A DNA stretch of 64,000 bases from Methylobacterium sp. (GTDB lineage: Bacteria; Pseudomonadota; Alphaproteobacteria; Rhizobiales; Beijerinckiaceae), in the NCBI GenBank assembly GCA_013823325.1, contig PNLY01000015.1:1-64000 (forward strand), given 5' to 3'. A program made the position numbers and the translations under genes. A model generated the notes under the pieces. That model saw only the letters and a program-made list of their open reading frames with translations, searched no databases and was not told where the DNA came from. Position 1 is the stretch's first letter, and every line of letters starts with the position of its first letter. This document shows, piece by piece, positions 1 through 64,000 of this stretch.

Positions 1-1721
<1,721 letters not shown>

Positions 1722-1834
1722 TGCGGTGTCCGGTTCGGGGTCAGCCGTAGAGATAGGGCAATCGCCGGCTCATGCCAGTGCAGCCGGGCGAGAGGCGGGC
1801 ATGAGTAGCACGCAGCCGCGGATGTTGCCGCATT

Positions 1835-1849
1835 GTTCTTGTGGGGTGT
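1835..1849. promoter_or_regulatory. degenerate LexA-type box upstream of uvrA
   Basis: The sequence GTTC-TTGTGGG-GTGT lies about 114 bases upstream of the uvrA start. The alphaproteobacterial SOS box is GTTC-N7-GTTC (established). The first half and the first four spacer bases match the perfect box upstream of ssb in this window, but the second half is GTGT. It may be a weak LexA site or chance. Confidence 0.35.
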
Positions 1850-1863
1850 GCTGACAGCGATTG

Positions 1864-3075
1864 TCAGGAGCGTGGCAGGCTGCGGAAGCGGCGCCCGAGC
1901 AGGACCGCGGCTACCAGCATGGCGAGCGCCAGCGTGCCGGACAGGAGCAGCGCCGCCGATGCGCCATAGTGCTCGATCAGCAGGGCATAGGCGAGCGGCG
2001 CGGCGGCCGACAGGAAGAAGCCCGGCGCCAGAAGGCGGCCGACATAGGCACCATAGCTTTTTGGATCGAACAGCATCAGCGGCAGCGTGCCGCGTGTGAT
2101 CGTCAGCACGCCGTTGCCGGCGCCATAGCAGAAGGCGAAGGCGAGCGCCGCGATGGCGCTCGCCCCGCCGGCGAGGCCGATGACGAAGCAGAGCGGCAGC
2201 ACCAGGCAGGCGACGAGGTTGAGGTCGAACGGGCTGGTCTTCGCGCCGAACAGCACCTCGCCGAGCCGCGCCAGCGACTGGCCGATGCCGCGGGTCGCGC
2301 CGATCCAGACCGCGGCCGCTGCCGGCAGGCCGAGCCCGGCGAGGATGCCGATCATATGGGCGGACATGCCGGCATTGAGCACGCCGGCGAAGGTGACGAT
2401 CAGGGCATAGAGCAGGCCGGCGAAACGGGTGTCGGCCGGGCTGAGCGTGACGACGGGCTTCGCGGCAGCCGCGTCGGACAAAGGCCGCGCCGAGACGGTC
2501 GGCAGCGTCAGATGCAGCGGCAAGGTGAGCAGCGCGAAGCCGGCATAGGCGATCAGCGCGTCGCGCCAGCCGAACTGCTCGGCGAGGGCATGGCCGAGTG
2601 GCCAGAACACGGTCGAGGCGAGGCCGCCGAGCAGGGTGATCTGGGCAATCGGCCGGCGCGCGGCGCTGCCGCCGATGCGGGCGAGGGCGGCGAAGGCGGC
2701 GTCGTAGAGGGTCAGCCGCATGGCGAGGCCGAGGCAGAGCCAGGCGGCGTAATAGGCGGCGATCGTATGGGCGAAGGCGAGGCCGAGGCAGCCGGCAGCG
2801 GTGAGCAGCGATCCCAGGCACATCGCGCTGCGGCCGCCATGGCGATCGATCAGGCGGCCGACCGCGCCCGAGGTCAGCCCCATCACCAGGAGCCCGGCCG
2901 AGAGCCCGCCATGGATGATCGCCTGCGACCAGCCGAGCTCGTTGCCGATCAGCTCGCCGAAGGCGCCGACCAGATAATAGGAGACGCCCCAGGAGATGAG
3001 CTGCGCTAGCCCGAGGCAGAAGACGGTGCTGCGAGAGATCATTCGGGACACATCGACAGCAATCCGCGACGACAT
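1864..3075 (-). CDS. MFS transporter
   Basis: A 403-residue integral membrane protein with the length and regular hydrophobic segments of a 12-helix major facilitator. The motif GRLIDRHGGRSAM near residues 75-88 resembles the conserved loop 2-3 motif A (GxxxDRxGxR). Helices are rich in Gly and Ala throughout. The substrate cannot be read from sequence. It lies upstream of uvrA on the same strand, 143 bases away, and downstream of an acetyltransferase, but a dispersed repeat separates it from the latter, so an operon is doubtful. The start could also be the Met at codon 12. Confidence 0.85.
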   Translation of the reverse strand: MSSRIAVDVSRMISRSTVFCLGLAQLISWGVSYYLVGAFGELIGNELGWSQAIIHGGLSAGLLVMGLTSGAVGRLIDRHGGRSAMCLGSLLTAAGCLGLAFAHTIAAYYAAWLCLGLAMRLTLYDAAFAALARIGGSAARRPIAQITLLGGLASTVFWPLGHALAEQFGWRDALIAYAGFALLTLPLHLTLPTVSARPLSDAAAAKPVVTLSPADTRFAGLLYALIVTFAGVLNAGMSAHMIGILAGLGLPAAAAVWIGATRGIGQSLARLGEVLFGAKTSPFDLNLVACLVLPLCFVIGLAGGASAIAALAFAFCYGAGNGVLTITRGTLPLMLFDPKSYGAYVGRLLAPGFFLSAAAPLAYALLIEHYGASAALLLSGTLALAMLVAAVLLGRRFRSLPRS

Positions 3076-3090
3076 TCAATTCCGACGCGA

Positions 3091-3195
3091 GTCGTCCCGG
3101 GCGACCGGAGGGAGACCCGGGACCCATGCCGGAACCTCTTTCGGATAGGCTCAGGAATGGATCCCGGATCTCCGCTTCGCTGCGTCCGGGATGAC
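3091..3195. repeat. dispersed intergenic inverted repeat (CCGGGATGAC family)
   Basis: The stretch begins GTCGTCCCGGGCGAC and ends GTCCGGGATGACAC, with an internal GGATCCCGGATCTCCGCTTC. Termini and core are imperfect inverted repeats and could form a long hairpin. Similar elements occur here at 56983-57089 and 61509-61651. Such elements are abundant between genes in Hyphomicrobiales genomes. Confidence 0.7.
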
Positions 3196-3214
3196 ACGAA
3201 CTTTGTGAAATACG

Positions 3215-3781
3215 TCATTTGGTCAGAGTGGGCAGCGTCTGGTCCCCCGGCCCGAGGCTGCGCTGCATCAGCACCGTGTCGACCCAACGGCCGAACTTGA
3301 AGCCGGTCGAGCGCAAGGTGCCGACCGGCTCGAAGCCGAAGCGGCGATGCAGGGCGATCGAGCCGGCATTGCCGCTGTCGCCGATATTGGCGAGCATCTG
3401 GCGCCAGGGCCCGGCCTCGCAGCGGGCGATCAGCGCGCCGAGCAAGGTCGAGCCGATCTTCCGGCCGCCGAGCCCGTCGGCGACATAGATCGAATCCTCG
3501 ACGGTATGGCGATAGGCCGGGCGAGGACGATAGGAGGTCGCATAGCTGTAGCCGACGACCCGGCCATCGAGCTCGGCGGCGAGATAGGGCAGGCCGAGCC
3601 CGAGCACCGCCTGCCGGCGCGCCAGCATCTCCTGGACGTTCGGCGGCGTCTCCTCGAAGCTGGCGAGGCCATGCAGGACATGGTGGGTGTAGATCGCCTG
3701 GATCGCGGGCATGTCCGCCTCCCGCGCATCGCGGACCAGGATGGGCGATGCCGTGGTGCCGGCAGGTTCAGAAGTCGTCAT
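3215..3781 (-). CDS. GNAT N-acetyltransferase (phosphinothricin/methionine sulfoximine acetyltransferase-like)
   Basis: A 188-residue GNAT protein. The N-terminal VRDAREADMPAIQAIYTHHV, the segment TPPNVQEMLARR, and SYRPRPAYRHTVEDSIYVAD followed by GRKIGSTLLGALI (the acetyl-CoA loop) match the Pat/MnaT subgroup, which acetylates phosphinothricin or methionine sulfone-type amino acids. The C-terminal NAGSIALHRRFGFEPVGTLRSTG is also typical. The start was set at 3781 (MTTSEP); a longer frame exists upstream but looks noncoding. Expected to be cytoplasmic. The native substrate is unknown. Confidence 0.88.
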   Translation of the reverse strand: MTTSEPAGTTASPILVRDAREADMPAIQAIYTHHVLHGLASFEETPPNVQEMLARRQAVLGLGLPYLAAELDGRVVGYSYATSYRPRPAYRHTVEDSIYVADGLGGRKIGSTLLGALIARCEAGPWRQMLANIGDSGNAGSIALHRRFGFEPVGTLRSTGFKFGRWVDTVLMQRSLGPGDQTLPTLTK

Positions 3782-3890
3782 TCCAATCGTTCCGGCCCGG
3801 CCGGGCCGCCTTTCCATCCTGTCGGGGCGCCTGCTCAGCGCTTCCCCTCGCATCACGCCGAGATCGGCGTGACCTTGCGTTTCGCTCAGT

Positions 3891-4000
3891 CCTCATCCTG
3901 AGGAGCAGCCGGAGGCTGCGTCTCGAAGGATGCTCCAGAGGACTCCGGAGATATCTGACGCATCCTTTGAGACGCCGCTACGCGGCTCCTCAGGATGAGG
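3891..4000. repeat. dispersed inverted repeat (CCTCATCCTGAGGAGC family)
   Basis: CCTCATCCTGAGGAGC at the left end is answered by GCTCCTCAGGATGAGG at the right end, with internal GTCTCGAAGGATGC and GCATCCTTTGAGAC arms. It folds as one long hairpin. A second copy lies at 5421-5542. It fills most of the 356-base gap 3782-4137, where no gene is apparent. Confidence 0.85.
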
Positions 4001-4137
4001 TCCGAAGGAACTGGATCTGGACACGCACTCGCATCCTGCCGCGCCCAGTTCTTCCCGAACCGCAAAGGCAGCTTGCGCTTTGCCGCCTCATAAATGAAGC
4101 TTCTCGAAGTTATGCAGAGCATGAGAAATTCTTTGGG

Positions 4138-5046
4138 ATGCGCGATCTTCGCCTCGACCAGCTCGACAGCTTCCGCCAGGTGATCGCGCTCGGCAGTTTC
4201 TCGGCGGCGGCCGAGAGGCTCGGCCTGAGCCAGCCGGCGGTCAGCCTGCAGATCCGCGAGCTCGAACGCCGGCTCGGCACGGTGCTGATCGAGCGGGTCG
4301 GGCGCCGGGCGCAGCCGACGGCAGCGGGCACCGAACTGCTCGACCATGCCGGCCGGATCGCGGCGGCGGTCGCGGCGGCGCAGGAGGCGATGGCGCGCCA
4401 TGCGACCGGGGCGATGGGCCGCGTGCGCATCGGCACCGGCGCCACCGCCTGCATCTTCCTGTTGCCGCCGGTGCTGCGCGAATTGCGCCAGCGCCATCCG
4501 ACGCTGGAGATCACCGTCAGCACCGGCAACAGCGCGGACATCGTCAAGGCGATCGAGGACAATCAGATCGATATCGGCCTGGTCTCGCTCCCTGCTGCCG
4601 GCCGCAGCCTGCAGGTCACGCCGTTGCTCGACGACGCATTCGTCGTGATCGCCCCGCCGGGCATGGAATTGCCGCCGCGATTGACGCCGGAGGCCCTGGC
4701 GCGCCTGCCGGTGCTGTTGTTCGAGCCGGGCGGCATCACCCGGCGCATCGCCGATGAATGGTTCGCCCGCGCCGGCGTGACGCTGAAGCCGGTGATGTCG
4801 CTCGGCAGCGTCGAAGCGATCAAGCGGCTGGTCGGCGCCGGCCTCGGTTGCGCCATCCTGCCGAGCATGGCGGTGCGCGACGAAAGCGAGGGGCTGATCG
4901 TTCGGCCCCTGTCGCCGCGCGTACATCGCACGCTCGGCCTCGTGCTGCGCAAGGACAAGCCGCTGCATCGCGGCCTGCGCGAGACGCTGAAGGCCTTGCG
5001 GGCGCTGGGCACGCTGCCTGCTGACAGGTCCGGTCAGGGCGGCTGA
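4138..5046 (+). CDS. LysR-family transcriptional regulator
   Basis: A 302-residue LysR-type regulator. Residues 5-64 form the winged helix-turn-helix (LDQLDSFRQVIALGSFSAAA, then LSQPAVSLQIRELERRLG); residues 90-295 are the two-lobed effector-binding domain (CysB-like fold). The ATG at 4138 gives the usual family start; an open frame continues upstream through the repeat but is not protein-like. The small monooxygenase-fold gene follows on the same strand 57 bases later and may be its target or a co-transcribed partner. The effector is unknown. Confidence 0.93.
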   Translation: MRDLRLDQLDSFRQVIALGSFSAAAERLGLSQPAVSLQIRELERRLGTVLIERVGRRAQPTAAGTELLDHAGRIAAAVAAAQEAMARHATGAMGRVRIGTGATACIFLLPPVLRELRQRHPTLEITVSTGNSADIVKAIEDNQIDIGLVSLPAAGRSLQVTPLLDDAFVVIAPPGMELPPRLTPEALARLPVLLFEPGGITRRIADEWFARAGVTLKPVMSLGSVEAIKRLVGAGLGCAILPSMAVRDESEGLIVRPLSPRVHRTLGLVLRKDKPLHRGLRETLKALRALGTLPADRSGQGG

Positions 5047-5103
5047 TTGCGTCGGGCGTGGCCCGAGAGCAGGGTGCCGGCCGAATTGAGGAAAGGTCCT
5101 GCC

Positions 5104-5403
5104 ATGTACGGATTGATCGGGAAGATGCGGGCCAAGCCCGGCGAGCGCGAGGCGCTGATCGGCTACATCCTCGAGAGCAGCGGCGAAATGCCGGGCTGCC
5201 TGAGCTACATCGTCGCCCGCGACCCCGACGATGCCGATGCGATCTGGGTGACCGAGGTCTGGGACAAGGAAGAGAGCCACAAGGCCTCGCTCGCTCTGCC
5301 GGCCGTGCAGGCGGCGATCGCCAAGGCCAGGCCGATCATCGCCGGCTTCGACAGCCATGTCGTGACGCAGCCGGTCGGCGGGTTCGGACTGGCGAAGGGG
5401 TAG
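5104..5403 (+). CDS. antibiotic biosynthesis monooxygenase (ABM) domain protein
   Basis: A 99-residue single-domain protein with the dimeric alpha/beta barrel pattern of the ABM family: MYGLIGKMRAKPGEREALI, then PGCLSYIVARDPDDADAIWV, then EVWDKEESHKASLALPAVQ. Members include quinol monooxygenases such as YgiN and heme-degrading proteins, but most are uncharacterised. It has a plausible RBS (GAGGAAAGGTCC) before the ATG. It follows a LysR gene. The substrate is not predictable. Confidence 0.85.
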   Translation: MYGLIGKMRAKPGEREALIGYILESSGEMPGCLSYIVARDPDDADAIWVTEVWDKEESHKASLALPAVQAAIAKARPIIAGFDSHVVTQPVGGFGLAKG

Positions 5404-5420
5404 CTGCAGAACCTTCACCC

Positions 5421-5542
5421 CTCAGCCCTCATCCTGAGGAGCGATCGCAGATCGCGTCTCGAAGGATGCTCCAGGAGGCTCCGGAACCGGCTGGAGCATC
5501 CTTCGAGACGCCGCTGCGCGGCTCCTCAGGATGAGGGCTGAG
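5421..5542. repeat. dispersed inverted repeat (CCTCATCCTGAGGAGC family), second copy
   Basis: The outer 22 bases at 5421-5442 (starting CTCAGCCCTCATCCTGAGG) and at 5521-5542 are perfect reverse complements. The inner arms GTCTCGAAGGATGCTCCAG and CTGGAGCATCCTTCGAGAC also pair. It is the same family as 3891-4000. It lies between the monooxygenase gene and aroA and could act as a terminator. Confidence 0.9.
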
Positions 5543-5642
5543 GAAGTGCTCGCTTATTGGCGGGTAGCTGCTGTTGGCACGCCCCGCTTCCGCTCGCCGG
5601 CCACACGGTCTAAGACCCTCGCGACCGAGCCGCGAGCCTGCC

Positions 5643-6914
5643 ATGACCCATTCCGCCCCGAGCAAACTCACCATCCTGCCGACGACGGCGGCGCTGACCG
5701 GCCGGGTGATGCCGCCCGGCTCGAAATCGATCACCAATCGCGCCCTGCTGGTCGCGGCTCTGGCCAGGGGCACCAGCCGGCTCAGCGGCGCGCTGAAGAG
5801 CGACGACACCCGCTATATGGCGCAGGCGTTGCGCGACATGGGCGTCGCGATCGATGAGCCTGACGCGACCAGCTTCATCGTCACCAGCGACGGCAAGCTG
5901 CGGGCGCCGGCCAAGCCGCTCTTCCTCGGCAATGCCGGCACGGCGACCCGCTTCCTGACGGCGGCGGCGGCGCTGGTCGACGGCACGGTCGTGGTCGACG
6001 GTGACGAGCATATGCGCAAGCGGCCGATCCTGCCGCTGGTCCAGGCGCTCACCCGGCTGGGCGTCGCGATCACCGCGCCGAGCGGCTGCCCGCCGGTCAC
6101 CATCCAGGGGCAGGGCGGTTTCGAGGGCGGGCTGGTCGAGGTCGATGGCGGGCTTTCCAGCCAGTACGTCTCGGCGCTGCTGATGGCCGGCGCCTGCGCC
6201 CGCAATCCGGTCGACGTCGTGCTGACCGGCCAGGAGATCGGCGCGCGCGGCTATGTCGACCTGACCTTGGCGACGATGCGGGCCTTCGGCGCGCAGGTCT
6301 CCGAGCCGGAGAGCGGCGGCTGGCGGATCGCGCCGACCGGCTATGTCGCGACCGACTACCTGATCGAGCCGGACGCCTCGGCCGCGACCTATCTCTGGGC
6401 GGCTGAGGTGCTGACGGGCGGCGCCATCGATCTCGGCGTGCCGGCCGAAGCCTTCACCCAGCCCGACGCCATGGCGCATGAGCTGATCGCCGCCTTCCCG
6501 AACCTGCCGGCGCAGATCGACGGCTCGCAGATGCAGGATGCGGTGCCGACGCTCGCCGTGCTCGCCGCCTTCAACCGGACGCCGGTGCGTTTCACCGGCA
6601 TCGCCAATCTGCGCGTCAAGGAATGCGACCGCGTCGCCGCGCTGGCGCAGGGCCTGTCGCGCATTCGCGCCGGGCTCGGTGTCGAAGAGGGCGACGACCT
6701 GCTGGTGGCCTCCGATCCGGCGCTCGCCGGCCAGACGCTGTCCGCCGAGATCGACACCTTCGCCGACCACCGCATCGCCATGAGCTTCGCGCTTGCGGGC
6801 CTCAAGATCGGCGGCGTCACCATCCTCGATCCCGGTTGCGTGGCGAAGACCTATCCGGACTACTGGCGCGCGCTCGGCTCGCTCGGCGTGCGCTTCGAGG
6901 GCGAGGTGCCGTAA
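5643..6914 (+). CDS. aroA: 3-phosphoshikimate 1-carboxyvinyltransferase (EPSP synthase)
   Basis: A 423-residue enzyme of the shikimate pathway. It joins phosphoenolpyruvate to shikimate 3-phosphate in the cytoplasm. Visible motifs are PPGSKSITNRALLVAALARG near residue 20, LGNAGTATRFLTAAAAL near 98, DGGLSSQYVSALLMAG, the LRVKECDR segment and FADHRIAMSFALAG near the C terminus. The SKSITNR and GNAGTA motifs resemble class I (E. coli/plant) enzymes rather than the class II type common in this order; the position of E. coli Pro101 is Phe. It is not beside cmk or rpsA as is typical, so it may be a second or acquired aroA. The ATG at 5643 fits the family start. Confidence 0.95.
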   Translation: MTHSAPSKLTILPTTAALTGRVMPPGSKSITNRALLVAALARGTSRLSGALKSDDTRYMAQALRDMGVAIDEPDATSFIVTSDGKLRAPAKPLFLGNAGTATRFLTAAAALVDGTVVVDGDEHMRKRPILPLVQALTRLGVAITAPSGCPPVTIQGQGGFEGGLVEVDGGLSSQYVSALLMAGACARNPVDVVLTGQEIGARGYVDLTLATMRAFGAQVSEPESGGWRIAPTGYVATDYLIEPDASAATYLWAAEVLTGGAIDLGVPAEAFTQPDAMAHELIAAFPNLPAQIDGSQMQDAVPTLAVLAAFNRTPVRFTGIANLRVKECDRVAALAQGLSRIRAGLGVEEGDDLLVASDPALAGQTLSAEIDTFADHRIAMSFALAGLKIGGVTILDPGCVAKTYPDYWRALGSLGVRFEGEVP

Positions 6915-6937
6915 GGTTACCCCGCGGCGGAGTTCCG

Positions 6938-9900
6938 TCAGGCGGCTTCCTTTGTCGCTGCCGTCGAAAGCTCGCTCAGCTTCTGCTCCACCGCGGCCTT
7001 GACCCGTGCCACGGCGGCATCCTTGACCGGGCCGTAGCCGCGAATGTCCATCGGCAGGGCGGCGATCGCCGCCAGGGCGTCCGGTCCCCGAGCCGGCAGC
7101 CATGTCAGCATCTCGTCGATCAGCGCCTCGTACCAGCCGATCAGCGCGCGCTCCATCTTGCGCTCCGCCGTGTAGCCGAACGGGTCGAAGGCGGTGCCGC
7201 GCAGGCCCTTGAGGCGGGCCAGCAGCCGCAGCGGCGCCTGGATCCACTGGCCGAAGCGGCGCTTCAGCGGCCGCCCGCGCGCATCCTTCTCGCCCCCGAG
7301 GAAGGGCGGGGCGAAATGGTAGTTCACCGTGAAGTCGCCCTCGAAGCGATGTTTCAGCTCGTCGAGGAAGCCGGTCTGCATGTGCAGCCGCGCCACCTCG
7401 TACTCGTCCTTGTAGGACATCAGCTTGAACAGCGAGCGGGCGACGGCCAGCGTCAGCGCTTCGCTGCCCAGCGGCCGCTCGGCAGTGCGGATTTTGTCGA
7501 CACCAGCCCGGTAGCGCCGCGCCCAGGCCTCGTCCTGGTAGTCGGCGAGGAAGCGCTCGCGGCGGGCGATCACCGCGTCCAGACTTTCCGTCTCGAAGGC
7601 GACAGGTGCCGGCGCGAAGGCCGGCGGGTCAGCGGCCGCGAGCTGCCCTGCGGCAAAGGCCTGCCGATTGCGCTCAACCGCGACCCCGTTGAGGTCGATG
7701 GCGCGGTGCAGGGCGTCGAGTCCGACCGGAATCAGCCCCTGCTGCCAGGCATGGCCGAGCATGACGATGTTGGCGAAGACGGCGTCGCCGAACAGCGTCT
7801 CGGCGAGGGCATTGGCATCGATGGCGCGGACGTTCCCGGCGCCCGCCACCTGCTCGATCGTCTTCAGCCGGCGGCGTGTCGCGAGGTCGGCGTCGCGGTG
7901 GCGCACGATGTCGCCGGTCGGCATCTCCGCCAGGTTGATGACTGCGCGCATGCCGGAGCGATAGGTCGCCGAGGCCTTGGGCGAGGACGACACGACGATA
8001 TCGCAGCCGATCAGCGCATCGGCCGCGCCAGCGTCGATGCGGACCTGGTTGATCGCCTCGGGCGTCGCCGCGATCCGCATGAAGGAGAGCACCGGTCCGA
8101 ACTTCTGGGCGAAGCCGGTGAAGTCGAGCACCGAGCTGCCTTTGCCTTCGAGATGGGCCGCCATCGCGATCAGCGCACCGACCGTGACGACGCCGGTGCC
8201 GCCGACGCCGGTGACGAGCAGGTCATAGGGGTTGTCGAGCGTCGGCAGGACTGGCTCAGGCAACGCCGCCGCCCGCCCGGCGAAGTCGTCCGCGCTCGCC
8301 TGCCGCTTGCGGCGAGTGGCGCCTTCGACCGTCACGAAGCTAGGGCAGAAGCCGTCGAGGCAGGAAAAGTCCTTGTTGCAGTTGGAGAGATTGATCTGCC
8401 GCTTGCGGCCGAACGGGGTCTCCTTCGGTTCGATGCTGAGGCAGTTCGAGGCCACCGAGCAGTCGCCGCAGCCCTCGCAGACGAGGTCGTTGATGACGGC
8501 GAAGCGCTGCGGGTCTTCCATTGTGCCGCGCTTGCGCCGGCGGCGCTTCTCGGTGGCGCAAGCCTGCTCATAGATCAGCACCGAGACGCCCTTGATCTCG
8601 CGCAATTCGCGCTGGGCTGCGTCCAGATCACGGCGGTGATGGATCGTCACGCCATGCGGCAGGCCCGCAGGCGCGAATTTTTCGGGCTGGTCGGAGACCA
8701 GCGCGATCCGCTCGACGCCCTCGGCGCGCACCTCCTGCGCGATGGCGTGCACGCTGATCGGCCCGTCCACCGGCTGTCCGCCGGTCATGGCGACGGCGTC
8801 GTTGAACAGGATCTTGTAGGTGATGTTGGCTTTCGCCGCGATCGCCTGGCGGATCGCCATCGAGCCGGAATGGTAATAGGTGCCTTCGCCGAGATTCTGG
8901 AAGATGTGGCCCTTGCCGGTGAACAGCGAGGATGCCGCCCAGTTCACGCCTTCGCCGCCCATCTGGATCAGCGAGCTGGTCTCGCGATCCATCCAGCTCG
9001 CCATGAAATGGCAGCCGATCCCGGCCAGCGCCTTCGAGTCCTCCGGCACCTTGGTCGAAGAGTTGTGCGGGCAGCCGGAGCAGAAATACGGCGTCCGCGT
9101 TGCGCCAGGCACCTGGATCAGCCGGCTCGCCTCAGGGGCGAGCGCCGCGGCGCGCTCGGCAAGGCGCAGATCCGGAAACAGCGCGTCGAGCCGTTTCGCC
9201 ACGATCGGCGCGAGCAGGCGCGGCGAGAGCTCGCCGATCCACGAGATCAGGCGATGGCCGTCCTCGTCGCGCTTGCCGACCATGGAATGCGGCTTATGCC
9301 CGGGATAATCATAGAAATACTCCTTGAGCTGGCTCTCGACGATGCCGCGCTTTTCCTCGACGACGAGTATCTCCGCCTTGCCGCGCACGAATTCCAGCGC
9401 GGCCCGGCGCGCCAGCGGCCAGACCATGCCGACCTTGTAGATGTCGATGCCATGGCTGCGGCAGGCTGCTTCGTCCAGGCCGAGCAGGCGCAGCGCCTCC
9501 ATCAGGTCGAGATGCGCCTTGCCAGTGGTGACGATGCCGAAAGAGGCGTCGGGGATGTCGTAGATGCGCCGGTCGATCGGATTGGCCTCGGCGAAGGCGA
9601 AGACGGCCATCTTCTTGGCCTCCATCCGCTCCTCGATCTGCGGGCCCGGCAGATCCGGCCAGCGGTAGTGCAGCCCGGTGGCCGGCGGCGTGTAGTTCGG
9701 CGCGTTGAACTGGCGCGGCGCCGGCAATTCGACCGACTGGCCGCTCTCGACCGTCTCCGAGATCGCCTTGAAGCCGACCCACATGCCGGAATAGCGCGAC
9801 AGCGCGTAGCCGTACTCGCCGAAGGCGAGGTATTCGCCGATCGAGGCCGGGTTCAGCGTCGGCATGAACCAGGCCATGAAGGCGACGTCGGACTGATGCG

Positions 9901-10387
9901 GCATCGACGACGAGACGCAGCCATGATCGTCGCCGGCGACGACCAGCACGCCGCCATGCGGCGACGAGCCATAGGCGTTGCCATGCTTCAGCGCGTCGCC
10001 GGCGCGATCGACGCCCGGGCCCTTGCCGTACCAGAGGCCGAAGACGCCCTGCACCGTCCGGTCCGGATTGGTCTCGACCTGCTGCGAGCCGAGTACGGCG
10101 GTGGCGGCCAGGTCCTCGTTGACGGCCGGCAGGAATTCGATGCCGTACTGCTTCAGGAGATCGCTGGAGCGCCAGAGTTCGAGGTCGACGCCGCCGAGCG
10201 GGGAACCGCGATAGCCGGAGATGAAGCCCGCCGTGTCGAGACCGGCAGCGCGGTCGCGCCGGGCCTGGTCGAGCGCGATGCGCACCAGCGCCTGCGTGCC
10301 GGTCAGGAAGACGCGGCCGGTGGGGCGGATGTAGCGATCGCCCAGCGCATAATCGGCGAGCGGCCCGATCGGCGAGATGGCGTTCAT
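6938..10387 (-). CDS. indolepyruvate ferredoxin oxidoreductase, fused large protein
   Basis: A 1149-residue fused 2-oxoacid:acceptor oxidoreductase. It is expected to oxidise arylpyruvates from aromatic amino acid breakdown to aryl-CoA using thiamine diphosphate and Fe-S clusters. Order seen: N-terminal TPP-enzyme region with SGYRGSPLGGVD near residue 55; CSGCPHNSST near 435; the TPP site GIGCHFMASWMD to NLGEGTYYHSG near 450-520; a cysteine cluster CEGCGDCSVASNC near 637; the gamma-type domain starting VTGVGGTGVVTVGALIAMAA near 727; and a C-terminal domain. Length equals the proteobacterial fused family. It is divergent from an Lrp/AsnC regulator, which fits amino acid-responsive control. The start at 10387 has the best RBS (GGGAGG). 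Confidence 0.95.
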   Translation of the reverse strand: MNAISPIGPLADYALGDRYIRPTGRVFLTGTQALVRIALDQARRDRAAGLDTAGFISGYRGSPLGGVDLELWRSSDLLKQYGIEFLPAVNEDLAATAVLGSQQVETNPDRTVQGVFGLWYGKGPGVDRAGDALKHGNAYGSSPHGGVLVVAGDDHGCVSSSMPHQSDVAFMAWFMPTLNPASIGEYLAFGEYGYALSRYSGMWVGFKAISETVESGQSVELPAPRQFNAPNYTPPATGLHYRWPDLPGPQIEERMEAKKMAVFAFAEANPIDRRIYDIPDASFGIVTTGKAHLDLMEALRLLGLDEAACRSHGIDIYKVGMVWPLARRAALEFVRGKAEILVVEEKRGIVESQLKEYFYDYPGHKPHSMVGKRDEDGHRLISWIGELSPRLLAPIVAKRLDALFPDLRLAERAAALAPEASRLIQVPGATRTPYFCSGCPHNSSTKVPEDSKALAGIGCHFMASWMDRETSSLIQMGGEGVNWAASSLFTGKGHIFQNLGEGTYYHSGSMAIRQAIAAKANITYKILFNDAVAMTGGQPVDGPISVHAIAQEVRAEGVERIALVSDQPEKFAPAGLPHGVTIHHRRDLDAAQRELREIKGVSVLIYEQACATEKRRRRKRGTMEDPQRFAVINDLVCEGCGDCSVASNCLSIEPKETPFGRKRQINLSNCNKDFSCLDGFCPSFVTVEGATRRKRQASADDFAGRAAALPEPVLPTLDNPYDLLVTGVGGTGVVTVGALIAMAAHLEGKGSSVLDFTGFAQKFGPVLSFMRIAATPEAINQVRIDAGAADALIGCDIVVSSSPKASATYRSGMRAVINLAEMPTGDIVRHRDADLATRRRLKTIEQVAGAGNVRAIDANALAETLFGDAVFANIVMLGHAWQQGLIPVGLDALHRAIDLNGVAVERNRQAFAAGQLAAADPPAFAPAPVAFETESLDAVIARRERFLADYQDEAWARRYRAGVDKIRTAERPLGSEALTLAVARSLFKLMSYKDEYEVARLHMQTGFLDELKHRFEGDFTVNYHFAPPFLGGEKDARGRPLKRRFGQWIQAPLRLLARLKGLRGTAFDPFGYTAERKMERALIGWYEALIDEMLTWLPARGPDALAAIAALPMDIRGYGPVKDAAVARVKAAVEQKLSELSTAATKEAA

Positions 10388-10532
10388 GGCGTGGACCTCC
10401 CGGCAAATTCTTGCGGTGAGTCTAAGCCGGGTGCCGCGGAAAGATTTGTCTCGTTTGCCGGGTAGCGTTGCCGTTTCGGTCGGTTTGACCAATAATCATT
10501 CCAAGAGTGGATAGTCCTTCCACGGCGGATCG

Positions 10533-10991
10533 ATGCAGCTCACCGAGCAGGACCGCAGGCTGGTCGCCCTTCTGCAGGGCGACGCCCGCATCTCGAACCA
10601 GGATCTGGCCGAGCGTGCCGGCATGTCCGCTTCCGCCTGCTGGCGGCGGGTGCGGGCGCTGGAGGAGGCCGGCGTGATCGCGAGCTATCGCGCGATCGTC
10701 GATCCGGCCAAAGCCGGGCTCGCCTTCAGCGCGATGGTTCATGTCGGGCTGGTACGTCACGAGGCCGACCATGTCTCGACCTTCATCTCACGCGTGGCCG
10801 AGCGGCCGGAAGTGCTGGAGTGCTTCGCCACCACCGGCGAGGCGGATTACCACCTGCACGTCGTCTGCCGCGACAAGGACGCCTACAACGAATTCCTGGA
10901 TCACTTCCTGTTCAGGCTGCCCGGCATCGCGCATGTCCGCACCAACCTCGTCCTGAAGGAGATCAAGGTGCATGGCGCAGTGCCGGTGTGA
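10533..10991 (+). CDS. Lrp/AsnC-family transcriptional regulator
   Basis: A 152-residue Lrp-type regulator. Residues 1-60 are the helix-turn-helix (LTEQDRRLVALLQGDARISN, AERAGMSASACWRRVRALEE); residues 65-145 are the RAM ligand-binding domain (VARPEV-like segment, TGEADYHLHVVCRDKDAYNE, FLFRLPGIAHVRTNLVLKEI). It is divergent from the indolepyruvate oxidoreductase gene, with 145 bases between the two starts. By family logic it probably senses an aromatic amino acid or related compound and controls that gene; this is inference. Confidence 0.93.
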   Translation: MQLTEQDRRLVALLQGDARISNQDLAERAGMSASACWRRVRALEEAGVIASYRAIVDPAKAGLAFSAMVHVGLVRHEADHVSTFISRVAERPEVLECFATTGEADYHLHVVCRDKDAYNEFLDHFLFRLPGIAHVRTNLVLKEIKVHGAVPV

Positions 10992-11059
10992 CGGCCTCGT
11001 TGTATTGGGAGCCGGGCAAGGCGTCCAGGCGGCCACCATTTCGCAGTTGAGATCCCGGC

Positions 11060-11947
11060 TCAGCGCAGCAATCGCACGAGGATCGCGGCGACGCACTGCA
11101 GAGCGGCATCCTTCGCGCGGCGCCGGTGCCAGGCCAGATGCAGCGCAAAACCGGGCACGGAAAGCGGCGGGGGCAAGGAGGCGAGCCCGTCGAATTCGGC
11201 CAGGACCCGCGACGGCAGCAGGGCGATCATGTCCGAGCCCCGCAGCAATTCCGGCACCATCTGGAAATTGGGCACGACCAGGCCAACGCGCCGCGACAAT
11301 CCCCGGTTGGCGAGTTCGGCGTCGATCGGCGTGCGGGTGTCGCCGCGCCCCGAGACCAGGATGTGCGGGTAGGACAGCCAGGTCTCGAGGTCGAAACCGA
11401 CTGCAGCGGGATGGCCGATCCGCATCGCGGCCATGTAGTGCTCCGTCAGCAGCTCCTCGCGCTGGAGATCGTCCTCGGCGGGCGGGAAGACCGAGATGGC
11501 AAGGTCGCTGGAACCGTCGACCAGGGCGGCGCGTGCGGCATCGGCGCCATGCCAGGGCTGGATCACCAGATCGACGCCGGGCGCCACCTGCTGCAACTCC
11601 TGCTGGAGCGGCGCAATGACGATCAGGGCCGGATAATCGGCCATGGTGATGCGCAGCGTCTGCCGGATCTCCGCGAGCGGCACGTCCGACGGGTCGACGA
11701 GCTCGGTCACGCCCGCCAGCAGCGATTTCAGCGGCGCGCGCAGGGCTTGCGCCTTCGCGGTCAGGGACATGGTGCCGCGGCCGCGCTCCAGCAGCTCGTC
11801 GCCGAACAGATGCCGGCAGCGCTGCAGCGCCGCCGAAGCCGCCGGCTGCGACAGGCCGAGCCGGTCGGCCGCGCGGCTGACATGGGCCTCGTCGAGAAGG
11901 GCGTCCAGAACGACGAGGAGGTTGAGGTCGAGTGCTCGCAAATTCAT
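11060..11947 (-). CDS. LysR-family regulator (NodD/SyrM-like subgroup)
   Basis: A 295-residue LysR-type regulator. The N terminus MNLRALDLNLLVVLDALLDE, then HVSRAADRLGLSQPAASAAL, is typical of the NodD/NahR-like subgroup; the effector domain spans about residues 90-290. The start at 11947 was chosen over one nine codons upstream because it matches the family. It is divergent from a flavodoxin-fold oxidoreductase, the arrangement expected of a regulator and its target. The inducer is unknown. Confidence 0.93.
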   Translation of the reverse strand: MNLRALDLNLLVVLDALLDEAHVSRAADRLGLSQPAASAALQRCRHLFGDELLERGRGTMSLTAKAQALRAPLKSLLAGVTELVDPSDVPLAEIRQTLRITMADYPALIVIAPLQQELQQVAPGVDLVIQPWHGADAARAALVDGSSDLAISVFPPAEDDLQREELLTEHYMAAMRIGHPAAVGFDLETWLSYPHILVSGRGDTRTPIDAELANRGLSRRVGLVVPNFQMVPELLRGSDMIALLPSRVLAEFDGLASLPPPLSVPGFALHLAWHRRRAKDAALQCVAAILVRLLR

Positions 11948-11971
11948 GGTATCGATAATAGAATAGATCAT

Positions 11972-11981
11972 CAATCGATTG
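11972..11981. promoter_or_regulatory. candidate LysR operator in the divergent promoter region
   Basis: The 86-base spacer between the divergent LysR and oxidoreductase starts contains the perfect 10-base palindrome CAATCGATTG. A second ATCGAT lies at 11951-11956, near the LysR start. The spacer is much more AT-rich than the flanks. Placement fits a LysR recognition site; no direct proof. Confidence 0.45.
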
Positions 11982-12033
11982 GAGTAATTTATTGCCGCCG
12001 AGCATGGTCTTTCCGCCAGAACGGGAGACGACC

Positions 12034-12609
12034 ATGACCAAGACCCTCATCCTGCTGTTCCACCGCGACCTCGCGCAGTCCAAGGCCAACGCCGCCTTGT
12101 CGGCGGCGGCAGCCGGGCTGCCCGGCGTCGAGATCGTCGACATGCAGGCGCTCTATCCCGATGGCATCGACATTTTCCGCGACGGCGAGGGCGAGGCTGC
12201 CCGGCTGCTCGGCGCCGACCGGATCGTGCTGCAGTTCCCGATCCAGTGGTACTCCACGCCGGCCCTGCTGAAGGCCTGGCAGGACGCGGTGCTCACCCGC
12301 ATGTTCTACCTCGCCTACGAGGCCGAGGGCCGGCGGCTGGAAGGCACGCCGCTCATGCTGGCGGCGACCGCAGGCAATGTGCCCGACGCCTATCGTCCGG
12401 GCGGCCGCAACATGTTCGCCATGATCGACCTCTTGGCGCCGCTGCGCGCCACCGCCCATCGCTGCGGCCTGCCATGGAGCGAGCCCTTCATCCTCTACGA
12501 AGCCGACAAGCTTCCCGCGGAAGCGCTCGAAGCGGCCGCCGCCGACTATGCCGCTGCACTCGAAGCCTGGATCGCGACGACGCCGGTCAAGAGCCGGGAG
12601 GCTGCGTGA
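12034..12609 (+). CDS. NAD(P)H oxidoreductase, flavodoxin-like fold (MdaB/KefF type)
   Basis: A 191-residue protein of the NAD(P)H dehydrogenase (quinone)/flavodoxin-2 fold family, expected to bind FMN or FAD and reduce quinones or electrophiles. Seen: N-terminal TKTLILLFHRDLAQSKANAA, the signature VLQFPIQWYSTPALLKAWQD near residues 68-88, and TAGNVPDAYRPGG. Both RBS (GGGAGACG) and ATG at 12034 are good. It is divergent from a LysR gene that probably regulates it. Related LysR-controlled enzymes respond to quinone or oxidative stress, but no inducer can be read here. Confidence 0.9.
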   Translation: MTKTLILLFHRDLAQSKANAALSAAAAGLPGVEIVDMQALYPDGIDIFRDGEGEAARLLGADRIVLQFPIQWYSTPALLKAWQDAVLTRMFYLAYEAEGRRLEGTPLMLAATAGNVPDAYRPGGRNMFAMIDLLAPLRATAHRCGLPWSEPFILYEADKLPAEALEAAAADYAAALEAWIATTPVKSREAA

Positions 12610-12638
12610 GAACCGGCCCGCCCGGCGTGGTGCGATGT

Positions 12639-14048
12639 TCAGGCCACGACCTTGCCGGGATTGCAGAGGTTGTCGGGATCGAACAGCCGCTTGAGCTCAG
12701 CCATCAGCGCCAGCTTCACCGGGTCGGCATGTCGCTGCAGGGCCGCGATCCGCTTGCTGCCGATGCCATGTTCGGCGGAGAACGAGCCGCCGAGCCCGCG
12801 CAACTCGCCATAGATCGCGGCTTCCACGGCCGCCTGGACATCCGGCTGGAGCGGGCCGGCCCGGTTCAGGACGATATGGAGGTTGCCGTCGGCGAGATGG
12901 CCGAACAGATAGGGCTCGATCGCCGGGCCGATCGCCTTCAGAGCCGGCCGCAGCCGGGCCACATACGCGTCGAACGCACGCGCCGGTAGCGAGATGTCGT
13001 AGGAGGGCGCCTGCGGGTGCAGCCGATAGAGCACGTCCGTGTCTTCGCGCAGCCGCCAGAGCTGTGCCGACTGGGCCATCGAGGCGCTGACGATGCCGTC
13101 GAGGTCAGGTTCCGTCTCCGCGAGGGCCGCGAGCGCGTCTTCGAGAGCGCTGCGGGCAGCCTCGAAGCTCGCAGCGCCGAGCTCGACCAGGAGCAGGCAG
13201 GACGAGCGCAGCGGCAATTGCGCGGGATCGATGCCAATCGCGGCACAGGTCACGGCCGCGAAGCCGGACCACATGATCTCCGCCGCGAGCAGCGGCGACG
13301 ACCCGCCACGTAAATGCCGGACGATGTCGAGCGCCTGCGCCGCGCCGGTGGTGCCGAGCAGCGCGGTCGCGCGGCCGTTCGGCAGGGGATCGAGCCGGAT
13401 CACCGCGCGCGTGACGATGCCGAGCGTGCCTTCGGCCCCGATCAGCAGCTGCTTCACATCATAGCCGGCGCTGGTCTTCAGGACGCGCGTCATGTCGTCG
13501 ACGAGGCGTCCATCGGGGAGCACGGCTTCCAGGCCGAGCACGCGGTGGCGCATGACGCCGGTGCGGAAGGCGGTGATGCCGCCGGCATTGGTCGCGATCA
13601 GTCCGCCGATCGTGGCCGAGCCGCGCGCGGCGAGATCGAGGCCAGGATGGAGCCCGAAGGCCGCCGCCGCCTCTTGCAGGGCGCTGAGCGTGACCCCAGC
13701 CTGGACCACGGCGATGCCGCTGGCGGGATCGATCTCCTCGATTGTGTCGAGTGCGCCGAGATCGCAGATGAGCTGGTCCGGCGCGGTTATCGAGCCGCCG
13801 ACGAGACCCGTCCGCCCGCCTTGCGGCACGAAAGCGCAGCGATGCGCCCGGCACCACGACACCAGCCCTATGACTTCCGCGACGGAGCCGGGGCGAACAA
13901 GCGCGAGGGCGTTCAGATTGCCGGCGTCCCAGCCGGGATCGCGCGCGGCGAGCGCATCGCGGTCGAGCACCTGGCTGTCCGGCAGATGCGCGCGCAGGGA
14001 GGCGATCCGGTCCGGCGCGGGTCCGGCCGGCATGTCTTCAGCCCGCAT
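12639..14048 (-). CDS. FAD-linked oxidase (D-2-hydroxyacid dehydrogenase, GlcD/D2HGDH-like)
   Basis: A 469-residue FAD-dependent dehydrogenase of the vanillyl-alcohol oxidase superfamily. The FAD-binding domain has VPQGGRTGLVGGS near residue 75, GLDLAARGSATIGGLIATNA near 140 and IGAEGTLGIVTRAVIRL near 205. The C-terminal cap has the metal and substrate signature FGHLADGNLHIVLN near 385 and EHGIGSKRIAALQRH near 430. Close families oxidise D-lactate, glycolate or D-2-hydroxyglutarate. It is the last gene of the eight-gene operon, overlapping the ABC ATPase gene by 11 bases. It probably handles a 2-hydroxyacid released from the imported substrate (inference). Confidence 0.93.
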   Translation of the reverse strand: MRAEDMPAGPAPDRIASLRAHLPDSQVLDRDALAARDPGWDAGNLNALALVRPGSVAEVIGLVSWCRAHRCAFVPQGGRTGLVGGSITAPDQLICDLGALDTIEEIDPASGIAVVQAGVTLSALQEAAAAFGLHPGLDLAARGSATIGGLIATNAGGITAFRTGVMRHRVLGLEAVLPDGRLVDDMTRVLKTSAGYDVKQLLIGAEGTLGIVTRAVIRLDPLPNGRATALLGTTGAAQALDIVRHLRGGSSPLLAAEIMWSGFAAVTCAAIGIDPAQLPLRSSCLLLVELGAASFEAARSALEDALAALAETEPDLDGIVSASMAQSAQLWRLREDTDVLYRLHPQAPSYDISLPARAFDAYVARLRPALKAIGPAIEPYLFGHLADGNLHIVLNRAGPLQPDVQAAVEAAIYGELRGLGGSFSAEHGIGSKRIAALQRHADPVKLALMAELKRLFDPDNLCNPGKVVA

Positions 14049-15720
14049 CGTCGATCTCCCTCGCGTCGGCGCGCTGCTGCAGGAGCTTGGTGAGCCAGTC
14101 CGGATCGACATCGGGCACGCAGGAGAGCAGCAGGCGCGTATAGTCGTCGGACGGCGTCTCGAGCACCTTGTCGCGCGCCCCGCTCTCGACGACGGCGCCC
14201 TGGCGCATGACGACGACCTCGTCGGCAATGGCGCGCACCGTCGCGATGTCGTGGGTGATGAACAGGCAGGACAGGCCGAGCTCCTTCTGCAGCCGCTGGA
14301 GCATGGCGAGGATGCCGGCCTGGACGACCTGGTCGAGCGCCGAGGTCACCTCGTCGCAGATCAGCAGCTCGGGGCCGGCGGCGAGCGCCCGGGCGATGCA
14401 GACGCGCTGCTTCTGCCCGCCGGACAGCGCATTGGGTAGCCGGTCGAGCAATTCGGGCTTCAACTCGACCAGCGCCATCAATTCGCGCAGGCGGGCCTCG
14501 CGTGCGGCGCCCCTGAGGCCGTGATGGAGCTGCAATGGCCGGCCGATCGCCTCGCGGATGCTCTGCCTTGGGTTGAGCGCCGCATCAGGGCTCTGGTGGA
14601 TGAGTTGGACGCGGCGAAGCTGGTCGCGCGAGCGATCCTGCAAGGCCTTCGGCAAGCGACGTCCTTGCAGGAGAACCTGTCCGGCCGTGGGTGGCAGCAA
14701 TCCCGCGACGACGCGCGCCAGGGTCGACTTGCCGGAGCCGGATTCGCCGACGAGGGCGACCGTGCCGCCTGTCCTGACCGTCAGCGAGACGTCCCTGAGC
14801 ACCGGGACGGAGCCGTAGGAGGCGCTGATCCCGTCCAGCTCCAGCAGCGGCGCGGCGTGATCCGGCTCGGGCGCTTTCCTGATGCGGCGCACCGCCCAGA
14901 GCGAGCGGGTGTAGCTCTCGCGCGGGGCGGCGAGCATCGCCCGCGTCGGGGCTTCCTCGACGATGCGGCCATGGCGCAGCACGGTGATGCGGTGGGCGAG
15001 CTGCGTCACCACCGCAAGATCGTGGGTGATGTAGATCGCGGCCGTCCCGAAGGCCTCGACGACGTTGCGGATCGAGGCGAGGATCTCGACCTGCGTGGTC
15101 ACGTCGAGCGCCGTCGTCGGCTCGTCGAAGACGATGAGGTCCGGCCGGCAGATCATCGCCATCGCGATCATCACGCGCTGGAGCTGCCCCCCGGAGAGCT
15201 CGTGCGGGAAACGCTCGCCGATATGGTCGGGATCGGGCAAGGCCAGGCGCGCGAACAGCTCGCGCGCGTCCTGCTCGGCCTGGCGCCGGCCCATGCCGGC
15301 CTGCCTCGTCGCGGTCTCGACCACCTGGTCGATCAGGCGATGGGCCGGGTTGAAGGAGGCGGTGGCGCTCTGGGCGACATAGGCGATACGGGTGCCGCGC
15401 AGCGCGCGGCAGCGCTCCGGTGGCAGGGTGAGCAGGTCCTGCCCGTCGAACAGCACGGAGCCTCCGGCGAAGCGGCAGCCGGGTCGGACATAGCCGAGCG
15501 CAGCCAGGCCGATCGTCGACTTGCCGGCGCCCGACTCCCCGATCAGGCCGAGCACCTCGCCGGCATGCAGCTCGAGATCGATGCCGTCGACGATCCGCTG
15601 CGGCCGGCCGGGCCCGCTCGTCTCGATCACGAGGCCGCGCATGACGAGGAGCGGCGCGCTATCCGGCTCAGCCAGCGGGTGTGATGCTGCCACAGCGAGG
15701 CTCGCGGTCTCAGCGTTCAT
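14038..15720 (-). CDS. dual-domain ABC transporter ATPase (DppD-DppF-like fusion)
   Basis: A 560-residue protein with two complete nucleotide-binding domains. Domain 1: Walker A GESGAGKSTIGLAALG near residue 60, signature ELSGGQLQRVMIAMAM, Walker B DLIVFDEPTTALD. Domain 2: GESGSGKSTLARVVAGLL near 320, NALSGGQKQRVCIARAL and LLICDEVTSALDQ. This is the fused DppDF type that powers peptide/nickel-family importers (PepT family). It overlaps the upstream permease by 11 bases and the downstream FAD oxidase by 11, so the operon is tightly coupled. It is cytoplasmic, at the inner membrane. Confidence 0.96.
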   Translation of the reverse strand: MNAETASLAVAASHPLAEPDSAPLLVMRGLVIETSGPGRPQRIVDGIDLELHAGEVLGLIGESGAGKSTIGLAALGYVRPGCRFAGGSVLFDGQDLLTLPPERCRALRGTRIAYVAQSATASFNPAHRLIDQVVETATRQAGMGRRQAEQDARELFARLALPDPDHIGERFPHELSGGQLQRVMIAMAMICRPDLIVFDEPTTALDVTTQVEILASIRNVVEAFGTAAIYITHDLAVVTQLAHRITVLRHGRIVEEAPTRAMLAAPRESYTRSLWAVRRIRKAPEPDHAAPLLELDGISASYGSVPVLRDVSLTVRTGGTVALVGESGSGKSTLARVVAGLLPPTAGQVLLQGRRLPKALQDRSRDQLRRVQLIHQSPDAALNPRQSIREAIGRPLQLHHGLRGAAREARLRELMALVELKPELLDRLPNALSGGQKQRVCIARALAAGPELLICDEVTSALDQVVQAGILAMLQRLQKELGLSCLFITHDIATVRAIADEVVVMRQGAVVESGARDKVLETPSDDYTRLLLSCVPDVDPDWLTKLLQQRADAREIDDAG

Positions 15721-16561
15721 CGCTCACCCCATGGTTGCCGGCCGCGGCCCAGTCGATGACGAGATTGATGCCGATGGTGAGCAATGCGATCGCGCCGGCC
15801 GGAAACAGCGGCATCAGGATGCCGAACGAGATCGCCGCGGCGTTCTCGCGCACCATCGAACCCCAGTCGGCTGTCGGCGGTTGGATGCCGAGGCCGATGA
15901 AGCTCAGCGTCGCGATGAACAGGAAGACGAAGCAGAAGCGCAGGCCGAACTCCGCCGCGAGCGGCACGACGATGTTGGGCAGGATCTCGCGGCGCATGAT
16001 CCAGCCGGTTCCCTCGCCGCGTAGCCGCGCGACCTCGACGAAATCCTGGGCCGCGACGTCCATCGCGGCGGCGCGTGCGATCCGGAAGACCCGCGTCGCA
16101 TCGAGCAGCGCGATGACGCCGATCAGCACGGGCAGCGTCGAGCCGGCGACGGCGAGCACCAGCAAGGCGAAGATCAGGGTGGGGAAGGCCATCACCAGAT
16201 CGACCAGCCGGCCGAGGACCTGATCGACCACGCCGCCGCGCACGGCCGCGACCAGTCCCAGCGTCGTGCCGGTCACGAAGGAGAGGGCCGTGGTCAGCAG
16301 CGCCAGCGTGATCGAGTTGCGGGCGCCGTAGATCAGGCGCGAGAGCACGTCCCGGCCGAGATGGTCGGTGCCCAGCAGGGTTGCCGGGCCCTCCGCCGCC
16401 GGGTCCCAGAAGCCACCGGCCCAGGGACCGCCGACGATCTCGGTTTCGCCATAGGGCGCGACGAGCGGAGCGAAGAGCAGGCAGAACAGATAGAGGGCGA
16501 CGACCGCCAGCCCGATCCGGGCCGAAAGCGGAGCCGTGCGCAGCGCTGCGATGCCGGTCAT
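15710..16561 (-). CDS. ABC transporter permease (DppC-like)
   Basis: A 283-residue inner membrane permease of the peptide/nickel (DppC/NikC) family. It has an N-terminal helix (IGLAVVALYLFCLLFAPLVA), a periplasmic GTDHLGRDVLSRLIYGARNS signature near residues 63-83, five further helices and the EAA-type loop AAMDVAAQDFVEVARLRGEG near 160-180. The start overlaps the end of the DppB-like gene by four bases (ATGA-type coupling). It forms the translocation pore with the DppB-like partner. Confidence 0.95.
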   Translation of the reverse strand: MTGIAALRTAPLSARIGLAVVALYLFCLLFAPLVAPYGETEIVGGPWAGGFWDPAAEGPATLLGTDHLGRDVLSRLIYGARNSITLALLTTALSFVTGTTLGLVAAVRGGVVDQVLGRLVDLVMAFPTLIFALLVLAVAGSTLPVLIGVIALLDATRVFRIARAAAMDVAAQDFVEVARLRGEGTGWIMRREILPNIVVPLAAEFGLRFCFVFLFIATLSFIGLGIQPPTADWGSMVRENAAAISFGILMPLFPAGAIALLTIGINLVIDWAAAGNHGVSDER

Positions 16562-17529
16562 GCCCGCGCCTCCCGCTGGCGCGGTCGGCGCAGCCGCGGA
16601 TTGGCCAGCAGAGCCAGGATGTCGGCGAGCAGGTTGAGACCGATATAGGTGCCGGCGAACAGCATGCAGCAGGCCTGGACGACTGGGATGTCCCGCTTCG
16701 CGACCGAGTCGACCAGCAGCTGTCCGAGGCCGGGATAGACGAACACCACCTCGATCACGACGACGCCGACGACGAGATAGGCGAGGTTGATGATGACGAC
16801 GTTGATGATCGGCGACAGCGCATTGGGCAGCGCGTGGCGGACGACGACGCCCCAGGGTCCGACGCCCTTGAGGCGGGCCATCTCGACATAAGGCGAGGCC
16901 ATGACGCCCATGATGGCGGCCCGCGTCATCCGCAGGACATAGCCGATCACGGCGAGCGACAGCGTCAGGGCGGGCAGCGCCAGCATCGTCAGTGTCTCGA
17001 CGATGCCGCCCTGGCTCGACAGCGAGATCGCCGGCAGCCAGCCGAGCCCCACCGAGAAGCAGGCCACGAGCATGTAGGCGGTGAAGAATTCGGGGAAGGA
17101 GATCGCGAGCAGCGAGGCGGTCGAGGCGACCCGGTCGAGCGCCCGGTCGCGATGCACGCTCGAGAGGATGCCGAGCAAGACTCCGAGCGGCAGCGCGATC
17201 GTCGCCGCCAGCGCCGCCAGCGACAGGGTCGCGCCGAGGCGGGGCGCGATCAGCTCCGCGATCGGCCGGTCGTTGGCGAGCGAGCGGCCGAAATCGCCCC
17301 GCAGCAAGCCCGCCGTCCAGTCGGCATAGCGCACGACCAGCGGCTTGTTCAGGCCGAGCTCCTGCCGGAGCGCCGCCACCGAGGCGGGCGTGGCGCTCTG
17401 GCCGAGGATCGCCTCGGCCGGATCGCCCGGCAGCATGTCGACGGCAAGAAAGACCAGCAGCGAGATCACGAACAGGGTCGCGATCCCGAGCGCGATCCGC
17501 TGGGTTATCATGGCGAGGACGCCGTGCAT
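16558..17529 (-). CDS. ABC transporter permease (DppB-like)
   Basis: A 323-residue inner membrane permease of the DppB/NikB family. It starts with one helix (RIALGIATLFVISLLVFLAV) followed by the family segment LPGDPAEAILGQSATP, the TAGLLRGDFGRSL motif, then five helices and the EAA loop MASPYVEMARLKGVGPWGVV near residues 205-225. It partners the DppC-like permease and the fused ATPase. The gap of 73 bases to the binding protein gene is the largest inside the operon. Confidence 0.95.
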   Translation of the reverse strand: MHGVLAMITQRIALGIATLFVISLLVFLAVDMLPGDPAEAILGQSATPASVAALRQELGLNKPLVVRYADWTAGLLRGDFGRSLANDRPIAELIAPRLGATLSLAALAATIALPLGVLLGILSSVHRDRALDRVASTASLLAISFPEFFTAYMLVACFSVGLGWLPAISLSSQGGIVETLTMLALPALTLSLAVIGYVLRMTRAAIMGVMASPYVEMARLKGVGPWGVVVRHALPNALSPIINVVIINLAYLVVGVVVIEVVFVYPGLGQLLVDSVAKRDIPVVQACCMLFAGTYIGLNLLADILALLANPRLRRPRQREARA

Positions 17530-17602
17530 CGAACGATCCTTGCTGGCCTGACCGGCTCCGGCAGGAGCAGGTCAGGCGGCCAAATCGAGGAGAGGGCGCG
17601 AC

Positions 17603-19153
17603 TCAGGCGAACCACCAGCGCTCGGAGGCGCGGCAGCCGTCGAGCATCCAGTCGCCGGCGAGTTCGCCGAAGGCCAGTTTGCGGCTGGTCGCGTCGAGGA
17701 AATCGGCGAAGGCGAAGATGTTCGAGCCGCCATCGTCGTGGATGATGCGCTGCGCCTCGCTGTAGAGCGCGCGCCGTTTGCCCGTGTCGAACTCCTTGCG
17801 GGCTTCGGCGACGATGGCGTTGAGGCGCGGATTGCTGATGCGCGTCTCGTTCCAGCCGGCCTTGGTGCCGGTGTCGGAATAGCCCAGCGTCAGCAGCACG
17901 TCGTCGTTGATGCGCCCGCTCCAGCGGGAGGTGCAGAGCGGCTTCTTGTTCCAGACCGACGACCAGTAGCCGTCCTCCGGCTCCTTGACGACCTCGACGG
18001 TGATGCCGGCCTTGGCGGCATGGGCCTTGAACAGCACCGCCGCGTCGGTCGCGCCCGCGAACGGGGTCTCGGAGACATGGAGCTGCACGCGCAGGTTCGC
18101 TTCGCCCGCCTTGGCGAGGTGGAACTTCGCCTTGTCGGGGTCATAGGCACGCTGCGGGATCGAGCCGTCGTAGAACTCATAGGCAGCCGAGAGCGGATGG
18201 TCGTTGCCGGGCGAGCCGAAGCCGCCGAGCACGCGCTTGACGATCTCCTCGCGGTCGATCGCGTATTTCATGGCGAGGCGCACGTCGTTGGAGGAGAAGG
18301 GCGCCTGGTCGACCATCATCGGGAAGGCGAAATGCGCCTTGCTCTTCACACGGTTGATGCGAACTGCGGCATTGCGCTCGAGCAGCGCCACGGTGCGTGG
18401 ATCGACGGCGTTGTAGGCGTCGATCTGGCCGGTCAGCAGCGCGTTGGCGCGGGCCGTCGCATCCTTGATGCAGATCATCTCGACCGTGTCGAAATTGCCC
18501 CTGCCGGCTTTCCAGTAGTTCGGATTGCGCTTGACGCGCGAGCGCACCCCGGGCTCGAACTGCTCCAGGATGTAGCCGCCCGTGCCCATGCCGCGGCGAT
18601 AGTCGGTATCGCCGTCGGGGATGATGACGAGGCCGACCGAACTGGTCAGGGCCGGAAAGCCGACATTGCCGTCGACGAGCTCGAACACGACCGTATCGGG
18701 ACCGTCGGCCTTGACCGTCGCGATCTGGGCCAGGATCGGCTTGGTCATCGACTTGGAGCCGTCGCGGCGATGAGTGTTGAAGGAGTGGACGACGTCGGCC
18801 GGCGTCAGGCTCTTGCCGTCATGGAAGGTCACGCCCTTGCGCAGCTTGAAGGTCCAGGTCTTTGCGTCCTTCGAGCCTTCCCAGCTCTCCGCGAGCTCGG
18901 GCACGAGCTTTCCGCCCGGCCCGGCCTCGACGAGATTGTTGCGAAGCTGCCATTGCAGATGCTGCGAGAACTGCGTCTCGACCAGCGTCGGGTCGAGCGA
19001 GTCCGAGGTCGCGAAGTCGGAGATGCCGACCCTGAAGGCGCCGCCGCGCTTCGGCGCCTGCGCCATCGCATTGGACGGCAAGAGTTGCGCTGCGCCGAGC
19101 GCGCCGGCGCCGAGAAGAAGGCTTCGCCTATCCGGATATCCGTGGTTGGTCAT
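17603..19153 (-). CDS. ABC transporter substrate-binding protein (SBP_bac_5 family)
   Basis: A 516-residue periplasmic binding protein of the oligopeptide/dipeptide/nickel family. The N terminus carries a twin-arginine-like signal (YPDRRSLLLGAGALGAAQLL) with cleavage expected near AMA-QAP. The family segments LAESWEGSKDAKTWTFKLRK and GVTFHDGKSLTPADVVHSF follow near residues 95-135, and APFSSNDVRLAMKYAIDREE near 295. It delivers substrate to the DppB/DppC-like pore. The start at 19153 lies inside the end of the aminotransferase gene (26-base overlap). Family members bind peptides, opines, glutathione or other amphipathic molecules, so the ligand is open. Confidence 0.95.
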   Translation of the reverse strand: MTNHGYPDRRSLLLGAGALGAAQLLPSNAMAQAPKRGGAFRVGISDFATSDSLDPTLVETQFSQHLQWQLRNNLVEAGPGGKLVPELAESWEGSKDAKTWTFKLRKGVTFHDGKSLTPADVVHSFNTHRRDGSKSMTKPILAQIATVKADGPDTVVFELVDGNVGFPALTSSVGLVIIPDGDTDYRRGMGTGGYILEQFEPGVRSRVKRNPNYWKAGRGNFDTVEMICIKDATARANALLTGQIDAYNAVDPRTVALLERNAAVRINRVKSKAHFAFPMMVDQAPFSSNDVRLAMKYAIDREEIVKRVLGGFGSPGNDHPLSAAYEFYDGSIPQRAYDPDKAKFHLAKAGEANLRVQLHVSETPFAGATDAAVLFKAHAAKAGITVEVVKEPEDGYWSSVWNKKPLCTSRWSGRINDDVLLTLGYSDTGTKAGWNETRISNPRLNAIVAEARKEFDTGKRRALYSEAQRIIHDDGGSNIFAFADFLDATSRKLAFGELAGDWMLDGCRASERWWFA

Positions 19154-20357
19154 TGCAGTTTCCCTCTGTGTTGCCGGAGCGGTTTCCGCTCTCGTTGAAT
19201 GCTGGTGGTCCATCCTTGCCGAGGCAGGCGGCGAGTCCGGCGATGAGCCGGTCATTGTCGGCGGCATGGCCGATGGTGACGCGCAGGTAGCTGCGGTAGC
19301 CGGCCTCGCGCCAAGGCTTGACGATGATGCCCTCGCGCAGGAGCGCGGCGGCGATGGCTTCGCTGTCGACGCCGGTATCGACGAACAGAAAATTGGTCTG
19401 CGAGGGCGCGGGCCTGAGGCCGAGCTGGCGCAATGCCGCCCGCACCCGCTCCCGCTCGGTCCGCAGCCTTGCGGTGGAGGCCTTCATCCAGGCTTCGTCC
19501 CGCAAGGCGGCCATGGCGGCGATCTGGGCGGCGCCGTTGACGTTGAACGGCGTCTTCGCCGCCGCGACGGCGCGGGCGAGCCCGGCATCGGAACAGACGG
19601 CATAGCCGACCCTGAGCCCGGCGAGGCCGTACGCCTTCGAGAAGGTCCGCAGCACGACATGTGGCAGGCCGGCGGCGCTCAGGATCGCGCGCGCGTCGGG
19701 AGGGCCCTCGTCGGCATATTCGTAATAGGCTTCGTCGAGCACGAAGAGCGTGCGCGGCGAGGCGGCGTCGGCGAGCCGTTCGAGCTGGGCCCGGTCGAGG
19801 GCGGGGCCGACCGGATTCGACGGCGACGACAGGAAGAGGATGCGCGGCTCGGTCGCTAGCGCGGCGGCGATCGCCTCGATGTCGAAGCCGAGGTCGTCGG
19901 CCATCGGAACTTTGGTTACGCGGGCGCCGGCGGCCAACGGCTCGATCTCGTGCAGGCCGAAGCTCGGCGTAACCGTCACGACCTCGCAGCCCGGCGCCAG
20001 CGCGGCCCGTGCGATCGCCGCGATCATCTCCTCCGAGCCGTTGCCGACCACGATCCGGTCGGCCGTGGTCGCGAGCTTGTCGGCGAGCGCGGTCCGCAGC
20101 TCCGTGCAGGCCGGATCGGCATAGCGCCAGGGCTCGAATTGCGGCGAGCGCAGCGCTTTCAACACACCAGGCGAGCAGCCATCGGGATTCTCGTTGCTGG
20201 CGAGCCGGGCGATGTCCGAGCGCCCGCTTGCAGCACGCGCCACCGCGACGGTCAGCCCGGCATTATAGTGCGGCAGCGCCGCGACATGCGGATTGAGGAC
20301 GAGCGAGCCGCGGTGCTGTCCGGCTTCGTCGGCAGTGCGGGTCGATGCTTCGCTCAT
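19128..20357 (-). CDS. HisC-like PLP aminotransferase
   Basis: A 409-residue class I/II aminotransferase of the histidinol-phosphate/aromatic type. Seen: ASNENPDGCSPGVLKAL near residue 52, the PLP phosphate region GNGSEEMIAAIARA near 99, SSPSNPVGPALDRAQLERLA near 175, DEAYYEYAD near 205 and the Schiff-base lysine in FSKAYGLAGLRVGYAV near 235. It is not in a his locus: it sits between a Rieske reductase and an ABC binding protein, so a catabolic role on an aromatic or other amino compound is more likely than histidine synthesis (inference). The ATG at 20357 is 14 bases after the reductase stop. Confidence 0.92.
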   Translation of the reverse strand: MSEASTRTADEAGQHRGSLVLNPHVAALPHYNAGLTVAVARAASGRSDIARLASNENPDGCSPGVLKALRSPQFEPWRYADPACTELRTALADKLATTADRIVVGNGSEEMIAAIARAALAPGCEVVTVTPSFGLHEIEPLAAGARVTKVPMADDLGFDIEAIAAALATEPRILFLSSPSNPVGPALDRAQLERLADAASPRTLFVLDEAYYEYADEGPPDARAILSAAGLPHVVLRTFSKAYGLAGLRVGYAVCSDAGLARAVAAAKTPFNVNGAAQIAAMAALRDEAWMKASTARLRTERERVRAALRQLGLRPAPSQTNFLFVDTGVDSEAIAAALLREGIIVKPWREAGYRSYLRVTIGHAADNDRLIAGLAACLGKDGPPAFNESGNRSGNTEGNCNDQPRISG

Positions 20358-20371
20358 CGGCGGGGCTTCTC

Positions 20372-21508
20372 CTAGAGGTCCAGGACGAGCGGGCCACGCG
20401 GCCTGGCGCAGCAGAGCAGCACTTCGTTCGGTGCGGGCGGATCGAGCGGTTCCTCGACATAATCGACCTCGCCCTGCAGCAGGCCGGTGCGGCAGGTGCT
20501 GCAGATGCCGGCGCGGCAGGAGAAGGGCGGATCGAGGCCGAGCCGCTCGGCGAAGGCGAGCAGGTTGGTGTCGCTCGCCTCGTCCCAGGCAGCGGCGCGT
20601 TGCGAGCGCGAGAAGCTGATCTGCAGGCCAACCCTGCTCGCTTCGGTGGCGGCGATGGGTTGGTCGGTGAGCGACACGGGGGCTGCGGGACGCGCCGCCG
20701 GCGCATCCTCCGCCACCGCTTCGAGCACCGTCGCCGGGCCGAAGAACTCGTAGCGGATCCGCTCCTTGCGCACGCCGAGCTCGCGGAAGGCGGCGTAGAC
20801 ATTGGCCATGAAGGGCGGCGGCCCGCAGAGATAGACGTCGTAGTCGCCGAGCGGCAGCCAGCTGCGCAGCAGTGCCTTGGTCATCACGCCGTCGGCATGA
20901 TGCAGCCCGGCCGCGGCGTCGGCCGGGGAGGGGGCACGATAGCAATAGCGCGCCGTGAGGCCGGGGCGGCTGCCGACGAGCGCGTCGACCTCCCGGCGCA
21001 AGGCGTGGACCTCGCCATCGTCGCAGGCGTGCAGGAAATGAACCTCGCGCTCCGGCTCGCTCGTCAGCGCGTGGAGCATCGAGACGAGCGGCGTCAGGCC
21101 GACCCCGCCGCTGGCGAGGATGACGGGCCGCTGCGTGTCCCTGGCCAGCACGAACTCTCCGCGCGGCGGCGCGATCTCAAGGAGATGGCCGACTTCGACG
21201 CGGTCATGCAGGAAGCAGGAGCCGATGCCGTCCGGCAGGCCCGGCACCGGCGCGCCCTCGCGCTTCACCGTGATCCGGTAGCGCGCCGTCTCGGATGGCG
21301 CCGAGGAGATGCTGTAGGTCCTGAGCGCCGCTGCCTGCCCGTCCGCGCCGGGGATGCGGATCGGCAGGTATTGGCCCGGCTCGAAGGCTCGCCAATCCGC
21401 GGGATCGAGCGGTTCCAGTGCGAATGAGGTGATCGTCCGGCTCTCCGGCGTCCGCGACACCACGCGGAACGGCCGGAACCGGGTTGCAGCGTGCGCAGCG
21501 TCCGCCAC
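20372..21508 (-). CDS. Rieske oxygenase reductase: ferredoxin-NAD(P)+ reductase with C-terminal 2Fe-2S domain
   Basis: A 378-residue phthalate dioxygenase reductase-type electron carrier. The N-terminal FAD/FMN domain shows RTYSISSAPSE near residue 63, followed by the NAD domain ILASGGVGLTPLVSMLHAL near 130 and YLCGPPPFM near 228. The C-terminal plant-type ferredoxin has CRAGICSTC near 335 with a fourth Cys in LLCCARPRG. Its start lies 8 bases after the Rieske oxygenase stop, so it is the dedicated reductase. A charged/alanine-rich linker of about 50 residues separates the reductase from the ferredoxin. Confidence 0.94.
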   Translation of the reverse strand: MADAAHAATRFRPFRVVSRTPESRTITSFALEPLDPADWRAFEPGQYLPIRIPGADGQAAALRTYSISSAPSETARYRITVKREGAPVPGLPDGIGSCFLHDRVEVGHLLEIAPPRGEFVLARDTQRPVILASGGVGLTPLVSMLHALTSEPEREVHFLHACDDGEVHALRREVDALVGSRPGLTARYCYRAPSPADAAAGLHHADGVMTKALLRSWLPLGDYDVYLCGPPPFMANVYAAFRELGVRKERIRYEFFGPATVLEAVAEDAPAARPAAPVSLTDQPIAATEASRVGLQISFSRSQRAAAWDEASDTNLLAFAERLGLDPPFSCRAGICSTCRTGLLQGEVDYVEEPLDPPAPNEVLLCCARPRGPLVLDL

Positions 21509-21516
21509 GGCGGCGC

Positions 21517-22560
21517 CTATTCCGCCGCCTGCTGTGCGCTGGCGGCGCTTTCGGCCTCGATCATCTGCGCCAGCCGGCGGCGGAAGCGCAGCGGGCCGAC
21601 ATCGATCTTGAGGTCGAGATTGGGCGTGCGCTTGTTGGCCATGCCCTGATGCACGGCGGCGAGAACCGCCCGATCTTCCTCGAAGGCGCCGCGGACCGAG
21701 CGGGCGAACTGGGCCGAGATCGCCGGGTCGTTCGGCGCGAAGTTGCGCATCTGGAACCAGAAATAGCGGGTGCTGTTCTCGTCGACCGGCGTCATGAAGT
21801 TGTAGCTGTCCATCAGGAAGACGTCCGGGTGGAGCGGCTGGCCGACGCCGCCGCTGCCTGCCGGCGTGAAGATCGCCCGGATGATGGCGTGGCTGGGATA
21901 GCGCACCTCATAGTGCTGCTTGCGGTCGCAATTGCCCTTGAACTTCAGGAACGGGGCGTAGAAGGGCGCCGGCTCGGCATCCATCATCCAGCGCCAGACC
22001 GTGACGCCGTCCTCGCCCACGGTCGTCTCCAGCGGCGTCTCCTCGGTGCCGGCCCCGGCGAAGGAGCTCTGGTGCACCCAGGCGACGTGGGAGGGGTCGA
22101 GCAGGTTGTCGGTCATGTAGAGGTAATTGCAGGCGACCGTCATGCCGTCGCCCTGGTTGACGCCCCATGTGGGGTCGCCCCAATGGTCGACGGCGAAGAT
22201 CGACGCGGGGTCGGCCAGCGCCGGATCGCCCATCCAGACCCAGATCAGGCCATAGCGCTCGGCGACGGGATAGGACCGGACGCGGGCGACATGCGGAATC
22301 CGCTCGGCACCGGGAACGCGGGTGCAGGTGCCCGTGCAGTCGAAGGTCAGGCCATGATAGCCGCATTCGACGTCGTCGCCCTTGATGCGCCCCATCGAGA
22401 GCGGCAGCTTGCGGTGCGGGCAGGCATCCTCGAGCGCGGCCAGCTTGCCGTCGCGCCGCCGGTAGAGCACGACGTTCTCGGCCAGCATCGTCACCGGGTG
22501 GAGCTGGTCCCGGACCTCATGGTCCCAGGCCGCGACATACCAGGCATTTTTCAGGAACAT
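21517..22560 (-). CDS. Rieske non-heme iron oxygenase (vanillate O-demethylase oxygenase-like)
   Basis: A 347-residue aromatic ring-hydroxylating/O-demethylating oxygenase alpha subunit. The N-terminal Rieske domain contains CPHRKLPLSMG then CGYHGLTFDCTG (Cys-X-His and Cys-X2-His ligands) near residues 46-70. The catalytic domain shows NLLDPSHVAWVHQSSF near 150-165, which carries the iron ligands. The start MFLKNAWYVAAWDHEV is the family N terminus (VanA/toluenesulfonate-type). It is the first gene of the operon, divergent from a LysR gene, and should be the initiating enzyme acting on an imported or aromatic compound. Confidence 0.94.
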   Translation of the reverse strand: MFLKNAWYVAAWDHEVRDQLHPVTMLAENVVLYRRRDGKLAALEDACPHRKLPLSMGRIKGDDVECGYHGLTFDCTGTCTRVPGAERIPHVARVRSYPVAERYGLIWVWMGDPALADPASIFAVDHWGDPTWGVNQGDGMTVACNYLYMTDNLLDPSHVAWVHQSSFAGAGTEETPLETTVGEDGVTVWRWMMDAEPAPFYAPFLKFKGNCDRKQHYEVRYPSHAIIRAIFTPAGSGGVGQPLHPDVFLMDSYNFMTPVDENSTRYFWFQMRNFAPNDPAISAQFARSVRGAFEEDRAVLAAVHQGMANKRTPNLDLKIDVGPLRFRRRLAQMIEAESAASAQQAAE

Positions 22561-22640
22561 CGACGCCCTCCCATCCATCGCCACTCGGGCGATGATAGGC
22601 AGCGATGCGGCGCCGGCCTGAGTCCGAAGAATTGCGTTAC

Positions 22641-22659
22641 ATTTTAGATTTGCTAAAAT
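22641..22659. promoter_or_regulatory. perfect palindrome, candidate LysR operator for the Rieske/ABC operon
   Basis: ATTTTAG-ATTTG-CTAAAAT is a perfect inverted repeat with 7-base arms in the 100-odd bases between the divergent Rieske oxygenase and LysR genes. It contains the T-N11-A pattern of LysR-type recognition sites. It lies 81 bases upstream of the oxygenase start and just upstream of the LysR gene, so it could serve both autoregulation and activation. Confidence 0.7.
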
Positions 22660-22683
22660 GTGAAGACAGGACGGGAGGCAGGT

Positions 22684-23601
22684 TTGGCATTGCCGCCGCT
22701 CAAGGCGCTTCAGGCATTTGAGGCAGTCGCGCGGCTGGGCAGCGTGTCCGATGCGGCGGCCGAGCTGTTCGTCACGCCAGGCGCGATCAGCCAGCAGATC
22801 AAGAAGCTGGAGAGCTGCCTCGGCATCCGGCTGGTCGAGCGCAATGGGCGCGGCGTCGAGCTGACCTCGTGGGGCGCGGCCTACCAGCTCGACATCACCG
22901 GCCCCTTCGCGGCGCTCCGCCAGGCCCATGCCATGCTCCAGCGCAAGCGCGCTGGCGCCGGCCTTGTCGTCAGCTGCCTCGCCACCGTGGCCAGCCGCTG
23001 GCTCGGCCCGCAGCTCTTCGACTGGCAGGCGCTGAACCCCGCCTCGAAGATCCGCCTGATCGGGGCCGAGTCCGAACCGCGGCTGTTCGAGGACGGCGTC
23101 GATTTCAGGTTGTCATATGGCTCGAAGAGCCAGTCTTTCGACCATTACGCGCCACTCTTCACGGATTGGGTCGTGCCGGCCTGCGCGCCCGGCCTGATCG
23201 CGGGCAGGGCCGTCACGGCACCGGAGGACATCTTCGCCTGCCCCCTAATCGGCATCGAGTGGGAGGGATCGCACAAGCCTGCGCCCAGTTGGGAGGAGTG
23301 GGCACGCAGCGTCGGGGTCTCCGTGGGCAACGTTTCGACGGAACTCGCCTTCTCCTTGTCGAGCACGGCCCTGGACGCCGCCGTCAACGGCCGCGGTTTC
23401 GTGCTCGCCCAGATCGCGATGATCCGCGAGGACCTCGCCTCCGGGCGGCTCGTCGTGCCGATCGATCGGCGGCTGCAGCTCGGCGAAAGCTATTTCCTGG
23501 CCTGGGATCGGGCAGCGCTGGAGAAGCCGTTCGGCGCGCAGTTCCGCGATTGGGTGCTGGCCATGTCGCGCGCGCAGCAGCGCGTCTCCGCCGCCGCCTG
23601 A
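22684..23601 (+). CDS. LysR-family regulator (GcvA-like)
   Basis: A LysR-type regulator of about 305 residues with the GcvA-type pattern: LPPLKALQAFEAVARLGSVS, then FVTPGAISQQIKKLESCLGI in the helix-turn-helix, followed by the effector domain with RLFEDGVDFRLSYG. I chose the TTG at 22684 because GGGAGG lies 5-6 bases upstream; a GTG at 22660 in the same frame directly abuts the palindrome and has no RBS. It is divergent from the Rieske-led operon and is the obvious candidate regulator of it. Confidence 0.9.
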   Translation: MALPPLKALQAFEAVARLGSVSDAAAELFVTPGAISQQIKKLESCLGIRLVERNGRGVELTSWGAAYQLDITGPFAALRQAHAMLQRKRAGAGLVVSCLATVASRWLGPQLFDWQALNPASKIRLIGAESEPRLFEDGVDFRLSYGSKSQSFDHYAPLFTDWVVPACAPGLIAGRAVTAPEDIFACPLIGIEWEGSHKPAPSWEEWARSVGVSVGNVSTELAFSLSSTALDAAVNGRGFVLAQIAMIREDLASGRLVVPIDRRLQLGESYFLAWDRAALEKPFGAQFRDWVLAMSRAQQRVSAAA

Positions 23602-23774
23602 CGGAGGAGCTTCCGCCTGGCAGCCCAGAAACTTGCAAGGCCGGCCCGAGTAGGCGTGACGAAAATCCTCGACTGGCAAGATCGAGCGGTCGTCCGTGCC
23701 GCACTCGCCCAATCAGGGTTGATATGCGCCCGATCGCGCCTGATCTTCAGGCGCCGGCCTGATCGACAAGAAAG

Positions 23775-23813
23775 CATCGGCCCGAAAAATCGGAAGCGGT
23801 TTTCGAGCCGATG
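23775..23813 (-). terminator. hairpin downstream of ssb, dispersed-repeat type
   Basis: CATCGGC-CCGAAAA and TTTTCGA-GCCGATG are inverted around a 10-base centre, 13 bases beyond the ssb stop. The arms resemble those at 34673-34718 (GCATCGG...CCGAAAAGTGG), so this is a dispersed element recruited as a likely terminator. The remaining 23602-23774 shows nothing else. Confidence 0.65.
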
Positions 23814-23825
23814 AGGATCAAAGAC

Positions 23826-24356
23826 CTAGAACGGGATGTCGTCGTCGAGATGGCTCGACGAGCGCGAGCCGCCGCCGCTGGCCATCGCCGGCTGGCGCGA
23901 GCCGCCGCCGACCGGGCTCGACCGGCCGAAGGAGCCGCCGCCCGAACCCTCGTCGCCATAGCCGCCGCTGCTGCCGCCACCGCCGAACTCGTCGCCGCCC
24001 TGGCCGCGGCTGTCGAGGATGGTGAGCTCGCCGCGGAAGCGCTGCAGCACGATCTCGGTCGTATACTTCTCGACGCCCTGCTGGTCCTGCCATTTGCGGG
24101 TCTGCAGCTGGCCCTCGACGTAAACCTTCGAGCCCTTCTTCAGATACTGCTCGGCGACCTTGGCGAGGTTCTCGTTGAAGATCACCACGGAGTGCCACTC
24201 GGTGCGCTCCTTGCGCTCGCCCGACTGCTTGTCGCGCCAGGTTTCCGAGGTGGCGATCCGCAGATTGACCACCGGCTCGCCGCTGCCGAGACGCCGCACC
24301 TCGGGGTCACGCCCGAGATTGCCGACCAGAATGACCTTGTTGACGCTACCAGCCAT
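23826..24356 (-). CDS. ssb: single-stranded DNA-binding protein
   Basis: A 176-residue SSB. Residues 1-110 are the OB fold ([76 protein letters not shown]). A Gly/Ser-rich linker leads to the acidic tip DDDIPF, which docks repair and replication partners. It binds ssDNA as a tetramer. A perfect alphaproteobacterial LexA-type box (24447-24461) lies 91 bases upstream, so SOS induction is likely. The start at 24356 (MAGSVNKV) is the family start. Confidence 0.98.
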
Positions 24357-24446
24357 GACAGGCTCCATTTCCTGCGCACTTCAGCACAAATCCGGCCGGA
24401 TGACCGGAGCCGGACCCTAGCGGGCCATGCCGGTACTATCAATGAT

Positions 24447-24461
24447 GTTCTTGTTTTGTTC
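24447..24461. promoter_or_regulatory. LexA (SOS) box upstream of ssb
   Basis: GTTC-TTGTTTT-GTTC is an exact match to the alphaproteobacterial LexA consensus GTTC-N7-GTTC (established for Rhodobacter, Rhizobium and Caulobacter). It lies between nadK and ssb, 91 bases upstream of the ssb ATG, in a locally T-rich patch suited to a promoter. Confidence 0.8.
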
Positions 24462-24581
24462 AAGGTCTTTTCAAGGCTTGTCCCCGACAAAAATGTGAGC
24501 CGACGAAGACCCGCGGACAGGGCAGGACACTGGCAAACGGCAGACCGGAAGGTGAGGCTGCGGCGCCTGGACGCCGCGCTC

Positions 24582-25355
24582 TCAATAGCCGAACTGCTCG
24601 CGCAGGATGCGCTCATCCAGGCTGTGGCCGGGATCGTGCAGCATGACGAGGTCGAGCGAGCGGTCGATCGCGATCTGCACCGAGATGACATTGTCGATCT
24701 GGGTGTGGTCGGCGACGGCGCTGACCGGGCGCTTCTCGGCCTCCAGCACCGCAATCGTCACTTTGGCGTGGTCGGGCAATAGCGCGCCGCGCCAGCGCCG
24801 CGGCCGGAAGGGTGAGAGCGGGGTCAGCGCCAGCAGCGGCGCATCGAGCGGCAGGATCGGGCCGTTCGCCGAGAGGTTGTAGGCGGTCGAGCCGGCCGGC
24901 GTGGCAAGCAGCACTCCGTCGGCGACGAGCTCGGACAATCGCACCTGCCCGTCGACCGAGATGCGCAGCTTCGCCGCCTGATAGGAGCGGCGGAACAGCG
25001 AGACCTCGTTGATCGCGCGCGCCTCGACACGCTTGCCGTTGCAGTCGGCCGCGGTCATCGCCAGCGGGTGGACGACGCTGCGATGTGCCGCCTCGAGCTT
25101 CTGGCGCAGGCCGCGCTCGCGGAACTCGTTCATCAGGAAGCCGACAGAGCCTCGGTTCATGCCGTAGATCGGCTTGGCGGTGCCCATGAAGCGATGCAGC
25201 GTCTGCAGCATCAGCCCGTCGCCGCCGAGCGCGACGATCACCTCGGCCGCGGCCGGGTCGGCGTCGCCATAGCGCTCGACCAGCTTGGCGCGCGCGGCCT
25301 GGGCCTCGGCGGTGTCGCTGGCGACGAAGGAGATGGCGGTGAAGCGCTCGGTCAT
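24582..25355 (-). CDS. nadK: NAD kinase
   Basis: A 257-residue NAD kinase, which makes NADP+ from NAD+ and ATP in the cytoplasm. Seen: the catalytic [13 protein letters not shown] near residue 42, [15 protein letters not shown] near 64, NEVSLFRR near 115, and [20 protein letters not shown] near 150-170 with the conserved Asp/Gly-rich pocket. Length is typical of the short alphaproteobacterial form. It lies downstream of a metallo-hydrolase but a terminator separates them, so it probably has its own promoter. Confidence 0.96.
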
Positions 25356-25435
25356 CGCTGGTATCCGGCAGGCCTGATCGTGACCGGTCTAGCACGCCAT
25401 CGCAGCTCATCGCGAGCCGGGCCCGCAGCAAAAAG

Positions 25436-25463
25436 AAAGGCCGGGGCGCATGCCCCGGCCTTT
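25436..25463 (-). terminator. Rho-independent terminator of the metallo-hydrolase gene
   Basis: A perfect 12-base stem (AAAGGCCGGGGC / GCCCCGGCCTTT) with a GCAT loop, followed on the minus strand by TTCTTTTT. It lies 23 bases beyond the stop of the hydrolase gene. Confidence 0.85.
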
Positions 25464-25486
25464 CCCCAGCGGAGTGCGCGAGGGTC

Positions 25487-26473
25487 TCAGATCGCGCTGC
25501 TCCACTGCACCGGTACAAGCTCGAAACCGTTGCCGGCCTTGGCGATATGGCCCGTGGCCGGGAAGGGCGCATGGTAGAAGCAGACCTGCATCTTTTCCGT
25601 GGCAGCCATGTCGAGCAGCTTGCGGCGGGTGGCGGCGGCCTGCGGCCCGTCCATGTCGAACACCGCCGACCAGTCGGGATTGCGCACGAACAGCGCCGGG
25701 TGGTTGGTCGTGTCCGACAGCACCAGCAGCTTGCCGCTGCCGGAGGAGACGGCGAAGACGGTATGGCCGGGCGTATGGCCGGGGGCGGCGATCGCGGTCA
25801 CGCCCGGCACGATCTCCTTGCCGGCCTCGTATTGCTTTACATCCTTGGCGACCGGGCCGAAGACGCGGCGCACGCCGGCGAAGGCGCCCTTCATCGCTTC
25901 GGGCGCGGCATTCATCTTGGCGTCGTCCATCCAGAAGGCCCATTCGGCCGCCGGCACCATCACCTCGGCGTTCGGGAAGACGGCGGTGCCGTCCTTGAGC
26001 CGGAAGCCGTTGATATGGTCGCCATGGAAGTGGCTGAAGACCACGGTCGAGACGTTCTTCGGGTCGAGCCCGGCGGCCTGGAAGTTCTTCATCCAGGCGC
26101 CCGAGGTCGGCGCGCCGGAATCGCCGTTGCCGGTGTCGATCAGCGTGATCTTGTCGCCGATCTGCAGCGCCAGCGTGGTGAAGGTGATGGAGAGCGCGTC
26201 GCTCGGCAGATAGGCCTGCTCCATCGCCTTCTTGACGTCGGCGAGCTCGGCATTGCGGACGAAGCCTTCGAGCGGGCGTTTGGCGAAGCCGTCGTTCAGG
26301 GCGGTGACGGTGATGTCGCCGACCTTGTAGCGGTAGAAACCCGGATTCTGGTTCACGGATGCTCCTTGCGCATGGGCCGGCGCGATGCCGGCGGGCAGGT
26401 CGAGCGCGGCAGCAACGGTGAGCGCGCCGGCGCCCGCCATCACGGTGCGGCGCGAAGGTTCGAAACGGGCCAT
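25487..26473 (-). CDS. Tat-exported MBL-fold metallo-hydrolase
   Basis: A 328-residue metallo-beta-lactamase-fold protein. The N terminus SRRTVMAGAGALTVAAAL is a twin-arginine signal with cleavage likely after AHA. The metal motif HFHGDHINGF is near residue 150, a second histidine motif APGHTPGHTVF near 230, and the conserved Asp in LLVLSDTTNHPALF near 255. Related proteins include periplasmic lactonase-like and quinoprotein-associated hydrolases. The substrate is unknown. It has its own terminator and appears monocistronic. Confidence 0.9.
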   Translation of the reverse strand: MARFEPSRRTVMAGAGALTVAAALDLPAGIAPAHAQGASVNQNPGFYRYKVGDITVTALNDGFAKRPLEGFVRNAELADVKKAMEQAYLPSDALSITFTTLALQIGDKITLIDTGNGDSGAPTSGAWMKNFQAAGLDPKNVSTVVFSHFHGDHINGFRLKDGTAVFPNAEVMVPAAEWAFWMDDAKMNAAPEAMKGAFAGVRRVFGPVAKDVKQYEAGKEIVPGVTAIAAPGHTPGHTVFAVSSGSGKLLVLSDTTNHPALFVRNPDWSAVFDMDGPQAAATRRKLLDMAATEKMQVCFYHAPFPATGHIAKAGNGFELVPVQWSSAI

Positions 26474-26713
26474 CGATCAGGCTCCAACAACGAGAAGGGC
26501 ACGACCTCTCCCGGATGGCGCCCCGCCAGCCGGATTCGTGCCCTGGGCATTGCTCAGCCCGAGCGCAAAGCTAGCTGCACGGACAACGCCTTCAACCGCC
26601 GTATTGTTGCCGTGGGTCAATTATCCGTGAGTTCGCCACCTTCGGAAGTGGGCTCCGGGAGGGTGAATCAATCTGTCAGCCGATTCTGCTTCGTGCTTGG
26701 AATCGGGAGCGTT

Positions 26714-27139
26714 TCAGCGCTCGGCCTGAGTCGGGGACTGATCCGAGCGCTTGCGCGCGAAAGCCTTGAGCAGGGCGGCGCAGAGCGCGAGCGAGGCGAG
26801 CGCGCCCTGGCCCGAGCAGCCGGCGACCAGCGCCTCATAGGTCTGCTCCTCGGTCGCGACCGATTGCAGGCTCCAGTTCCAGTCCGGCGCCTTTTCGCGG
26901 ATGATGCCGACCGCGACGTCGATCTCGGCGCTGACCCGGCCGATCGCCTTCCACAGCGAGCCCTGCTGGTAGATGCCGCCCGGCGGCGTGCGCGGGGCGA
27001 GGAGGGTGGTCGGCTTGCGCCGGACGGTGAAGCCGAGCGCCTCGTAGATGTCGGCGTCGAGATTGCGGTCGGGGCGGCCGGTGCTCTCGCAGCGTTGCGC
27101 GAGGGCGAGCAGTTGGTCGCGCTGGTCGGCGGAGGTCAT
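26714..27139 (-). CDS. hypothetical protein, phage ABA-sandwich-like
   Basis: A 141-residue protein. The central stretch has IYEALGFTVRRKP; the C-terminal half has PDWNWSLQSVA and LASLALCAALLKAFARK, a pattern seen in proteins annotated with the phage ABA sandwich domain in Rhizobiales and their phages. No signal peptide or membrane helix. It stands alone between a hydrolase and a GGDEF gene, so it may be a domesticated prophage relic. Function unknown. The start MTSADQRD at 27139 was chosen because GAGG lies just upstream; a longer start seven codons earlier is possible. The 240 bases between it and the hydrolase show nothing. Confidence 0.7.
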   Translation of the reverse strand: MTSADQRDQLLALAQRCESTGRPDRNLDADIYEALGFTVRRKPTTLLAPRTPPGGIYQQGSLWKAIGRVSAEIDVAVGIIREKAPDWNWSLQSVATEEQTYEALVAGCSGQGALASLALCAALLKAFARKRSDQSPTQAER

Positions 27140-27336
27140 TCCTCGCTCTACCTCGTTCACGTCGTCGGAGCGGCCATGGCCGCGCAGTCGGTGGCGTCCG
27201 CCGTCACTGCCGGCCGGCGGCGCCGGACGACATTTCGGGCGGCATGGGCACGATCCCAGTCGCTGGCGTTTATCGCCAGTCGCATGAGATCGCCAGTGTC
27301 ATTCTGGCGCAAGGGGGCAGGGCGGCCAAGCGTGTG

Positions 27337-27415
27337 ATGGGAGCTGCCGATACGGCAGGATGGTCGCTCGAATAGGGCTGGAAGCCTTTACCTTTCGGTC
27401 AGGTCTTGCTCCCAT
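27337..27415 (+). ncRNA. candidate structured RNA upstream of a diguanylate cyclase gene
   Basis: Within the 348-base gene-free gap 27140-27487, ATGGGAGC (27337-27344) and GCTCCCAT (27408-27415) are exact reverse complements. Enclosed are CTGCCG-ATA-CGGCAG (27344-27358), GGCT-GGA-AGCC (27376-27386) and ACC-TTTC-GGT (27390-27399), giving a closed multi-hairpin layout. It ends 72 bases before the GGDEF gene. It does not match the c-di-GMP-I consensus that I remember. The rest of the gap shows nothing. Confidence 0.35.
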
Positions 27416-27487
27416 GTTCGTCGACGATGAAGGTCGATAGCATTGTTCGCCCCAATGCAGTCTGCGCTCAAATTATAGGCAGGGTGT

Positions 27488-29371
27488 ATGCTCAGGGCTT
27501 TTCTGATTCCTGTTTTTTTACTCGTGGTGAGTTCGGCGGTTGAAGCTTCCTGTTTAGCACCCTCTGGCCCATTGCTTTCAAATGTGAGCGGGCTCGTCGG
27601 GAAAGATCCCCTGTTGGCCTCCCAGCTTGCCGAAGATGTTCTTGCCAGCCGGGACGACCTGACTCCCGAGAGCAGAGGCCGCCTCTTCGCTCTGCAGGCG
27701 GAGGGCTTCGGGCGACGATCGCAAGCGGCGGCTGCGCGAAGCCTCGCCGGGCTTGGGCTTGCGGAGCCGCTGGCGGCGGACAGCGAGGCTCGGGTGGAGC
27801 TGCTCTGGATCATGGCGACGAATACGTCCCGTCCCGACCAGCTCTCCGAACTGCAATCGCAAATCGAAGAGCTCGCCGCGAAGGTCGTGCCGCAATCGGC
27901 GATGGCCATCTGCCTCGACATCGCGCTCGGCAACATCCAGCGGACGCGCGGCAATTTCGGCGAGGCGGCGCGGCTCATATTCCAGGCCTATCGCGCGAGC
28001 AATGTTTCGGGCTTGACGCTCGCCAACATCGAGGCGACCCGCCTGTTGGGCCGTGTCTGGGGGGATGCGGGTAGCGACGCGGCTGCGCTGGATCTCAACC
28101 GGGCCGTGATCGATTTCGAGAGCGCTGCCGGAAACGCCTTTCTTCTCGGGATGGCGCACGGCTATCGCGGAATCTACCTGAACAACAGCCGCCGTTTCGC
28201 GGAAGCCTTGCCGGAGCTCGAGACCTCTCGCGCCTCGCACCGGCGCTTCTTCGCCGAAGCGAGCGAAGCCCATATCGAGCGGGAATTCTGCCGTGCACGT
28301 ATCGGGCTCAAGCAATGGGATATGGCGCGGCGCCATTGCGAGCGGGCGCGGGAGAAATTCGTCCGGCTGGGCGAGGCGGAGCTTGATCAAATCGAGCTGC
28401 TGACGGCGGAAATCGATTTGGCAGAGGGAAAGCTCGACGGGGCGCGCAGCCGTCTGAACGCGGTCATCGGAAAGGGAGACGCAACGACGGGCGTCATCTC
28501 ATTCGAGCCGTTCCGGTTGCGGGCCGAGCTTAATCGCCGGCAGGGGGAATTCTCGGCGGCGTTGTCGGATCTCTACCAGTACATTGAAAGGCAAGGCCGT
28601 TGGAAGGACGCCGCTACGGCACGCCAGACGCTCGTTCTGTCGGAGCAGTTCACCGCGGATCTGCAGGCGGCGCGAGCCGAAGCGTTGCAAAGGACTCTCG
28701 ACGCTGAACGGGCTGAGAGCTACGCCTACACGAGGAACATGCTCGTCACCGTCGTCGCGATGGTGCTGATCCTGCTGGTTCTCTTCCGCATGCACTATCT
28801 TGACTTGCGCCACCGCAGGCACCTGACCGAGATCGCGAATACGGATTCCCTCACTGGCCTGCCGAACCGCCGATATATCCTGGAGCGTGCCAACGCTCAG
28901 TTCGAGTCGGCTCGCGGCGCTTTCTCGGTCGCGCTCCTCGATCTCGATTACTTCAAGGCGATCAACGACAATTACGGCCACCAGATCGGTGACGCCGTGC
29001 TGAAACGGGTCGCCGATATCGCACTTGCGCGCTTGCCCGCCAATGCGTCGATCGGGCGATGGGGCGGGGAGGAGTTCCTGATCATCTTCAATGGCCGCGA
29101 CATCGAGGATTGTGCGGCGCATCTCGAACGGCTGCGCCAGGACATCCGGCAGATCCGGGCTCATCGCGACGCGACGATACCGGTCAACTTCAGCGCCGGT
29201 CTTGCCGGCAATGATGATCCCGGTCTCACGGTGGAACAGATGATCGAGCTAGCGGACAAGGCCCTCTATCGCGCCAAGGCAGGCGGGCGTGGCCAGACCT
29301 GCCTGTCCCGGCCGGGACCGAGCGCGATCTCGCCGGCCACGAGCCGTCCGAGCCACCTCCAGAGTCCCTGA
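27488..29371 (+). CDS. membrane-anchored GGDEF diguanylate cyclase with periplasmic TPR-like sensor
   Basis: A 627-residue signalling protein predicted to make cyclic di-GMP. It has a signal peptide (MLRAFLIPVFLLVVSSAVEA), about 380 residues of alpha-helical TPR-like repeats expected in the periplasm, a membrane helix NMLVTVVAMVLILLVLF near residues 418-435, and a GGDEF domain from about 450 (NTDSLTGLPNRRYILERA, DLDYFKAINDNYGHQIGD, RWGGEEFLIIF). The active-site GGEEF is intact. The RxxD inhibitory site is not seen in the usual place upstream of it. Base composition is a little more AT-rich than its neighbours. The signal sensed is unknown. Confidence 0.92.
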   Translation: MLRAFLIPVFLLVVSSAVEASCLAPSGPLLSNVSGLVGKDPLLASQLAEDVLASRDDLTPESRGRLFALQAEGFGRRSQAAAARSLAGLGLAEPLAADSEARVELLWIMATNTSRPDQLSELQSQIEELAAKVVPQSAMAICLDIALGNIQRTRGNFGEAARLIFQAYRASNVSGLTLANIEATRLLGRVWGDAGSDAAALDLNRAVIDFESAAGNAFLLGMAHGYRGIYLNNSRRFAEALPELETSRASHRRFFAEASEAHIEREFCRARIGLKQWDMARRHCERAREKFVRLGEAELDQIELLTAEIDLAEGKLDGARSRLNAVIGKGDATTGVISFEPFRLRAELNRRQGEFSAALSDLYQYIERQGRWKDAATARQTLVLSEQFTADLQAARAEALQRTLDAERAESYAYTRNMLVTVVAMVLILLVLFRMHYLDLRHRRHLTEIANTDSLTGLPNRRYILERANAQFESARGAFSVALLDLDYFKAINDNYGHQIGDAVLKRVADIALARLPANASIGRWGGEEFLIIFNGRDIEDCAAHLERLRQDIRQIRAHRDATIPVNFSAGLAGNDDPGLTVEQMIELADKALYRAKAGGRGQTCLSRPGPSAISPATSRPSHLQSP

Positions 29372-29436
29372 CGGGCGTTCGGCGGCTTGGCCGATCCTGG
29401 CGCAGATCGGCGCGAGAGCTCCGACTGGGGGATAGA

Positions 29437-29511
29437 TGGTGCCGGCGGAGAGGATCGAACTCCCGACCTTCGGTTTACAAAACCGCTGCACTACCGCTGT
29501 GCTACGCCGGC
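29437..29511 (-). tRNA. tRNA-Thr (anticodon TGT)
   Basis: The reverse complement folds as a cloverleaf: acceptor GCCGGCG with 3' GCCGGC-ACCA (CCA encoded), D arm around GCACAGCGGTAGTGC, anticodon loop TTTGTAA giving TGT, and T arm around GGGAGTTCGATCCTC. It stands alone between a GGDEF gene and an L,D-transpeptidase gene. Confidence 0.95.
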
Positions 29512-29890
29512 CCTTGCGCTGCGGTATCAGGCCGATGCGGCGAGGGCAAGATCGGCGGCAGTGAGGCTGGAGCCGGAGTGTCTCCCGGCGACTGAAGACA
29601 AGGCCGCCGCGCGCTTGCCGCGATCGAGTATGCCGGGCGGATATGCTGCTCCACGACAATCCCGGCTCCTCGCTTCAGCGCCCTCGCCATGATCGACTGG
29701 CGCATCTCCCCCGCCACCGCGCTCGGCCTGACCTACTCGGCGGCAATCCGGCGAACGCTCGCGCGACTAGGCCCTCAAGGGACGCGTCGCGATGAGGTTC
29801 TAGGCGAAGCGAGAATTCATGGTCTGGCATTCACCGGCTCGTAACCATCTAAGTCGATGCTTTTCCAAAAGCCTTGTCTGAGATGTGTCC

Positions 29891-30598
29891 ATGCTGAGCC
29901 GCCGGTCCTTTACCATGTCCTCCCTGTCGCTCCTCGCCCCCGGCCTTGCCGGCTGCGGCGGAGGAGGCAGCATCGTGGCCCTGCCGGAGATCGCCGCTCC
30001 CAGAGGACCCAGCCTGACGCGCACGCTGGCACGCCCGAATTATGCGCAGGTCTATGTCGAATATCCCGGCGAGCGCTTTGCGGTGCCCGCGATCGACTAC
30101 CAGAGCATCGAGCCGCGCTATCTGCGCCAGACGGTCGAGTTCCGCCGGCCGGAGCCGCCGGGCTCGATCGTCGTCGACCCCGGCTCCTACCATCTCTATT
30201 TCGTCGAATCGCAGGGTGTCGCGACGCGCTATGGTGTCGGCGTCGGCCGCGAGGGTTTCGGCTGGACGGGCCAGGCGAAGATCAACATGAAGCGCGACTG
30301 GCCGGACTGGGTGCCGCCGCAGGAGATGATCGAGCGCGACCCGCAGATCAGGGCCCAGCTCGAGCCGACGCCGCGCGGCCTCGGCGTCCGCGGCGGTCCG
30401 AAGAGCCCGCTGGGCGCCCGCACGCTCTATCTCTTCGGCGAAGGGCGCGATCTCGGCTACCGCATCCACGGCACGACCGAGCCCTATACGGTCGGCACCA
30501 ATGTCTCCTCGGGCTGCATCCGGATGATCAACCAGGACATCATCCACCTCTATGCCCGCGTCGCGCTCGGCACGCCGGTGACGGTGCTGCCGGCATGA
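29891..30598 (+). CDS. L,D-transpeptidase (YkuD domain) lipoprotein
   Basis: A 235-residue L,D-transpeptidase, expected to form 3-3 peptidoglycan cross-links or attach proteins to the wall in the periplasm. The N terminus LSRRSFTMSSLSLLAPGLAG then C is a Tat-like/lipoprotein signal with lipobox LAGC. The catalytic region HGTTEPYTVGTNVSSGCIRM near residues 195-215 contains the conserved His and the nucleophile Cys. The segment GSIVVDPGSYHLYFVESQG begins the YkuD fold. I chose the ATG at 29891; a GTG two codons upstream is possible. The 379 bases before it hold the tRNA and otherwise nothing recognised. Confidence 0.93.
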   Translation: MLSRRSFTMSSLSLLAPGLAGCGGGGSIVALPEIAAPRGPSLTRTLARPNYAQVYVEYPGERFAVPAIDYQSIEPRYLRQTVEFRRPEPPGSIVVDPGSYHLYFVESQGVATRYGVGVGREGFGWTGQAKINMKRDWPDWVPPQEMIERDPQIRAQLEPTPRGLGVRGGPKSPLGARTLYLFGEGRDLGYRIHGTTEPYTVGTNVSSGCIRMINQDIIHLYARVALGTPVTVLPA

Positions 30599-30632
30599 AA
30601 CGCTGACGGGGTGGGAGGCGTGGCCTGACGGC

Positions 30633-31802
30633 TCAGGCCGCCGCGGCAGCTGCCATGGGCTCGGCGATCTCGATGCGGTTGCGCCCAAGCAGCTTGGCCT
30701 TGTAGAGGGCACGGTCCGCGGCTGCCAGGAGTGCGCTTAGATCGGCGTTGCCGGTCTGGCTCTCGGCGAGGCCGATGCTGACGGTGGCTGCTATGGCGAG
30801 CCCATCGCTGCGCGCTGCCGCCTCGGCGAAGCGCCGCGCGATGCTTTGCCCCATCTCATGGGCCTCCTCAGGTCGCCTTCCGGGCAGCAGGATCGCGAAC
30901 TCCTCGCCCCCGAGGCGCGCCGCCATGGCTTCCGGCCCAGCAGCCTCACTGGCGACATGGGCGAAGAGGATCAGGACCTGGTCGCCGGCATCGTGCCCAT
31001 AGGTGTCGTTGATTGCCTTGAAGTGGTCGAGATCGCAGGCGAGCAGCGTGTGGGACCCGCTCCGCCATTGGCTGCGCAGGCGCTCGGGACCGAGCTCGAA
31101 GAAGCCCTGGCGGTTGTAAAGCCCGGTCAGGAAGTCGGTGCGTGCATGAGCGAGGAGCTGCGCTCGCTCCTCCTCGCGCACGAGGGCGATCAGGGACATC
31201 GGCATCGCGACCGTGAACAGCACGGCCTCGTACATCGTGATCCTGGCGACGATGGTCAGGATGCCGTCGCCGTAATGCGGCACGACCGCTGGCACGACGA
31301 AGGCTCGGGCGGCATAGGTCAGGCTGTGGCAGGCGAAGACGACGATCGCAAGCGGTCGGGAGCGCAATCCCTTCGCCGCGCTGCTACGAAACAGGGCAAG
31401 CGCGGTCAGGGCGCAGATGACGGCGATGGGAAGCGCGCCGAGATGGTTCCAGAAGGCGCTGCCCATGCCGGTGCCGCCGACGAACCAGGCCAGGCCGAGG
31501 AGAACGAGAAAGCCTGCCAGGAGCGTCAGGCGCAAGCCCTTGCCGTCGAGGGCGAGAACGCCTTGCAGGACCATCGCGTAGCCGAGCACCATGACGACAT
31601 TGGTGAGTGCAGGGCCGGCAATGCCGGGAAGCACGTTCCGGTACATGGCGAGGAAGCAGCCGAGCGTGAACACGCCATAGGCGGCGGCCCAGATGCCGAG
31701 CTCCGCCGACCGCTGAGCGTGCGCCTGTCGCTCCCAGAGCGTCATCGCCGTGGCGACGACCAGCGTTCCGATCGTCAGGTACCAGAGGGTGGCAAGATCC
31801 AT
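30633..31802 (-). CDS. multi-helix membrane diguanylate cyclase (GGDEF)
   Basis: A 389-residue protein with six or seven N-terminal membrane helices (residues 5-205) and a C-terminal GGDEF domain (RTDFLTGLYNRQGFFELG near 220, CDLDHFKAINDTYGHDAGD near 255, RLGGEEFAILLPGR near 300). The catalytic GGEEF is intact. The usual RxxD inhibitory site five residues upstream is absent, so product inhibition may be weak. It is convergent with the L,D-transpeptidase gene. The membrane part probably senses an unknown cue. Confidence 0.93.
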   Translation of the reverse strand: MDLATLWYLTIGTLVVATAMTLWERQAHAQRSAELGIWAAAYGVFTLGCFLAMYRNVLPGIAGPALTNVVMVLGYAMVLQGVLALDGKGLRLTLLAGFLVLLGLAWFVGGTGMGSAFWNHLGALPIAVICALTALALFRSSAAKGLRSRPLAIVVFACHSLTYAARAFVVPAVVPHYGDGILTIVARITMYEAVLFTVAMPMSLIALVREEERAQLLAHARTDFLTGLYNRQGFFELGPERLRSQWRSGSHTLLACDLDHFKAINDTYGHDAGDQVLILFAHVASEAAGPEAMAARLGGEEFAILLPGRRPEEAHEMGQSIARRFAEAAARSDGLAIAATVSIGLAESQTGNADLSALLAAADRALYKAKLLGRNRIEIAEPMAAAAAA

Positions 31803-32157
31803 GGGATCATCATCAGCGATGCCGGCATTGGGTTTCCGGCATGTCTGGCGCGGCCGATCCGCCCAGCATCGGTGATCCTAACTCAGGTCGGTTAATATCA
31901 GCTTGCGGCGATGTGCTGCCCTGCGATGGATTGGTTCGTCGAGAGTCTTGATCGAATTCGTGTTCAAAATAATTGTGAAATTGATCTCCAAATAAGCGAT
32001 GAACTTGAGTGATTTACTTTGGTTGTGATCGGGCGATGCTGAGCATTGATATGCCATACGGCTAGGGAAAGGCGATGGTATCCGGACGAGGCGGTGCTGC
32101 TCTCCGCAAGGTCTCCGCCGGAATAGATGATCTGGCTCCCGGCGCTTCAACGCAAGA
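31803..32157. other. gene-free, partly AT-rich intergenic region
   Basis: This 355-base stretch carries no convincing reading frame. Bases about 31890-32060 are clearly more AT-rich than the flanks (for example AAAATAATTGTGAAATTG) and probably hold the promoter of the GGDEF gene reading leftwards. No structured RNA is recognised. Confidence 0.5.
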
Positions 32158-32181
32158 AGCCCCGCCCTTTCGGGCGGGGCT
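32158..32181 (-). terminator. hairpin terminator after the MHS-family transporter gene
   Basis: A perfect 10-base stem AGCCCCGCCC / GGGCGGGGCT with a TTTC loop, 33 bases past the stop of the transporter gene on the minus strand. The following minus-strand sequence is TCTTGCG, so the U tract is weak. Confidence 0.65.
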
Positions 32182-32213
32182 CATGGACCGGTTGGACGGT
32201 CCGGCTGGCGCGA

Positions 32214-33884
32214 TCAGCCGTTGTCGTGGGTCAGGATGTCGCGATCCTTGGTCTCGGGCACGAAGAGCATGCCGATGACGAAGGTCATCATCGCGATCAC
32301 GATCGGGTACCAGAGGCCGTAGTAGATGTCGCCGGTGCCGGCCACCATGGCGAAGGAGGTCGCCGGCAGCAGGCCGCCGAACCAGCCATTGCCGATATGG
32401 TAGGGCAGCGACATGCCGGTGTAGCGGATGCGGGTCGGGAAGAGTTCGACCAGCGCCGCCGCGATCGGGCCGTAGACCATCGTCACATAGATGACGAGCA
32501 CGGTCAGGATCGCGATGACCGTCAGCGATTGCGCGCCGAACAGGGCATTCAGGAAGCCGCTCTTGACGATGCGGGCGTCGCCTGCAGCCGGGTAGCCGGC
32601 CGCGACCGCCTCCTTGGCGAGGTTCGCTGCGAAGCTCGCATCGATCGCCAGGTCCTTGCCGTTGACCGTAACCTTGGCGGGCGTGCCGGCCGGGGCCGGG
32701 GCCTGGGTGTAGACGATCGCCTGCGTCGCCAGCGTGCGGCGAGCGATGTCGCAGGGCTGGGTGAAGGTGCGCACGCCGACCGGATCGAAGACCGAGCCGC
32801 AGGTGGCGGGATCGGCGACGACCTGGACCTTGACGTTCTCATGCGCTGCGGCGAGGCCCGGGTTCGCCGCCTTGGTGAGCGCCCCGAACAGCGGGAAATA
32901 GGTCAGCGCCGCGATCAGGCAGCCGGCTAGGATGATCGGCTTGCGGCCGATCTTGTCCGACAGCGAGCCGAAGACGACGAAGCCGCCGGTGCCGAGGATG
33001 AGCGACCAGGCGATCAGCACGTTGGCCGTGTAGAGATCGACCTTGAGGATGCTCTGGATGAAGAACAGGGCGTAGAACTGGCCGGTGTACCAGACGACGG
33101 CCTGGCCGGCGGTTAGCCCGAACAGCGCGAGCAGCGCGATCTTGGCGTTCTTCCACTGGCCGAAGGCCTCCGACAGCGGTGCCTTCGAGCCCGTGCCTTC
33201 TTCCTTCATCTTCTGGAAGGCCGGCGATTCCTGCATCTGCAGCCGGATGTAGACCGAGACCGCAAGCAGGAGGATCGAGACGAGGAACGGAATGCGCCAG
33301 CCCCAGGCGGCGAAGTCCGCCTCGCCCATGGTGGTGCGGATGCCGAGGATGACGATCAGCGACAGCAGCAGGCCGAGCGTCGCCGTGGTCTGGATGAAGG
33401 AGGTATAGAAGCCGCGCCGGCCCGGAGGCGCGTGCTCGGCGACATAGACCGCCGCGCCGCCATATTCACCGCCGAGGGCCAGGCCCTGCAGCATGCGCAG
33501 CGCGATCAGGATCACCGGCGCGATCCAGCCGATGCTGTTGTAGCTCGGAAGCAGGCCGACCAGGAAGGTCGAGGCGCCCATGATCAGGATCGTGACGAGG
33601 AAGGTATATTTGCGTCCGATCAGGTCACCGAGGCGGCCGAAGAACAGCGCGCCGAACGGGCGCACCAGGAAGCCGGCGGCGAAGGCGAGCAGGGCGAAGA
33701 TGGCGCGCGTGTTGGCGTCGAAGGCCGAGAAGAAGTGCGCGCCGATCATCACGGCGAGCGAACCGTAGAGGTAGAAATCGTACCATTCGAAGACCGTGCC
33801 CAGCGAGGAGGCCAGAATGACCTTCTTCTCCTCCCTGGTCATCGGTCGTGGCCCTGCGGCCGCCGATGCGTGTGCCATGCTCAT
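32214..33884 (-). CDS. MHS-family MFS transporter with a large loop insertion
   Basis: A 556-residue metabolite:H+ symporter (MHS) family protein, related to proline/betaine, shikimate and dicarboxylate carriers. The family N terminus ILASSLGTVFEWYDFYLYGS, the motif FGRLGDLIGRKYTFL, LRMLQGLALGGEYGGAAVYV and GSLSDKIGRKPIILAGC are all visible. Between helices 8 and 9 lies an extra segment of about 100 residues (coding 32545-32880) with two cysteines and no helices, making it about 110 residues longer than ProP-type carriers. The start at 33884 has a good RBS (GGAGCG). It has no operon partners. The substrate is unknown. Confidence 0.93.
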   Translation of the reverse strand: MSMAHASAAAGPRPMTREEKKVILASSLGTVFEWYDFYLYGSLAVMIGAHFFSAFDANTRAIFALLAFAAGFLVRPFGALFFGRLGDLIGRKYTFLVTILIMGASTFLVGLLPSYNSIGWIAPVILIALRMLQGLALGGEYGGAAVYVAEHAPPGRRGFYTSFIQTTATLGLLLSLIVILGIRTTMGEADFAAWGWRIPFLVSILLLAVSVYIRLQMQESPAFQKMKEEGTGSKAPLSEAFGQWKNAKIALLALFGLTAGQAVVWYTGQFYALFFIQSILKVDLYTANVLIAWSLILGTGGFVVFGSLSDKIGRKPIILAGCLIAALTYFPLFGALTKAANPGLAAAHENVKVQVVADPATCGSVFDPVGVRTFTQPCDIARRTLATQAIVYTQAPAPAGTPAKVTVNGKDLAIDASFAANLAKEAVAAGYPAAGDARIVKSGFLNALFGAQSLTVIAILTVLVIYVTMVYGPIAAALVELFPTRIRYTGMSLPYHIGNGWFGGLLPATSFAMVAGTGDIYYGLWYPIVIAMMTFVIGMLFVPETKDRDILTHDNG

Positions 33885-34230
33885 GAAGCGCTCCCGTTTT
33901 TCGTTCCCCCAGGCGCTGCAGACCATCTGCTGCGCCCTCGTGCCGCCTTTCAGGCGGTTCTTCGCTTGGAGTCGGCGCCAGCGCCGACTCAGGACAAAAG
34001 GCCTTTGAAAAGCCAAGTTTGATCGGCTAGGAATGCGTCCACCCTTGGCAATCTTCAACCGAGCACTTGGTCTTGCACCGAAAGGCGTAAGACGAAGGAT
34101 TGAGCGTTCGGCAGGGGCGGTCCGCCCCGAAATCTCGTCATGACTCGCCTTGCCGGACGCAAGCCGCTAACCTTTCGCTAACCATGTCGAGCCCGAGGGC
34201 TGATGGTGAGCGCAGGACGGGGAGGTCGCG

Positions 34231-34653
34231 ATGAGGGGTTGCTCCGGAATGCCTCTGGGCATCGTGTTCGCGGGGCTTTGCGTCGCCGCGTCTCCGGCTG
34301 CCGCTGCGCCCGGTTTCGGCGCCGCGCCGCCGGCCGGTCTGTCCGGCTCGGTTCCGCGGTTCGCGCCGATGCGGCCGATCGCGCGACCGGGCCATGTCCG
34401 CCACGGCCGCGCCGGCTTCTACGGCGACGGCTATGTCGGCGGGTATGGCTGGCCGGGCGACCAGCGGGTCGTGGTGGTCATGCCGGAGGCGAGCGAGCCG
34501 CCTCCCGTGAAGGAGCGCTCGATTCCTGTCGCGATCGGCATTCCGCGCCCGCCGGCGGCCGATCCGGTGCTCTATCGAATCGAGACGCGCAGGGGCCAGC
34601 CTGTCGTCAGGGTCATGCGCTTCGGCAGCGACGGCGCGGTGGCGCGGCGCTGA
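34231..34653 (+). CDS. small secreted hypothetical protein
   Basis: A 140-residue protein with a signal peptide (MPLGIVFAGLCVAASPAAAA), then a low-complexity Gly/Pro/Arg/His-rich mature region (GRAGFYGDGYVGGYGW) and a short C-terminal strand-rich end (VLYRIETRRGQPVVRVMRFG). The RBS GGGGAGG lies 6 bases before the ATG. No recognised domain. Probably periplasmic or surface-exposed. It is convergent with rlmB across a dispersed hairpin. Confidence 0.7.
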   Translation: MRGCSGMPLGIVFAGLCVAASPAAAAPGFGAAPPAGLSGSVPRFAPMRPIARPGHVRHGRAGFYGDGYVGGYGWPGDQRVVVVMPEASEPPPVKERSIPVAIGIPRPPAADPVLYRIETRRGQPVVRVMRFGSDGAVARR

Positions 34654-34672
34654 GGGGCAGATTACAATTGTC

Positions 34673-34718
34673 GCATCGGATTCGTCCGAAAAGTGGAATC
34701 CACTTTTCAGTCCGATGC
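34673..34718. repeat. dispersed palindrome (CCGAAAAGTGG family) between convergent genes
   Basis: GCATCGG-n-CCGAAAAGTGGA is followed directly by ATCCACTTTTCAGTCCGATGC, a near-perfect inverted repeat with TTTT in one arm. It ends 2 bases from the rlmB stop and lies 20 bases from the stop of the secreted-protein gene, so it probably terminates both. It is related to the hairpin at 23775-23813. Confidence 0.8.
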
Positions 34719-34719
34719 T

Positions 34720-35508
34720 TTAGCGCCGCGTCGCGGCGTAGAGCGCGATCGCGGTTGCGTTCGAGACGTTGAGGCTCTTGATCGCGCCGGGCATGTCGAG
34801 CCGGGCGAGATGGTCGCAGAGCTCGCGCGAGCGCTGGCGCAGCCCCTTGCCTTCGGCTCCCATCACCAATACCAGCGGCTTGCGCAGCGGAACCTCGTCG
34901 AGCGAAACGTCTCCCTCCGAATCGAAGCCGAGCCGCAGGAAGCCGCGTTCGCCGAGCTTGTCGAGCGCATCCCCCAGATTCTTCACCGCGACCAGCGGTA
35001 CGTGCTCGAGCGCGCCCGAGGCCGATTTCGCCAGCACCCCCGTCGCCGCCGGCGAATGGCGGATGGTGACGATGACGGCGGCGACCGCGAAGGCCGCGGC
35101 CGAGCGCAGGATCGCCCCGACATTGTGCGGATCGGTGATCTGGTCGAGAGCCAGCACGATCGCATCATCAGGCAGGCTATCGAGATCGGGCGAGGGCAGG
35201 GGATCGCAGACGAGATAGAGCCCTTGGTGCACCGCGTCCGGCGTCAGCAGCCGGTCGATCTGCGAAGGCCGCACCATCTCGGGCTGCAGCGGCAATTCGC
35301 CGACCTCCTCGGTCAGGCGCTTCAGCGCGTTCTCGGTGGCGAGCAGCTTGCGGAAGCGCCGGCGCGGATTGCGCAACGCTTCGATCACCGGATGGGCGCC
35401 GTAGAGGATCGCCTCGTCGATCTCGCCGGGCCGGTGCGGCGGCGGGCCATCACGATCCGGACGGCCGCGGCGATTCTGGAAACGGGGGCGGGACGGGGCG
35501 GACATCAT
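34720..35508 (-). CDS. rlmB: 23S rRNA (guanosine-2'-O-)-methyltransferase RlmB (TrmH/SpoU family)
   Basis: A 262-residue SPOUT methyltransferase that 2'-O-methylates G2251 of 23S rRNA (E. coli numbering). The N-terminal substrate-binding domain begins at YGAHPVIEALRNPRRR near residue 36. Catalytic motifs are LDQITDPHNVGAILRSAAAF near 120, LVMGAEGKGLRQRSRELCD near 215 and IKSLNVSNATAIALYAATR at the C terminus, which form the trefoil knot that binds SAM. The extended basic N terminus is common in this order. Start ambiguity is one codon (35505 has the better RBS spacing). Confidence 0.95.
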   Translation of the reverse strand: MMSAPSRPRFQNRRGRPDRDGPPPHRPGEIDEAILYGAHPVIEALRNPRRRFRKLLATENALKRLTEEVGELPLQPEMVRPSQIDRLLTPDAVHQGLYLVCDPLPSPDLDSLPDDAIVLALDQITDPHNVGAILRSAAAFAVAAVIVTIRHSPAATGVLAKSASGALEHVPLVAVKNLGDALDKLGERGFLRLGFDSEGDVSLDEVPLRKPLVLVMGAEGKGLRQRSRELCDHLARLDMPGAIKSLNVSNATAIALYAATRR

Positions 35509-35615
35509 GGCTCCGGAAAGGTGACGCCATGCCCTGCCATGGCGCGGCCGGCTTGGCCAGCCTGAAGGCGGGAATGCGCGATTTTCGACTCACTCATCAC
35601 AAGGAGGCAATGCGG

Positions 35616-36191
35616 ATGACCAAGACGAATGAGCGCCGGTTCGTGCTGACCGGCGGGCCCGGCGCCGGCAAGACTACGCTGCTGGCGGGGCTGGCTGCGG
35701 CAGGCTATGCGACCGCTCCCGAGGCCGGGCGGGCGATCATCCGCGACCAGCTCGCCATCGACGGCCCGGCCTTGCCCTGGCGTGACCGGGCCATGTTCGC
35801 CGAGCTGATGCTGAACTTCGACCTGCGCTCTTATCATGAGGTACAGGCGAAGGAGGCTCCGGTCTTCTTCGACCGCGGCGTGCCCGACAGCATCGGCTAT
35901 CTCAGGCTGTGCGGGCTGCCGGTGCCGGACCATGTCGAGCGCGCGGCCCATGCCTTCCGCTATGCCCCCATCGTCTTCGTCGCACCGCCCTGGCGCGAGA
36001 TCTACGCGCAGGATGGCGAGCGCAAGCAGGATTTTGCCGAGGCCGAGCGCACCTATGAGGCGGTCTCCGCGGCCTATCGCGACCATGGCTATGAACTGCT
36101 CGAACTGCCCCGCGCCGATGTCGAGACGCGCGCCGCCTTCGTGCTCGACCGTGTCCGCGCCTCGCTTCCGATAGGTCAGGAACCGCGATAG
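35616..36191 (+). CDS. small P-loop ATPase (AAA_28-like)
   Basis: A 191-residue nucleotide-binding protein. Walker A is GGPGAGKTTLLAGLAAAGY near residue 11, followed by APEAGRAIIRDQLAIDG. FFDRGVPDSIGYLRLCG near residue 85 is the Walker B-like region of the AAA_28 family, and PPWREIYAQDGERKQDFAEA near 130 contains the lid arginines. Family members act as kinases or ATPases of unknown substrate. RBS AAGGAGG is 8 bases before the chosen ATG; a Met two codons upstream is too close. The YkgJ-type gene follows 36 bases later, so they may be co-transcribed. Confidence 0.85.
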   Translation: MTKTNERRFVLTGGPGAGKTTLLAGLAAAGYATAPEAGRAIIRDQLAIDGPALPWRDRAMFAELMLNFDLRSYHEVQAKEAPVFFDRGVPDSIGYLRLCGLPVPDHVERAAHAFRYAPIVFVAPPWREIYAQDGERKQDFAEAERTYEAVSAAYRDHGYELLELPRADVETRAAFVLDRVRASLPIGQEPR

Positions 36192-36227
36192 GCTCAGGGC
36201 TTCGCCGCTGCCTTGAGGAGGCGCGTC

Positions 36228-36806
36228 ATGGTGGAAAGCGCGCAGGCCGGCACGATGCGCTCGGGGCGGACGCTGAACCATCTGGTGCCCGGGCGCGACT
36301 GCGGCGATTGCGTCGCCTGCTGCGAGGTGCTGCGCATCGTCGATCCCGATGTCGGCAAGCCGGCGGGCATCATGTGCCGCCACAACACCGGCAGCGGTTG
36401 CGGCATCCATGCGACGCGGCCGGATATCTGCCGGCGCTGGTTCTGCCTGTGGCGGCGCATCGATGCGATGCCTGATGAGGCGCGGCCGGACCGTTGCGGC
36501 GTGATCTTCTGCCTGGAGGGCGAAGACGACCATCCGAATCCGTTCGCCCGCTTCTGCGTGGTGGCGCGGCCCGTCGGCAGTTCGCGAGCGCTGCGCAGTG
36601 AGCTGGTCAGGCAGGTTATCGCGATGTTCGCCCGGCAGGGCGAGCTGCCGGTCTGGGTGCATCGCCATGGCGTGCGCAGCCTGATTCACCCGCCGCCCGA
36701 TCTCGCCGATGCGATCGAGCGGCCGGACACGACGCCGTTCCAGGCCTTCGTGCCGGCTGCCATGGACTGGCGCAGGCGTCATCGTGCCAACTGGCCGCAA
36801 GGCTAG
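36228..36806 (+). CDS. YkgJ-family cysteine-cluster protein
   Basis: A 192-residue protein with the zinc- or iron-chelating cysteine pattern of the YkgJ/UPF0153 family: CGDCVACC near residues 25-32, a Cys near 50, then GCGIHATRPDICRRWFCLW near 57-75. Eight cysteines are available for a metal or Fe-S site. The C-terminal half is less conserved. The RBS GAGGAGG lies 6 bases before the ATG at 36228. Family function is not established. It sits directly behind a small ATPase gene. Confidence 0.85.
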   Translation: MVESAQAGTMRSGRTLNHLVPGRDCGDCVACCEVLRIVDPDVGKPAGIMCRHNTGSGCGIHATRPDICRRWFCLWRRIDAMPDEARPDRCGVIFCLEGEDDHPNPFARFCVVARPVGSSRALRSELVRQVIAMFARQGELPVWVHRHGVRSLIHPPPDLADAIERPDTTPFQAFVPAAMDWRRRHRANWPQG

Positions 36807-36850
36807 AAGGCGCTCGTTGCGATTGCTTGTCGTTAGATGGCTTTTAGGCG

Positions 36851-36879
36851 TTGACAGGCGGCGGCCCTCTCCTCATAAG
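36851..36879 (+). promoter_or_regulatory. sigma70-type promoter of tRNA-Tyr
   Basis: TTGACA (36851-36856), a 17-base spacer and CATAAG (36874-36879) form a near-consensus housekeeping promoter. Transcription would begin near 36886, about 73 bases before the mature tRNA 5' end. Confidence 0.65.
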
Positions 36880-36958
36880 TCCGCCCGCGCCTGCCGCCCT
36901 TCACAAAAGTGAAACAGGCGGTTGCGGCCGGTCCTTCGGGTTCGGCTTGCGGCAAGGC

Positions 36959-37043
36959 GGGGGAATGTCCCGAGCGGCAAAGGGGGCGGACTGTAAATCC
37001 GCTGGCTATGCCTTCGCAGGTTCGAGTCCTGCTTCCCCCACCA
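36959..37043 (+). tRNA. tRNA-Tyr (anticodon GTA)
   Basis: Acceptor GGGGGAA pairs with TTCCCCC followed by A and encoded CCA. The anticodon arm is GCGGA-CTGTAAA-TCCGC (anticodon GTA), there is a long variable arm as expected for bacterial tRNA-Tyr, and the T arm is GCAGGTTCGAGTCCTGC. Length is 85 bases. In alphaproteobacteria this tRNA often sits close to tRNA-Gly(TCC) and tuf; here tRNA-Gly is 2.5 kb away. Confidence 0.97.
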
Positions 37044-37214
37044 CCTTGCTCTTCGAGCGTTGATTTCATTCATTTTTTGACACGATGCCTGCGCCCGATG
37101 ACGAGGCGCGGGAATGGTCGTTCGGTTCCGGAATCAGGAGTTCCGTGGCCTCTTGAGTTAGGCGCTGACGGCTTGCTTTCGGCGGCTGGGGATTACCAGC
37201 GCGCAGGATGACAG

Positions 37215-37240
37215 AAGCCCGACCTTGGCAGGTCGGGCTT
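37215..37240 (-). terminator. terminator of the 61-residue gene (possibly bidirectional)
   Basis: A perfect 10-base stem AAGCCCGACC / GGTCGGGCTT with a 6-base loop lies 7 bases past the stop of the small minus-strand gene. The plus-strand side continues TTTCTCG, so it may also end tRNA-Tyr transcripts. The remaining bases 37044-37214 show nothing. Confidence 0.8.
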
Positions 37241-37247
37241 TCTCGTC

Positions 37248-37433
37248 TCATCGTCGTTTCGGCTTTTTCAGCAACCCTGCCTCGATCGCGAGTTCGAGGT
37301 CGATCTCCGCGATATCCTCGCTGGTCAGCTTCAGGTCACGTCTCAATCTGCGTTGGGTTTCGAGATCGATTGGATACTTGGTCGATAGCGGCATCTCAGC
37401 GGCCGGCCGCTTCCGGCTATTAGGCTTAGGCAT
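37248..37433 (-). CDS. small basic hypothetical protein
   Basis: A 61-residue protein, strongly charged, with a likely helical core ETQRRLRRDLKLTSEDIAEI and a basic tail LLKKPKRR. A perfect terminator directly follows the stop, which supports it being a real gene. No domain recognised; size and charge would suit a regulator or toxin-antitoxin accessory, but nothing shows this. It lies between tRNA-Tyr and an MFS gene that points away. Confidence 0.6.
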   Translation of the reverse strand: MPKPNSRKRPAAEMPLSTKYPIDLETQRRLRRDLKLTSEDIAEIDLELAIEAGLLKKPKRR

Positions 37434-37583
37434 TAGCCCGATACGCCCAAGAGACGGGTACGGATGCAGCGCCGGGTGGATTTTCTTGCGGAGCAGGCGA
37501 CCTGCCTTGGCCGCCCCCGTTTGTGACGAAGCGTTTGCCCGCCACCTTCGCCTTCCCCGAATCCGAGCGAGCTGATAGCCTGG

Positions 37584-38852
37584 TTGGATCGGCTATTCGG
37601 GTATGACGGTGCAGTGACAGCAAAGACCCAAGGGGGCGGTTCTGTCGCCGCGCTCGGCGCCATTGTTGCAGGAGCCTTGATCCTGCAGGTCGCCGGCACG
37701 ATCGTGAATACGGTCGTGCCGCTGCAGATGGCGATCGCGAACCAGCCGCCGCTGCTGATCGGCCTCGTCGCCTCGGCCTATTCGTTCGGATTCCTGATCG
37801 GCTGCTTCGTCAATCCCTCGCTCGTTCGCCGCGTCGGCCATATCCGTGGCTTTGCCGTTTTCGCTGCGTTCCAGGCGGTCTCGACGCTGACTCTCCCGCT
37901 GCTGCCGGAAGCCTGGTGGGGGATCTCGCGGCTGGTCATGGGCCTGGCGGCGGCCGGCCACGGCATCTGCATCGAGAGCTGGATCAGCGGGCAGGCCAAC
38001 CGGGCGCAGCGCGGCCGCATCTTCGGCATCTATCAGATCCTCAACCGCGTCGCGCTGATCGGCTCGCAGATCGGCATCGGCTATGTCGCGATCCAGTCGC
38101 AGGACGTCTTCCTCTTCGCCAGCATGGCCTTCTCGCTCGCGCTGATCCCGGTGGCGCTGACGCGGGCGAGAGGGCCCGAATCGAGCGAGATCGTCTCCGT
38201 CGGCCTGCGGACACTGTGGCAGCAGGCGCCGGCCGCCGTGGTCGGCTGCCTCTATGTCGGGATGGTCGGCGGCCCGCTGACCAGCGTCGCGCCCGCCTAC
38301 GGCATCCTCTCGGGTCTCGATCAGCGGGCCACCATCCTGCTCACCGCCGGCATCCAGATCGGCGCTCTGCTGCTGCAATGGCCGATGAGCCTGCTGGCGG
38401 ACAGGGTCGCCAGCCGCCTGATCATGCTTGTCGCCACCAGTATCGTCGCGGTGGTCGCGGCTGGCCTGATGATGCTGCTGGAGGTCGATGCGGCCCATGG
38501 CCGGATTTGGCTCTTCGGCCTGTTCGCCCTGATCGGCGGCTGCAGCGTCCCGCTGTATACGGTCGCGGTCACGCATGCCTATTTCCGCATGGGACGCGAC
38601 CAGGCCGTCGGGCTCTCGGCGCAACTGCTGTTCCTCTGGGGCACCGGCTCGGCGATCGGGCCGCTGGCCGCGACCCTGCTGATGCAGCTTCGGGGGCCGC
38701 AGGGCATGCTGATCTATCTCGTCGGGCTGTCGGTCGCCGTCGCGATCTACATCGCGCTGCGGATCTCGCGGGTTCCGTCACCGCCCATCGTCGAAGGCGA
38801 GCGCAGCGCCAGCGGGCCGACGATCCCCGACATCGAGATGACCAAGCGTTAG
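37584..38852 (+). CDS. MFS transporter (YcaD-like)
   Basis: A major facilitator of up to 422 residues with 12 predicted helices. It resembles the YcaD/sugar-phosphate-independent group: helices LILQVAGTIVNTVVPLQMAI, LIGLVASAYSFGFLIGCFV, GLAAAGHGICIESWISGQAN near residue 125 (the ESWI motif is typical) and LFLWGTGSAIGPLAATLLM near 350. The start is uncertain: TTG at 37584 or GTG at 37614. It lies between tRNA-Tyr and tRNA-Gly. The substrate is unknown. Confidence 0.88.
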   Translation: MDRLFGYDGAVTAKTQGGGSVAALGAIVAGALILQVAGTIVNTVVPLQMAIANQPPLLIGLVASAYSFGFLIGCFVNPSLVRRVGHIRGFAVFAAFQAVSTLTLPLLPEAWWGISRLVMGLAAAGHGICIESWISGQANRAQRGRIFGIYQILNRVALIGSQIGIGYVAIQSQDVFLFASMAFSLALIPVALTRARGPESSEIVSVGLRTLWQQAPAAVVGCLYVGMVGGPLTSVAPAYGILSGLDQRATILLTAGIQIGALLLQWPMSLLADRVASRLIMLVATSIVAVVAAGLMMLLEVDAAHGRIWLFGLFALIGGCSVPLYTVAVTHAYFRMGRDQAVGLSAQLLFLWGTGSAIGPLAATLLMQLRGPQGMLIYLVGLSVAVAIYIALRISRVPSPPIVEGERSASGPTIPDIEMTKR

Positions 38853-38873
38853 GACCGGGTCAGGGCGACGAGA

Positions 38874-38996
38874 TCAGAACCCGAGAAACAGTAGGGCCGA
38901 CATGCCCATGCCGTGGATCAGCATCGCCAATCGCGGCGAAATCGCCGAGATGACCTCGGGCCTGAACGGGCAGTAGAGCTCGCCGAGTTCGGACAT
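38874..38996 (-). CDS. putative 40-residue protein
   Basis: A short frame encoding a 40-residue peptide: a polar start (MSELGELYCPFRPEVISAIS) and a hydrophobic end (LAMLIHGMGMSALLFLGF) that could be a single membrane helix. GGGGAA lies about 7 bases before the ATG. It is divergent from a second tiny gene across the CCCCCCATTTGGGGGG palindrome. Coding status is uncertain. Confidence 0.35.
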   Translation of the reverse strand: MSELGELYCPFRPEVISAISPRLAMLIHGMGMSALLFLGF

Positions 38997-39042
38997 ATTG
39001 TTTTCCCCAGCCTGACGGTATCAGCCTGGAGGTGCGCTATCG

Positions 39043-39058
39043 CCCCCCATTTGGGGGG
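39043..39058. promoter_or_regulatory. CCCCCCATTTGGGGGG palindrome, copy 1
   Basis: Six C, ATTT, six G: an almost perfect palindrome between two divergent tiny genes. It is the inverted form of the motif at 39107-39120 and 52935-52948. It could be an operator for an unknown regulator. Confidence 0.45.
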
Positions 39059-39106
39059 CTTCGATGCGCACTTTTAGTTTAATGGCACTCGAAATTTGTC
39101 CTTCCT

Positions 39107-39120
39107 CCCCCAAATGGGGG
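39107..39120. promoter_or_regulatory. CCCCCAAATGGGGG palindrome, copy 2
   Basis: Five C, AAAT, five G, 46 bases upstream of the ATG chosen for the small membrane protein and 64 bases from copy 1 in opposite orientation. The paired inverted sites suggest a regulatory region. Confidence 0.45.
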
Positions 39121-39165
39121 CTGCCGTGGGGCGCGGCCTGGCTAGGTTCGCCATCGGGGAGAGGG

Positions 39166-39306
39166 ATGATGGGGATTGCGCTTTTCAGCACGGCAGTGGC
39201 TGCGGCCGGCGCGCTGGCCTTCGGCACGCTCGCCGGAGGCGCGGCGCTCGGCCTGTTCACCGGCGCTGCGATCTGGCTTGGCCAGCGGGCCTTGAGCGAT
39301 ATGTGA
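39166..39306 (+). CDS. putative small membrane protein
   Basis: A 46-residue hydrophobic peptide (IALFSTAVAAAGALAFGTLA, then LGLFTGAAIWLGQRALSDM) with two possible helices rich in Gly and Ala. Purine-rich GGGGAGAGGG precedes the ATG pair at 39166/39169. An ATG at 39064 in the same frame would add 34 residues, but that would place copy 2 of the palindrome inside the gene. No family recognised. Confidence 0.45.
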   Translation: MMGIALFSTAVAAAGALAFGTLAGGAALGLFTGAAIWLGQRALSDM

Positions 39307-39537
39307 GCTTGCGCGCACGAGCCTCAGGTGGATGAAGCCCTCTTCTTTGCCGGGTGGGTTGACACTGACCGGTCGGATGCGGAGTTTGGCGCCCGGCGCG
39401 GAGGTAGCTCAATGGTTGGGCCACAGCCTTAATGCGCCATGGCTCAAAGCGCTCAGCTCGACAAGCGACGGCTTGCCTCGAAAAAGTAGCTGGCGGTTGT
39501 GAGTTGAGTTTGATAGGGCGTCAGCAAGGATGCACAC

Positions 39538-39611
39538 GCGGGCGTAGCTTAGTGGTAAAGCACTAGCCTTCCAAGCTAGCTATGGGGGTTCGATTCCCCC
39601 CGCCCGCTCCA
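39538..39611 (+). tRNA. tRNA-Gly (anticodon TCC)
   Basis: Acceptor GCGGGCG pairs with CGCCCGC, then T and encoded CCA. The D arm is GCTTAGTGGTAAAGC, the anticodon loop CTTCCAA (TCC) sits on stem TAGC/GCTA, and the T arm is GGGGGTTCGATTCCCCC. Length is 74 bases. A region of small genes and gene fragments begins just beyond it. Confidence 0.97.
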
Positions 39612-40078
39612 GATTCCTCAATCGCCCTACAAGTAATTTGTTGGCCTGCTGCCGCGGTTCCGCGCCTCCCAGTATAGCGCTCCAGGGCACAGCGGAGGAA
39701 CTGCGTGCGGTCGTGCCGTCGGCAACGCCACGGGACGCATAGTCCGTCATGGTGAGGGCGCTTTGGGGGCGCCGCCTGCGCGGCGCATTGCGGACAGCCC
39801 GATCACCGCCCGATCCCAGCCCGATTTGTAATCGGCGGCTCTGTTTCGTGACCCGAGCGGTAACTCGATCCGCTCCCCCGGCCTCTGCCCGCATGGAGCC
39901 GCAGATCCCGGACGTCGATCGACGGCGACTGAAAACAAAGAATATCAGCTGATCGAATTCTACATATCTGGCTTTTCGTGAAGCAAAATTGAAACGAATC
40001 AAATGACGATCTGCCGCACTCAAAATGTGATATGATGTTTCACGGGAGATTTTCTTCCGGTTCGGAAAGTCCGACATC
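39612..40078. other. gene-free region with tRNA-like debris
   Basis: No convincing protein gene in 467 bases. At 39821-39835 CCGA-TTTGTAA-TCGG mimics a tRNA-Thr(TGT) anticodon arm, and at 39855-39875 GAGCGG-n9-CCGCTC mimics a T arm. The spacing is too long and no acceptor stem can be drawn, so it is at most a relic. The last 100 bases are AT-rich and probably hold the promoter of the next gene. Confidence 0.4.
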
Positions 40079-40432
40079 ATGAAAATTCCAGCAGAACTGA
40101 AGCCGGCGGCCTGGGGCGCCGTCGGCGGAGCTATTGCCCTTGCGATCCTCGGGTTCACCTGGGGCGGGTGGGTGACGCAGAGCACGGCGGAGCGAGACGC
40201 CAGGACTCGTTCGACCACCGCCCTCGTGGCAGCTCTCTCGCCGATCTGCGTGGCGAAGTTCCAGCAGCAGGCCAATGCGACCGAGCAGCTCGTCGAATTC
40301 AAGAAGATCAGCTCCTGGCAACAGGGTGATTTCATCGCAAAAGGTGGATGGGCGACAATGCCGGGCAGCTCCTCGCCCGATGCAGACGTGGCCAAGGCCT
40401 GCGCGGCAGCCCTGGGCGTTCCGAAAAGCTGA
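40079..40432 (+). CDS. conserved hypothetical protein with one N-terminal membrane helix
   Basis: A 117-residue protein. Residues 10-33 (AAWGAVGGAIALAILGFTWG) form one membrane helix, followed by TQSTAERDARTRSTTALVAA and a soluble part with two cysteines (SPICVAKFQQQANA, AKACAAALGV). Proteins of this shape are widespread in Hyphomicrobiales, without known function. The ATG follows an AT-rich promoter-like stretch. A strong hairpin follows the gene. Confidence 0.7.
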   Translation: MKIPAELKPAAWGAVGGAIALAILGFTWGGWVTQSTAERDARTRSTTALVAALSPICVAKFQQQANATEQLVEFKKISSWQQGDFIAKGGWATMPGSSSPDADVAKACAAALGVPKS

Positions 40433-40473
40433 ATTCCCCCCCCGGCGCGGGGGAACTACGTCCGGTCTACGCC

Positions 40474-40510
40474 TTGTCGCGCGCCGCCCCGTCTCGGCGC
40501 CGCGCGACAA
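40474..40510. terminator. strong GC-rich hairpin between two small genes
   Basis: TTGTCGCGCG (40474-40483) and CGCGCGACAA (40501-40510) are exact complements, with further pairing inside. No T tract follows on either strand, so it may be an intergenic stabiliser rather than an intrinsic terminator. Confidence 0.45.
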
Positions 40511-40566
40511 CGATCCGAGCCCGCTTACGGCGCGCCTGAACCTGGTCAACCCTGGAGGATGATCCG

Positions 40567-40830
40567 ATGAGCCTCCACTTCCCCAATCCAATCCGACGAT
40601 ATGACACCGCACGGGACTGCGTATGCTTCTGGGGCTCCGATTCCGCCCTGGAGATCGCGTTCGAGGTCGAGTTCGCAGCGTTGCGCAGCATCGACTCGTC
40701 AGCCGGATCGGGCGAAGCATCGATGCTGCTGGCGTATGATGAGCATCTCGCCACGATCCGAAAGGCTGCCGGTGCAGCCTATTCCCGCAAGCGCCAGAGC
40801 TATCATCGCTTGACCGCTGCCGACTTCTAA
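40567..40830 (+). CDS. DUF1488 family protein
   Basis: An 87-residue protein matching DUF1488: N-terminal LHFPNPIRRYDTARDCVCFW, GSDSALEIAFEVEFAAL, and a C-terminal KAAGAAYSRKRQSYHRLTAADF. The RBS GGAGGATGATCCG precedes the ATG. DUF1488 proteins are small, cytoplasmic and uncharacterised; in rhizobia they often occur in accessory regions. Here it sits in a run of small orphan genes. Confidence 0.8.
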   Translation: MSLHFPNPIRRYDTARDCVCFWGSDSALEIAFEVEFAALRSIDSSAGSGEASMLLAYDEHLATIRKAAGAAYSRKRQSYHRLTAADF

Positions 40831-41022
40831 CCGTGATCGAGCTTCTCCCTCGACGGCTGGCCCGCGGGTTTGGGGGGCTGGCTGCCGCGGCGGGATCTTT
40901 CCGGCCGCCGGCGCGGCTGTCGGGGCGCTTGCCGGCTTATCGGTGTTTGCGGCTGGCTTGGGCTTGATCGTCTAGAAGCCATCCAAGCCATTTTCGGTCT
41001 GGCTAGCGCCTGACGGCCTTGC

Positions 41023-41283
41023 TCAGCCATCGGAATCGGACTGCGCATCGTCGACAACGCGCCGGCAGGTTCCCCGGGTGAAGCGCTCGATCTCGGCCAG
41101 TGCGGCATCGAGCGACCCGAAGGGACCTCGCCGCATCGCCTGCATCGTCTCGATCGCATGGCCGGCAGGGTAGATCATGAACTCGCCCTCCGCCCTGTCC
41201 TCGACATATCCCATCGCTCGACCGAGCAGGTCGGTCAGCAACCAGGCCGTTCCATCCGGCTTGCGGGTGACATCGATGTCCAA
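41023..41283 (-). CDS. small hypothetical protein
   Basis: An 86-residue soluble protein: MDIDVTRKPDGTAWLLTDLL, GRAMGYVEDRAEGEFMIYPA, MQAMRRGPFGSLDAALAEIE. The pattern of strands followed by a helix beginning FGSLDAALAEIE is common in small Rhizobiales proteins of unknown function. No signal or membrane helix. No domain recognised. Confidence 0.6.
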   Translation of the reverse strand: MDIDVTRKPDGTAWLLTDLLGRAMGYVEDRAEGEFMIYPAGHAIETMQAMRRGPFGSLDAALAEIERFTRGTCRRVVDDAQSDSDG

Positions 41284-41387
41284 GCGAACTCCGTTGGTCA
41301 GACCCCGTTCGGCGGGCTCGAAGGGCGGGTTTCAACCGGCCGAGGCAGTGGTTTCGTCGCGGGCCGGAAGACGGTCCAGGGCCGGTG

Positions 41388-41612
41388 TCAAACAGACCGT
41401 TTGCGCTTGGGTGACGGGGGCGCCGACGCTGCAGCGGCGCGGTCGGCCGCCTCCTTCTGGAGCCGCAAGGCCCTCAAGCGCGCCGTGTTGGCGTCGCGCG
41501 CCTGATTGATCGTCTCCGTTTCGGACAGCACGCGATTGCGCGACATCGACTGGGTCTGCGTTCTCAGGAACGCGGCATCGGCGGTCACGCGGGATTTCGA
41601 GTTCTCAGCCAA
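41388..41612 (-). CDS. small helical conserved hypothetical protein (TTG start)
   Basis: A 74-residue, highly charged helical protein: AENSKSRVTADAAFLRTQTQ, ETETINQARDANTARLRALR, then a Pro/Lys-rich tail. The pattern QARDANTARLRALRLQKEA recurs in small Rhizobiales proteins. I set the start at the TTG at 41612 because GGAGAAG lies 6 bases before it; the frame upstream has no protein-like composition. Possibly a small nucleic-acid-associated or regulatory protein, but nothing shows it. Confidence 0.6.
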   Translation of the reverse strand: MAENSKSRVTADAAFLRTQTQSMSRNRVLSETETINQARDANTARLRALRLQKEAADRAAAASAPPSPKRKRSV

Positions 41613-41667
41613 CTGTCTTCTCCAAAGTTTATTGGTTTGGTTCGGGAGCTCCGCCTCGCGGCGAGCG

Positions 41668-41913
41668 TCACCCGACCGGGCTGCGTACCGATTGGGGGCC
41701 GTCCGAAACGATCTGGTCATGGCCGATCGCTCGCTCATGCCCGTCGGTGCCGCGAACGCGGTATTCGCGCTCGCCGCTCGCTCTCGTCGGCATGATCCGG
41801 ACGATCTCGTAGTCGCCGGCGCCGGACTGGTCGGCGAAGCCGAAGGACAGCCGGACCACATCCCCGGGCGCGATCGAGCGTTGGGGCGGGGGCTTAGCTT
41901 GGGTCATGTTCAT
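41668..41913 (-). CDS. small hypothetical protein, SH3-like
   Basis: An 81-residue protein with the strand pattern of a small beta barrel: RSIAPGDVVRLSFGFADQSG, then DYEIVRIMPTRASGEREYRV. Similar small proteins with a PGDVVRL start occur widely in rhizobial accessory DNA. GGAGCATG overlaps the first Met; the second Met (41907) is an alternative start. Function unknown. Confidence 0.6.
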   Translation of the reverse strand: MNMTQAKPPPQRSIAPGDVVRLSFGFADQSGAGDYEIVRIMPTRASGEREYRVRGTDGHERAIGHDQIVSDGPQSVRSPVG

Positions 41914-42182
41914 GCTCCTTTTCAGGGAATGCGCCCTGCCGCAGACCGTGCGCCTTGTACGCGGCCGCGGGGCTCCGCGCCTCGATCCGAAATTGCAGTA
42001 GGTTTAGACGACGTTGGGAACATAGCTTGTCGGTTGGGCCCCTGCCGCGTGGCTCGGGCGAAGGCCCAAAGCGGCGCATCACGACCCGAGCGGAATCGGG
42101 ATGCAGGTGCAACGCCTGCCGATTCAGGAAGGTGGCTTGCGGCAAGGCGGCCCCAGTTCGGTTTGTGCGGATCGCTGGAGGC

Positions 42183-42473
42183 TCAGGCGTGCAAGACCCG
42201 AAGCGGCGCCAGTTTCGGGCGGTCCCCACTCATGCGGGAGAGCTGGCGAAACTCGGCGAGGCTGAAAAGATAGGATACCACGGATTCGCCGCCGCTGTTC
42301 TCATTCTGCCGATCGCGGTGGAGACCATCGCGGCAGGCGCCGGTTTCGCGATCGACCAGCGGTGTCGACAGACCGTTCTCGTCCATGAACCAGACGAAGG
42401 CGCGCACCGCTTCCACCCGCCATTGTGTGTCGCCATCGGCGTTCCTGGCCACAGCCAGACCGCTAGCGGCCAT
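42183..42473 (-). pseudogene. C-terminal fragment of a glycosyltransferase-associated protein
   Basis: The 96-residue frame contains RAFVWFMDENGLSTPLVDRE, TGACRDGLHRDRQNENSGGE and SVVSYLFSLAEFRQLSRMSG. I recognise these as the extreme C-terminal segment of long rhizobial glycosyltransferase/alpha-alpha-toroid proteins (pattern PLVDxxTGxCxDGLHxDRxNENxGAES). Everything upstream of it is missing: the next bases are AT-rich and noncoding. It is therefore a truncated remnant rather than a functional gene. Confidence 0.6.
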
Positions 42474-42799
42474 TGACTATGATACCGACTGACTATCCTC
42501 GAAGTTAGGATAATTTTCGCCAGATACAAGGCTCAACAAATAATTTTCTTTCAGAGGGCTTACATAAACATAGTCATATTTGGATATTTTCCTGACATAG
42601 GTTTCCTTCAAAACGTTGAAATCACAGGGTTAATATCTCGATATATAAGACTTTTTCCTGTTATTATTTTTGTCTCTACCGATTTGCGAGATGACTTCCC
42701 ATATTAATGATGCTGCGCTCGCGAACGAGGACTTTGGCCGAATGTCATTCTGAGCGTGTGCGGTGTGCCTGCCTTGGTGCAGAAAGACAGATTCGAACC
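42474..42799. other. AT-rich gene-free patch
   Basis: This 326-base stretch, especially about 42490-42690, is strikingly AT-rich for this genome (ATATCTCGATATATAAGAC, TTATTATTTTTGTCTC). No reading frame or tRNA. It could be a promoter region or a junction of foreign DNA. Confidence 0.6.
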
Positions 42800-43036
42800 A
42801 TGGCTCGTTTGACCACGAAGACAGGACAGCGTGCCGAGATGGTCTGCGACATGTCGAATGAGAGATCGGGCAAGCTCATTTGCGACCCGAGCATATTGGC
42901 CCTTGCGGATCTTCAAGGCGACCTGATGCTCGAAACCGACGATGGTGGACGGTGCCATATCGGGATCACGTCGATCGGCGCGGACCATCTGATGTTTTCA
43001 GCCATGGCATTGGCTTTTGCGGTCGTATCGCATTGA
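42800..43036 (+). CDS. small hypothetical protein
   Basis: A 78-residue protein (MARLTTKTGQRAEMVCDMSN, LICDPSILALADLQGDLMLE, ITSIGADHLMFSAMALAFAV) with alternating strands and no membrane helix except a mildly hydrophobic end. No family recognised. The chosen ATG lies 93 bases inside a longer frame whose start region looks noncoding. Its stop overlaps a possible TTG start of the next frame. Confidence 0.45.
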   Translation: MARLTTKTGQRAEMVCDMSNERSGKLICDPSILALADLQGDLMLETDDGGRCHIGITSIGADHLMFSAMALAFAVVSH

Positions 43037-43056
43037 ACCGCGTTGATCGCCAGGAC

Positions 43057-43350
43057 ATGGAGGCCGAAATCGCGGCCTCCGCCTACGCTCCCGCGCCAGT
43101 CGGCTCGGCGCTGACTTACGGCCTCATTAGCGTCTGCCTTTTTGCGGTGGCCGTATGGGGTGTCGGGAAGTTCTACAGCATCGAGCTCACGCCGCACGCG
43201 ACACCGCTTGCTGTCAGCGCCTTGCTGCCCTTCGCATTCGGTCTGTGGCTGAGACGCAGGCGGAAACGTCGTTACCTGCGCGCTCATTCGGCCGAGCTAG
43301 AAGGGTCGGCGGTGCCGATGCGAGGCACCACTCATGGCAAATATCCCTGA
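43057..43350 (+). CDS. small two-helix membrane protein
   Basis: A 97-residue protein with two membrane helices (ALTYGLISVCLFAVAVWGVG and LAVSALLPFAFGLWL), followed by a very basic RRRRKRR stretch that would face the cytoplasm. No recognised domain. The start may instead be a TTG at 43033, which overlaps the preceding stop. It follows the 78-residue gene closely and may be co-transcribed. Confidence 0.5.
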   Translation: MEAEIAASAYAPAPVGSALTYGLISVCLFAVAVWGVGKFYSIELTPHATPLAVSALLPFAFGLWLRRRRKRRYLRAHSAELEGSAVPMRGTTHGKYP

Positions 43351-43399
43351 TCCGAGCCCATTTTCTGGATTGCCGGAGGCTTGAGTTTCCGGCCTTGGA

Positions 43400-43588
43400 T
43401 CACGGCGGCGAGCTGGGTGCTCCGCCGGGATTCTGCAGCGGCATAGGAGGCCTGTTGCCGATGGCCCCGTGCGGCCGATCCTCGTTGTAGTATCTGAGCC
43501 AAGCCTCCGGCACACCGGTCTGCAGGGCAGGGCTCTCCGGCCCCGATGCATGGGCTTGCGGGCTCGCATCGACCCCGCGCGAAATCAT
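43400..43588 (-). pseudogene. C-terminal remnant of an IS3-family transposase (OrfB)
   Basis: The translated stretch contains AWLRYYNEDRPHGAIGNRPP followed by LQNPGGAPS. This is the conserved end of the integrase-core transposase of IS3-family elements (pattern W-x-x-YYNExRPHxxIxxxxP). The DDE core is gone; upstream sequence on this strand is unrelated. No inverted-repeat ends were found. The rest of the 465-base gap 43351-43815 has no gene. Confidence 0.75.
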
Positions 43589-43815
43589 CGATTCTGGCTC
43601 GTGGCATAATCATGGCCAGACTGCGGCGCGTTGCGGGTAGCAAAGCCGCAAGCTGATCTGCTATGGGTCCATGGGGGGAAGAGCGGTGATCTGCCTGCCG
43701 ATCTGGCTGCTCACCATGGATAAACATGCGGGGGGTACGCGAAAACCGTACTGACCGGTGCAAGCCTCGCCAAGCGGTGCTGGACACATTTCCGCCGCAA
43801 GACAGGAGAACTGCC

Positions 43816-44067
43816 ATGCTCAAGATAGCCATCGCCGCAGTCGGCTTCGCCGCCATCAGCCTTGCGACGGCTCCGGCCTTCGCCCAGGGCGGCAAGAAGG
43901 GCCAGGACGAGTTCCTCGGCGTCGATCTCGACACCGGCCGGACCTATTACGACGGCCGCAACGACGGCAAGTACTGCCTCTACAAGACCGTTCGCGTGTT
44001 CAACCGCTATACCGGTTATTACGAGAACCGGCGCGTGCGCCGTTGCGGCCGCGGCCTTTATATGTGA
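43816..44067 (+). CDS. small exported hypothetical protein
   Basis: An 83-residue protein with a clear signal peptide (MLKIAIAAVGFAAISLATAP, cleavage after AFA-Q) and a mature part rich in Tyr, Arg and Gly (DTGRTYYDGRNDGKYCLYKT) with two cysteines that may form a disulfide. RBS GGAGAA is 8 bases before the ATG. Probably periplasmic. It is followed 8 bases later by a small lipoprotein gene, suggesting a two-gene operon ending at 44351. Confidence 0.7.
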   Translation: MLKIAIAAVGFAAISLATAPAFAQGGKKGQDEFLGVDLDTGRTYYDGRNDGKYCLYKTVRVFNRYTGYYENRRVRRCGRGLYM

Positions 44068-44075
44068 GCGCTGTC

Positions 44076-44300
44076 ATGAACCGTATCGCGAAGTTCATCG
44101 TCGGCCTCGGGCTGGCTACCGCCGCCGCGGCCTGTGGCCCGACCGTCGTTGCCGATCCCAATGGTCGCCTCATCAACACCGGGCTGGTGCAGGATGGCGA
44201 CTGCCTGACCCGCACGGTCATGGTCTATGACCGCGAGCTCGGCTACGAGCGCGCGGTCGAGCAGCAATTCTGCGGCGGACGCCCGCGCATCGCGCGCTGA
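44076..44300 (+). CDS. small lipoprotein
   Basis: A 74-residue protein with a lipoprotein signal (MNRIAKFIVGLGLATAAAAC, lipobox AAAC) and a short mature domain (RLINTGLVQDGDCLTRTVMV) with two further cysteines. Function unknown. It follows the exported protein gene by 8 bases and precedes a strong terminator. Confidence 0.65.
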   Translation: MNRIAKFIVGLGLATAAAACGPTVVADPNGRLINTGLVQDGDCLTRTVMVYDRELGYERAVEQQFCGGRPRIAR

Positions 44301-44323
44301 TCATTTCCGATCGATCCCTGCGC

Positions 44324-44351
44324 AGGCCCCGCCACGGCTGTGGCGGGGCCT
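44324..44351 (+). terminator. Rho-independent terminator
   Basis: A perfect 12-base stem AGGCCCCGCCAC / GTGGCGGGGCCT with a GGCT loop, followed by GTCCTTTT. It ends the two-gene unit of small exported proteins. Confidence 0.85.
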
Positions 44352-44408
44352 GTCCTTTTGCTAGGCTATGACGACTGAATCGCTCGGATCCTTCCAGAGA
44401 GTCGTCAC

Positions 44409-44615
44409 ATGCCAAAGCTCTGCAAGTTCACCTCGCCTACCGACGGCAAGCCCCTCTATGTCAATCCCGACCAGGTCAGCGTGGTCTATACCTTCAAGGG
44501 CCAGCCGCCGGACACGATCATCGCCTTCCGCAAGGACTTCCAGCTCGGCGTGAAGGAAAGTCTGGAAGAGACTGTCAGGATTCTCGAAAGTGCCGCCGGA
44601 ACTGCCGACAACTGA
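44409..44615 (+). CDS. small conserved hypothetical protein
   Basis: A 68-residue soluble protein: MPKLCKFTSPTDGKPLYVNP, DQVSVVYTFKGQPPDTIIAF, then LGVKESLEETVRILES. The pattern (short strands and a final helix) is shared with small Rhizobiales proteins. GAGAGTCGTCAC precedes the ATG. Function unknown. Confidence 0.6.
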   Translation: MPKLCKFTSPTDGKPLYVNPDQVSVVYTFKGQPPDTIIAFRKDFQLGVKESLEETVRILESAAGTADN

Positions 44616-44698
44616 GGCCCTGAGCCGGTGCATCTCTCTCCGCATCAGTGCCGGATTGTCGCCCCAAAGCAGCCATGCGGCGCTTCCATCCTCGCCCC

Positions 44699-44932
44699 AT
44701 GAGGATCATCGCCGCATCTGCTCTCACCCTGGCTCTCAGCGCTTGCGCGAGCACGCCGGACCCGATCGTCGAGGATCGCTCGCGCTGCGACGCCTATGGC
44801 TTCCAGCGCGGCACCGACGCCTATGCCAACTGCGTCATGACGCAGGATCGCGACCGTGAACGGCGTTACGAGCGTCAAGCCGGGCAGCGGCCGTATCGCG
44901 CAGAGCGATCCTACCGTTCTGACGAGGAATAG
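44699..44932 (+). CDS. small lipoprotein
   Basis: A 77-residue protein with a lipoprotein signal (MRIIAASALTLALSAC; lipobox LSAC), followed by a polar Arg/Tyr-rich mature part (DRSRCDAYGFQRGTDAYANC) with a conserved-looking Cys pair. Such small lipoproteins with a C-x-AYGF core are common in Rhizobiales. Function unknown. Confidence 0.65.
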   Translation: MRIIAASALTLALSACASTPDPIVEDRSRCDAYGFQRGTDAYANCVMTQDRDRERRYERQAGQRPYRAERSYRSDEE

Positions 44933-45022
44933 CCGCGGGTCATCCGGCCCTTCAACCGCAGCCGCGACCGTGGGTTTCGCTCCTGACGGATTCCGGCCGT
45001 GCCAAGCTGTTCCGTCGCACGC

Positions 45023-45526
45023 ATGATCCATCAGTCCCAGCTCGTGACGGCGCGTCTCGTCGTGCGGCCTTTCCTGGCCGCCGATGCTCCCTTGCTCGTC
45101 GCGCTCTTCGCTGACCCGCAGGTCCATCGCTTCGTCGACGACGGCCGGCCGCTCACACCGGATGTCGCGGCGCTCTGGGTGGAGCGCTCGGCGGCCAATC
45201 TCGAACGCTTCGGCTACGGCACCGGCGCTGTCGCCGAGCGGGCCAGCGGCGAGCTGATCGGCTGGGCCGGTTTCGCCAGGCCGGGCGATGGCACCGAAGA
45301 GGTGATCTACGGACTGCGGCGCGCGAGCTGGGGCAGGGGGCTGGGCAAGGAATTGCTCGCCGGCTTGGTCACCTTTGCCGGCGAGCGCGGCATCACGCCG
45401 GTGCGGGCGACGGTCGATCCGGGCAACGGCCCCTCCGTGCATCTGTTGCGACAGGCCGGATTCGTGCTGGCAGAGCCCGGCTACCGCGGCGATGCCAGGG
45501 CCGATCTTTATCTGCATGGCGGCTGA
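45023..45526 (+). CDS. GNAT N-acetyltransferase (RimJ/RimL-like)
   Basis: A 167-residue GNAT protein: LVTARLVVRPFLAADAPLLV at the start (typical RimJ/RimL opening), GWAGFARPGDGTEEVIYGLR near residue 75, the acetyl-CoA loop RASWGRGLGKELLAGLVTFA near 95, and NGPSVHLLRQAGFVLAEPGY near 130. Likely acetylates a protein N terminus or a small amine; the substrate is unknown. The ATG at 45023 matches the family start. Confidence 0.88.
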   Translation: MIHQSQLVTARLVVRPFLAADAPLLVALFADPQVHRFVDDGRPLTPDVAALWVERSAANLERFGYGTGAVAERASGELIGWAGFARPGDGTEEVIYGLRRASWGRGLGKELLAGLVTFAGERGITPVRATVDPGNGPSVHLLRQAGFVLAEPGYRGDARADLYLHGG

Positions 45527-45759
45527 GCGCCCCGATCGCCTAAAAAAGCAGGATGTTGCTCCCGGCGGGCTGGGGCGCAGTTCATTCTTCTCCGCGACGC
45601 GGCTCCGGCGCGAAGTCGCTTCGCTGCCGGGGGCGACAGACTGCCGTCATGCGCCGATCGCAGGCTCGGCCGGAGCCGCACCGGTTGGGCTTTGCGGCGA
45701 AGACGGCTATCTGATCGCTCGGCCGCTCTGCGGCCTCGCCAGGAGGGAGCGGCTGAGCG

Positions 45760-46074
45760 ATGATCCTCGACGAGCGTACCTACGCCATCAAGCCCGCGCA
45801 TGTGCGCGACTATCTCGACCTCTATGTCGCTGAGGGGATGGAGCTGCAGATCTCCCATCTTGGCCATCTGATCGGCTGGTTCACCACCGATAGCGGTGTC
45901 GTCAACGAGGTCGTTCACATGTGGCGCTTCGAGGATGCCGGCGATCGCGAGCGCCGGCGGGCCGCGATGGAGGCCGATCCGCGCTGGCAGGTCTTCCGCG
46001 CCAAGGCCGCGCCCTACGTCCTCGAGATGCGCAGCCGGATCCTGCGGCCGACGCATTTCTCGCCGCTGCGCTGA
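45760..46074 (+). CDS. NIPSNAP family protein
   Basis: A 104-residue NIPSNAP-domain protein (dimeric alpha/beta barrel): DERTYAIKPAHVRDYLDLYV at the N terminus, HLGHLIGWFTTDSGVVNEVV in the middle, HMWRFEDAGDRERRRAAMEA, then PRWQVFRAKAAPYV. Bacterial NIPSNAP proteins occur beside transporters and catabolic enzymes, with no established activity. The TRAP transporter gene starts 85 bases later on the same strand, so it probably belongs to that locus. Confidence 0.88.
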   Translation: MILDERTYAIKPAHVRDYLDLYVAEGMELQISHLGHLIGWFTTDSGVVNEVVHMWRFEDAGDRERRRAAMEADPRWQVFRAKAAPYVLEMRSRILRPTHFSPLR

Positions 46075-46159
46075 GCTGGTGCCCGGCGCCGCCAGGTCTG
46101 TTGCGCCACATCGATCCCCCGCTCCTCTGATTGGGCGTGGGCTGGCCACGCTCGTCGCA

Positions 46160-47953
46160 ATGCTCGAATGGCTGGGCGCAGCGATCCTCGCCGTGCTCTT
46201 CCTCGTGGTGATGGCGGCGGTGACGCGGCGCTATCTGCTCGGAGACGGGCTCGTCTGGTCGGACGAGCTTGCGATCTGGCTCAATGTCGCGCTTGTCGCG
46301 GTCGGCGCGCCGCTGGCGGCGACGAGCGCGCTCGCCATGCGGCTCGATGTCGTCGTCAACCTGCTGCCGGTGCCGGCGCGGCGCATCGCCGCCGTCCTGG
46401 CCGAGGCGATCGCCGTCCACGGCGCGCTGGTGCTGACGCTCGGCGGCGCCAGCGTCGCGGCCTTGGTCGGCGGCACCTCGACTGTGCTCGGCCTGCCCGA
46501 GAGCCTGCGCTTTGCGACTTTTGCCATCGGCGGCGGGCTGACACTCGTTCTCGTGCTCTGGCGGGCGGTGCTGACACAATCCTGGCCGGCGGCGCTGGTC
46601 GCGCTGCTGCTCGGCATAGGACTCTATGCGCTGGCAAATAGCGCGACCGGCCTTTTCGTCACGACGCCGAGCCTGGTCGCGGGACTTGCCGCGGGGGCGG
46701 GGCTGCTGCTCGGCGCGCCGCTGCCCTTCGCGCTCATTGCCGGCGTCTCGCTCTCGGGGGCCTTCGGCGGCCTGCTGCCCGAGCCGGCCATCGTCCAGAA
46801 CACGGTAGCGGGCGTCTCGAAATTCCTGCTGCTGGCGATCCCCTTCTTCCTGCTCGCCGGCGAATTGCTGACCGCAGGCGGACTCGCCGAGCGCCTGGTG
46901 CGCTTCGCCGCCGCCCTGGTCGGGCATGTCCGAGCCGGGCTGGCGCAGACCGCGCTGGTCGCCAGCGTCTTGTTCTCCGGCGCTTCCGGCTCCTCGGTCG
47001 CCAATGCCGCTTTCGGTGCCAAGGTGATGGCGCCGGCTTTGGTCGCGCGCGGCTATCCGCCGGCCAATGCCGCCGCGATCGTCGCCGGCGTCTCGATGCT
47101 CGACAACATCATCCCGCCCTCGATCGCCTTCCTGATCCTGGCGGCGGCGACCAATCTCTCGGTCGGCTCGCTGCTGGTCGGCGGCTTCGTCGCGGGGGCC
47201 GTGCTCACGCTGGCGCTCGCCATCGGCATCCATCTCAGCGTCCGCGGCGTCGTCGACTCCGCCCCTCGCGCCAGCAATGCCGAACGGGCGCGCTCCTTCG
47301 TCGGCGCGCTCCCGGCGATCGGGCTCGGCATCGTTGTCGTGGTCGGCATCCGCTTCGGCGTGGTCACGGTGACGGAAGCCTCGGCGCTCGCCGTCGCCTA
47401 TGCGCTCGTCGCGTGTCTGCTCCTGCGCAGTCTCAATGGCGGCACTGTGCTGGCGTCCTTACGCAAGGCCGCGGGCGAGACGGCGGCGGTCGGGCTGCTG
47501 ATCGGTGCTTCCGCGCCCTTCGCCTTCCTGCTCGCGGTCGACCGCGTCTCCGAGCAGATGGCCGGGCTGGTCACCGCGCTCGGCGGCGGGCCGCTCGCGG
47601 TGATGCTGCTCTCCAATGTCGTGCTGCTGATCGCCGGTCTCTTCCTCGATATCGGTGCCGCCATTCTCCTCTTGGCGCCGCTGTTGCTGCCGGCCGCCAT
47701 CGCCGCCGGGCTCGATCCGATCCAGTTCGGCGTCGTGCTGGTCGTCAACCTGATGATCCATGGGCTGACGCCGCCGCTCGGCATCCTCGTCTTCGTCGTG
47801 AGCGGCATCATGCGGCTTTCGCCCGCCGCAGTGTTCCGCGCCGTGCTGCCTCTGCTGGCGAGCCTGCTCGTGGCGCTCTTGGTCCTTTGCCTTGCGGTGG
47901 CGGCCTGGCCGTCGCTACCTGTCTCCATCAAGGAGTTGTTCCGATGGCTTTGA
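46160..47953 (+). CDS. TRAP transporter, fused small and large membrane subunits (DctQM)
   Basis: A 597-residue membrane protein. Residues 1-160 are the four-helix DctQ part (RRYLLGDGLVWSDELAIWLN near 24). From about 170 onwards is the 12-13-helix DctM part (GAPLPFALIAGVSLSGAFGG, GVSKFLLLAIPFFLLAGELL, FSGASGSSVANAAFGAKVMA near 275, IIPPSIAFLILAA). It imports an organic acid using the sodium gradient, together with the DctP protein encoded next, whose start overlaps its stop by 10 bases. Fused DctQM forms are known. The start at 46160 is the most plausible ATG. Confidence 0.94.
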   Translation: MLEWLGAAILAVLFLVVMAAVTRRYLLGDGLVWSDELAIWLNVALVAVGAPLAATSALAMRLDVVVNLLPVPARRIAAVLAEAIAVHGALVLTLGGASVAALVGGTSTVLGLPESLRFATFAIGGGLTLVLVLWRAVLTQSWPAALVALLLGIGLYALANSATGLFVTTPSLVAGLAAGAGLLLGAPLPFALIAGVSLSGAFGGLLPEPAIVQNTVAGVSKFLLLAIPFFLLAGELLTAGGLAERLVRFAAALVGHVRAGLAQTALVASVLFSGASGSSVANAAFGAKVMAPALVARGYPPANAAAIVAGVSMLDNIIPPSIAFLILAAATNLSVGSLLVGGFVAGAVLTLALAIGIHLSVRGVVDSAPRASNAERARSFVGALPAIGLGIVVVVGIRFGVVTVTEASALAVAYALVACLLLRSLNGGTVLASLRKAAGETAAVGLLIGASAPFAFLLAVDRVSEQMAGLVTALGGGPLAVMLLSNVVLLIAGLFLDIGAAILLLAPLLLPAAIAAGLDPIQFGVVLVVNLMIHGLTPPLGILVFVVSGIMRLSPAAVFRAVLPLLASLLVALLVLCLAVAAWPSLPVSIKELFRWL

Positions 47954-48927
47954 CCCGCCGCGCCTTCGCCGCCGCCACGCTGGCCTCGCCAGCCATCTTG
48001 TCTGGCCGCGCCTTCGCCGCCGGCCGGCCGGTCACGGTTGCGTCCTTGCTCGGCGAGGACAAGCCGGAGACGATGATCTGGCGCCGTGTGACCGAGAAGC
48101 TGGCGCAGAGCGCGCACGGGCGCTTCGACCTGCGCGTCGTCCCCAATGCCGCGCTCGGCGGCGAGAAGGAGGTCGCCGAAGGCCTGCGCCTCGGCTCGGT
48201 CCAGGCCTCGCTGTTCACGATCTCGGCGCTGTCGTCATGGGTGCCGGACGGGCAGCTGCTCGATCTGCCCTTCCTGTTCCGCGACCGCACGCATCTCAAG
48301 CGCGTGCTCGCCGGGCCGCTCGGCGAGGAGCTCAAACGCAAATACGAGGCGCAGGGTTTCGTCGTGCTCGGCTTCATCAATTACGGCGCCCGCCATCTCC
48401 TCGCCAAGGAACCGCTGACCACGCCTGCCAGCGTCAAGGGCAAGCGCATCCGCGTCATCCAGAGCCCGCTGCACACCGAGCTCTGGTCCGGCCTTGGCGC
48501 CTATCCGACGCCGATCCCGATCCCCGAGACCTACAACGCGCTGAAGACCGGGGTGGTCGACTGCATGGACCTGACCAAATCGGCCTATGTCGGCTTCAAG
48601 CTGCACGAGGTCGTGCCCTATCTGATCGAGACCGGCCATATCTGGGCGACCGGCGTCGTTGCCGTCTCCGCCTCCTTCTGGAAGGGCCTCTCGGCCGAGG
48701 ACAAGGCGGCCTTCACGGCTGCAGCTGCGGAAGGAGCGGGCTATTTCGACGACCTCATCATCGCCGATGAGGACGCCTCGATGGCCAAGGCGAAGGCCGA
48801 GGGCGGCAAGGTCGTGCAGCCGGAGGATCGCCCCGGCTGGGAGGCGGGTGCCCGCAAGGTCTGGGCCTCCTTCGCGCCCAAGCTCGGCGGGCTCGAGAAG
48901 ATCGAGGCGATCGCCAGCAGCACCTGA
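47944..48927 (+). CDS. TRAP transporter substrate-binding protein DctP
   Basis: A 327-residue periplasmic binding protein of the DctP family. The signal peptide is ALTRRAFAAATLASPAILSG with cleavage near AFA-AG. Family segments are NAALGGEKEVAEGLRLGSVQ near residue 62, the conserved arginine region GKRIRVIQSPLHTELWSGLG near 165 (which clamps carboxylates), PIPETYNALKTGVVDCMDL near 195 and TGHIWATGVVAVS. Encoded in overlap with the fused membrane subunit. Expected ligand is a carboxylic acid; identity unknown. Confidence 0.95.
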   Translation: MALTRRAFAAATLASPAILSGRAFAAGRPVTVASLLGEDKPETMIWRRVTEKLAQSAHGRFDLRVVPNAALGGEKEVAEGLRLGSVQASLFTISALSSWVPDGQLLDLPFLFRDRTHLKRVLAGPLGEELKRKYEAQGFVVLGFINYGARHLLAKEPLTTPASVKGKRIRVIQSPLHTELWSGLGAYPTPIPIPETYNALKTGVVDCMDLTKSAYVGFKLHEVVPYLIETGHIWATGVVAVSASFWKGLSAEDKAAFTAAAAEGAGYFDDLIIADEDASMAKAKAEGGKVVQPEDRPGWEAGARKVWASFAPKLGGLEKIEAIASST

Positions 48928-48971
48928 TCCGGCCATTCACCCCGCGTTGATCGTCAAGGAAAGCCGTCCAC

Positions 48972-49727
48972 ATGTCCGACCGTCCCGTCCTTCTCGTCAC
49001 CGGCGGCAGCCGAGGCATTGGCGCCGCCATCTGCCGTTTCGCCGCCGAGCGCGGCTATGACGTCGCCGTCAACTATCAGGGCAACGCCCAGGCGGCGGCC
49101 GATGTCGTCGCAGCCTGCGGCCGGGCGGGGGCGAGGGCGATCGCGATCCAGGGCGACATGGCGAACCTCGCCGACATCACCCGCGTCTTTGCCGAGGCCA
49201 AGGCGGCGCTCGGGCCGCTGACCGCTGTCGTCAACAACGCCGCCATCACCGGCAAGAGCAGCTCGCTTGCCAAGTCGGACCCGCAGGTCATCCGCGCCTG
49301 CATCGACCTCAACGTCACCGGCGCGATCCTGGTGGCGCGGGAGGCGGCTCAGGCCCTGCTCGCCAATGAGGGCGCGAAGAACCGCGCCATCGTCAACATC
49401 TCCTCGATCGCGGCCGGGCTCGGCTCGCCCAACGAATATGTCTGGTATGCCGCCTCGAAGGCGGCGATCGATTCGCTGACCATCGGCCTGGCGATCGAGC
49501 TCGCCCCTGCCGGCATCCGTGTCAACGCCGTGTCCCCGGGCATGACACAGACGGATATCCATGCGCTCTCCGCCGGTGATCCCGGCCGTGTCGAACGGAT
49601 CGCGCCGACGATCCCGCTGAAGCGCGTCGCCGAGCCCGAGGAGATCGCCGAGGCGGTGCTGTTCGCGCTCTCGGAGGCCGCGTCCTACATGGTCGGCTCG
49701 ATCATCCGGGTCGGCGGCGGCCGTTAG
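48972..49727 (+). CDS. short-chain dehydrogenase/reductase (SDR)
   Basis: A 251-residue classical SDR. The NAD(P) motif is VTGGSRGIGAAICRFAAERG near residue 10, NNAAITG near 87, catalytic Ser in NISSIAAGLG near 140, YAASKAA with Tyr/Lys near 157, and the C-terminal RVAEPEEIAEAVLFALSEAA. It lies 44 bases after dctP on the same strand and probably oxidises or reduces a compound brought in by the TRAP system (inference). Confidence 0.93.
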   Translation: MSDRPVLLVTGGSRGIGAAICRFAAERGYDVAVNYQGNAQAAADVVAACGRAGARAIAIQGDMANLADITRVFAEAKAALGPLTAVVNNAAITGKSSSLAKSDPQVIRACIDLNVTGAILVAREAAQALLANEGAKNRAIVNISSIAAGLGSPNEYVWYAASKAAIDSLTIGLAIELAPAGIRVNAVSPGMTQTDIHALSAGDPGRVERIAPTIPLKRVAEPEEIAEAVLFALSEAASYMVGSIIRVGGGR

Positions 49728-49831
49728 CTCCCGTCAAACGACAGAATCGGCTGCGGCAGCAGCCGCAGACGGCTGGAGCGTGGCCCGGGCGTGCTAAATC
49801 GGCTGCCGTCCCTGTTCAACCGGAAGCCGCC

Positions 49832-50110
49832 ATGCGCGTCCTGTTCGTCCTGATCGCCTTCGGCATGGTCGCGGTGCCGGCCCTGCTCGCACTGGCCCGC
49901 AGCGACCTGCCGCGCGGCCGGCGGATCGTGAATGCGCTGATCGTATTCCTGGCGCCGGCTTTCACGCTCGGCCTGATCCATGGCGTGCCGGAGCTCGACG
50001 GCAGGGCGCTGCAATACCCGGTTGCCTGGACGACGCTGCGGCTCGTCCTGACCGGCCTCGCCTTGATCCTGCCCTGGTGCCTCTATGTCTGGCTCAACGG
50101 CCGGCGCTGA
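49832..50110 (+). CDS. small membrane protein
   Basis: A 92-residue protein with three hydrophobic helices (VLFVLIAFGMVAVPALLALA, NALIVFLAPAFTLGLIHGVP, LRLVLTGLALILPWCLYVWL) and short basic loops. No family recognised. It precedes speB by 19 bases on the same strand, so it may be co-transcribed with it. Confidence 0.6.
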   Translation: MRVLFVLIAFGMVAVPALLALARSDLPRGRRIVNALIVFLAPAFTLGLIHGVPELDGRALQYPVAWTTLRLVLTGLALILPWCLYVWLNGRR

Positions 50111-50129
50111 CCCCCGACGGATTCCCGAC

Positions 50130-51086
50130 ATGACCGAACCTGCCGAAACCCCGACGATCGACCACGCCTTCACCGGCGACCGCAAGGGCCCGGCCCATGA
50201 CCCGACCTATGCCGGCGCGCTTTCCTTCATGCGCCGCCGCTACAGCAAGGACGTCGCCGGCTGCGATGTCGTGGTCTGGGGCGTGCCCTTCGACCTCGCC
50301 GTCTCGAACCGGCCCGGCACGCGCTTCGGGCCGCAGGCGATGCGCCGCGTCAGCGCGATCTTCGACGGCGACGCGCAATATCCCTCGCGGATCGACCCGT
50401 TCGAAACGCTCGCCGTGGTCGACTATGGCGATTGCCTGCTGCCGCGCAGCGACCTGCAGGGCTGTGCCCGGGCGATCGAGAGCGAGGCCGCCGCGATCAT
50501 CGCCAGCGGCGCCCAGCTCGTCACCCTCGGCGGCGACCATTTCATCACCCTGCCGCTGCTGCGCGCCCATGTCGCCCGCCATGGCAGGCTCGCCATCGTC
50601 CAGTTCGACGCGCATCAGGACACCTGGGACGACGGCGTCGGCGCGATCAGTCACGGCACCTTCGTGCTCGAGGCGGTGCGCGAGGGGCTGATCGACACCG
50701 AGCGCTCGATCCAGGTCGGCATCCGCACCGTCGCGCCGCGCGATTGCGGCATCGAGGTGCTCGACGCCTACCAAGCGCATGGGCTCGGGGTCGACGGCAT
50801 CGCGGCGCGGATCAAGGAGCGTGTGGGGCAGGGGCCGGCCTATCTCACCTTCGACATCGACGCGCTCGACCCTGCCTTCGCGCCGGGCACCGGCACGCCT
50901 GTCGCCGGCGGCTTCTCCTCGGCGCAGGCGCTGCAGCTGGTCTGGGCGATCCGCGATCTCGATTTCCGCGGCATGGACATCGTCGAGGTCTCGCCGCCCT
51001 ATGATCATGCCGATGCGACCGCGATCGCCGGCGCTGCGGTGGCGCAGCATTATCTGCAGGCCTTGGCGCTGAAGAAGGCTGGTTGA
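50130..51086 (+). CDS. speB: agmatinase (ureohydrolase family)
   Basis: A 318-residue ureohydrolase, predicted to cleave agmatine to putrescine and urea in the cytoplasm. The manganese ligands are visible: LGGDHFITLPLL near residue 133, QFDAHQDTWDD near 155, SHGTF, and FDIDALDPAFAPGTGTPVAG near 240. NRPGTRFGPQAMRRVSAIF near 55 is the agmatinase-type substrate region. The arginase/guanidinobutyrase families are close, so agmatine is likely but not certain. The chosen ATG (MTEPAE) removes 15 implausible residues. Confidence 0.9.
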   Translation: MTEPAETPTIDHAFTGDRKGPAHDPTYAGALSFMRRRYSKDVAGCDVVVWGVPFDLAVSNRPGTRFGPQAMRRVSAIFDGDAQYPSRIDPFETLAVVDYGDCLLPRSDLQGCARAIESEAAAIIASGAQLVTLGGDHFITLPLLRAHVARHGRLAIVQFDAHQDTWDDGVGAISHGTFVLEAVREGLIDTERSIQVGIRTVAPRDCGIEVLDAYQAHGLGVDGIAARIKERVGQGPAYLTFDIDALDPAFAPGTGTPVAGGFSSAQALQLVWAIRDLDFRGMDIVEVSPPYDHADATAIAGAAVAQHYLQALALKKAG

Positions 51087-51179
51087 ATCGGGCTGCGAGG
51101 TGCTTGAATCATCCTGACAAGGATACGCATCAAGGGCTTCAGAATACGTGAGAACCGACCTGAACCAAGCGGGACCTGC

Positions 51180-51695
51180 GTGCTGATCGTGTTCAGCGGA
51201 CTGCCGGGTAGTGGCAAGACGACGCTTGCCCGCGAGCTCGCGGCAAGTCGGTCGGCGGCCTATCTGCGCATCGACAGCATCGAGCACGCGCTTCGCTCTA
51301 TATCGCCCGGCAGCGATATCGGGCCGGGTGGCTATGTCGTCGCTCTCGCGATCGCGGGGGGAAACCTTTCGCTCGGCATGGCCGTCGTGGCCGATTGCGT
51401 GAATCCGGTCGCCGAGAGCAGGGCGGCCTGGCGCGAGCTCGCTCGGGCTTCGGCCGTGCCGCATCTCGACATCGAAGTCGTCTGTTCCAACAAGGCGGAG
51501 CACCGGCGCAGGGTCGAGCAGCGACGATCCGATATCCCGGGATTTGTCGTCCCGGACTGGACTTCGGTGGAGACACATGATTATCAGCCCTGGACCGGCG
51601 ACCGGCTGATCGTCGACACGGCCGTCCTTTCGGTCGAGGACGCCCTGCGCCTGATCGAGGACCGATTGGCGTCCTTGGTGTACAGCGCCGATTGA
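51180..51695 (+). CDS. small P-loop kinase-like protein
   Basis: A 171-residue nucleoside-kinase-fold protein beginning with Walker A: LIVFSGLPGSGKTTLARELA. Further signs are LRIDSIEHALRS and VVADCVNPVAESRAAWRELA (lid region) and EHRRRVEQRRSDIPGF. It belongs to the AAA_33/zeta-toxin-like or gluconate-kinase-like group; the substrate is not predictable. It starts with GTG at 51180. Its stop codon lies inside the -35 hexamer of the promoter for the argC leader. Confidence 0.82.
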   Translation: MLIVFSGLPGSGKTTLARELAASRSAAYLRIDSIEHALRSISPGSDIGPGGYVVALAIAGGNLSLGMAVVADCVNPVAESRAAWRELARASAVPHLDIEVVCSNKAEHRRRVEQRRSDIPGFVVPDWTSVETHDYQPWTGDRLIVDTAVLSVEDALRLIEDRLASLVYSAD

Positions 51696-51720
51696 CAGGC
51701 AGCCGGGCAGGGAACATATA
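51692..51720 (+). promoter_or_regulatory. sigma70-type promoter of the argC leader
   Basis: TTGACA (51692-51697), exactly 17 bases, then CATATA (51715-51720). This is a full-consensus -35 with a near-consensus -10. Transcription would start near 51727-51728, the first base of the leader peptide ATG, predicting a leaderless message. Confidence 0.75.
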
Positions 51721-51727
51721 GCCCCGC

Positions 51728-51787
51728 ATGACCGTGAACCCGACCCGACGTCGCACCGAACAGGCCGCTCCGGCGCGCCCGCGATGA
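51728..51787 (+). CDS. candidate arginine-rich leader peptide upstream of argC
   Basis: A 19-residue frame, MTVNPTRRRTEQAAPARPR, with five arginines, three of them consecutive (CGA CGT CGC at 51746-51754). There is no RBS, but the predicted transcription start coincides with the ATG, as in the leaderless trpL of rhizobia. A terminator follows 28 bases after the stop. GGCGCG at 51772-51777 inside the frame can pair with CGCGCC at 51818-51823 in the terminator's left arm, giving an antiterminator. The stop TGA overlaps the ATG of a second arginine-rich frame. Interpreted as an attenuation leader; untested. Confidence 0.6.
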   Translation: MTVNPTRRRTEQAAPARPR

Positions 51788-51945
51788 CGCTCGGCTTCCA
51801 GCCCGAACGCCCGCGACCGCGCCCCGAGCGCGGTTTTTTTATGCCCGTCGCAAAACTGATGTCCGGTCTTGCGACAAGGCCAAGTTCCAGAGCCAGCCAA
51901 CCAGTTCCGCCCGCTTCCACCAGACGCCTTGCGAGGGTCCGATGA
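51784..51945 (+). CDS. possible second arginine-rich upstream frame coupled to argC
   Basis: A 53-residue frame starting in the ATGA of the leader stop and ending in an ATGA at the argC start. It has ten arginines, including AGG, AGA, AGA and AGG codons that are rare in GC-rich genomes of this type. It passes through the terminator hairpin and its T tract (coding FF). It could couple translation of argC to arginyl-tRNA supply, or be a fortuitous open frame. No protein family. Confidence 0.3.
   Translation: MTLGFQPERPRPRPERGFFMPVAKLMSGLATRPSSRASQPVPPASTRRLARVR
51816..51840 (+). terminator. intrinsic terminator (attenuator) in the argC leader
   Basis: Stem ACCGCGC / GCGCGGT, loop CCCGA, followed by a run of seven T that begins in the last stem base. 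It lies between the arginine-rich leader peptide and argC, about 100 bases before the argC ATG, which is the position of an attenuator rather than an ordinary gene-end terminator. Confidence 0.8.
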
Positions 51946-52874
51946 GCCAGAACCTGAAATCCATCTTCATCGACGGCGAAGCCGGCACGACTGGACTCGG
52001 AATCCGCGAGCGTCTCGCCGATGTGGCGGAAGTCGTGGTCAAGAGCATCGATCCCGACAAGCGCAAGGATCCTGCCGCCCGCAAGGCGATGATGGCGGGC
52101 GTCGACCTCGTCGTGCTCTGCCTGCCCGACGATGCGGCCAAGGAATCCGTCGCGCTCGCCGACGAGCTCGGCAACGACGCGCCCAAGATCGTCGACGCCT
52201 CGACCGCTCATCGCGTCGCGCCGGGCTGGACCTATGGCTTCGCCGAGCTGGAGCCGGGCTTCGCGCAGAAGGTCGCCAACGCCAACCGCGTCGCCAATCC
52301 CGGCTGCTATCCGACCGGCGGCATCGCACTGCTGCGCCCGCTCGTCGATGCCGGCTTGCTGCCGAGCGACTATCCCGTCACCGTCAACGCGGTCTCCGGC
52401 TATTCCGGCGGCGGCAAGAGCATGATCGAAGCCTATGAGGCCGGCACCGCGCCCGATTTCGAGCTCTACGGCCTCGGTCTCAAACACAAGCACCTGCCCG
52501 AACTGCAGGTCTATTCGCGGCTGGAGCGGCGGCCGATCTTCGTGCCGTCGGTCGGCAATTTCCGGCAGGGCATGCTGGTCTCGGTACCGCTGCATCTCGA
52601 CACGCTGCCCGGCAAGCCGAAGCCCGCCGATCTCGAAGCGGCGCTGGCCGAGCGCTATGCCGGCTCGACCTATGTCAGCGTCCTGCCGGCCGATGCGAGC
52701 GGCAAGCTTGAGCCTGAGGCGCTGAACGACACGAACAAGCTGGAATTGCGCGTCTTCGGCAACGCCGATCTCGGCCAGGCGGTACTCGTTGCCCGGCTCG
52801 ACAATCTCGGCAAGGGAGCCTCCGGTGCCGCCGTCCAGAACATCCGGCTGATGCTCGGCCTGCCGGAAGGCTGA
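51942..52874 (+). CDS. argC: N-acetyl-gamma-glutamyl-phosphate reductase (type 2 ArgC)
   Basis: A 310-residue enzyme of arginine biosynthesis. It reduces N-acetylglutamyl phosphate with NADPH in the cytoplasm. Seen: N-terminal IFIDGEAGTTGLGIRERLAD, LCLPDDAAKESVALA near residue 60, the catalytic Cys in NPGCYPTGGIALLRPLV near 120, SGYSGGGKSMIEAYE near 150 and FVPSVGNFRQGMLVSVPLHL near 200. The short length marks the type 2 form. It lies behind an arginine-rich leader and terminator, so arginine-dependent attenuation is proposed. RBS GAGGG is 6 bases before the ATG. In many relatives argC follows rpsI; here it does not. Confidence 0.97.
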   Translation: MSQNLKSIFIDGEAGTTGLGIRERLADVAEVVVKSIDPDKRKDPAARKAMMAGVDLVVLCLPDDAAKESVALADELGNDAPKIVDASTAHRVAPGWTYGFAELEPGFAQKVANANRVANPGCYPTGGIALLRPLVDAGLLPSDYPVTVNAVSGYSGGGKSMIEAYEAGTAPDFELYGLGLKHKHLPELQVYSRLERRPIFVPSVGNFRQGMLVSVPLHLDTLPGKPKPADLEAALAERYAGSTYVSVLPADASGKLEPEALNDTNKLELRVFGNADLGQAVLVARLDNLGKGASGAAVQNIRLMLGLPEG

Positions 52875-52934
52875 CGCCGGTCATCGGGTCGGCCCTGGGT
52901 CCTATCCTCGTTCGCGACGAAACAATGGCTGCAC

Positions 52935-52948
52935 CCCCCAAATGGGGG
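52935..52948. promoter_or_regulatory. CCCCCAAATGGGGG palindrome, copy 3
   Basis: The same motif as at 39107-39120, preceded by one extra C, 62 bases upstream of a small hypothetical gene and 60 bases after argC. The recurrence near small unknown genes suggests a common regulator. Confidence 0.45.
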
Positions 52949-53010
52949 ATGCGACCATGTCTGCTTGCGCTCATAGCTGGATGAGGCGGCAGGAGAGCGG
53001 GGGCGATTCG

Positions 53011-53229
53011 ATGCCGGGATTCGATACGTTGGGCGCGCGCCTCGCGCGCAGTCGGCGCAGGCTCGAACGCGAGCGCGCCGCGATGAACATCGAGCAACTG
53101 GTCCAGGGTGGGCGCGAAACATCTGTTCGAGGCGACGCGGCGCCTGTCGCCTCGGCGGCCAGCATGCCGAGGCCGGCATCGGCGCAAGTGATCAGGTTTC
53201 CGCGCCTGAATGGGCGTGCCGGGGACTGA
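53011..53229 (+). CDS. small hypothetical protein
   Basis: A 72-residue, highly basic protein (DTLGARLARSRRRLERERAA, then a Gly/Ala/Pro-rich tail). GGAGAGCGGGGG precedes the ATG. An ATG at 52942 in the same frame would place the start next to the palindrome. The helical Arg-rich N-terminal half could bind nucleic acid; there is no family match. Moderate chance of being real. Confidence 0.4.
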   Translation: MPGFDTLGARLARSRRRLERERAAMNIEQLVQGGRETSVRGDAAPVASAASMPRPASAQVIRFPRLNGRAGD

Positions 53230-53391
53230 AGCGGCTGTGCCAGGGCGCGCTGCTGCGCTGCCGGGGTGAGGTCGAACAGCCCCGGCAGCGCTTTTTTCGC
53301 GGCCTGCGTGACGAGCCTCGCGACAGGGGTGAGCGCAGGTCGCGGTCGATCACTACGATGATCTTGCCTGTAAATCGAAGGGAAGGCGTCA

Positions 53392-54162
53392 ATGTCGGGA
53401 TTCTCACATGCGTTGCGAGGGAACCGGCGCCGCGTGCTCGTCCCATTGCTCTCGGTTGCGGTCGCGCTCGGCGCGATGGTGCCCGCCCTGGCGTTCGAAC
53501 TGCGCGGGGCAGGCGTGGTGCTGATCCACGGCAAGGCGGGTGGGCAAGGTCCCCTGCAGCCATTGGCCCAGGGGCTGAAGGCGCGCGGTGCGACCGTCGT
53601 GCTGCCGCGGATGTCCTGGACGTCCGGCTACAGGACCTATGACCAGACGCTCGGCGAGGTTCAGGCAGCCGTCTCGCGGCTGAAGGCCGGTGGAGCGTCC
53701 CGGATCGTGCTCGCCGGGCATAGCCTGGGAGCCAACATCTCCATGGGCTACGCTGCTCGCGTCGGCGGCGTCGACGCGGTGGTGGCGCTGGCGCCGGGGC
53801 ATCGCCCTGACTTCATCGCCAGCCAGACCGGGGAGAGCCTTGCGCAGGCCAAGGCGATGGTCGCTGCTGGGCAAGGGGCACAGAAGGGGAGGTTCCTCGA
53901 CTTCAACCAGGGCCGGACCTTCCCCATCACCACGACCGCCAAGGCCTATCTCAACTTCTTCGATCCTTCCGGGCCGGCGGCCCAGGCAGCCCAGGCGAGC
54001 GGCGTCCGCGTTCCGACACTGTGGGTGATCGGCACGGGCGACCGCGCTGCGATGAACGACCGCGCCGCCTATTCCGGCACGCGCATCGTCGTCGAGGCCG
54101 ACCACCAGACGACGCCGCGTGTCGCCGTGGCCGAAGTCATCGATTGGCTGCAGAAGCAGTAG
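53392..54162 (+). CDS. exported alpha/beta hydrolase
   Basis: A 256-residue protein. Basic residues and a hydrophobic run (RRRVLVPLLSVAVALGAMVP) form a signal peptide with cleavage near ALA-F. The alpha/beta hydrolase core follows: VVLIHGKAGGQGPLQPLAQG (oxyanion region) near 42, nucleophile elbow VLAGHSLGANISMGYAARVG near 107, acid in LWVIGTGDRAAMND near 212, and a C-terminal His in VEADHQTTPRVAVA. It is monocistronic. Likely a periplasmic esterase; the substrate is unknown. Confidence 0.87.
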   Translation: MSGFSHALRGNRRRVLVPLLSVAVALGAMVPALAFELRGAGVVLIHGKAGGQGPLQPLAQGLKARGATVVLPRMSWTSGYRTYDQTLGEVQAAVSRLKAGGASRIVLAGHSLGANISMGYAARVGGVDAVVALAPGHRPDFIASQTGESLAQAKAMVAAGQGAQKGRFLDFNQGRTFPITTTAKAYLNFFDPSGPAAQAAQASGVRVPTLWVIGTGDRAAMNDRAAYSGTRIVVEADHQTTPRVAVAEVIDWLQKQ

Positions 54163-54189
54163 GCGCGCGGCCTGCTGGAACTGAAAAAA

Positions 54190-54215
54190 GGCGCTGCCGG
54201 AGACCCGGCAGCGCC
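54190..54215 (-). terminator. terminator between convergent hydrolase and FAH-family genes
   Basis: Stem GGCGCTGCCGG / CCGGCAGCGCC with a 4-base loop. On the minus strand it is followed by a TTTTTT run, so it terminates the FAH-family gene; it may also serve the hydrolase gene. Confidence 0.85.
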
Positions 54216-54240
54216 CTTCCCATCTATGCGTAGGATATCG

Positions 54241-55089
54241 TCAGCCCGCGTAGGGCTTGAACAGCTGCTTCTGGGTGCCGAGGCCCTCGATGCCGAGCGC
54301 CACCGTCTCGCCGCCCTTGAGGAAGCGCGGCGGCTTGAAACCAAGGCCGACGCCGGGCGGAGTGCCGGTGGTGATGACGTCGCCCGGATCGAGCTGCATG
54401 AACTGGCTGATATAGTGGACGAGATAGGCGGCGCCGAAGATCATCGTCTTGGTCGAGCCGTTCTGGACACGCTCGCCGTCGACCTCGAGCCACATGCCGA
54501 GATTCTGCACGTCGGCGATCTCGTCCGGCGTCACCAGCCAAGGGCCGAGCGGGCCGAAGGTCGGGCAGCCCTTGCCCTTGGCCCACTGCCCGCCGCGCTC
54601 GATCTGGAACTCGCGCTCGGAGACGTCGTTGCAGACACAGAAGCCGGCGATCGCGGCCATCGCGTCCTTCTCGGCGATATAGGAGCCGCCGTCGCCGATC
54701 ACGATGGCGAGCTCGACCTCCCAGTCGGTCTTCTTCGAGCCTTTCGGGATGATCACGTCGTCATTGGGGCCGACGATGCAGTTCGGGGCCTTGTTGAACA
54801 GGATCGGCTCGGCCGGGATCGGCGCGCCGGTTTCTGCGGCATGGTCGGCGAAGTTGAGACCGACAGCGATGAAGTTGCGGACATCGCCGACGCAGGCGCC
54901 GATGCGCGGCGAGCCGTCGACCAGCGGCAGTGATTCGGGGGACAGCGCCTTCAGCTTGGCGAGCGAGGCGGATTTCAGCGCCGCGCCGGCGAGGTCGGAG
55001 ACATGCGCGGAGAGGTCGCGCAGCTTGCCGGCGGAGTCGATGAGGCCGGGCTTCTCCTGACCAGATGCGCCGTAACGAACCAGTTTCAC
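54241..55089 (-). CDS. fumarylacetoacetate hydrolase (FAH) family protein
   Basis: A 282-residue FAH-superfamily enzyme, expected to cleave or hydrate a 2-oxo acid with a divalent metal. Metal ligands are seen in the E-x-E motif KKTDWEVELAIVIGDGGSYI near residues 120-140; GLNFADHAAETGAPIPAEPI near 77 and the C-terminal DPGDVITTGTPPGVGLGFKP near 233 are conserved. The closest named families are ureidoglycolate lyase-like and 2-hydroxyhepta-2,4-diene-1,7-dioate isomerase-like; the sequence does not separate them. It is monocistronic with its own terminator. Confidence 0.92.
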   Translation of the reverse strand: MKLVRYGASGQEKPGLIDSAGKLRDLSAHVSDLAGAALKSASLAKLKALSPESLPLVDGSPRIGACVGDVRNFIAVGLNFADHAAETGAPIPAEPILFNKAPNCIVGPNDDVIIPKGSKKTDWEVELAIVIGDGGSYIAEKDAMAAIAGFCVCNDVSEREFQIERGGQWAKGKGCPTFGPLGPWLVTPDEIADVQNLGMWLEVDGERVQNGSTKTMIFGAAYLVHYISQFMQLDPGDVITTGTPPGVGLGFKPPRFLKGGETVALGIEGLGTQKQLFKPYAG

Positions 55090-55554
55090 GTCGTTTCCCC
55101 CTTTTCAATCGTTTCAAACAGGGTTTGCAAGACAAGACCGAAGGTCGCGCCGATCCTGTGCGGACTGCCCCTGCGATGCAAGCCCGCCGCGACGCATGCC
55201 ATGCCTGCGGGCGCGCCGGGAATTGTGGCGCTTTTGCAACGCTTGTTATGAAAGCGCGCATGATCCGCAGCCGCCGGCGAGGTCTATGTTGCGGCGCACA
55301 ATGGCAAAATCGGCAATAGTTCGCATCTAAACCATCTTTTCGGTCGCCGGCTTTGCCGCGGGCCACGCGAAAGGCCGGATTTTTGCACGTTTTTGGCACT
55401 GCCGATGCGGAAAGCAGGGGCAGCAAGGCGATTTGGCGGCGATCAAGGCGGGATTGCGGCGGAAACCGGCAGGCGGCATGGTGATGACAGATTCCGCGGC
55501 CTGCTTCGCCGCAAACCGCCACAACAAGAACCTCAGCTTGGGGAAGACGCCGCG
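55090..55554. other. intergenic region upstream of the FadL-type porin
   Basis: 465 bases without a convincing gene. It must contain the promoters of the FAH-family gene (leftwards) and the porin gene (rightwards). I see no strong consensus hexamers, hairpin or repeat. Confidence 0.5.
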
Positions 55555-56913
55555 ATGAAGAGCCTTCTGAAACTCACCACCGCCGCCACCGTCTCGCTTT
55601 CGGCGCTGTTGGCGGCCGGCGCGGCTTCGGCGAGCTCCTTCGCGATCCGCTCAGGCCAGAGCGCCGAAGGCCTCGGCATGGCCTATGCCGGCGCGGCGGC
55701 GGGCGGCATCGGCATGGGTTCGATGGCCTGGAACCCGGCGACGATCACCATGTTCCCCGGCCGCAACAGCCAGTGGAACTTCACCTATCTCTATGCCAAT
55801 GGCGACTATAAGCCGACCTCGACGACGACGGTGCGCACGCCCGCGGGCAACGTGCCGATTCAGGCTCTCGGCGGTAGCCCGCTTGGCACCGGCAATATCG
55901 GCGGCGACGGCGCTTTCATCCCGGCTTCCTATTCCGCCTGGCAGTTGACCGACCGGCTCTGGATCGGCCTCACGACGGGCGCGCCATTCGGCTTGCGCTC
56001 GAAGCCCGACAACCAGGTCAACGCGGCGCAGGTCTTCGGGCGCTCAGCACGGGTGCAGACGATCAACGTCTCGCCGACGATCGGCTACAAGGTCAATGAC
56101 TGGCTCTCGATCGGTGCGGCACTGCAGGTCCAGTATTTCAAGGCCAGCCTGAAGCAGGCGAGCGGTATCGGCCCCGCCGCGGCCCCGGTGATCATCGAGG
56201 GCGACACGATCGACTTCGGCTATCGCTTCGGCGCCACGCTGACGCCGCTCGACGGCACGACGATCGGCCTGGCCTATCGCTCCTCGGTCCGCCAGACGCT
56301 GGAAGGCAGCCTGCGCAACCCGGCGCCTGCCAGCTACACGCCAGTCAAGGCCAATCTGAACCTGCCCGACTCGGTCGTGTTCGGTGTCTCCCAGGTCATC
56401 AACGACCAGTGGCAGGCCCATCTCGGCGTGGAGTGGACGAACTGGAGCCGCTTCCGCAACATCCCGATCGTCGCCCGCGGCATCGGCGTTCCGGTCACGA
56501 GCCTGAACTTCCAGTATGACGACAGCTGGTTCTTCTCGGGCGGTGTCGAGTACAAGTACAGCCGCGACCTGACCCTGCGCGCCGGTGTGGCTTACGAGCT
56601 TTCGGCGGTCAACGACGACAACCGCCAGATCTTCATCTCGGACAATGACCGGCTCTGGCTCAGCGCCGGCGCCAGCTACCAGGTTACCGAGAAGCTGAAG
56701 CTCGACGTCGGCTACACCTATATCCACGTCAACAAGGCCAAGGTGAACTATACCGGTGCCAACCCGCAGCAGGTGTTCAATCCTGCCCTGCAGGCTGTGT
56801 CCTTCACCGGCAAGGCCGAGCCCTACATCCACATCGTCTCCGCCGCTCTGACCTATCGCTGGGATGATCCGGCCGAGACGATCCCGGTCCGCCCGGTCGT
56901 CCGCAAGAACTGA
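55555..56913 (+). CDS. FadL/TodX-type outer membrane transporter (OmpP1 family)
   Basis: A 452-residue outer membrane beta-barrel protein that lets hydrophobic compounds cross the outer membrane. The signal peptide is LLKLTTAATVSLSALLAAGA with cleavage near ASA-SS. The mature N terminus SFAIRSGQSAEGLGMAYAGA is the FadL hatch motif; alternating strands and SMAWNPATITMFPG follow. It ends in an aromatic-rich strand (VSAALTYRWDDP) and a short tail. A strong terminator follows. In this order such porins import fatty acids or aromatics. Confidence 0.92.
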   Translation: MKSLLKLTTAATVSLSALLAAGAASASSFAIRSGQSAEGLGMAYAGAAAGGIGMGSMAWNPATITMFPGRNSQWNFTYLYANGDYKPTSTTTVRTPAGNVPIQALGGSPLGTGNIGGDGAFIPASYSAWQLTDRLWIGLTTGAPFGLRSKPDNQVNAAQVFGRSARVQTINVSPTIGYKVNDWLSIGAALQVQYFKASLKQASGIGPAAAPVIIEGDTIDFGYRFGATLTPLDGTTIGLAYRSSVRQTLEGSLRNPAPASYTPVKANLNLPDSVVFGVSQVINDQWQAHLGVEWTNWSRFRNIPIVARGIGVPVTSLNFQYDDSWFFSGGVEYKYSRDLTLRAGVAYELSAVNDDNRQIFISDNDRLWLSAGASYQVTEKLKLDVGYTYIHVNKAKVNYTGANPQQVFNPALQAVSFTGKAEPYIHIVSAALTYRWDDPAETIPVRPVVRKN

Positions 56914-56935
56914 GCGGCACATTCCGCGAAACACG

Positions 56936-56963
56936 AAAGCCGGCCTTCGGGCCGGCTTTTTTG
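56936..56963 (+). terminator. Rho-independent terminator of the FadL-type gene
   Basis: A perfect 10-base stem AAAGCCGGCC / GGCCGGCTTT with a TTCG loop, followed by TTTG, 22 bases past the stop. Confidence 0.92.
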
Positions 56964-56982
56964 TGTGAGACATCCGGTGCCT

Positions 56983-57089
56983 CGTCATTCCGGACAAGCC
57001 GCGTCAGCGGCGCAGCGTCGGAATCCATCGTGGGGCACAGAATTCTACAATGGATTCCGGCGTTCCGCTTCGCTCCAGCCGGAATGACG
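56983..57089. repeat. dispersed inverted repeat (CGTCATTCCGG family)
   Basis: CGTCATTCCGG at the left end pairs with CCGGAATGACG at the right; the inner GGAATCCATCG / CAATGGATTCC also pair. It is related to elements at 3091-3195 and 61509-61651. It lies between the porin terminator and the phaC stop. Confidence 0.8.
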
Positions 57090-57124
57090 GCGGGGTATAG
57101 GTCGCTCGGTCAGCGCGGCGCCGC

Positions 57125-58966
57125 TCAAGCCTTGATCTTCACATAGCTTCCCGGCGCGTCCTCCAGCGCGGGCAGGGGCCCGTCGCCGGGAATACGCGGC
57201 TTGACGCGCTTCGGCGCCTGCTTCTCCAGCCAGGCGAACCAGTGCGGCCACCAGGAGCCGGGATGCTCCTCGGTTTTCTTCATCCACTCCTCGAATGTGC
57301 CTTCCGGCTTCGGGCCGGTCCAGTACTGGTACTTCACCTTGGTCGGCGGGTTGACCACGCCGGCGATGTGGCCGGAGCCGGCCATGACGTAGTCGACCGG
57401 GCCGCCGAAGGTCTGCGAGCCCAGGAAGACCGAGAGGGCCGGCGCGATATGGTCCTCGCGGGTCGCCAGGTTGTAGATCGGGATGGTCACCTTCTTGAGG
57501 TCGAGCAGCTTGCCGCCGAGGCGCATCTCGCCCTTGCTCAGCTTGTTCTCGAGATAGCAGTTGCGCAGGTAGAAGGAGTGGTTCGCCGCCGGCATCCGGG
57601 TCGAATCCGAATTCCAGTAGAGCAGGTCGAACGGGGTCGGCGCCTTACCTTTCAGGTAGTTGTTGACGGCATAGGACCAGATCAGGTCGTTCGGCCTGAG
57701 CATGTTGAAGGCGCCGGACATACGGGCCCCGTCCAGATAGCCGCGTTCCGCCATCTGCTCCTCGACGGCGCGGATCTGCTCCTCGTCGACGAAGACCGAG
57801 AGCTCGCCGGCATGGCTGAAATCGACCTGCGTGGTGAAGAAGGTCGCGCTGGCGATGCGCTTGTCCCGGGTCGCCGCCATATAGGCCAGCGTCACGCCGA
57901 GCAGCGTGCCGCCGACGCAATAGCCGATCGTCGAGACCTGCTTCTCGCCGGTGACCTGCTCGATCGCCTCCAGCGCCGCGAAGATGCCCTCGCGCATATA
58001 GCTCTCGAAGTCCTTGAGCGCGTGGCGGTGATCGGGGTTGACCCAGGAGATGCAGAAGACCGTCAGCCCCTGCGCGACGCACCAGCGGATGAAACTCTTC
58101 TCGGCGTTGAGGTCGAGGATGTAGAACTTGTTGATCCAGGGCGGCACGATCAAGAGCGGCCGCTTCAGCACCGTCTCGGTCGCCGGCGCGTACTGGATCA
58201 GCTCGATGATGTCGTTGCGGTAGATGACCTTGCCCGGCGTCGTCGCGATGTTGACGCCGATCTGGAAGGCGCCGGCATCCGATTGCCGGATCTTGAGCTC
58301 GCCGCCGCCGGCCTCGACGTCCTCGGCCAGCATCTTCATGCCGCGCACCAGGTTCTCGCCGTTCTGCGCCATGGTCTCGCGCAGCAGCTCGGGATTGGTC
58401 GCGACGAAATTGGACGGGGAAAGGGCCCCGGAGATCTGCTTGACGTAGAAGCGGGCCTTGTCGCGCGTATGGGGATCGAGATCGTCCGCCTGCTCGACCA
58501 TGCCCTCGGCCCAGCGCGTCGTCAGCAGGTAGGCCTGCTTGACGAAATCGAAGACGGGGTGGGTGTTCCATTCGGGATCGGCGAAGCGGGCGTCGCGCTT
58601 CTCGGGTGCGATCACCGGCTCGACCTGCTCGCCGCCGAGCCGCTTCAGCGTCGAGCTCCACAAGGAGAGGAAGTCGCTGGTGATCGCGCCTTGGGCCTCG
58701 ATGATCTTCTGGGGATCGCTGACCCAGCGCTCGGCGACGCGGCCGAGCACCTTGACCATCTCGCTGGCTTCGTCGGCCTGGCCGGTCTTGGCCTCGCCCC
58801 GTTCGATCGGTTTCAGATAGGCGGCCGTCACCTTGCCGGCCTGCTCGACCAGCTTACCCATATTCTGCGCCATCGCCTCGAAATCGGGCACCGCCGGAAG
58901 CTCGCCGAACGGCGTTTCCGCAGGCTTTGGCCCGGTCTTGCCCTTCTCGTCAGCTGGCGGACACAT
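57125..58966 (-). CDS. phaC: class I poly(3-hydroxyalkanoate) synthase
   Basis: A 613-residue PHA synthase that polymerises 3-hydroxyacyl-CoA into storage granules. The N-terminal domain includes DPEWNTHPVFDFVKQAYLLT near residue 130. The catalytic alpha/beta-hydrolase domain has the lipase-like box with Cys in IGYCVGGTLLGVTLAYMAA near 340, the acid in YNLATREDHIAPALS near 500 and His in AGSGHIAGVVNPPTK near 528. Also seen: VPPWINKFYILDLNAEKSFI near 270. Length and the single subunit indicate class I. GGGGAG lies 8 bases before the ATG at 58966. No phaA/phaB nearby. Confidence 0.97.
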   Translation of the reverse strand: MCPPADEKGKTGPKPAETPFGELPAVPDFEAMAQNMGKLVEQAGKVTAAYLKPIERGEAKTGQADEASEMVKVLGRVAERWVSDPQKIIEAQGAITSDFLSLWSSTLKRLGGEQVEPVIAPEKRDARFADPEWNTHPVFDFVKQAYLLTTRWAEGMVEQADDLDPHTRDKARFYVKQISGALSPSNFVATNPELLRETMAQNGENLVRGMKMLAEDVEAGGGELKIRQSDAGAFQIGVNIATTPGKVIYRNDIIELIQYAPATETVLKRPLLIVPPWINKFYILDLNAEKSFIRWCVAQGLTVFCISWVNPDHRHALKDFESYMREGIFAALEAIEQVTGEKQVSTIGYCVGGTLLGVTLAYMAATRDKRIASATFFTTQVDFSHAGELSVFVDEEQIRAVEEQMAERGYLDGARMSGAFNMLRPNDLIWSYAVNNYLKGKAPTPFDLLYWNSDSTRMPAANHSFYLRNCYLENKLSKGEMRLGGKLLDLKKVTIPIYNLATREDHIAPALSVFLGSQTFGGPVDYVMAGSGHIAGVVNPPTKVKYQYWTGPKPEGTFEEWMKKTEEHPGSWWPHWFAWLEKQAPKRVKPRIPGDGPLPALEDAPGSYVKIKA

Positions 58967-59073
58967 GATGGCGCTCCCCTTGATAGCCGTACGCAGGAGT
59001 TGCACTCCCCATTTTGGACCTATTAAGGACCTAACCGGTATGAGTGACAAAGAAATTTTGCGGAAGCGGGGCG

Positions 59074-59430
59074 ATGGCTGACAAGCGGACCGAAATCTCG
59101 CTCAAGGCGGTCGGGCTCGTCCTGCTCGTCGGGGCTGCGCTCGGAGGTTGCGAAGCCGCTCGCGGCGTTGCGGAACTTACCGATCTCGCCACAAAGCCCG
59201 GCGATCCCAAGCCGTTCGTAACCGAGACCCGGCCGCAGGATCCGAAATATATTCCGATCGGCACCACCGTCTCGCGCGAGGCCAAGCGCAAGACGGTCGA
59301 CGAGTTCAAGAAGCTCGAGGCCGAGCTCGACGCCAAGCGAATCTCGAACGAGGCAGCGGGCACGCAGGCGCAGCAACTCGGCAAGGTCCTGCCGCCGCCG
59401 GCTCCGCCGCCCGCGCCTCCGACGGAGTGA
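59074..59430 (+). CDS. hypothetical lipoprotein
   Basis: A 118-residue protein with a lipoprotein signal (ISLKAVGLVLLVGAALGGC; lipobox LGGC), a charged helical middle (KRKTVDEFKKLEAELDAKRI) and a proline-rich end (LPPPAPPPAPPTE). It is divergent from phaC, with about 107 bases between starts. A GTG at 59044 in frame is an alternative start, but the ATG at 59074 gives a normal signal. Function unknown. Confidence 0.7.
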   Translation: MADKRTEISLKAVGLVLLVGAALGGCEAARGVAELTDLATKPGDPKPFVTETRPQDPKYIPIGTTVSREAKRKTVDEFKKLEAELDAKRISNEAAGTQAQQLGKVLPPPAPPPAPPTE

Positions 59431-59496
59431 GTGCGGGCAGCTTGCCCAGCGCCGCTATGATCATTCCAATGGCGGCTCCTCAGCGGAGCGTCAGTG

Positions 59497-60123
59497 ATGA
59501 TCCTGATCGGCCAGTATGATTCGCCTTTCGTGCGCCGCGTCGGCATCGCGCTGGCGCTCTATGAGCTGCCCTTCGAGCACCGGCCGTGGTCGGTCTTCGG
59601 CGACGGCGAGAGGATCCTACCGCTCAATCCGCTGGTTCGCGTCCCGACGCTTGAGCTCGATGACGGGCTCGTGCTGGTCGAGAGCCACGCCATTCTCGAC
59701 TATCTCGACGGCCTTGTGCCTCCGGAACTCGCGCTGTTTCCGCGTGCCGAGCCGGCGCGCCACCGGACCTTGCGCGTTGCGGCGCTGGCGATGGGCCTCG
59801 CCGAGAAGGCGGTGAGCCTGTTCTACGAGCTGAAGCTGCATGACCGGATCTCCGAGGCCTGGGCCGGGCGTTGCCGCAGCCAGATCGCAGGCGTCCTTGC
59901 AGCCCTGGAGCGAGAGCGGGCCGAGCGCATCGGCGACTGGTGGTTCGACGACCGCATCGGCCACGCCGACATCGCGCTCGCTTGTGCGCTGCGCTTCGCC
60001 GGCGAGGCGCATCCCGATCTCGTCGCGCTGGGCGACTATCCGGCGCTGGAAGCGCATTCCGCCCGTTGCGAAGCGCTGGACGTGTTCAAAACGATCAGCC
60101 AGCCCTTCATTCCGCCGGCATGA
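59497..60123 (+). CDS. glutathione S-transferase family protein
   Basis: A 208-residue GST. The N-terminal thioredoxin-like domain begins ILIGQYDSPFVRRVGIALAL and contains NPLVRVPTLELDDG with the cis-Pro near residue 55 and VESHAILDYLDG near 70 (glutathione binding). The helical C-terminal domain follows, with FDDRIGHADIALACALRF near 155. Ser sits where some GSTs have Cys. Likely a glutathione-dependent detoxification or unknown-substrate enzyme. A GTG one codon upstream is an alternative start. Confidence 0.9.
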   Translation: MILIGQYDSPFVRRVGIALALYELPFEHRPWSVFGDGERILPLNPLVRVPTLELDDGLVLVESHAILDYLDGLVPPELALFPRAEPARHRTLRVAALAMGLAEKAVSLFYELKLHDRISEAWAGRCRSQIAGVLAALERERAERIGDWWFDDRIGHADIALACALRFAGEAHPDLVALGDYPALEAHSARCEALDVFKTISQPFIPPA

Positions 60124-60124
60124 A

Positions 60125-60221
60125 GCGTTGCGCCAGGGAGTCATGCGTTGCGTTTCGATGAATCTTGCGTTTTTTGTCCTGTCAGGGCGAAAGCTGCGGT
60201 GGTAAGGCATCGCAACGCAAG
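60125..60221. promoter_or_regulatory. repeated GCGTTGCG sites upstream of the AlaC-type gene
   Basis: GCGTTGCG occurs at 60125-60132 and 60145-60152, exactly 20 bases apart. TTGCGTT follows at 60165-60171, and the inverted CGCAACGCAAG lies at 60211-60221. The 20-base phasing suggests two regulator sites on one DNA face. The inverted copy could instead pair with any of the upstream copies in RNA, giving alternative hairpins before the aminotransferase gene. Confidence 0.4.
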
Positions 60222-60273
60222 AATGTGATTTGCTTCGCTCCGGCGCGGCGATCCGCAAGGACCTGTTCTCGAT

Positions 60274-61494
60274 ATGACCGATTTCCACCGCATCAAGCGC
60301 CTGCCGCCCTATGTTTTCGAACAGGTCAACAAGATCAAGGCAGCCGAGCGCGCCAAGGGCGTCGACATCATCGATCTCGGCATGGGCAATCCCGACCTGC
60401 CGGCGCCCAAGCACGTCATCGACAAGCTGGTCGAGACCGCCGGCAAGCCGCGCACCGACCGCTATTCCGCTTCCAAGGGTATCGCGGGCCTGCGCCGCGC
60501 CCAGGCGCATTACTATCAGCGTCGCTTCGGCGTGACGCTCAACCCCGACACGCAGGTCGTCGCGACTCTCGGCTCGAAGGAAGGCTTCGCCAACATGGCG
60601 CAGGCCATCACCGGGCCCGGCGACGTCGTTCTCGTGCCCAATCCGAGCTACCCGATCCACGCCTTCGGCTTCCTGATGGCGGGCGGCGTCATCCGCTCCG
60701 TGCCGGCCGAGCCGACGCCGGCCTTCTTCCCGGCGGTCGAGCGGGCGATGGCACATTCGGTGCCGAAGCCGATCGCGCTCGTCACCTGCTATCCGGCGAA
60801 CCCGACCGCCTACACCGCCTCGCTCGATTTCTACCGCGACCTCGTCGCCTTCGCGAAGCGGCACGAGCTGATCCTGCTCTCCGACCTTGCCTATGCCGAG
60901 GTCTATTTCGACGACAACGATCCGCCGCCGTCGATGCTGCAGGTGCCGGGCGCGATGGACGTCGCCGTCGAGTTCACCTCGATGTCGAAGACCTTTTCCA
61001 TGGCCGGCTGGCGCATGGGCTTCGCCGTCGGCAACGAGAAGCTGCTGGCGGCACTGGCCCGGGTGAAGTCCTATCTCGACTATGGTGCCTATACGCCGAT
61101 CCAGGTCGCCGCCGCGGCGGCGCTGAACGGCCCCGACGACTGCATCCGCGAAATGCGCGAGGTCTATCGCAAGCGCCGCGACGCGCTGGTCGAGAGCTTC
61201 ACCAAGGCCGGCTGGGAGTTCCCGGCGCCGCAGGCCTCGATGTTCGCCTGGGTGCCGATCCCGGAGAAGTTCCGCCATCTCGGCTCGCTCGAGTTCTCCA
61301 AGCTGCTGATCGAGAAGGCCGAGGTCGCGGTGGCGCCGGGCATCGGCTTCGGCGAGCATGGCGACGACTATGTCCGCATCGCCATCGTCGAGAACGAGCA
61401 GCGCATCCGCCAGGCAGCGCGCAATGTCGGCCGCTTCCTGAAGAGCGCCGACCAGACCCTGCACAACGTCATCCAGATGCCGAAGGCGGGGTAG
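60274..61494 (+). CDS. alaC: class I/II aminotransferase (AlaC-type)
   Basis: A 406-residue PLP enzyme of the AlaC/LL-diaminopimelate aminotransferase-like group, which mainly converts glutamate plus pyruvate to alanine in bacteria. Seen: N-terminal RIKRLPPYVFEQVNKIKAAE, IIDLGMGNPDLPAPKHVID near residue 33, ATLGSKEGFANMAQA near 97, LVTCYPANPTAYTASLDFYR near 170 and the Schiff-base lysine in SMSKTFSMAGWRMGFAVGN near 240. It lies upstream of hom on the same strand, a conserved order in Hyphomicrobiales, though a repeat, a hypothetical gene and an opposing VOC gene now separate them. Confidence 0.92.
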   Translation: MTDFHRIKRLPPYVFEQVNKIKAAERAKGVDIIDLGMGNPDLPAPKHVIDKLVETAGKPRTDRYSASKGIAGLRRAQAHYYQRRFGVTLNPDTQVVATLGSKEGFANMAQAITGPGDVVLVPNPSYPIHAFGFLMAGGVIRSVPAEPTPAFFPAVERAMAHSVPKPIALVTCYPANPTAYTASLDFYRDLVAFAKRHELILLSDLAYAEVYFDDNDPPPSMLQVPGAMDVAVEFTSMSKTFSMAGWRMGFAVGNEKLLAALARVKSYLDYGAYTPIQVAAAAALNGPDDCIREMREVYRKRRDALVESFTKAGWEFPAPQASMFAWVPIPEKFRHLGSLEFSKLLIEKAEVAVAPGIGFGEHGDDYVRIAIVENEQRIRQAARNVGRFLKSADQTLHNVIQMPKAG

Positions 61495-61508
61495 GGGACG
61501 AGTGGGCC

Positions 61509-61651
61509 GTCTTTCCGGGGCGCTGCGGAGCAGCGAGCCCGGAACCCAGAACCGATGCCCTCCGAGCCGAGGTTGTCGGTGTCCGCATCGTCGTGACGTC
61601 GGCATCGGTTCTGGATTCCGGGCTCAGCCCTGCGGGCTGCCCCGGAATGAC
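61509..61651. repeat. dispersed inverted repeat (CCGGAATGAC family)
   Basis: GTCTTTCCGGGGC at the left pairs with GCCCCGGAATGAC at the right; CCCGGAACCCAGAACCGATG and CATCGGTTCTGGATTCCGGG pair inside. It is a typical long intergenic hairpin of this order. It separates the AlaC-type gene from the next hypothetical gene. Confidence 0.85.
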
Positions 61652-61740
61652 GCAGCTCTGTGTTGCGCGGCGGCACTGGACCGGATCGCCGAAACATGGG
61701 AACCCAAGCGCCGGGGTGGATAGCGAGGACTGAGCGCATC

Positions 61741-62172
61741 ATGGTCTCGAAAGGCCGATTGATCGGGATCGTGTTCGGCCTGTTCGCGTTGGTGTGCCTG
61801 TTCGCGACCTATGATTTTTCGCGCGGCCGCACCACCGACACCGACTCGGCCCTGATCGCTGACGTTCTGACCGCCTCGCGTGCCAAGGAATGCGGCCGCG
61901 ACGCCACCGAGATCGCCGCCAAGTATTTCCCGATGGGGATGGGCCGCGCCGAAGCCGAGCAGTTGCTGGCGCAGGCCGTGATCAAGGCGCCGAAGCCCTG
62001 GTTCTGGAAGCCGATCGACGAGAATTCCACCCAGGCGGACGGCGACAGCGTCGAGGCGCTGCGCACCATCAAGATCACCGCCTTCGGCAACCAGCTCCTG
62101 CGCCTCTATCTCGGCTTCGAGAACGGCAAGGTCCACAAGCTCGCCGCCGAGGTCGTCTGTCGCTTCGAGTGA
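61741..62172 (+). CDS. hypothetical protein with N-terminal membrane helix
   Basis: A 143-residue protein: a membrane anchor (RLIGIVFGLFALVCLFATYD), then a soluble domain with SRAKECGRDATEIAAKYFPM, GMGRAEAEQLLAQAVIKAPK and an end rich in strands (LRLYLGFENGKVHKLAAEVV). The AEAEQLL pattern resembles SmpA/BamE-like or similar small periplasmic folds, without a firm match. It is convergent with the VOC gene. Function unknown. Confidence 0.7.
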   Translation: MVSKGRLIGIVFGLFALVCLFATYDFSRGRTTDTDSALIADVLTASRAKECGRDATEIAAKYFPMGMGRAEAEQLLAQAVIKAPKPWFWKPIDENSTQADGDSVEALRTIKITAFGNQLLRLYLGFENGKVHKLAAEVVCRFE

Positions 62173-62186
62173 CCGCGGGCGAAGCC

Positions 62187-62534
62187 CTATTTCTCGATGA
62201 CGCAGAAGCGGTTTCCGTCCGGATCTTCCAGCACGACGTAGTCGGCGCCCTCGGGATAGCGCCAGTCGGCCCGGCTCGCGCCTATCCGCAGCAGGCGCTC
62301 GACCTCGCTTTCGCGATCGCTCGCATAGAGGTCGAGATGATGGCGCTGATGGTCGTGAGCTTCGGACGAGACCTGCGTGATCGCGAGCTGCACGCCGACG
62401 CCCTCGCGCGGCACCAGGATCGCCCAGTCGGGGGAGGGCGGCCGCAGCGGCTTGTATGAGAGCGCTTCCGTCCAGAAGGCGATGGCGCGCGGTACGTCTC
62501 GTACCCCCCAGACGACCGAGCCGACCTTGAGCAT
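62187..62534 (-). CDS. VOC family (glyoxalase/bleomycin resistance-like) protein
   Basis: A 115-residue vicinal-oxygen-chelate fold protein: KVGSVVWGVRDVPRAIAFWT, EALSYKPLRPPSPDWAILVP, HQRHHLDLYASDRESEVERL and VVLEDPDGNRFCVIEK. His and Glu in conserved positions may bind metal. AGGGGAGGG lies 8 bases before the ATG. The substrate is unknown. It opposes its neighbours on both sides, between the hypothetical gene and hom. Confidence 0.9.
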   Translation of the reverse strand: MLKVGSVVWGVRDVPRAIAFWTEALSYKPLRPPSPDWAILVPREGVGVQLAITQVSSEAHDHQRHHLDLYASDRESEVERLLRIGASRADWRYPEGADYVVLEDPDGNRFCVIEK

Positions 62535-62636
62535 GGCGATCCCTCCCCTCTGCGTACTCAATCCGGCGTTTCGGGATAGGTTCCTTACACCCCTTCGCCG
62601 TTGACTCCCCGCGCGCCTCATGCGACCCCGCCGCTC

Positions 62637-63983
62637 ATGACCATGCACGCTGCTCCCTCCGAGATCAGGCCCCTGCGCGTCGGCATCGCCGGCCTGGGAA
62701 CAGTCGGCGCTGCGGTCGCCGGCATTCTGAAGCGCCAGGAGAACGCGCTCGCCGCCCGCTGCGGCCGGCCGATCCGCGTGACGGCGGTCTCGGCCCGCGA
62801 CCGCAATCGCGATCGTGGCATCGATCTGTCCGGCTTCGCCTGGTTCGACGATCCCGTCGCGCTCGCCGCATCCCCCGAGATCGATTGCCTGGTCGAACTG
62901 ATCGGCGGCTCGGACGGGCCGGCCAAGCAGGCGGTCGAGACCGCGCTGTCTGCCGGCAAGCATGTCGTCACCGCCAACAAGGCGCTGCTCGCGGCCCATG
63001 GCGTCGCGCTCGCCGAACTGGCCGAGAGCAAGGGCGCCGCACTTGCCTTCGAGGCGTCCTCGGCCGGCGGCATCCCGGTGGTGAAGACCTTGCGCGAGGC
63101 GCTCTCGGGCAACAATGTCAGCCGGCTCTACGGCATCCTCAACGGCACCTGCAATTACATCCTCTCGCGCATGGAGCTGGAGGGCCTGACCTTCGAGGCC
63201 TGCCTGAAGGACGCCCAGCGCCTCGGCTATGCCGAAGCGGACCCGACCTTCGACGTCGAGGGCTTCGACACCGCCCACAAGCTCGCCATTCTCACCAGCC
63301 TCGCCTTCGGCACGAAGATCGACGCCGAAGCGATTCATGTCGAAGGCATTTCCTCGATCACGCCGCTCGACCTGAAGATGGCCGACGAGCTCGGTTACCG
63401 GATCAAGCTGCTCGGCGTCGCCGAGCGCACCAAGACCGGCATCGAGCAGCGCGTGCACCCGACCATGGTGCCGAAATCCTCCGCGATCGCGCAGGTGATG
63501 GGCGTGACCAACGCGGTGACGATCGACGCCGACGCCGTCCGCGAGATCACCTTGGTCGGCCCCGGCGCCGGCGGCGGCCCGACCGCCTCGGCGGTGATCG
63601 CCGATATCGCCGACGTCGCGCGCGGCACCGCCGGCCAGCCCTTCGGCATGCCGGTCGCCCGGCTGGAGCAGCCGACACGCGCCCCGATGCAGCGTCATGA
63701 GGGCGGCTACTATATCCGCCTCGCCGTCGCCGACCGTCCCGGCGCTGCGGCTGCGATCGCGACCCGCATGGCCGAGGCCGACATCTCGCTGGAGAGCATC
63801 GTCCAGCGCCGCTCCGAAATCGCCGCCCAGCAGGATCCCGGCGGGCGCTCCGGCGCGCCGGTCCCGGTCGTGTTGATCACCTATGCCACCAGCGAGCACG
63901 CGATCCGCGACGCGCTGGAGAAGGTGAGCGCCGACGGCCATATCGCCGAGGCGCCGCAAGTCATCCGTATCGAGCGGGAATGA
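62637..63983 (+). CDS. hom: homoserine dehydrogenase
   Basis: A 448-residue enzyme that reduces aspartate semialdehyde to homoserine for threonine and methionine synthesis. The NAD(P)-binding domain has RVGIAGLGTVGAAVAGILKR near residue 15; the catalytic region has VVTANKALLAAHG near 110, FEASSAGGIPVVKTL near 138 and YGILNGTCNYILSRM near 165 with EADPTFDVEGFDTAHK. The C-terminal ACT domain begins at GGYYIRLAVADRPGAAAAIA near 355 and should mediate threonine feedback. The start could also be the Met at 62643. The final 17 bases after the stop are too short to read the next gene. Confidence 0.96.
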   Translation: MTMHAAPSEIRPLRVGIAGLGTVGAAVAGILKRQENALAARCGRPIRVTAVSARDRNRDRGIDLSGFAWFDDPVALAASPEIDCLVELIGGSDGPAKQAVETALSAGKHVVTANKALLAAHGVALAELAESKGAALAFEASSAGGIPVVKTLREALSGNNVSRLYGILNGTCNYILSRMELEGLTFEACLKDAQRLGYAEADPTFDVEGFDTAHKLAILTSLAFGTKIDAEAIHVEGISSITPLDLKMADELGYRIKLLGVAERTKTGIEQRVHPTMVPKSSAIAQVMGVTNAVTIDADAVREITLVGPGAGGGPTASAVIADIADVARGTAGQPFGMPVARLEQPTRAPMQRHEGGYYIRLAVADRPGAAAAIATRMAEADISLESIVQRRSEIAAQQDPGGRSGAPVPVVLITYATSEHAIRDALEKVSADGHIAEAPQVIRIERE

Positions 63984-64000
63984 TCGTGAAAGGCGGGACA

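Follow-up and report, generated by a model that had tools for sequence, protein, structure and literature searches.

Organization of the region upstream of argC

The window analyzed here, meaning the whole stretch of 64,000 nucleotides, encodes on its forward strand a type 2 ArgC (argC_other, TIGR01851; 407.9 bits, the cut-off being 229.85), whose nearest named relative is the Bosea protein with 96% identity; the window thus most likely derives from a Bosea. Further upstream lie an agmatinase gene and, after it, a kinase-like ORF, and the interval between this ORF and argC contains a compact array of elements. The relevant features, with coordinates in the window, are:

51180..51695, + strand: kinase-like ORF with Pfam domain AAA_33, outside the proposed switch; its stop overlaps the -35 box
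51692..51697, + strand: -35 box TTGACA, read from the sequence and kept in relatives
51715..51720, + strand: -10 box CATATA, read from the sequence, with a 17-nt spacer to the -35 box
51728..51787, + strand: leader ORF MTVNPTRRRTEQAAPARPR plus TGA (19 codons), read from the sequence, with similar ORFs in relatives
51745..51752, + strand: segment 1, from a predicted fold; pairs with 51786-51789 and 51791-51794
51746..51754, + strand: Arg control codons CGA-CGT-CGC, read from the sequence; tandem Arg in 45/48 representative leaders
51772..51794, + strand: segment 2, left side of the antiterminator in predicted folds (end of the ORF, stop and next bases)
51803..51823, + strand: segment 3, right side of the antiterminator in predicted folds, including the left terminator arm
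51816..51840, + strand: intrinsic terminator from a terminator scan, 7-bp stem and seven T
51942..52874, + strand: argC, type 2 (TIGR01851), the putative controlled gene

Direct reading confirms the arrangement given in the preliminary description, namely TTGACA-N17-CATATA, an ATG, a 19-codon Arg-rich frame, a stop, a hairpin with seven T and then argC. The ATG (51728-51730) is situated 7 nt 3' of the -10 box, and the encoded peptide, MTVNPTRRRTEQAAPARPR, has five arginines in its 19 codons before the stop TGA at 51785-51787. The terminator arms are ACCGCGC (51816-51822) and GCGCGGT (51828-51834), with the seven T at 51834-51840; the terminator scan recovers this 51816-51840 hairpin against an expectation of 0.4 from shuffled sequences. 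A consensus promoter scan, which accepts a second hexamer only if its sixth base is T, reported no promoter upstream of argC, and because of this the leader promoter call rests on conservation. Searches of 51200-52200 with the Rfam 15 covariance models (T-box, riboswitch and others) gave no match at E-values up to 1.

Two local peculiarities were also recorded. An inverted repeat (GTCGCAA/TTGCGAC, 51847-51875 in the window) lies between the terminator and argC, and is present in 7 of 34 loci inspected. The kinase-like ORF stands between the agmatinase gene and the leader in one of 21 named Bosea-type loci, as judged by tblastn, while agmatinase itself is present in 18 of the 21.

Conservation of the leader layout

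We used a layout finder which looks for a TTGACA-like box, the spacing, an ATG, an ORF 12-31 codons long in which two Arg codons lie close together, and a hairpin with a T run. It makes RR or RxR obligatory, allows 0-16 nt between the -10 box and the ATG, and prefers 7 nt among ATGs sharing a stop. The finder matches 125 of 170 loci, many of them retrieved by leader similarity; the fair set for it comprises the 80 named argC loci retrieved by ArgC similarity alone. In this set the full layout is found at 41 loci, or 42 when the Arg requirement is dropped, as against none of 2456 windows taken elsewhere in these loci, none of 170 reverse complements and one of 3400 dinucleotide shuffles. The leader layout upstream of argC is not due to chance. 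The remaining 39 named argC loci, including those of Rhodopseudomonas and Methylobacterium, have no leader by the finder; at two loci (L070 and L081) leaders are visible by eye though missed by it.

The unique leaders number 106, and these were reduced to 48 representatives at less than 85% identity. TTGACN is found upstream of all 106, with the qualification that the finder itself requires a near-match, and the promoter spacer is 17 nt in 41 of the 48 representatives. The ATG follows the -10 box by 6-8 nt in 44 of 48, a figure somewhat biased by the finder's preference for 7; a Shine-Dalgarno site would not fit into so short a distance. In 45 of 48 there are Arg codons in tandem (the finder requires RR or RxR). 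Arginine makes up 30.8% of codons in the leader frame, as opposed to 15.9% and 13.7% in the other two, and runs of at least three Arg are seen in 31 of 48 leader frames versus one and one in the other frames. Arg is the final sense codon in 42 of the 48 ORFs, and 42 use TGA as their stop. The representative peptides range from 14 to 22 residues: ORF length varies by whole codons among lineages, with the Arg run and stop staying in frame, and the N-terminal codons vary freely, in contrast to the well-preserved Arg run, stop region and terminator. Within the genus, nucleotide conservation of the leader is strong.

Phyletic distribution

A model, R1, was built from 31 leaders with only the terminator pairs included. 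It scores the leader in the window at 107.9 bits and nothing else in the genome above 20.8 bits; matches below about 33 bits are, by appearance, mostly ordinary terminators. Of the 61 genomes of the genus, 60 have an R1 match, and 59 have it directly upstream of a type 2 argC; the exceptions are G054, with argC and no R1 match, and G029, where the match is on another contig and no type 2 argC was found in the genome. At the family level, 46 of the 199 genomes contain a match with an E-value of 1e-5 or less; 43 of these matches, L177 and L180 among them, precede argC, the others being L188, L192 and L194. In the order, 151 of 397 genomes match at the looser limit of E up to 0.01, the low scorers being mostly plain terminators by their look. 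Among the best 29 order-level loci besides the window's own (L119-L147), a leader precedes type 2 argC in seven, type 1 argC in 11 (the downstream gene of L134, for instance, is type 1 argC, TIGR01850), argD in one (L126) and a RidA-family gene in one (L123), with nine being non-leaders. In the class, 5 of 385 genomes besides the window's match at E up to 1e-5: three matches precede argC, one an argD-like gene (L148), and one is a non-leader (L152). The check set by the preliminary description was whether the Arg run, the hairpin and the promoter are conserved; all three prove to be present in the genus and well beyond it, before both argC types and argD.

Several individual loci deserve comment. 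L181, L152 and L188 are family- or class-level matches above about 33 bits, yet are non-leaders or uncertain; the candidate at L188 has no recognized gene downstream. At L126 and L148 an Arg leader with its terminator adjoins the gene for argD or an argD-like acetylornithine transaminase. At L123 the leader MSPYAINRRRQFENPARARGR and a terminator precede the RidA-family gene, which is not an arginine gene. At L180 the leader upstream of argC is a remnant: its stop has been lost, and the frame continues into the terminator region. In L081 (Microvirga flocculans) and L177 a palindromic repeat is inserted in the terminator loop, splitting the arms; these two loci constitute a natural test of terminator loss.

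Competing RNA pairings

Pairing was assessed by an alignment-free swap test, which compares each RNA's own arms with arms exchanged across species and has a lowest attainable p of 0.0002. The terminator reaches this value (-15.18 kcal/mol own versus -14.34 exchanged), as does the wide pairing of segments 2 and 3 that forms the predicted antiterminator (-22.15 versus -20.02 kcal/mol), and pairing of the Arg run with the region after the stop gives p 0.0044 (-9.55 versus -8.74 kcal/mol); three negative controls give p 0.89, 0.61 and 0.55. In a stricter set of 19 leaders at less than 72% identity the corresponding p values are 0.0002, 0.0008 and 0.027, and the single negative control that was repeated gives 0.87. 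Counting of individual pairs shows the terminator to be 98.6% paired, with changes on both sides at three of its seven pairs.

The antiterminator originally put forward was the pairing of GGCGCG (51772-51777) with CGCGCC (51818-51823). Both hexamers are found in the sequence at these positions, and they form part of a longer, imperfect pairing which does covary (p 0.0002), but the 6-bp core between the ORF end and the left terminator arm shows no covariation by itself: its swap test gives p 0.20 (0.27 in the stricter set), it is 87.1% paired with none of six pairs changed on both sides, and its first pair is formed in 14 of 31 sequences. Relative to shuffles, the folds of segments 2 and 3 have a mean z of -1.59 over 48 leaders, with 19 of 48 below -2. 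The window's own 2:3 fold is no stronger than shuffles (z 0.13, or -1.29 with other segment ends), and one of its inner pairs is an A-C mismatch. The 2:3 energy lies below the terminator energy in all 48, partly due to the longer stretch being folded. Predicted folds and the swap test support an antiterminator that would exclude the terminator, with the stop codon lying inside segment 2. The hairpin between the Arg codons and the stop region, which was absent from the first reading, is supported as a further competitor by the fold and the swap test.

Control codons and regulation of other arginine genes

The longest Arg runs of the leaders are composed entirely of CGA (52), CGC (49) and CGT (33), that is 134 of 134 codons. 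The background was taken from the coding regions of argC at 16 of the loci, replacing the longest downstream ORFs of the 48 loci, which were possibly in wrong frames; CGG makes up 36.9% and CGA 0.9% of their 317 Arg codons. As the leaders are mutually related, no p-value is claimed for this bias. Among the 30 tRNA loci read, of the 42 in the genome, the tRNA-Arg anticodons are ACG, CCG, CCT and TCT, one each. Under the usual rules of decoding, CGA, CGC and CGT are all read by the ACG tRNA once A34 has been converted to inosine. Because the run uses these three codons and never CGG, AGA or AGG, it may report the charging of a single isoacceptor, tRNA-Arg(ACG), though a structural reason for the same codon choice is also possible.

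ArgR (PF01316) was detected in none of the 199 family genomes, including that of the window; among 14 control genomes, 8 have it. In the parts of the source consulted, ArgR is described as conserved in gammaproteobacterial groups and absent in other classes (PMC5343134). In close relatives, the usable loci of argG (0/20), argD (0/21) and argH (0/13) showed no leader, with an argG locus at a contig end (L215) and a partial argH (L250) left out of the counts; therefore, in the window's genome the attenuator would likely control argC alone. The region upstream of argD in the same genome (L218) has TTGACA-N17-CATAGT, then a hairpin formed by CGCCGCCC and GGGCGGCG and a run rich in T, with no Arg leader ORF, and is perhaps another kind of attenuator.

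Proposed mechanism and alternative explanations

The leader is very probably a leaderless, ribosome-mediated transcription attenuator upstream of argC that senses charged arginine tRNA. This interpretation, already advanced in the preliminary description, gains support from the recurrence of promoter, Arg run and hairpin upstream of two types of argC and of argD. Comparison across genomes shows the ORF with its Arg run, the spacing of the promoter, the terminator and the pairings that compete, while the start site, ribosome stalling, termination and arginine dependence are what we infer. Transcription would begin at or next to the AUG, as the 7-nt spacing suggests, and the first ribosome would translate the leader in the absence of a Shine-Dalgarno site. 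With ample arginine the ribosome would reach the UGA in segment 2, leaving segments 3 and 4 to form the terminator, and transcription would end ahead of argC, releasing a short transcript some 113 nt long. When arginine is scarce, the ribosome would stall at CGA-CGU-CGC and mask segment 1, so that segment 2 could pair with segment 3, block the terminator and allow transcription of argC. If there is no translation, segment 1 would pair with segment 2 and the terminator would form.

That the hairpin might simply terminate the upstream gene, with the short ORF being an accident of GC-rich DNA, is suggested by the overlap of the kinase-like ORF's stop with the -35 box and by the terminator lying 120 nt further on. 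However, that ORF is present in only the one Bosea-type locus whereas the leader is present in all 21, a promoter, ATG, Arg run and stop lie between gene and terminator also where diverged genomes have different neighboring genes, and the full layout is rare among shuffles (1/3400); we consider this reading very improbable. Direct sensing of arginine by the RNA, or sensing via a protein, with the ORF being incidental, would agree with the strong nucleotide conservation within the genus. We nevertheless regard it as very improbable, given the lack of any Rfam match (E-value limit 1), the change of ORF length by whole codons with Arg run and stop kept in frame, and the concentration of RRR in the leader frame (31/48 versus one and one).

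It is also conceivable that the leader RNA or peptide acts mainly in trans, in the manner of rnTrpL/peTrpL of Sinorhizobium, with control of argC being secondary. The leaderless layout and the RNA of about 113 nt that would be released do resemble the trans-acting rnTrpL, as far as the latter is described in the parts of the source consulted (PMC7298713). Against this, most recognized leaders precede argC, and the pattern of variable N-terminal codons beside a preserved Arg run, stop region and terminator points to control in cis; a mainly trans role is very unlikely, and attenuation of argC in cis remains the preferred reading.

Relationship to known leader systems

The comparisons in this section follow the consulted portions of the cited sources. 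The closest counterpart is trpL-trpE(G) of Sinorhizobium meliloti, a leaderless attenuator (PMC7298713, PMC10117765); classical attenuation and a leaderless trpL are both established (PMC7298713). Both systems combine a short ORF bearing a run of control codons with mutually exclusive hairpins, predicted ones in the case of argC, ahead of a biosynthetic gene. The S. meliloti trpL RNA begins at its AUG, and for the argC leaders such a start is predicted from the ATG lying 6-8 nt after the -10 box in those 44 of 48 representatives. They differ in that Trp codons and trpE are replaced here by Arg codons and argC or argD, and in that a trans function, shown for S. meliloti trpL (PMC7298713), would be a possible further role of the argC leader.

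The Salmonella speF leader orf34 likewise carries a pair of tandem Arg codons, with a further Arg codon adjoining the stop, and low-arginine stalling in it raises expression (PMC6386406). Unlike the argC leader, it has 34 codons, a Shine-Dalgarno site, Rho-dependent termination, RNase G involvement and occlusion of the RBS (PMC6386406), and speF is a polyamine gene (ornithine decarboxylase), while the gene downstream in the window, argC, belongs to arginine synthesis. In Pseudomonas aeruginosa a leader peptide precedes carA, which serves arginine and pyrimidine synthesis, but there pyrimidine control, possibly by attenuation, stands beside transcriptional arginine control, in another gene and class (PMC4997734). 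T-boxes of arginine genes respond to arginine tRNA charging, as the argC leader would, but they bind tRNA directly and have no leader peptide (PMC1262725), and the argC leader has no Rfam match. The preliminary description knew of no arginine attenuator for argC in this order; we found no arginine leader or attenuator before a bacterial argC or argD in the consulted parts of the open-licence literature. The mechanism is classical, and apparently the sensor (arginine) and target (argC) are undescribed, which would make this leader a new member or a new family.

Biological implications

A broader proposal is that leaderless Arg attenuators form a widespread family which replaced ArgR in a large part of Alphaproteobacteria, moved among two unrelated-looking argC types and argD, reads only the charging of tRNA-Arg(ACG), and may have an RNA or peptide acting in trans. 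We offer this tentatively, as a possibility that we consider rather doubtful as a whole. The use of codons for one isoacceptor would offer a natural test of the theory of selective charging, as set out in the consulted part of its source (PMC1183508). If the leader functions as proposed, arginine would join the amino acids sensed by classical attenuation. Given the absence of ArgR from classes other than the gammaproteobacteria, as one source states (PMC5343134), the leader is a direct and readily testable candidate for how arginine synthesis is adjusted in part of the Alphaproteobacteria.
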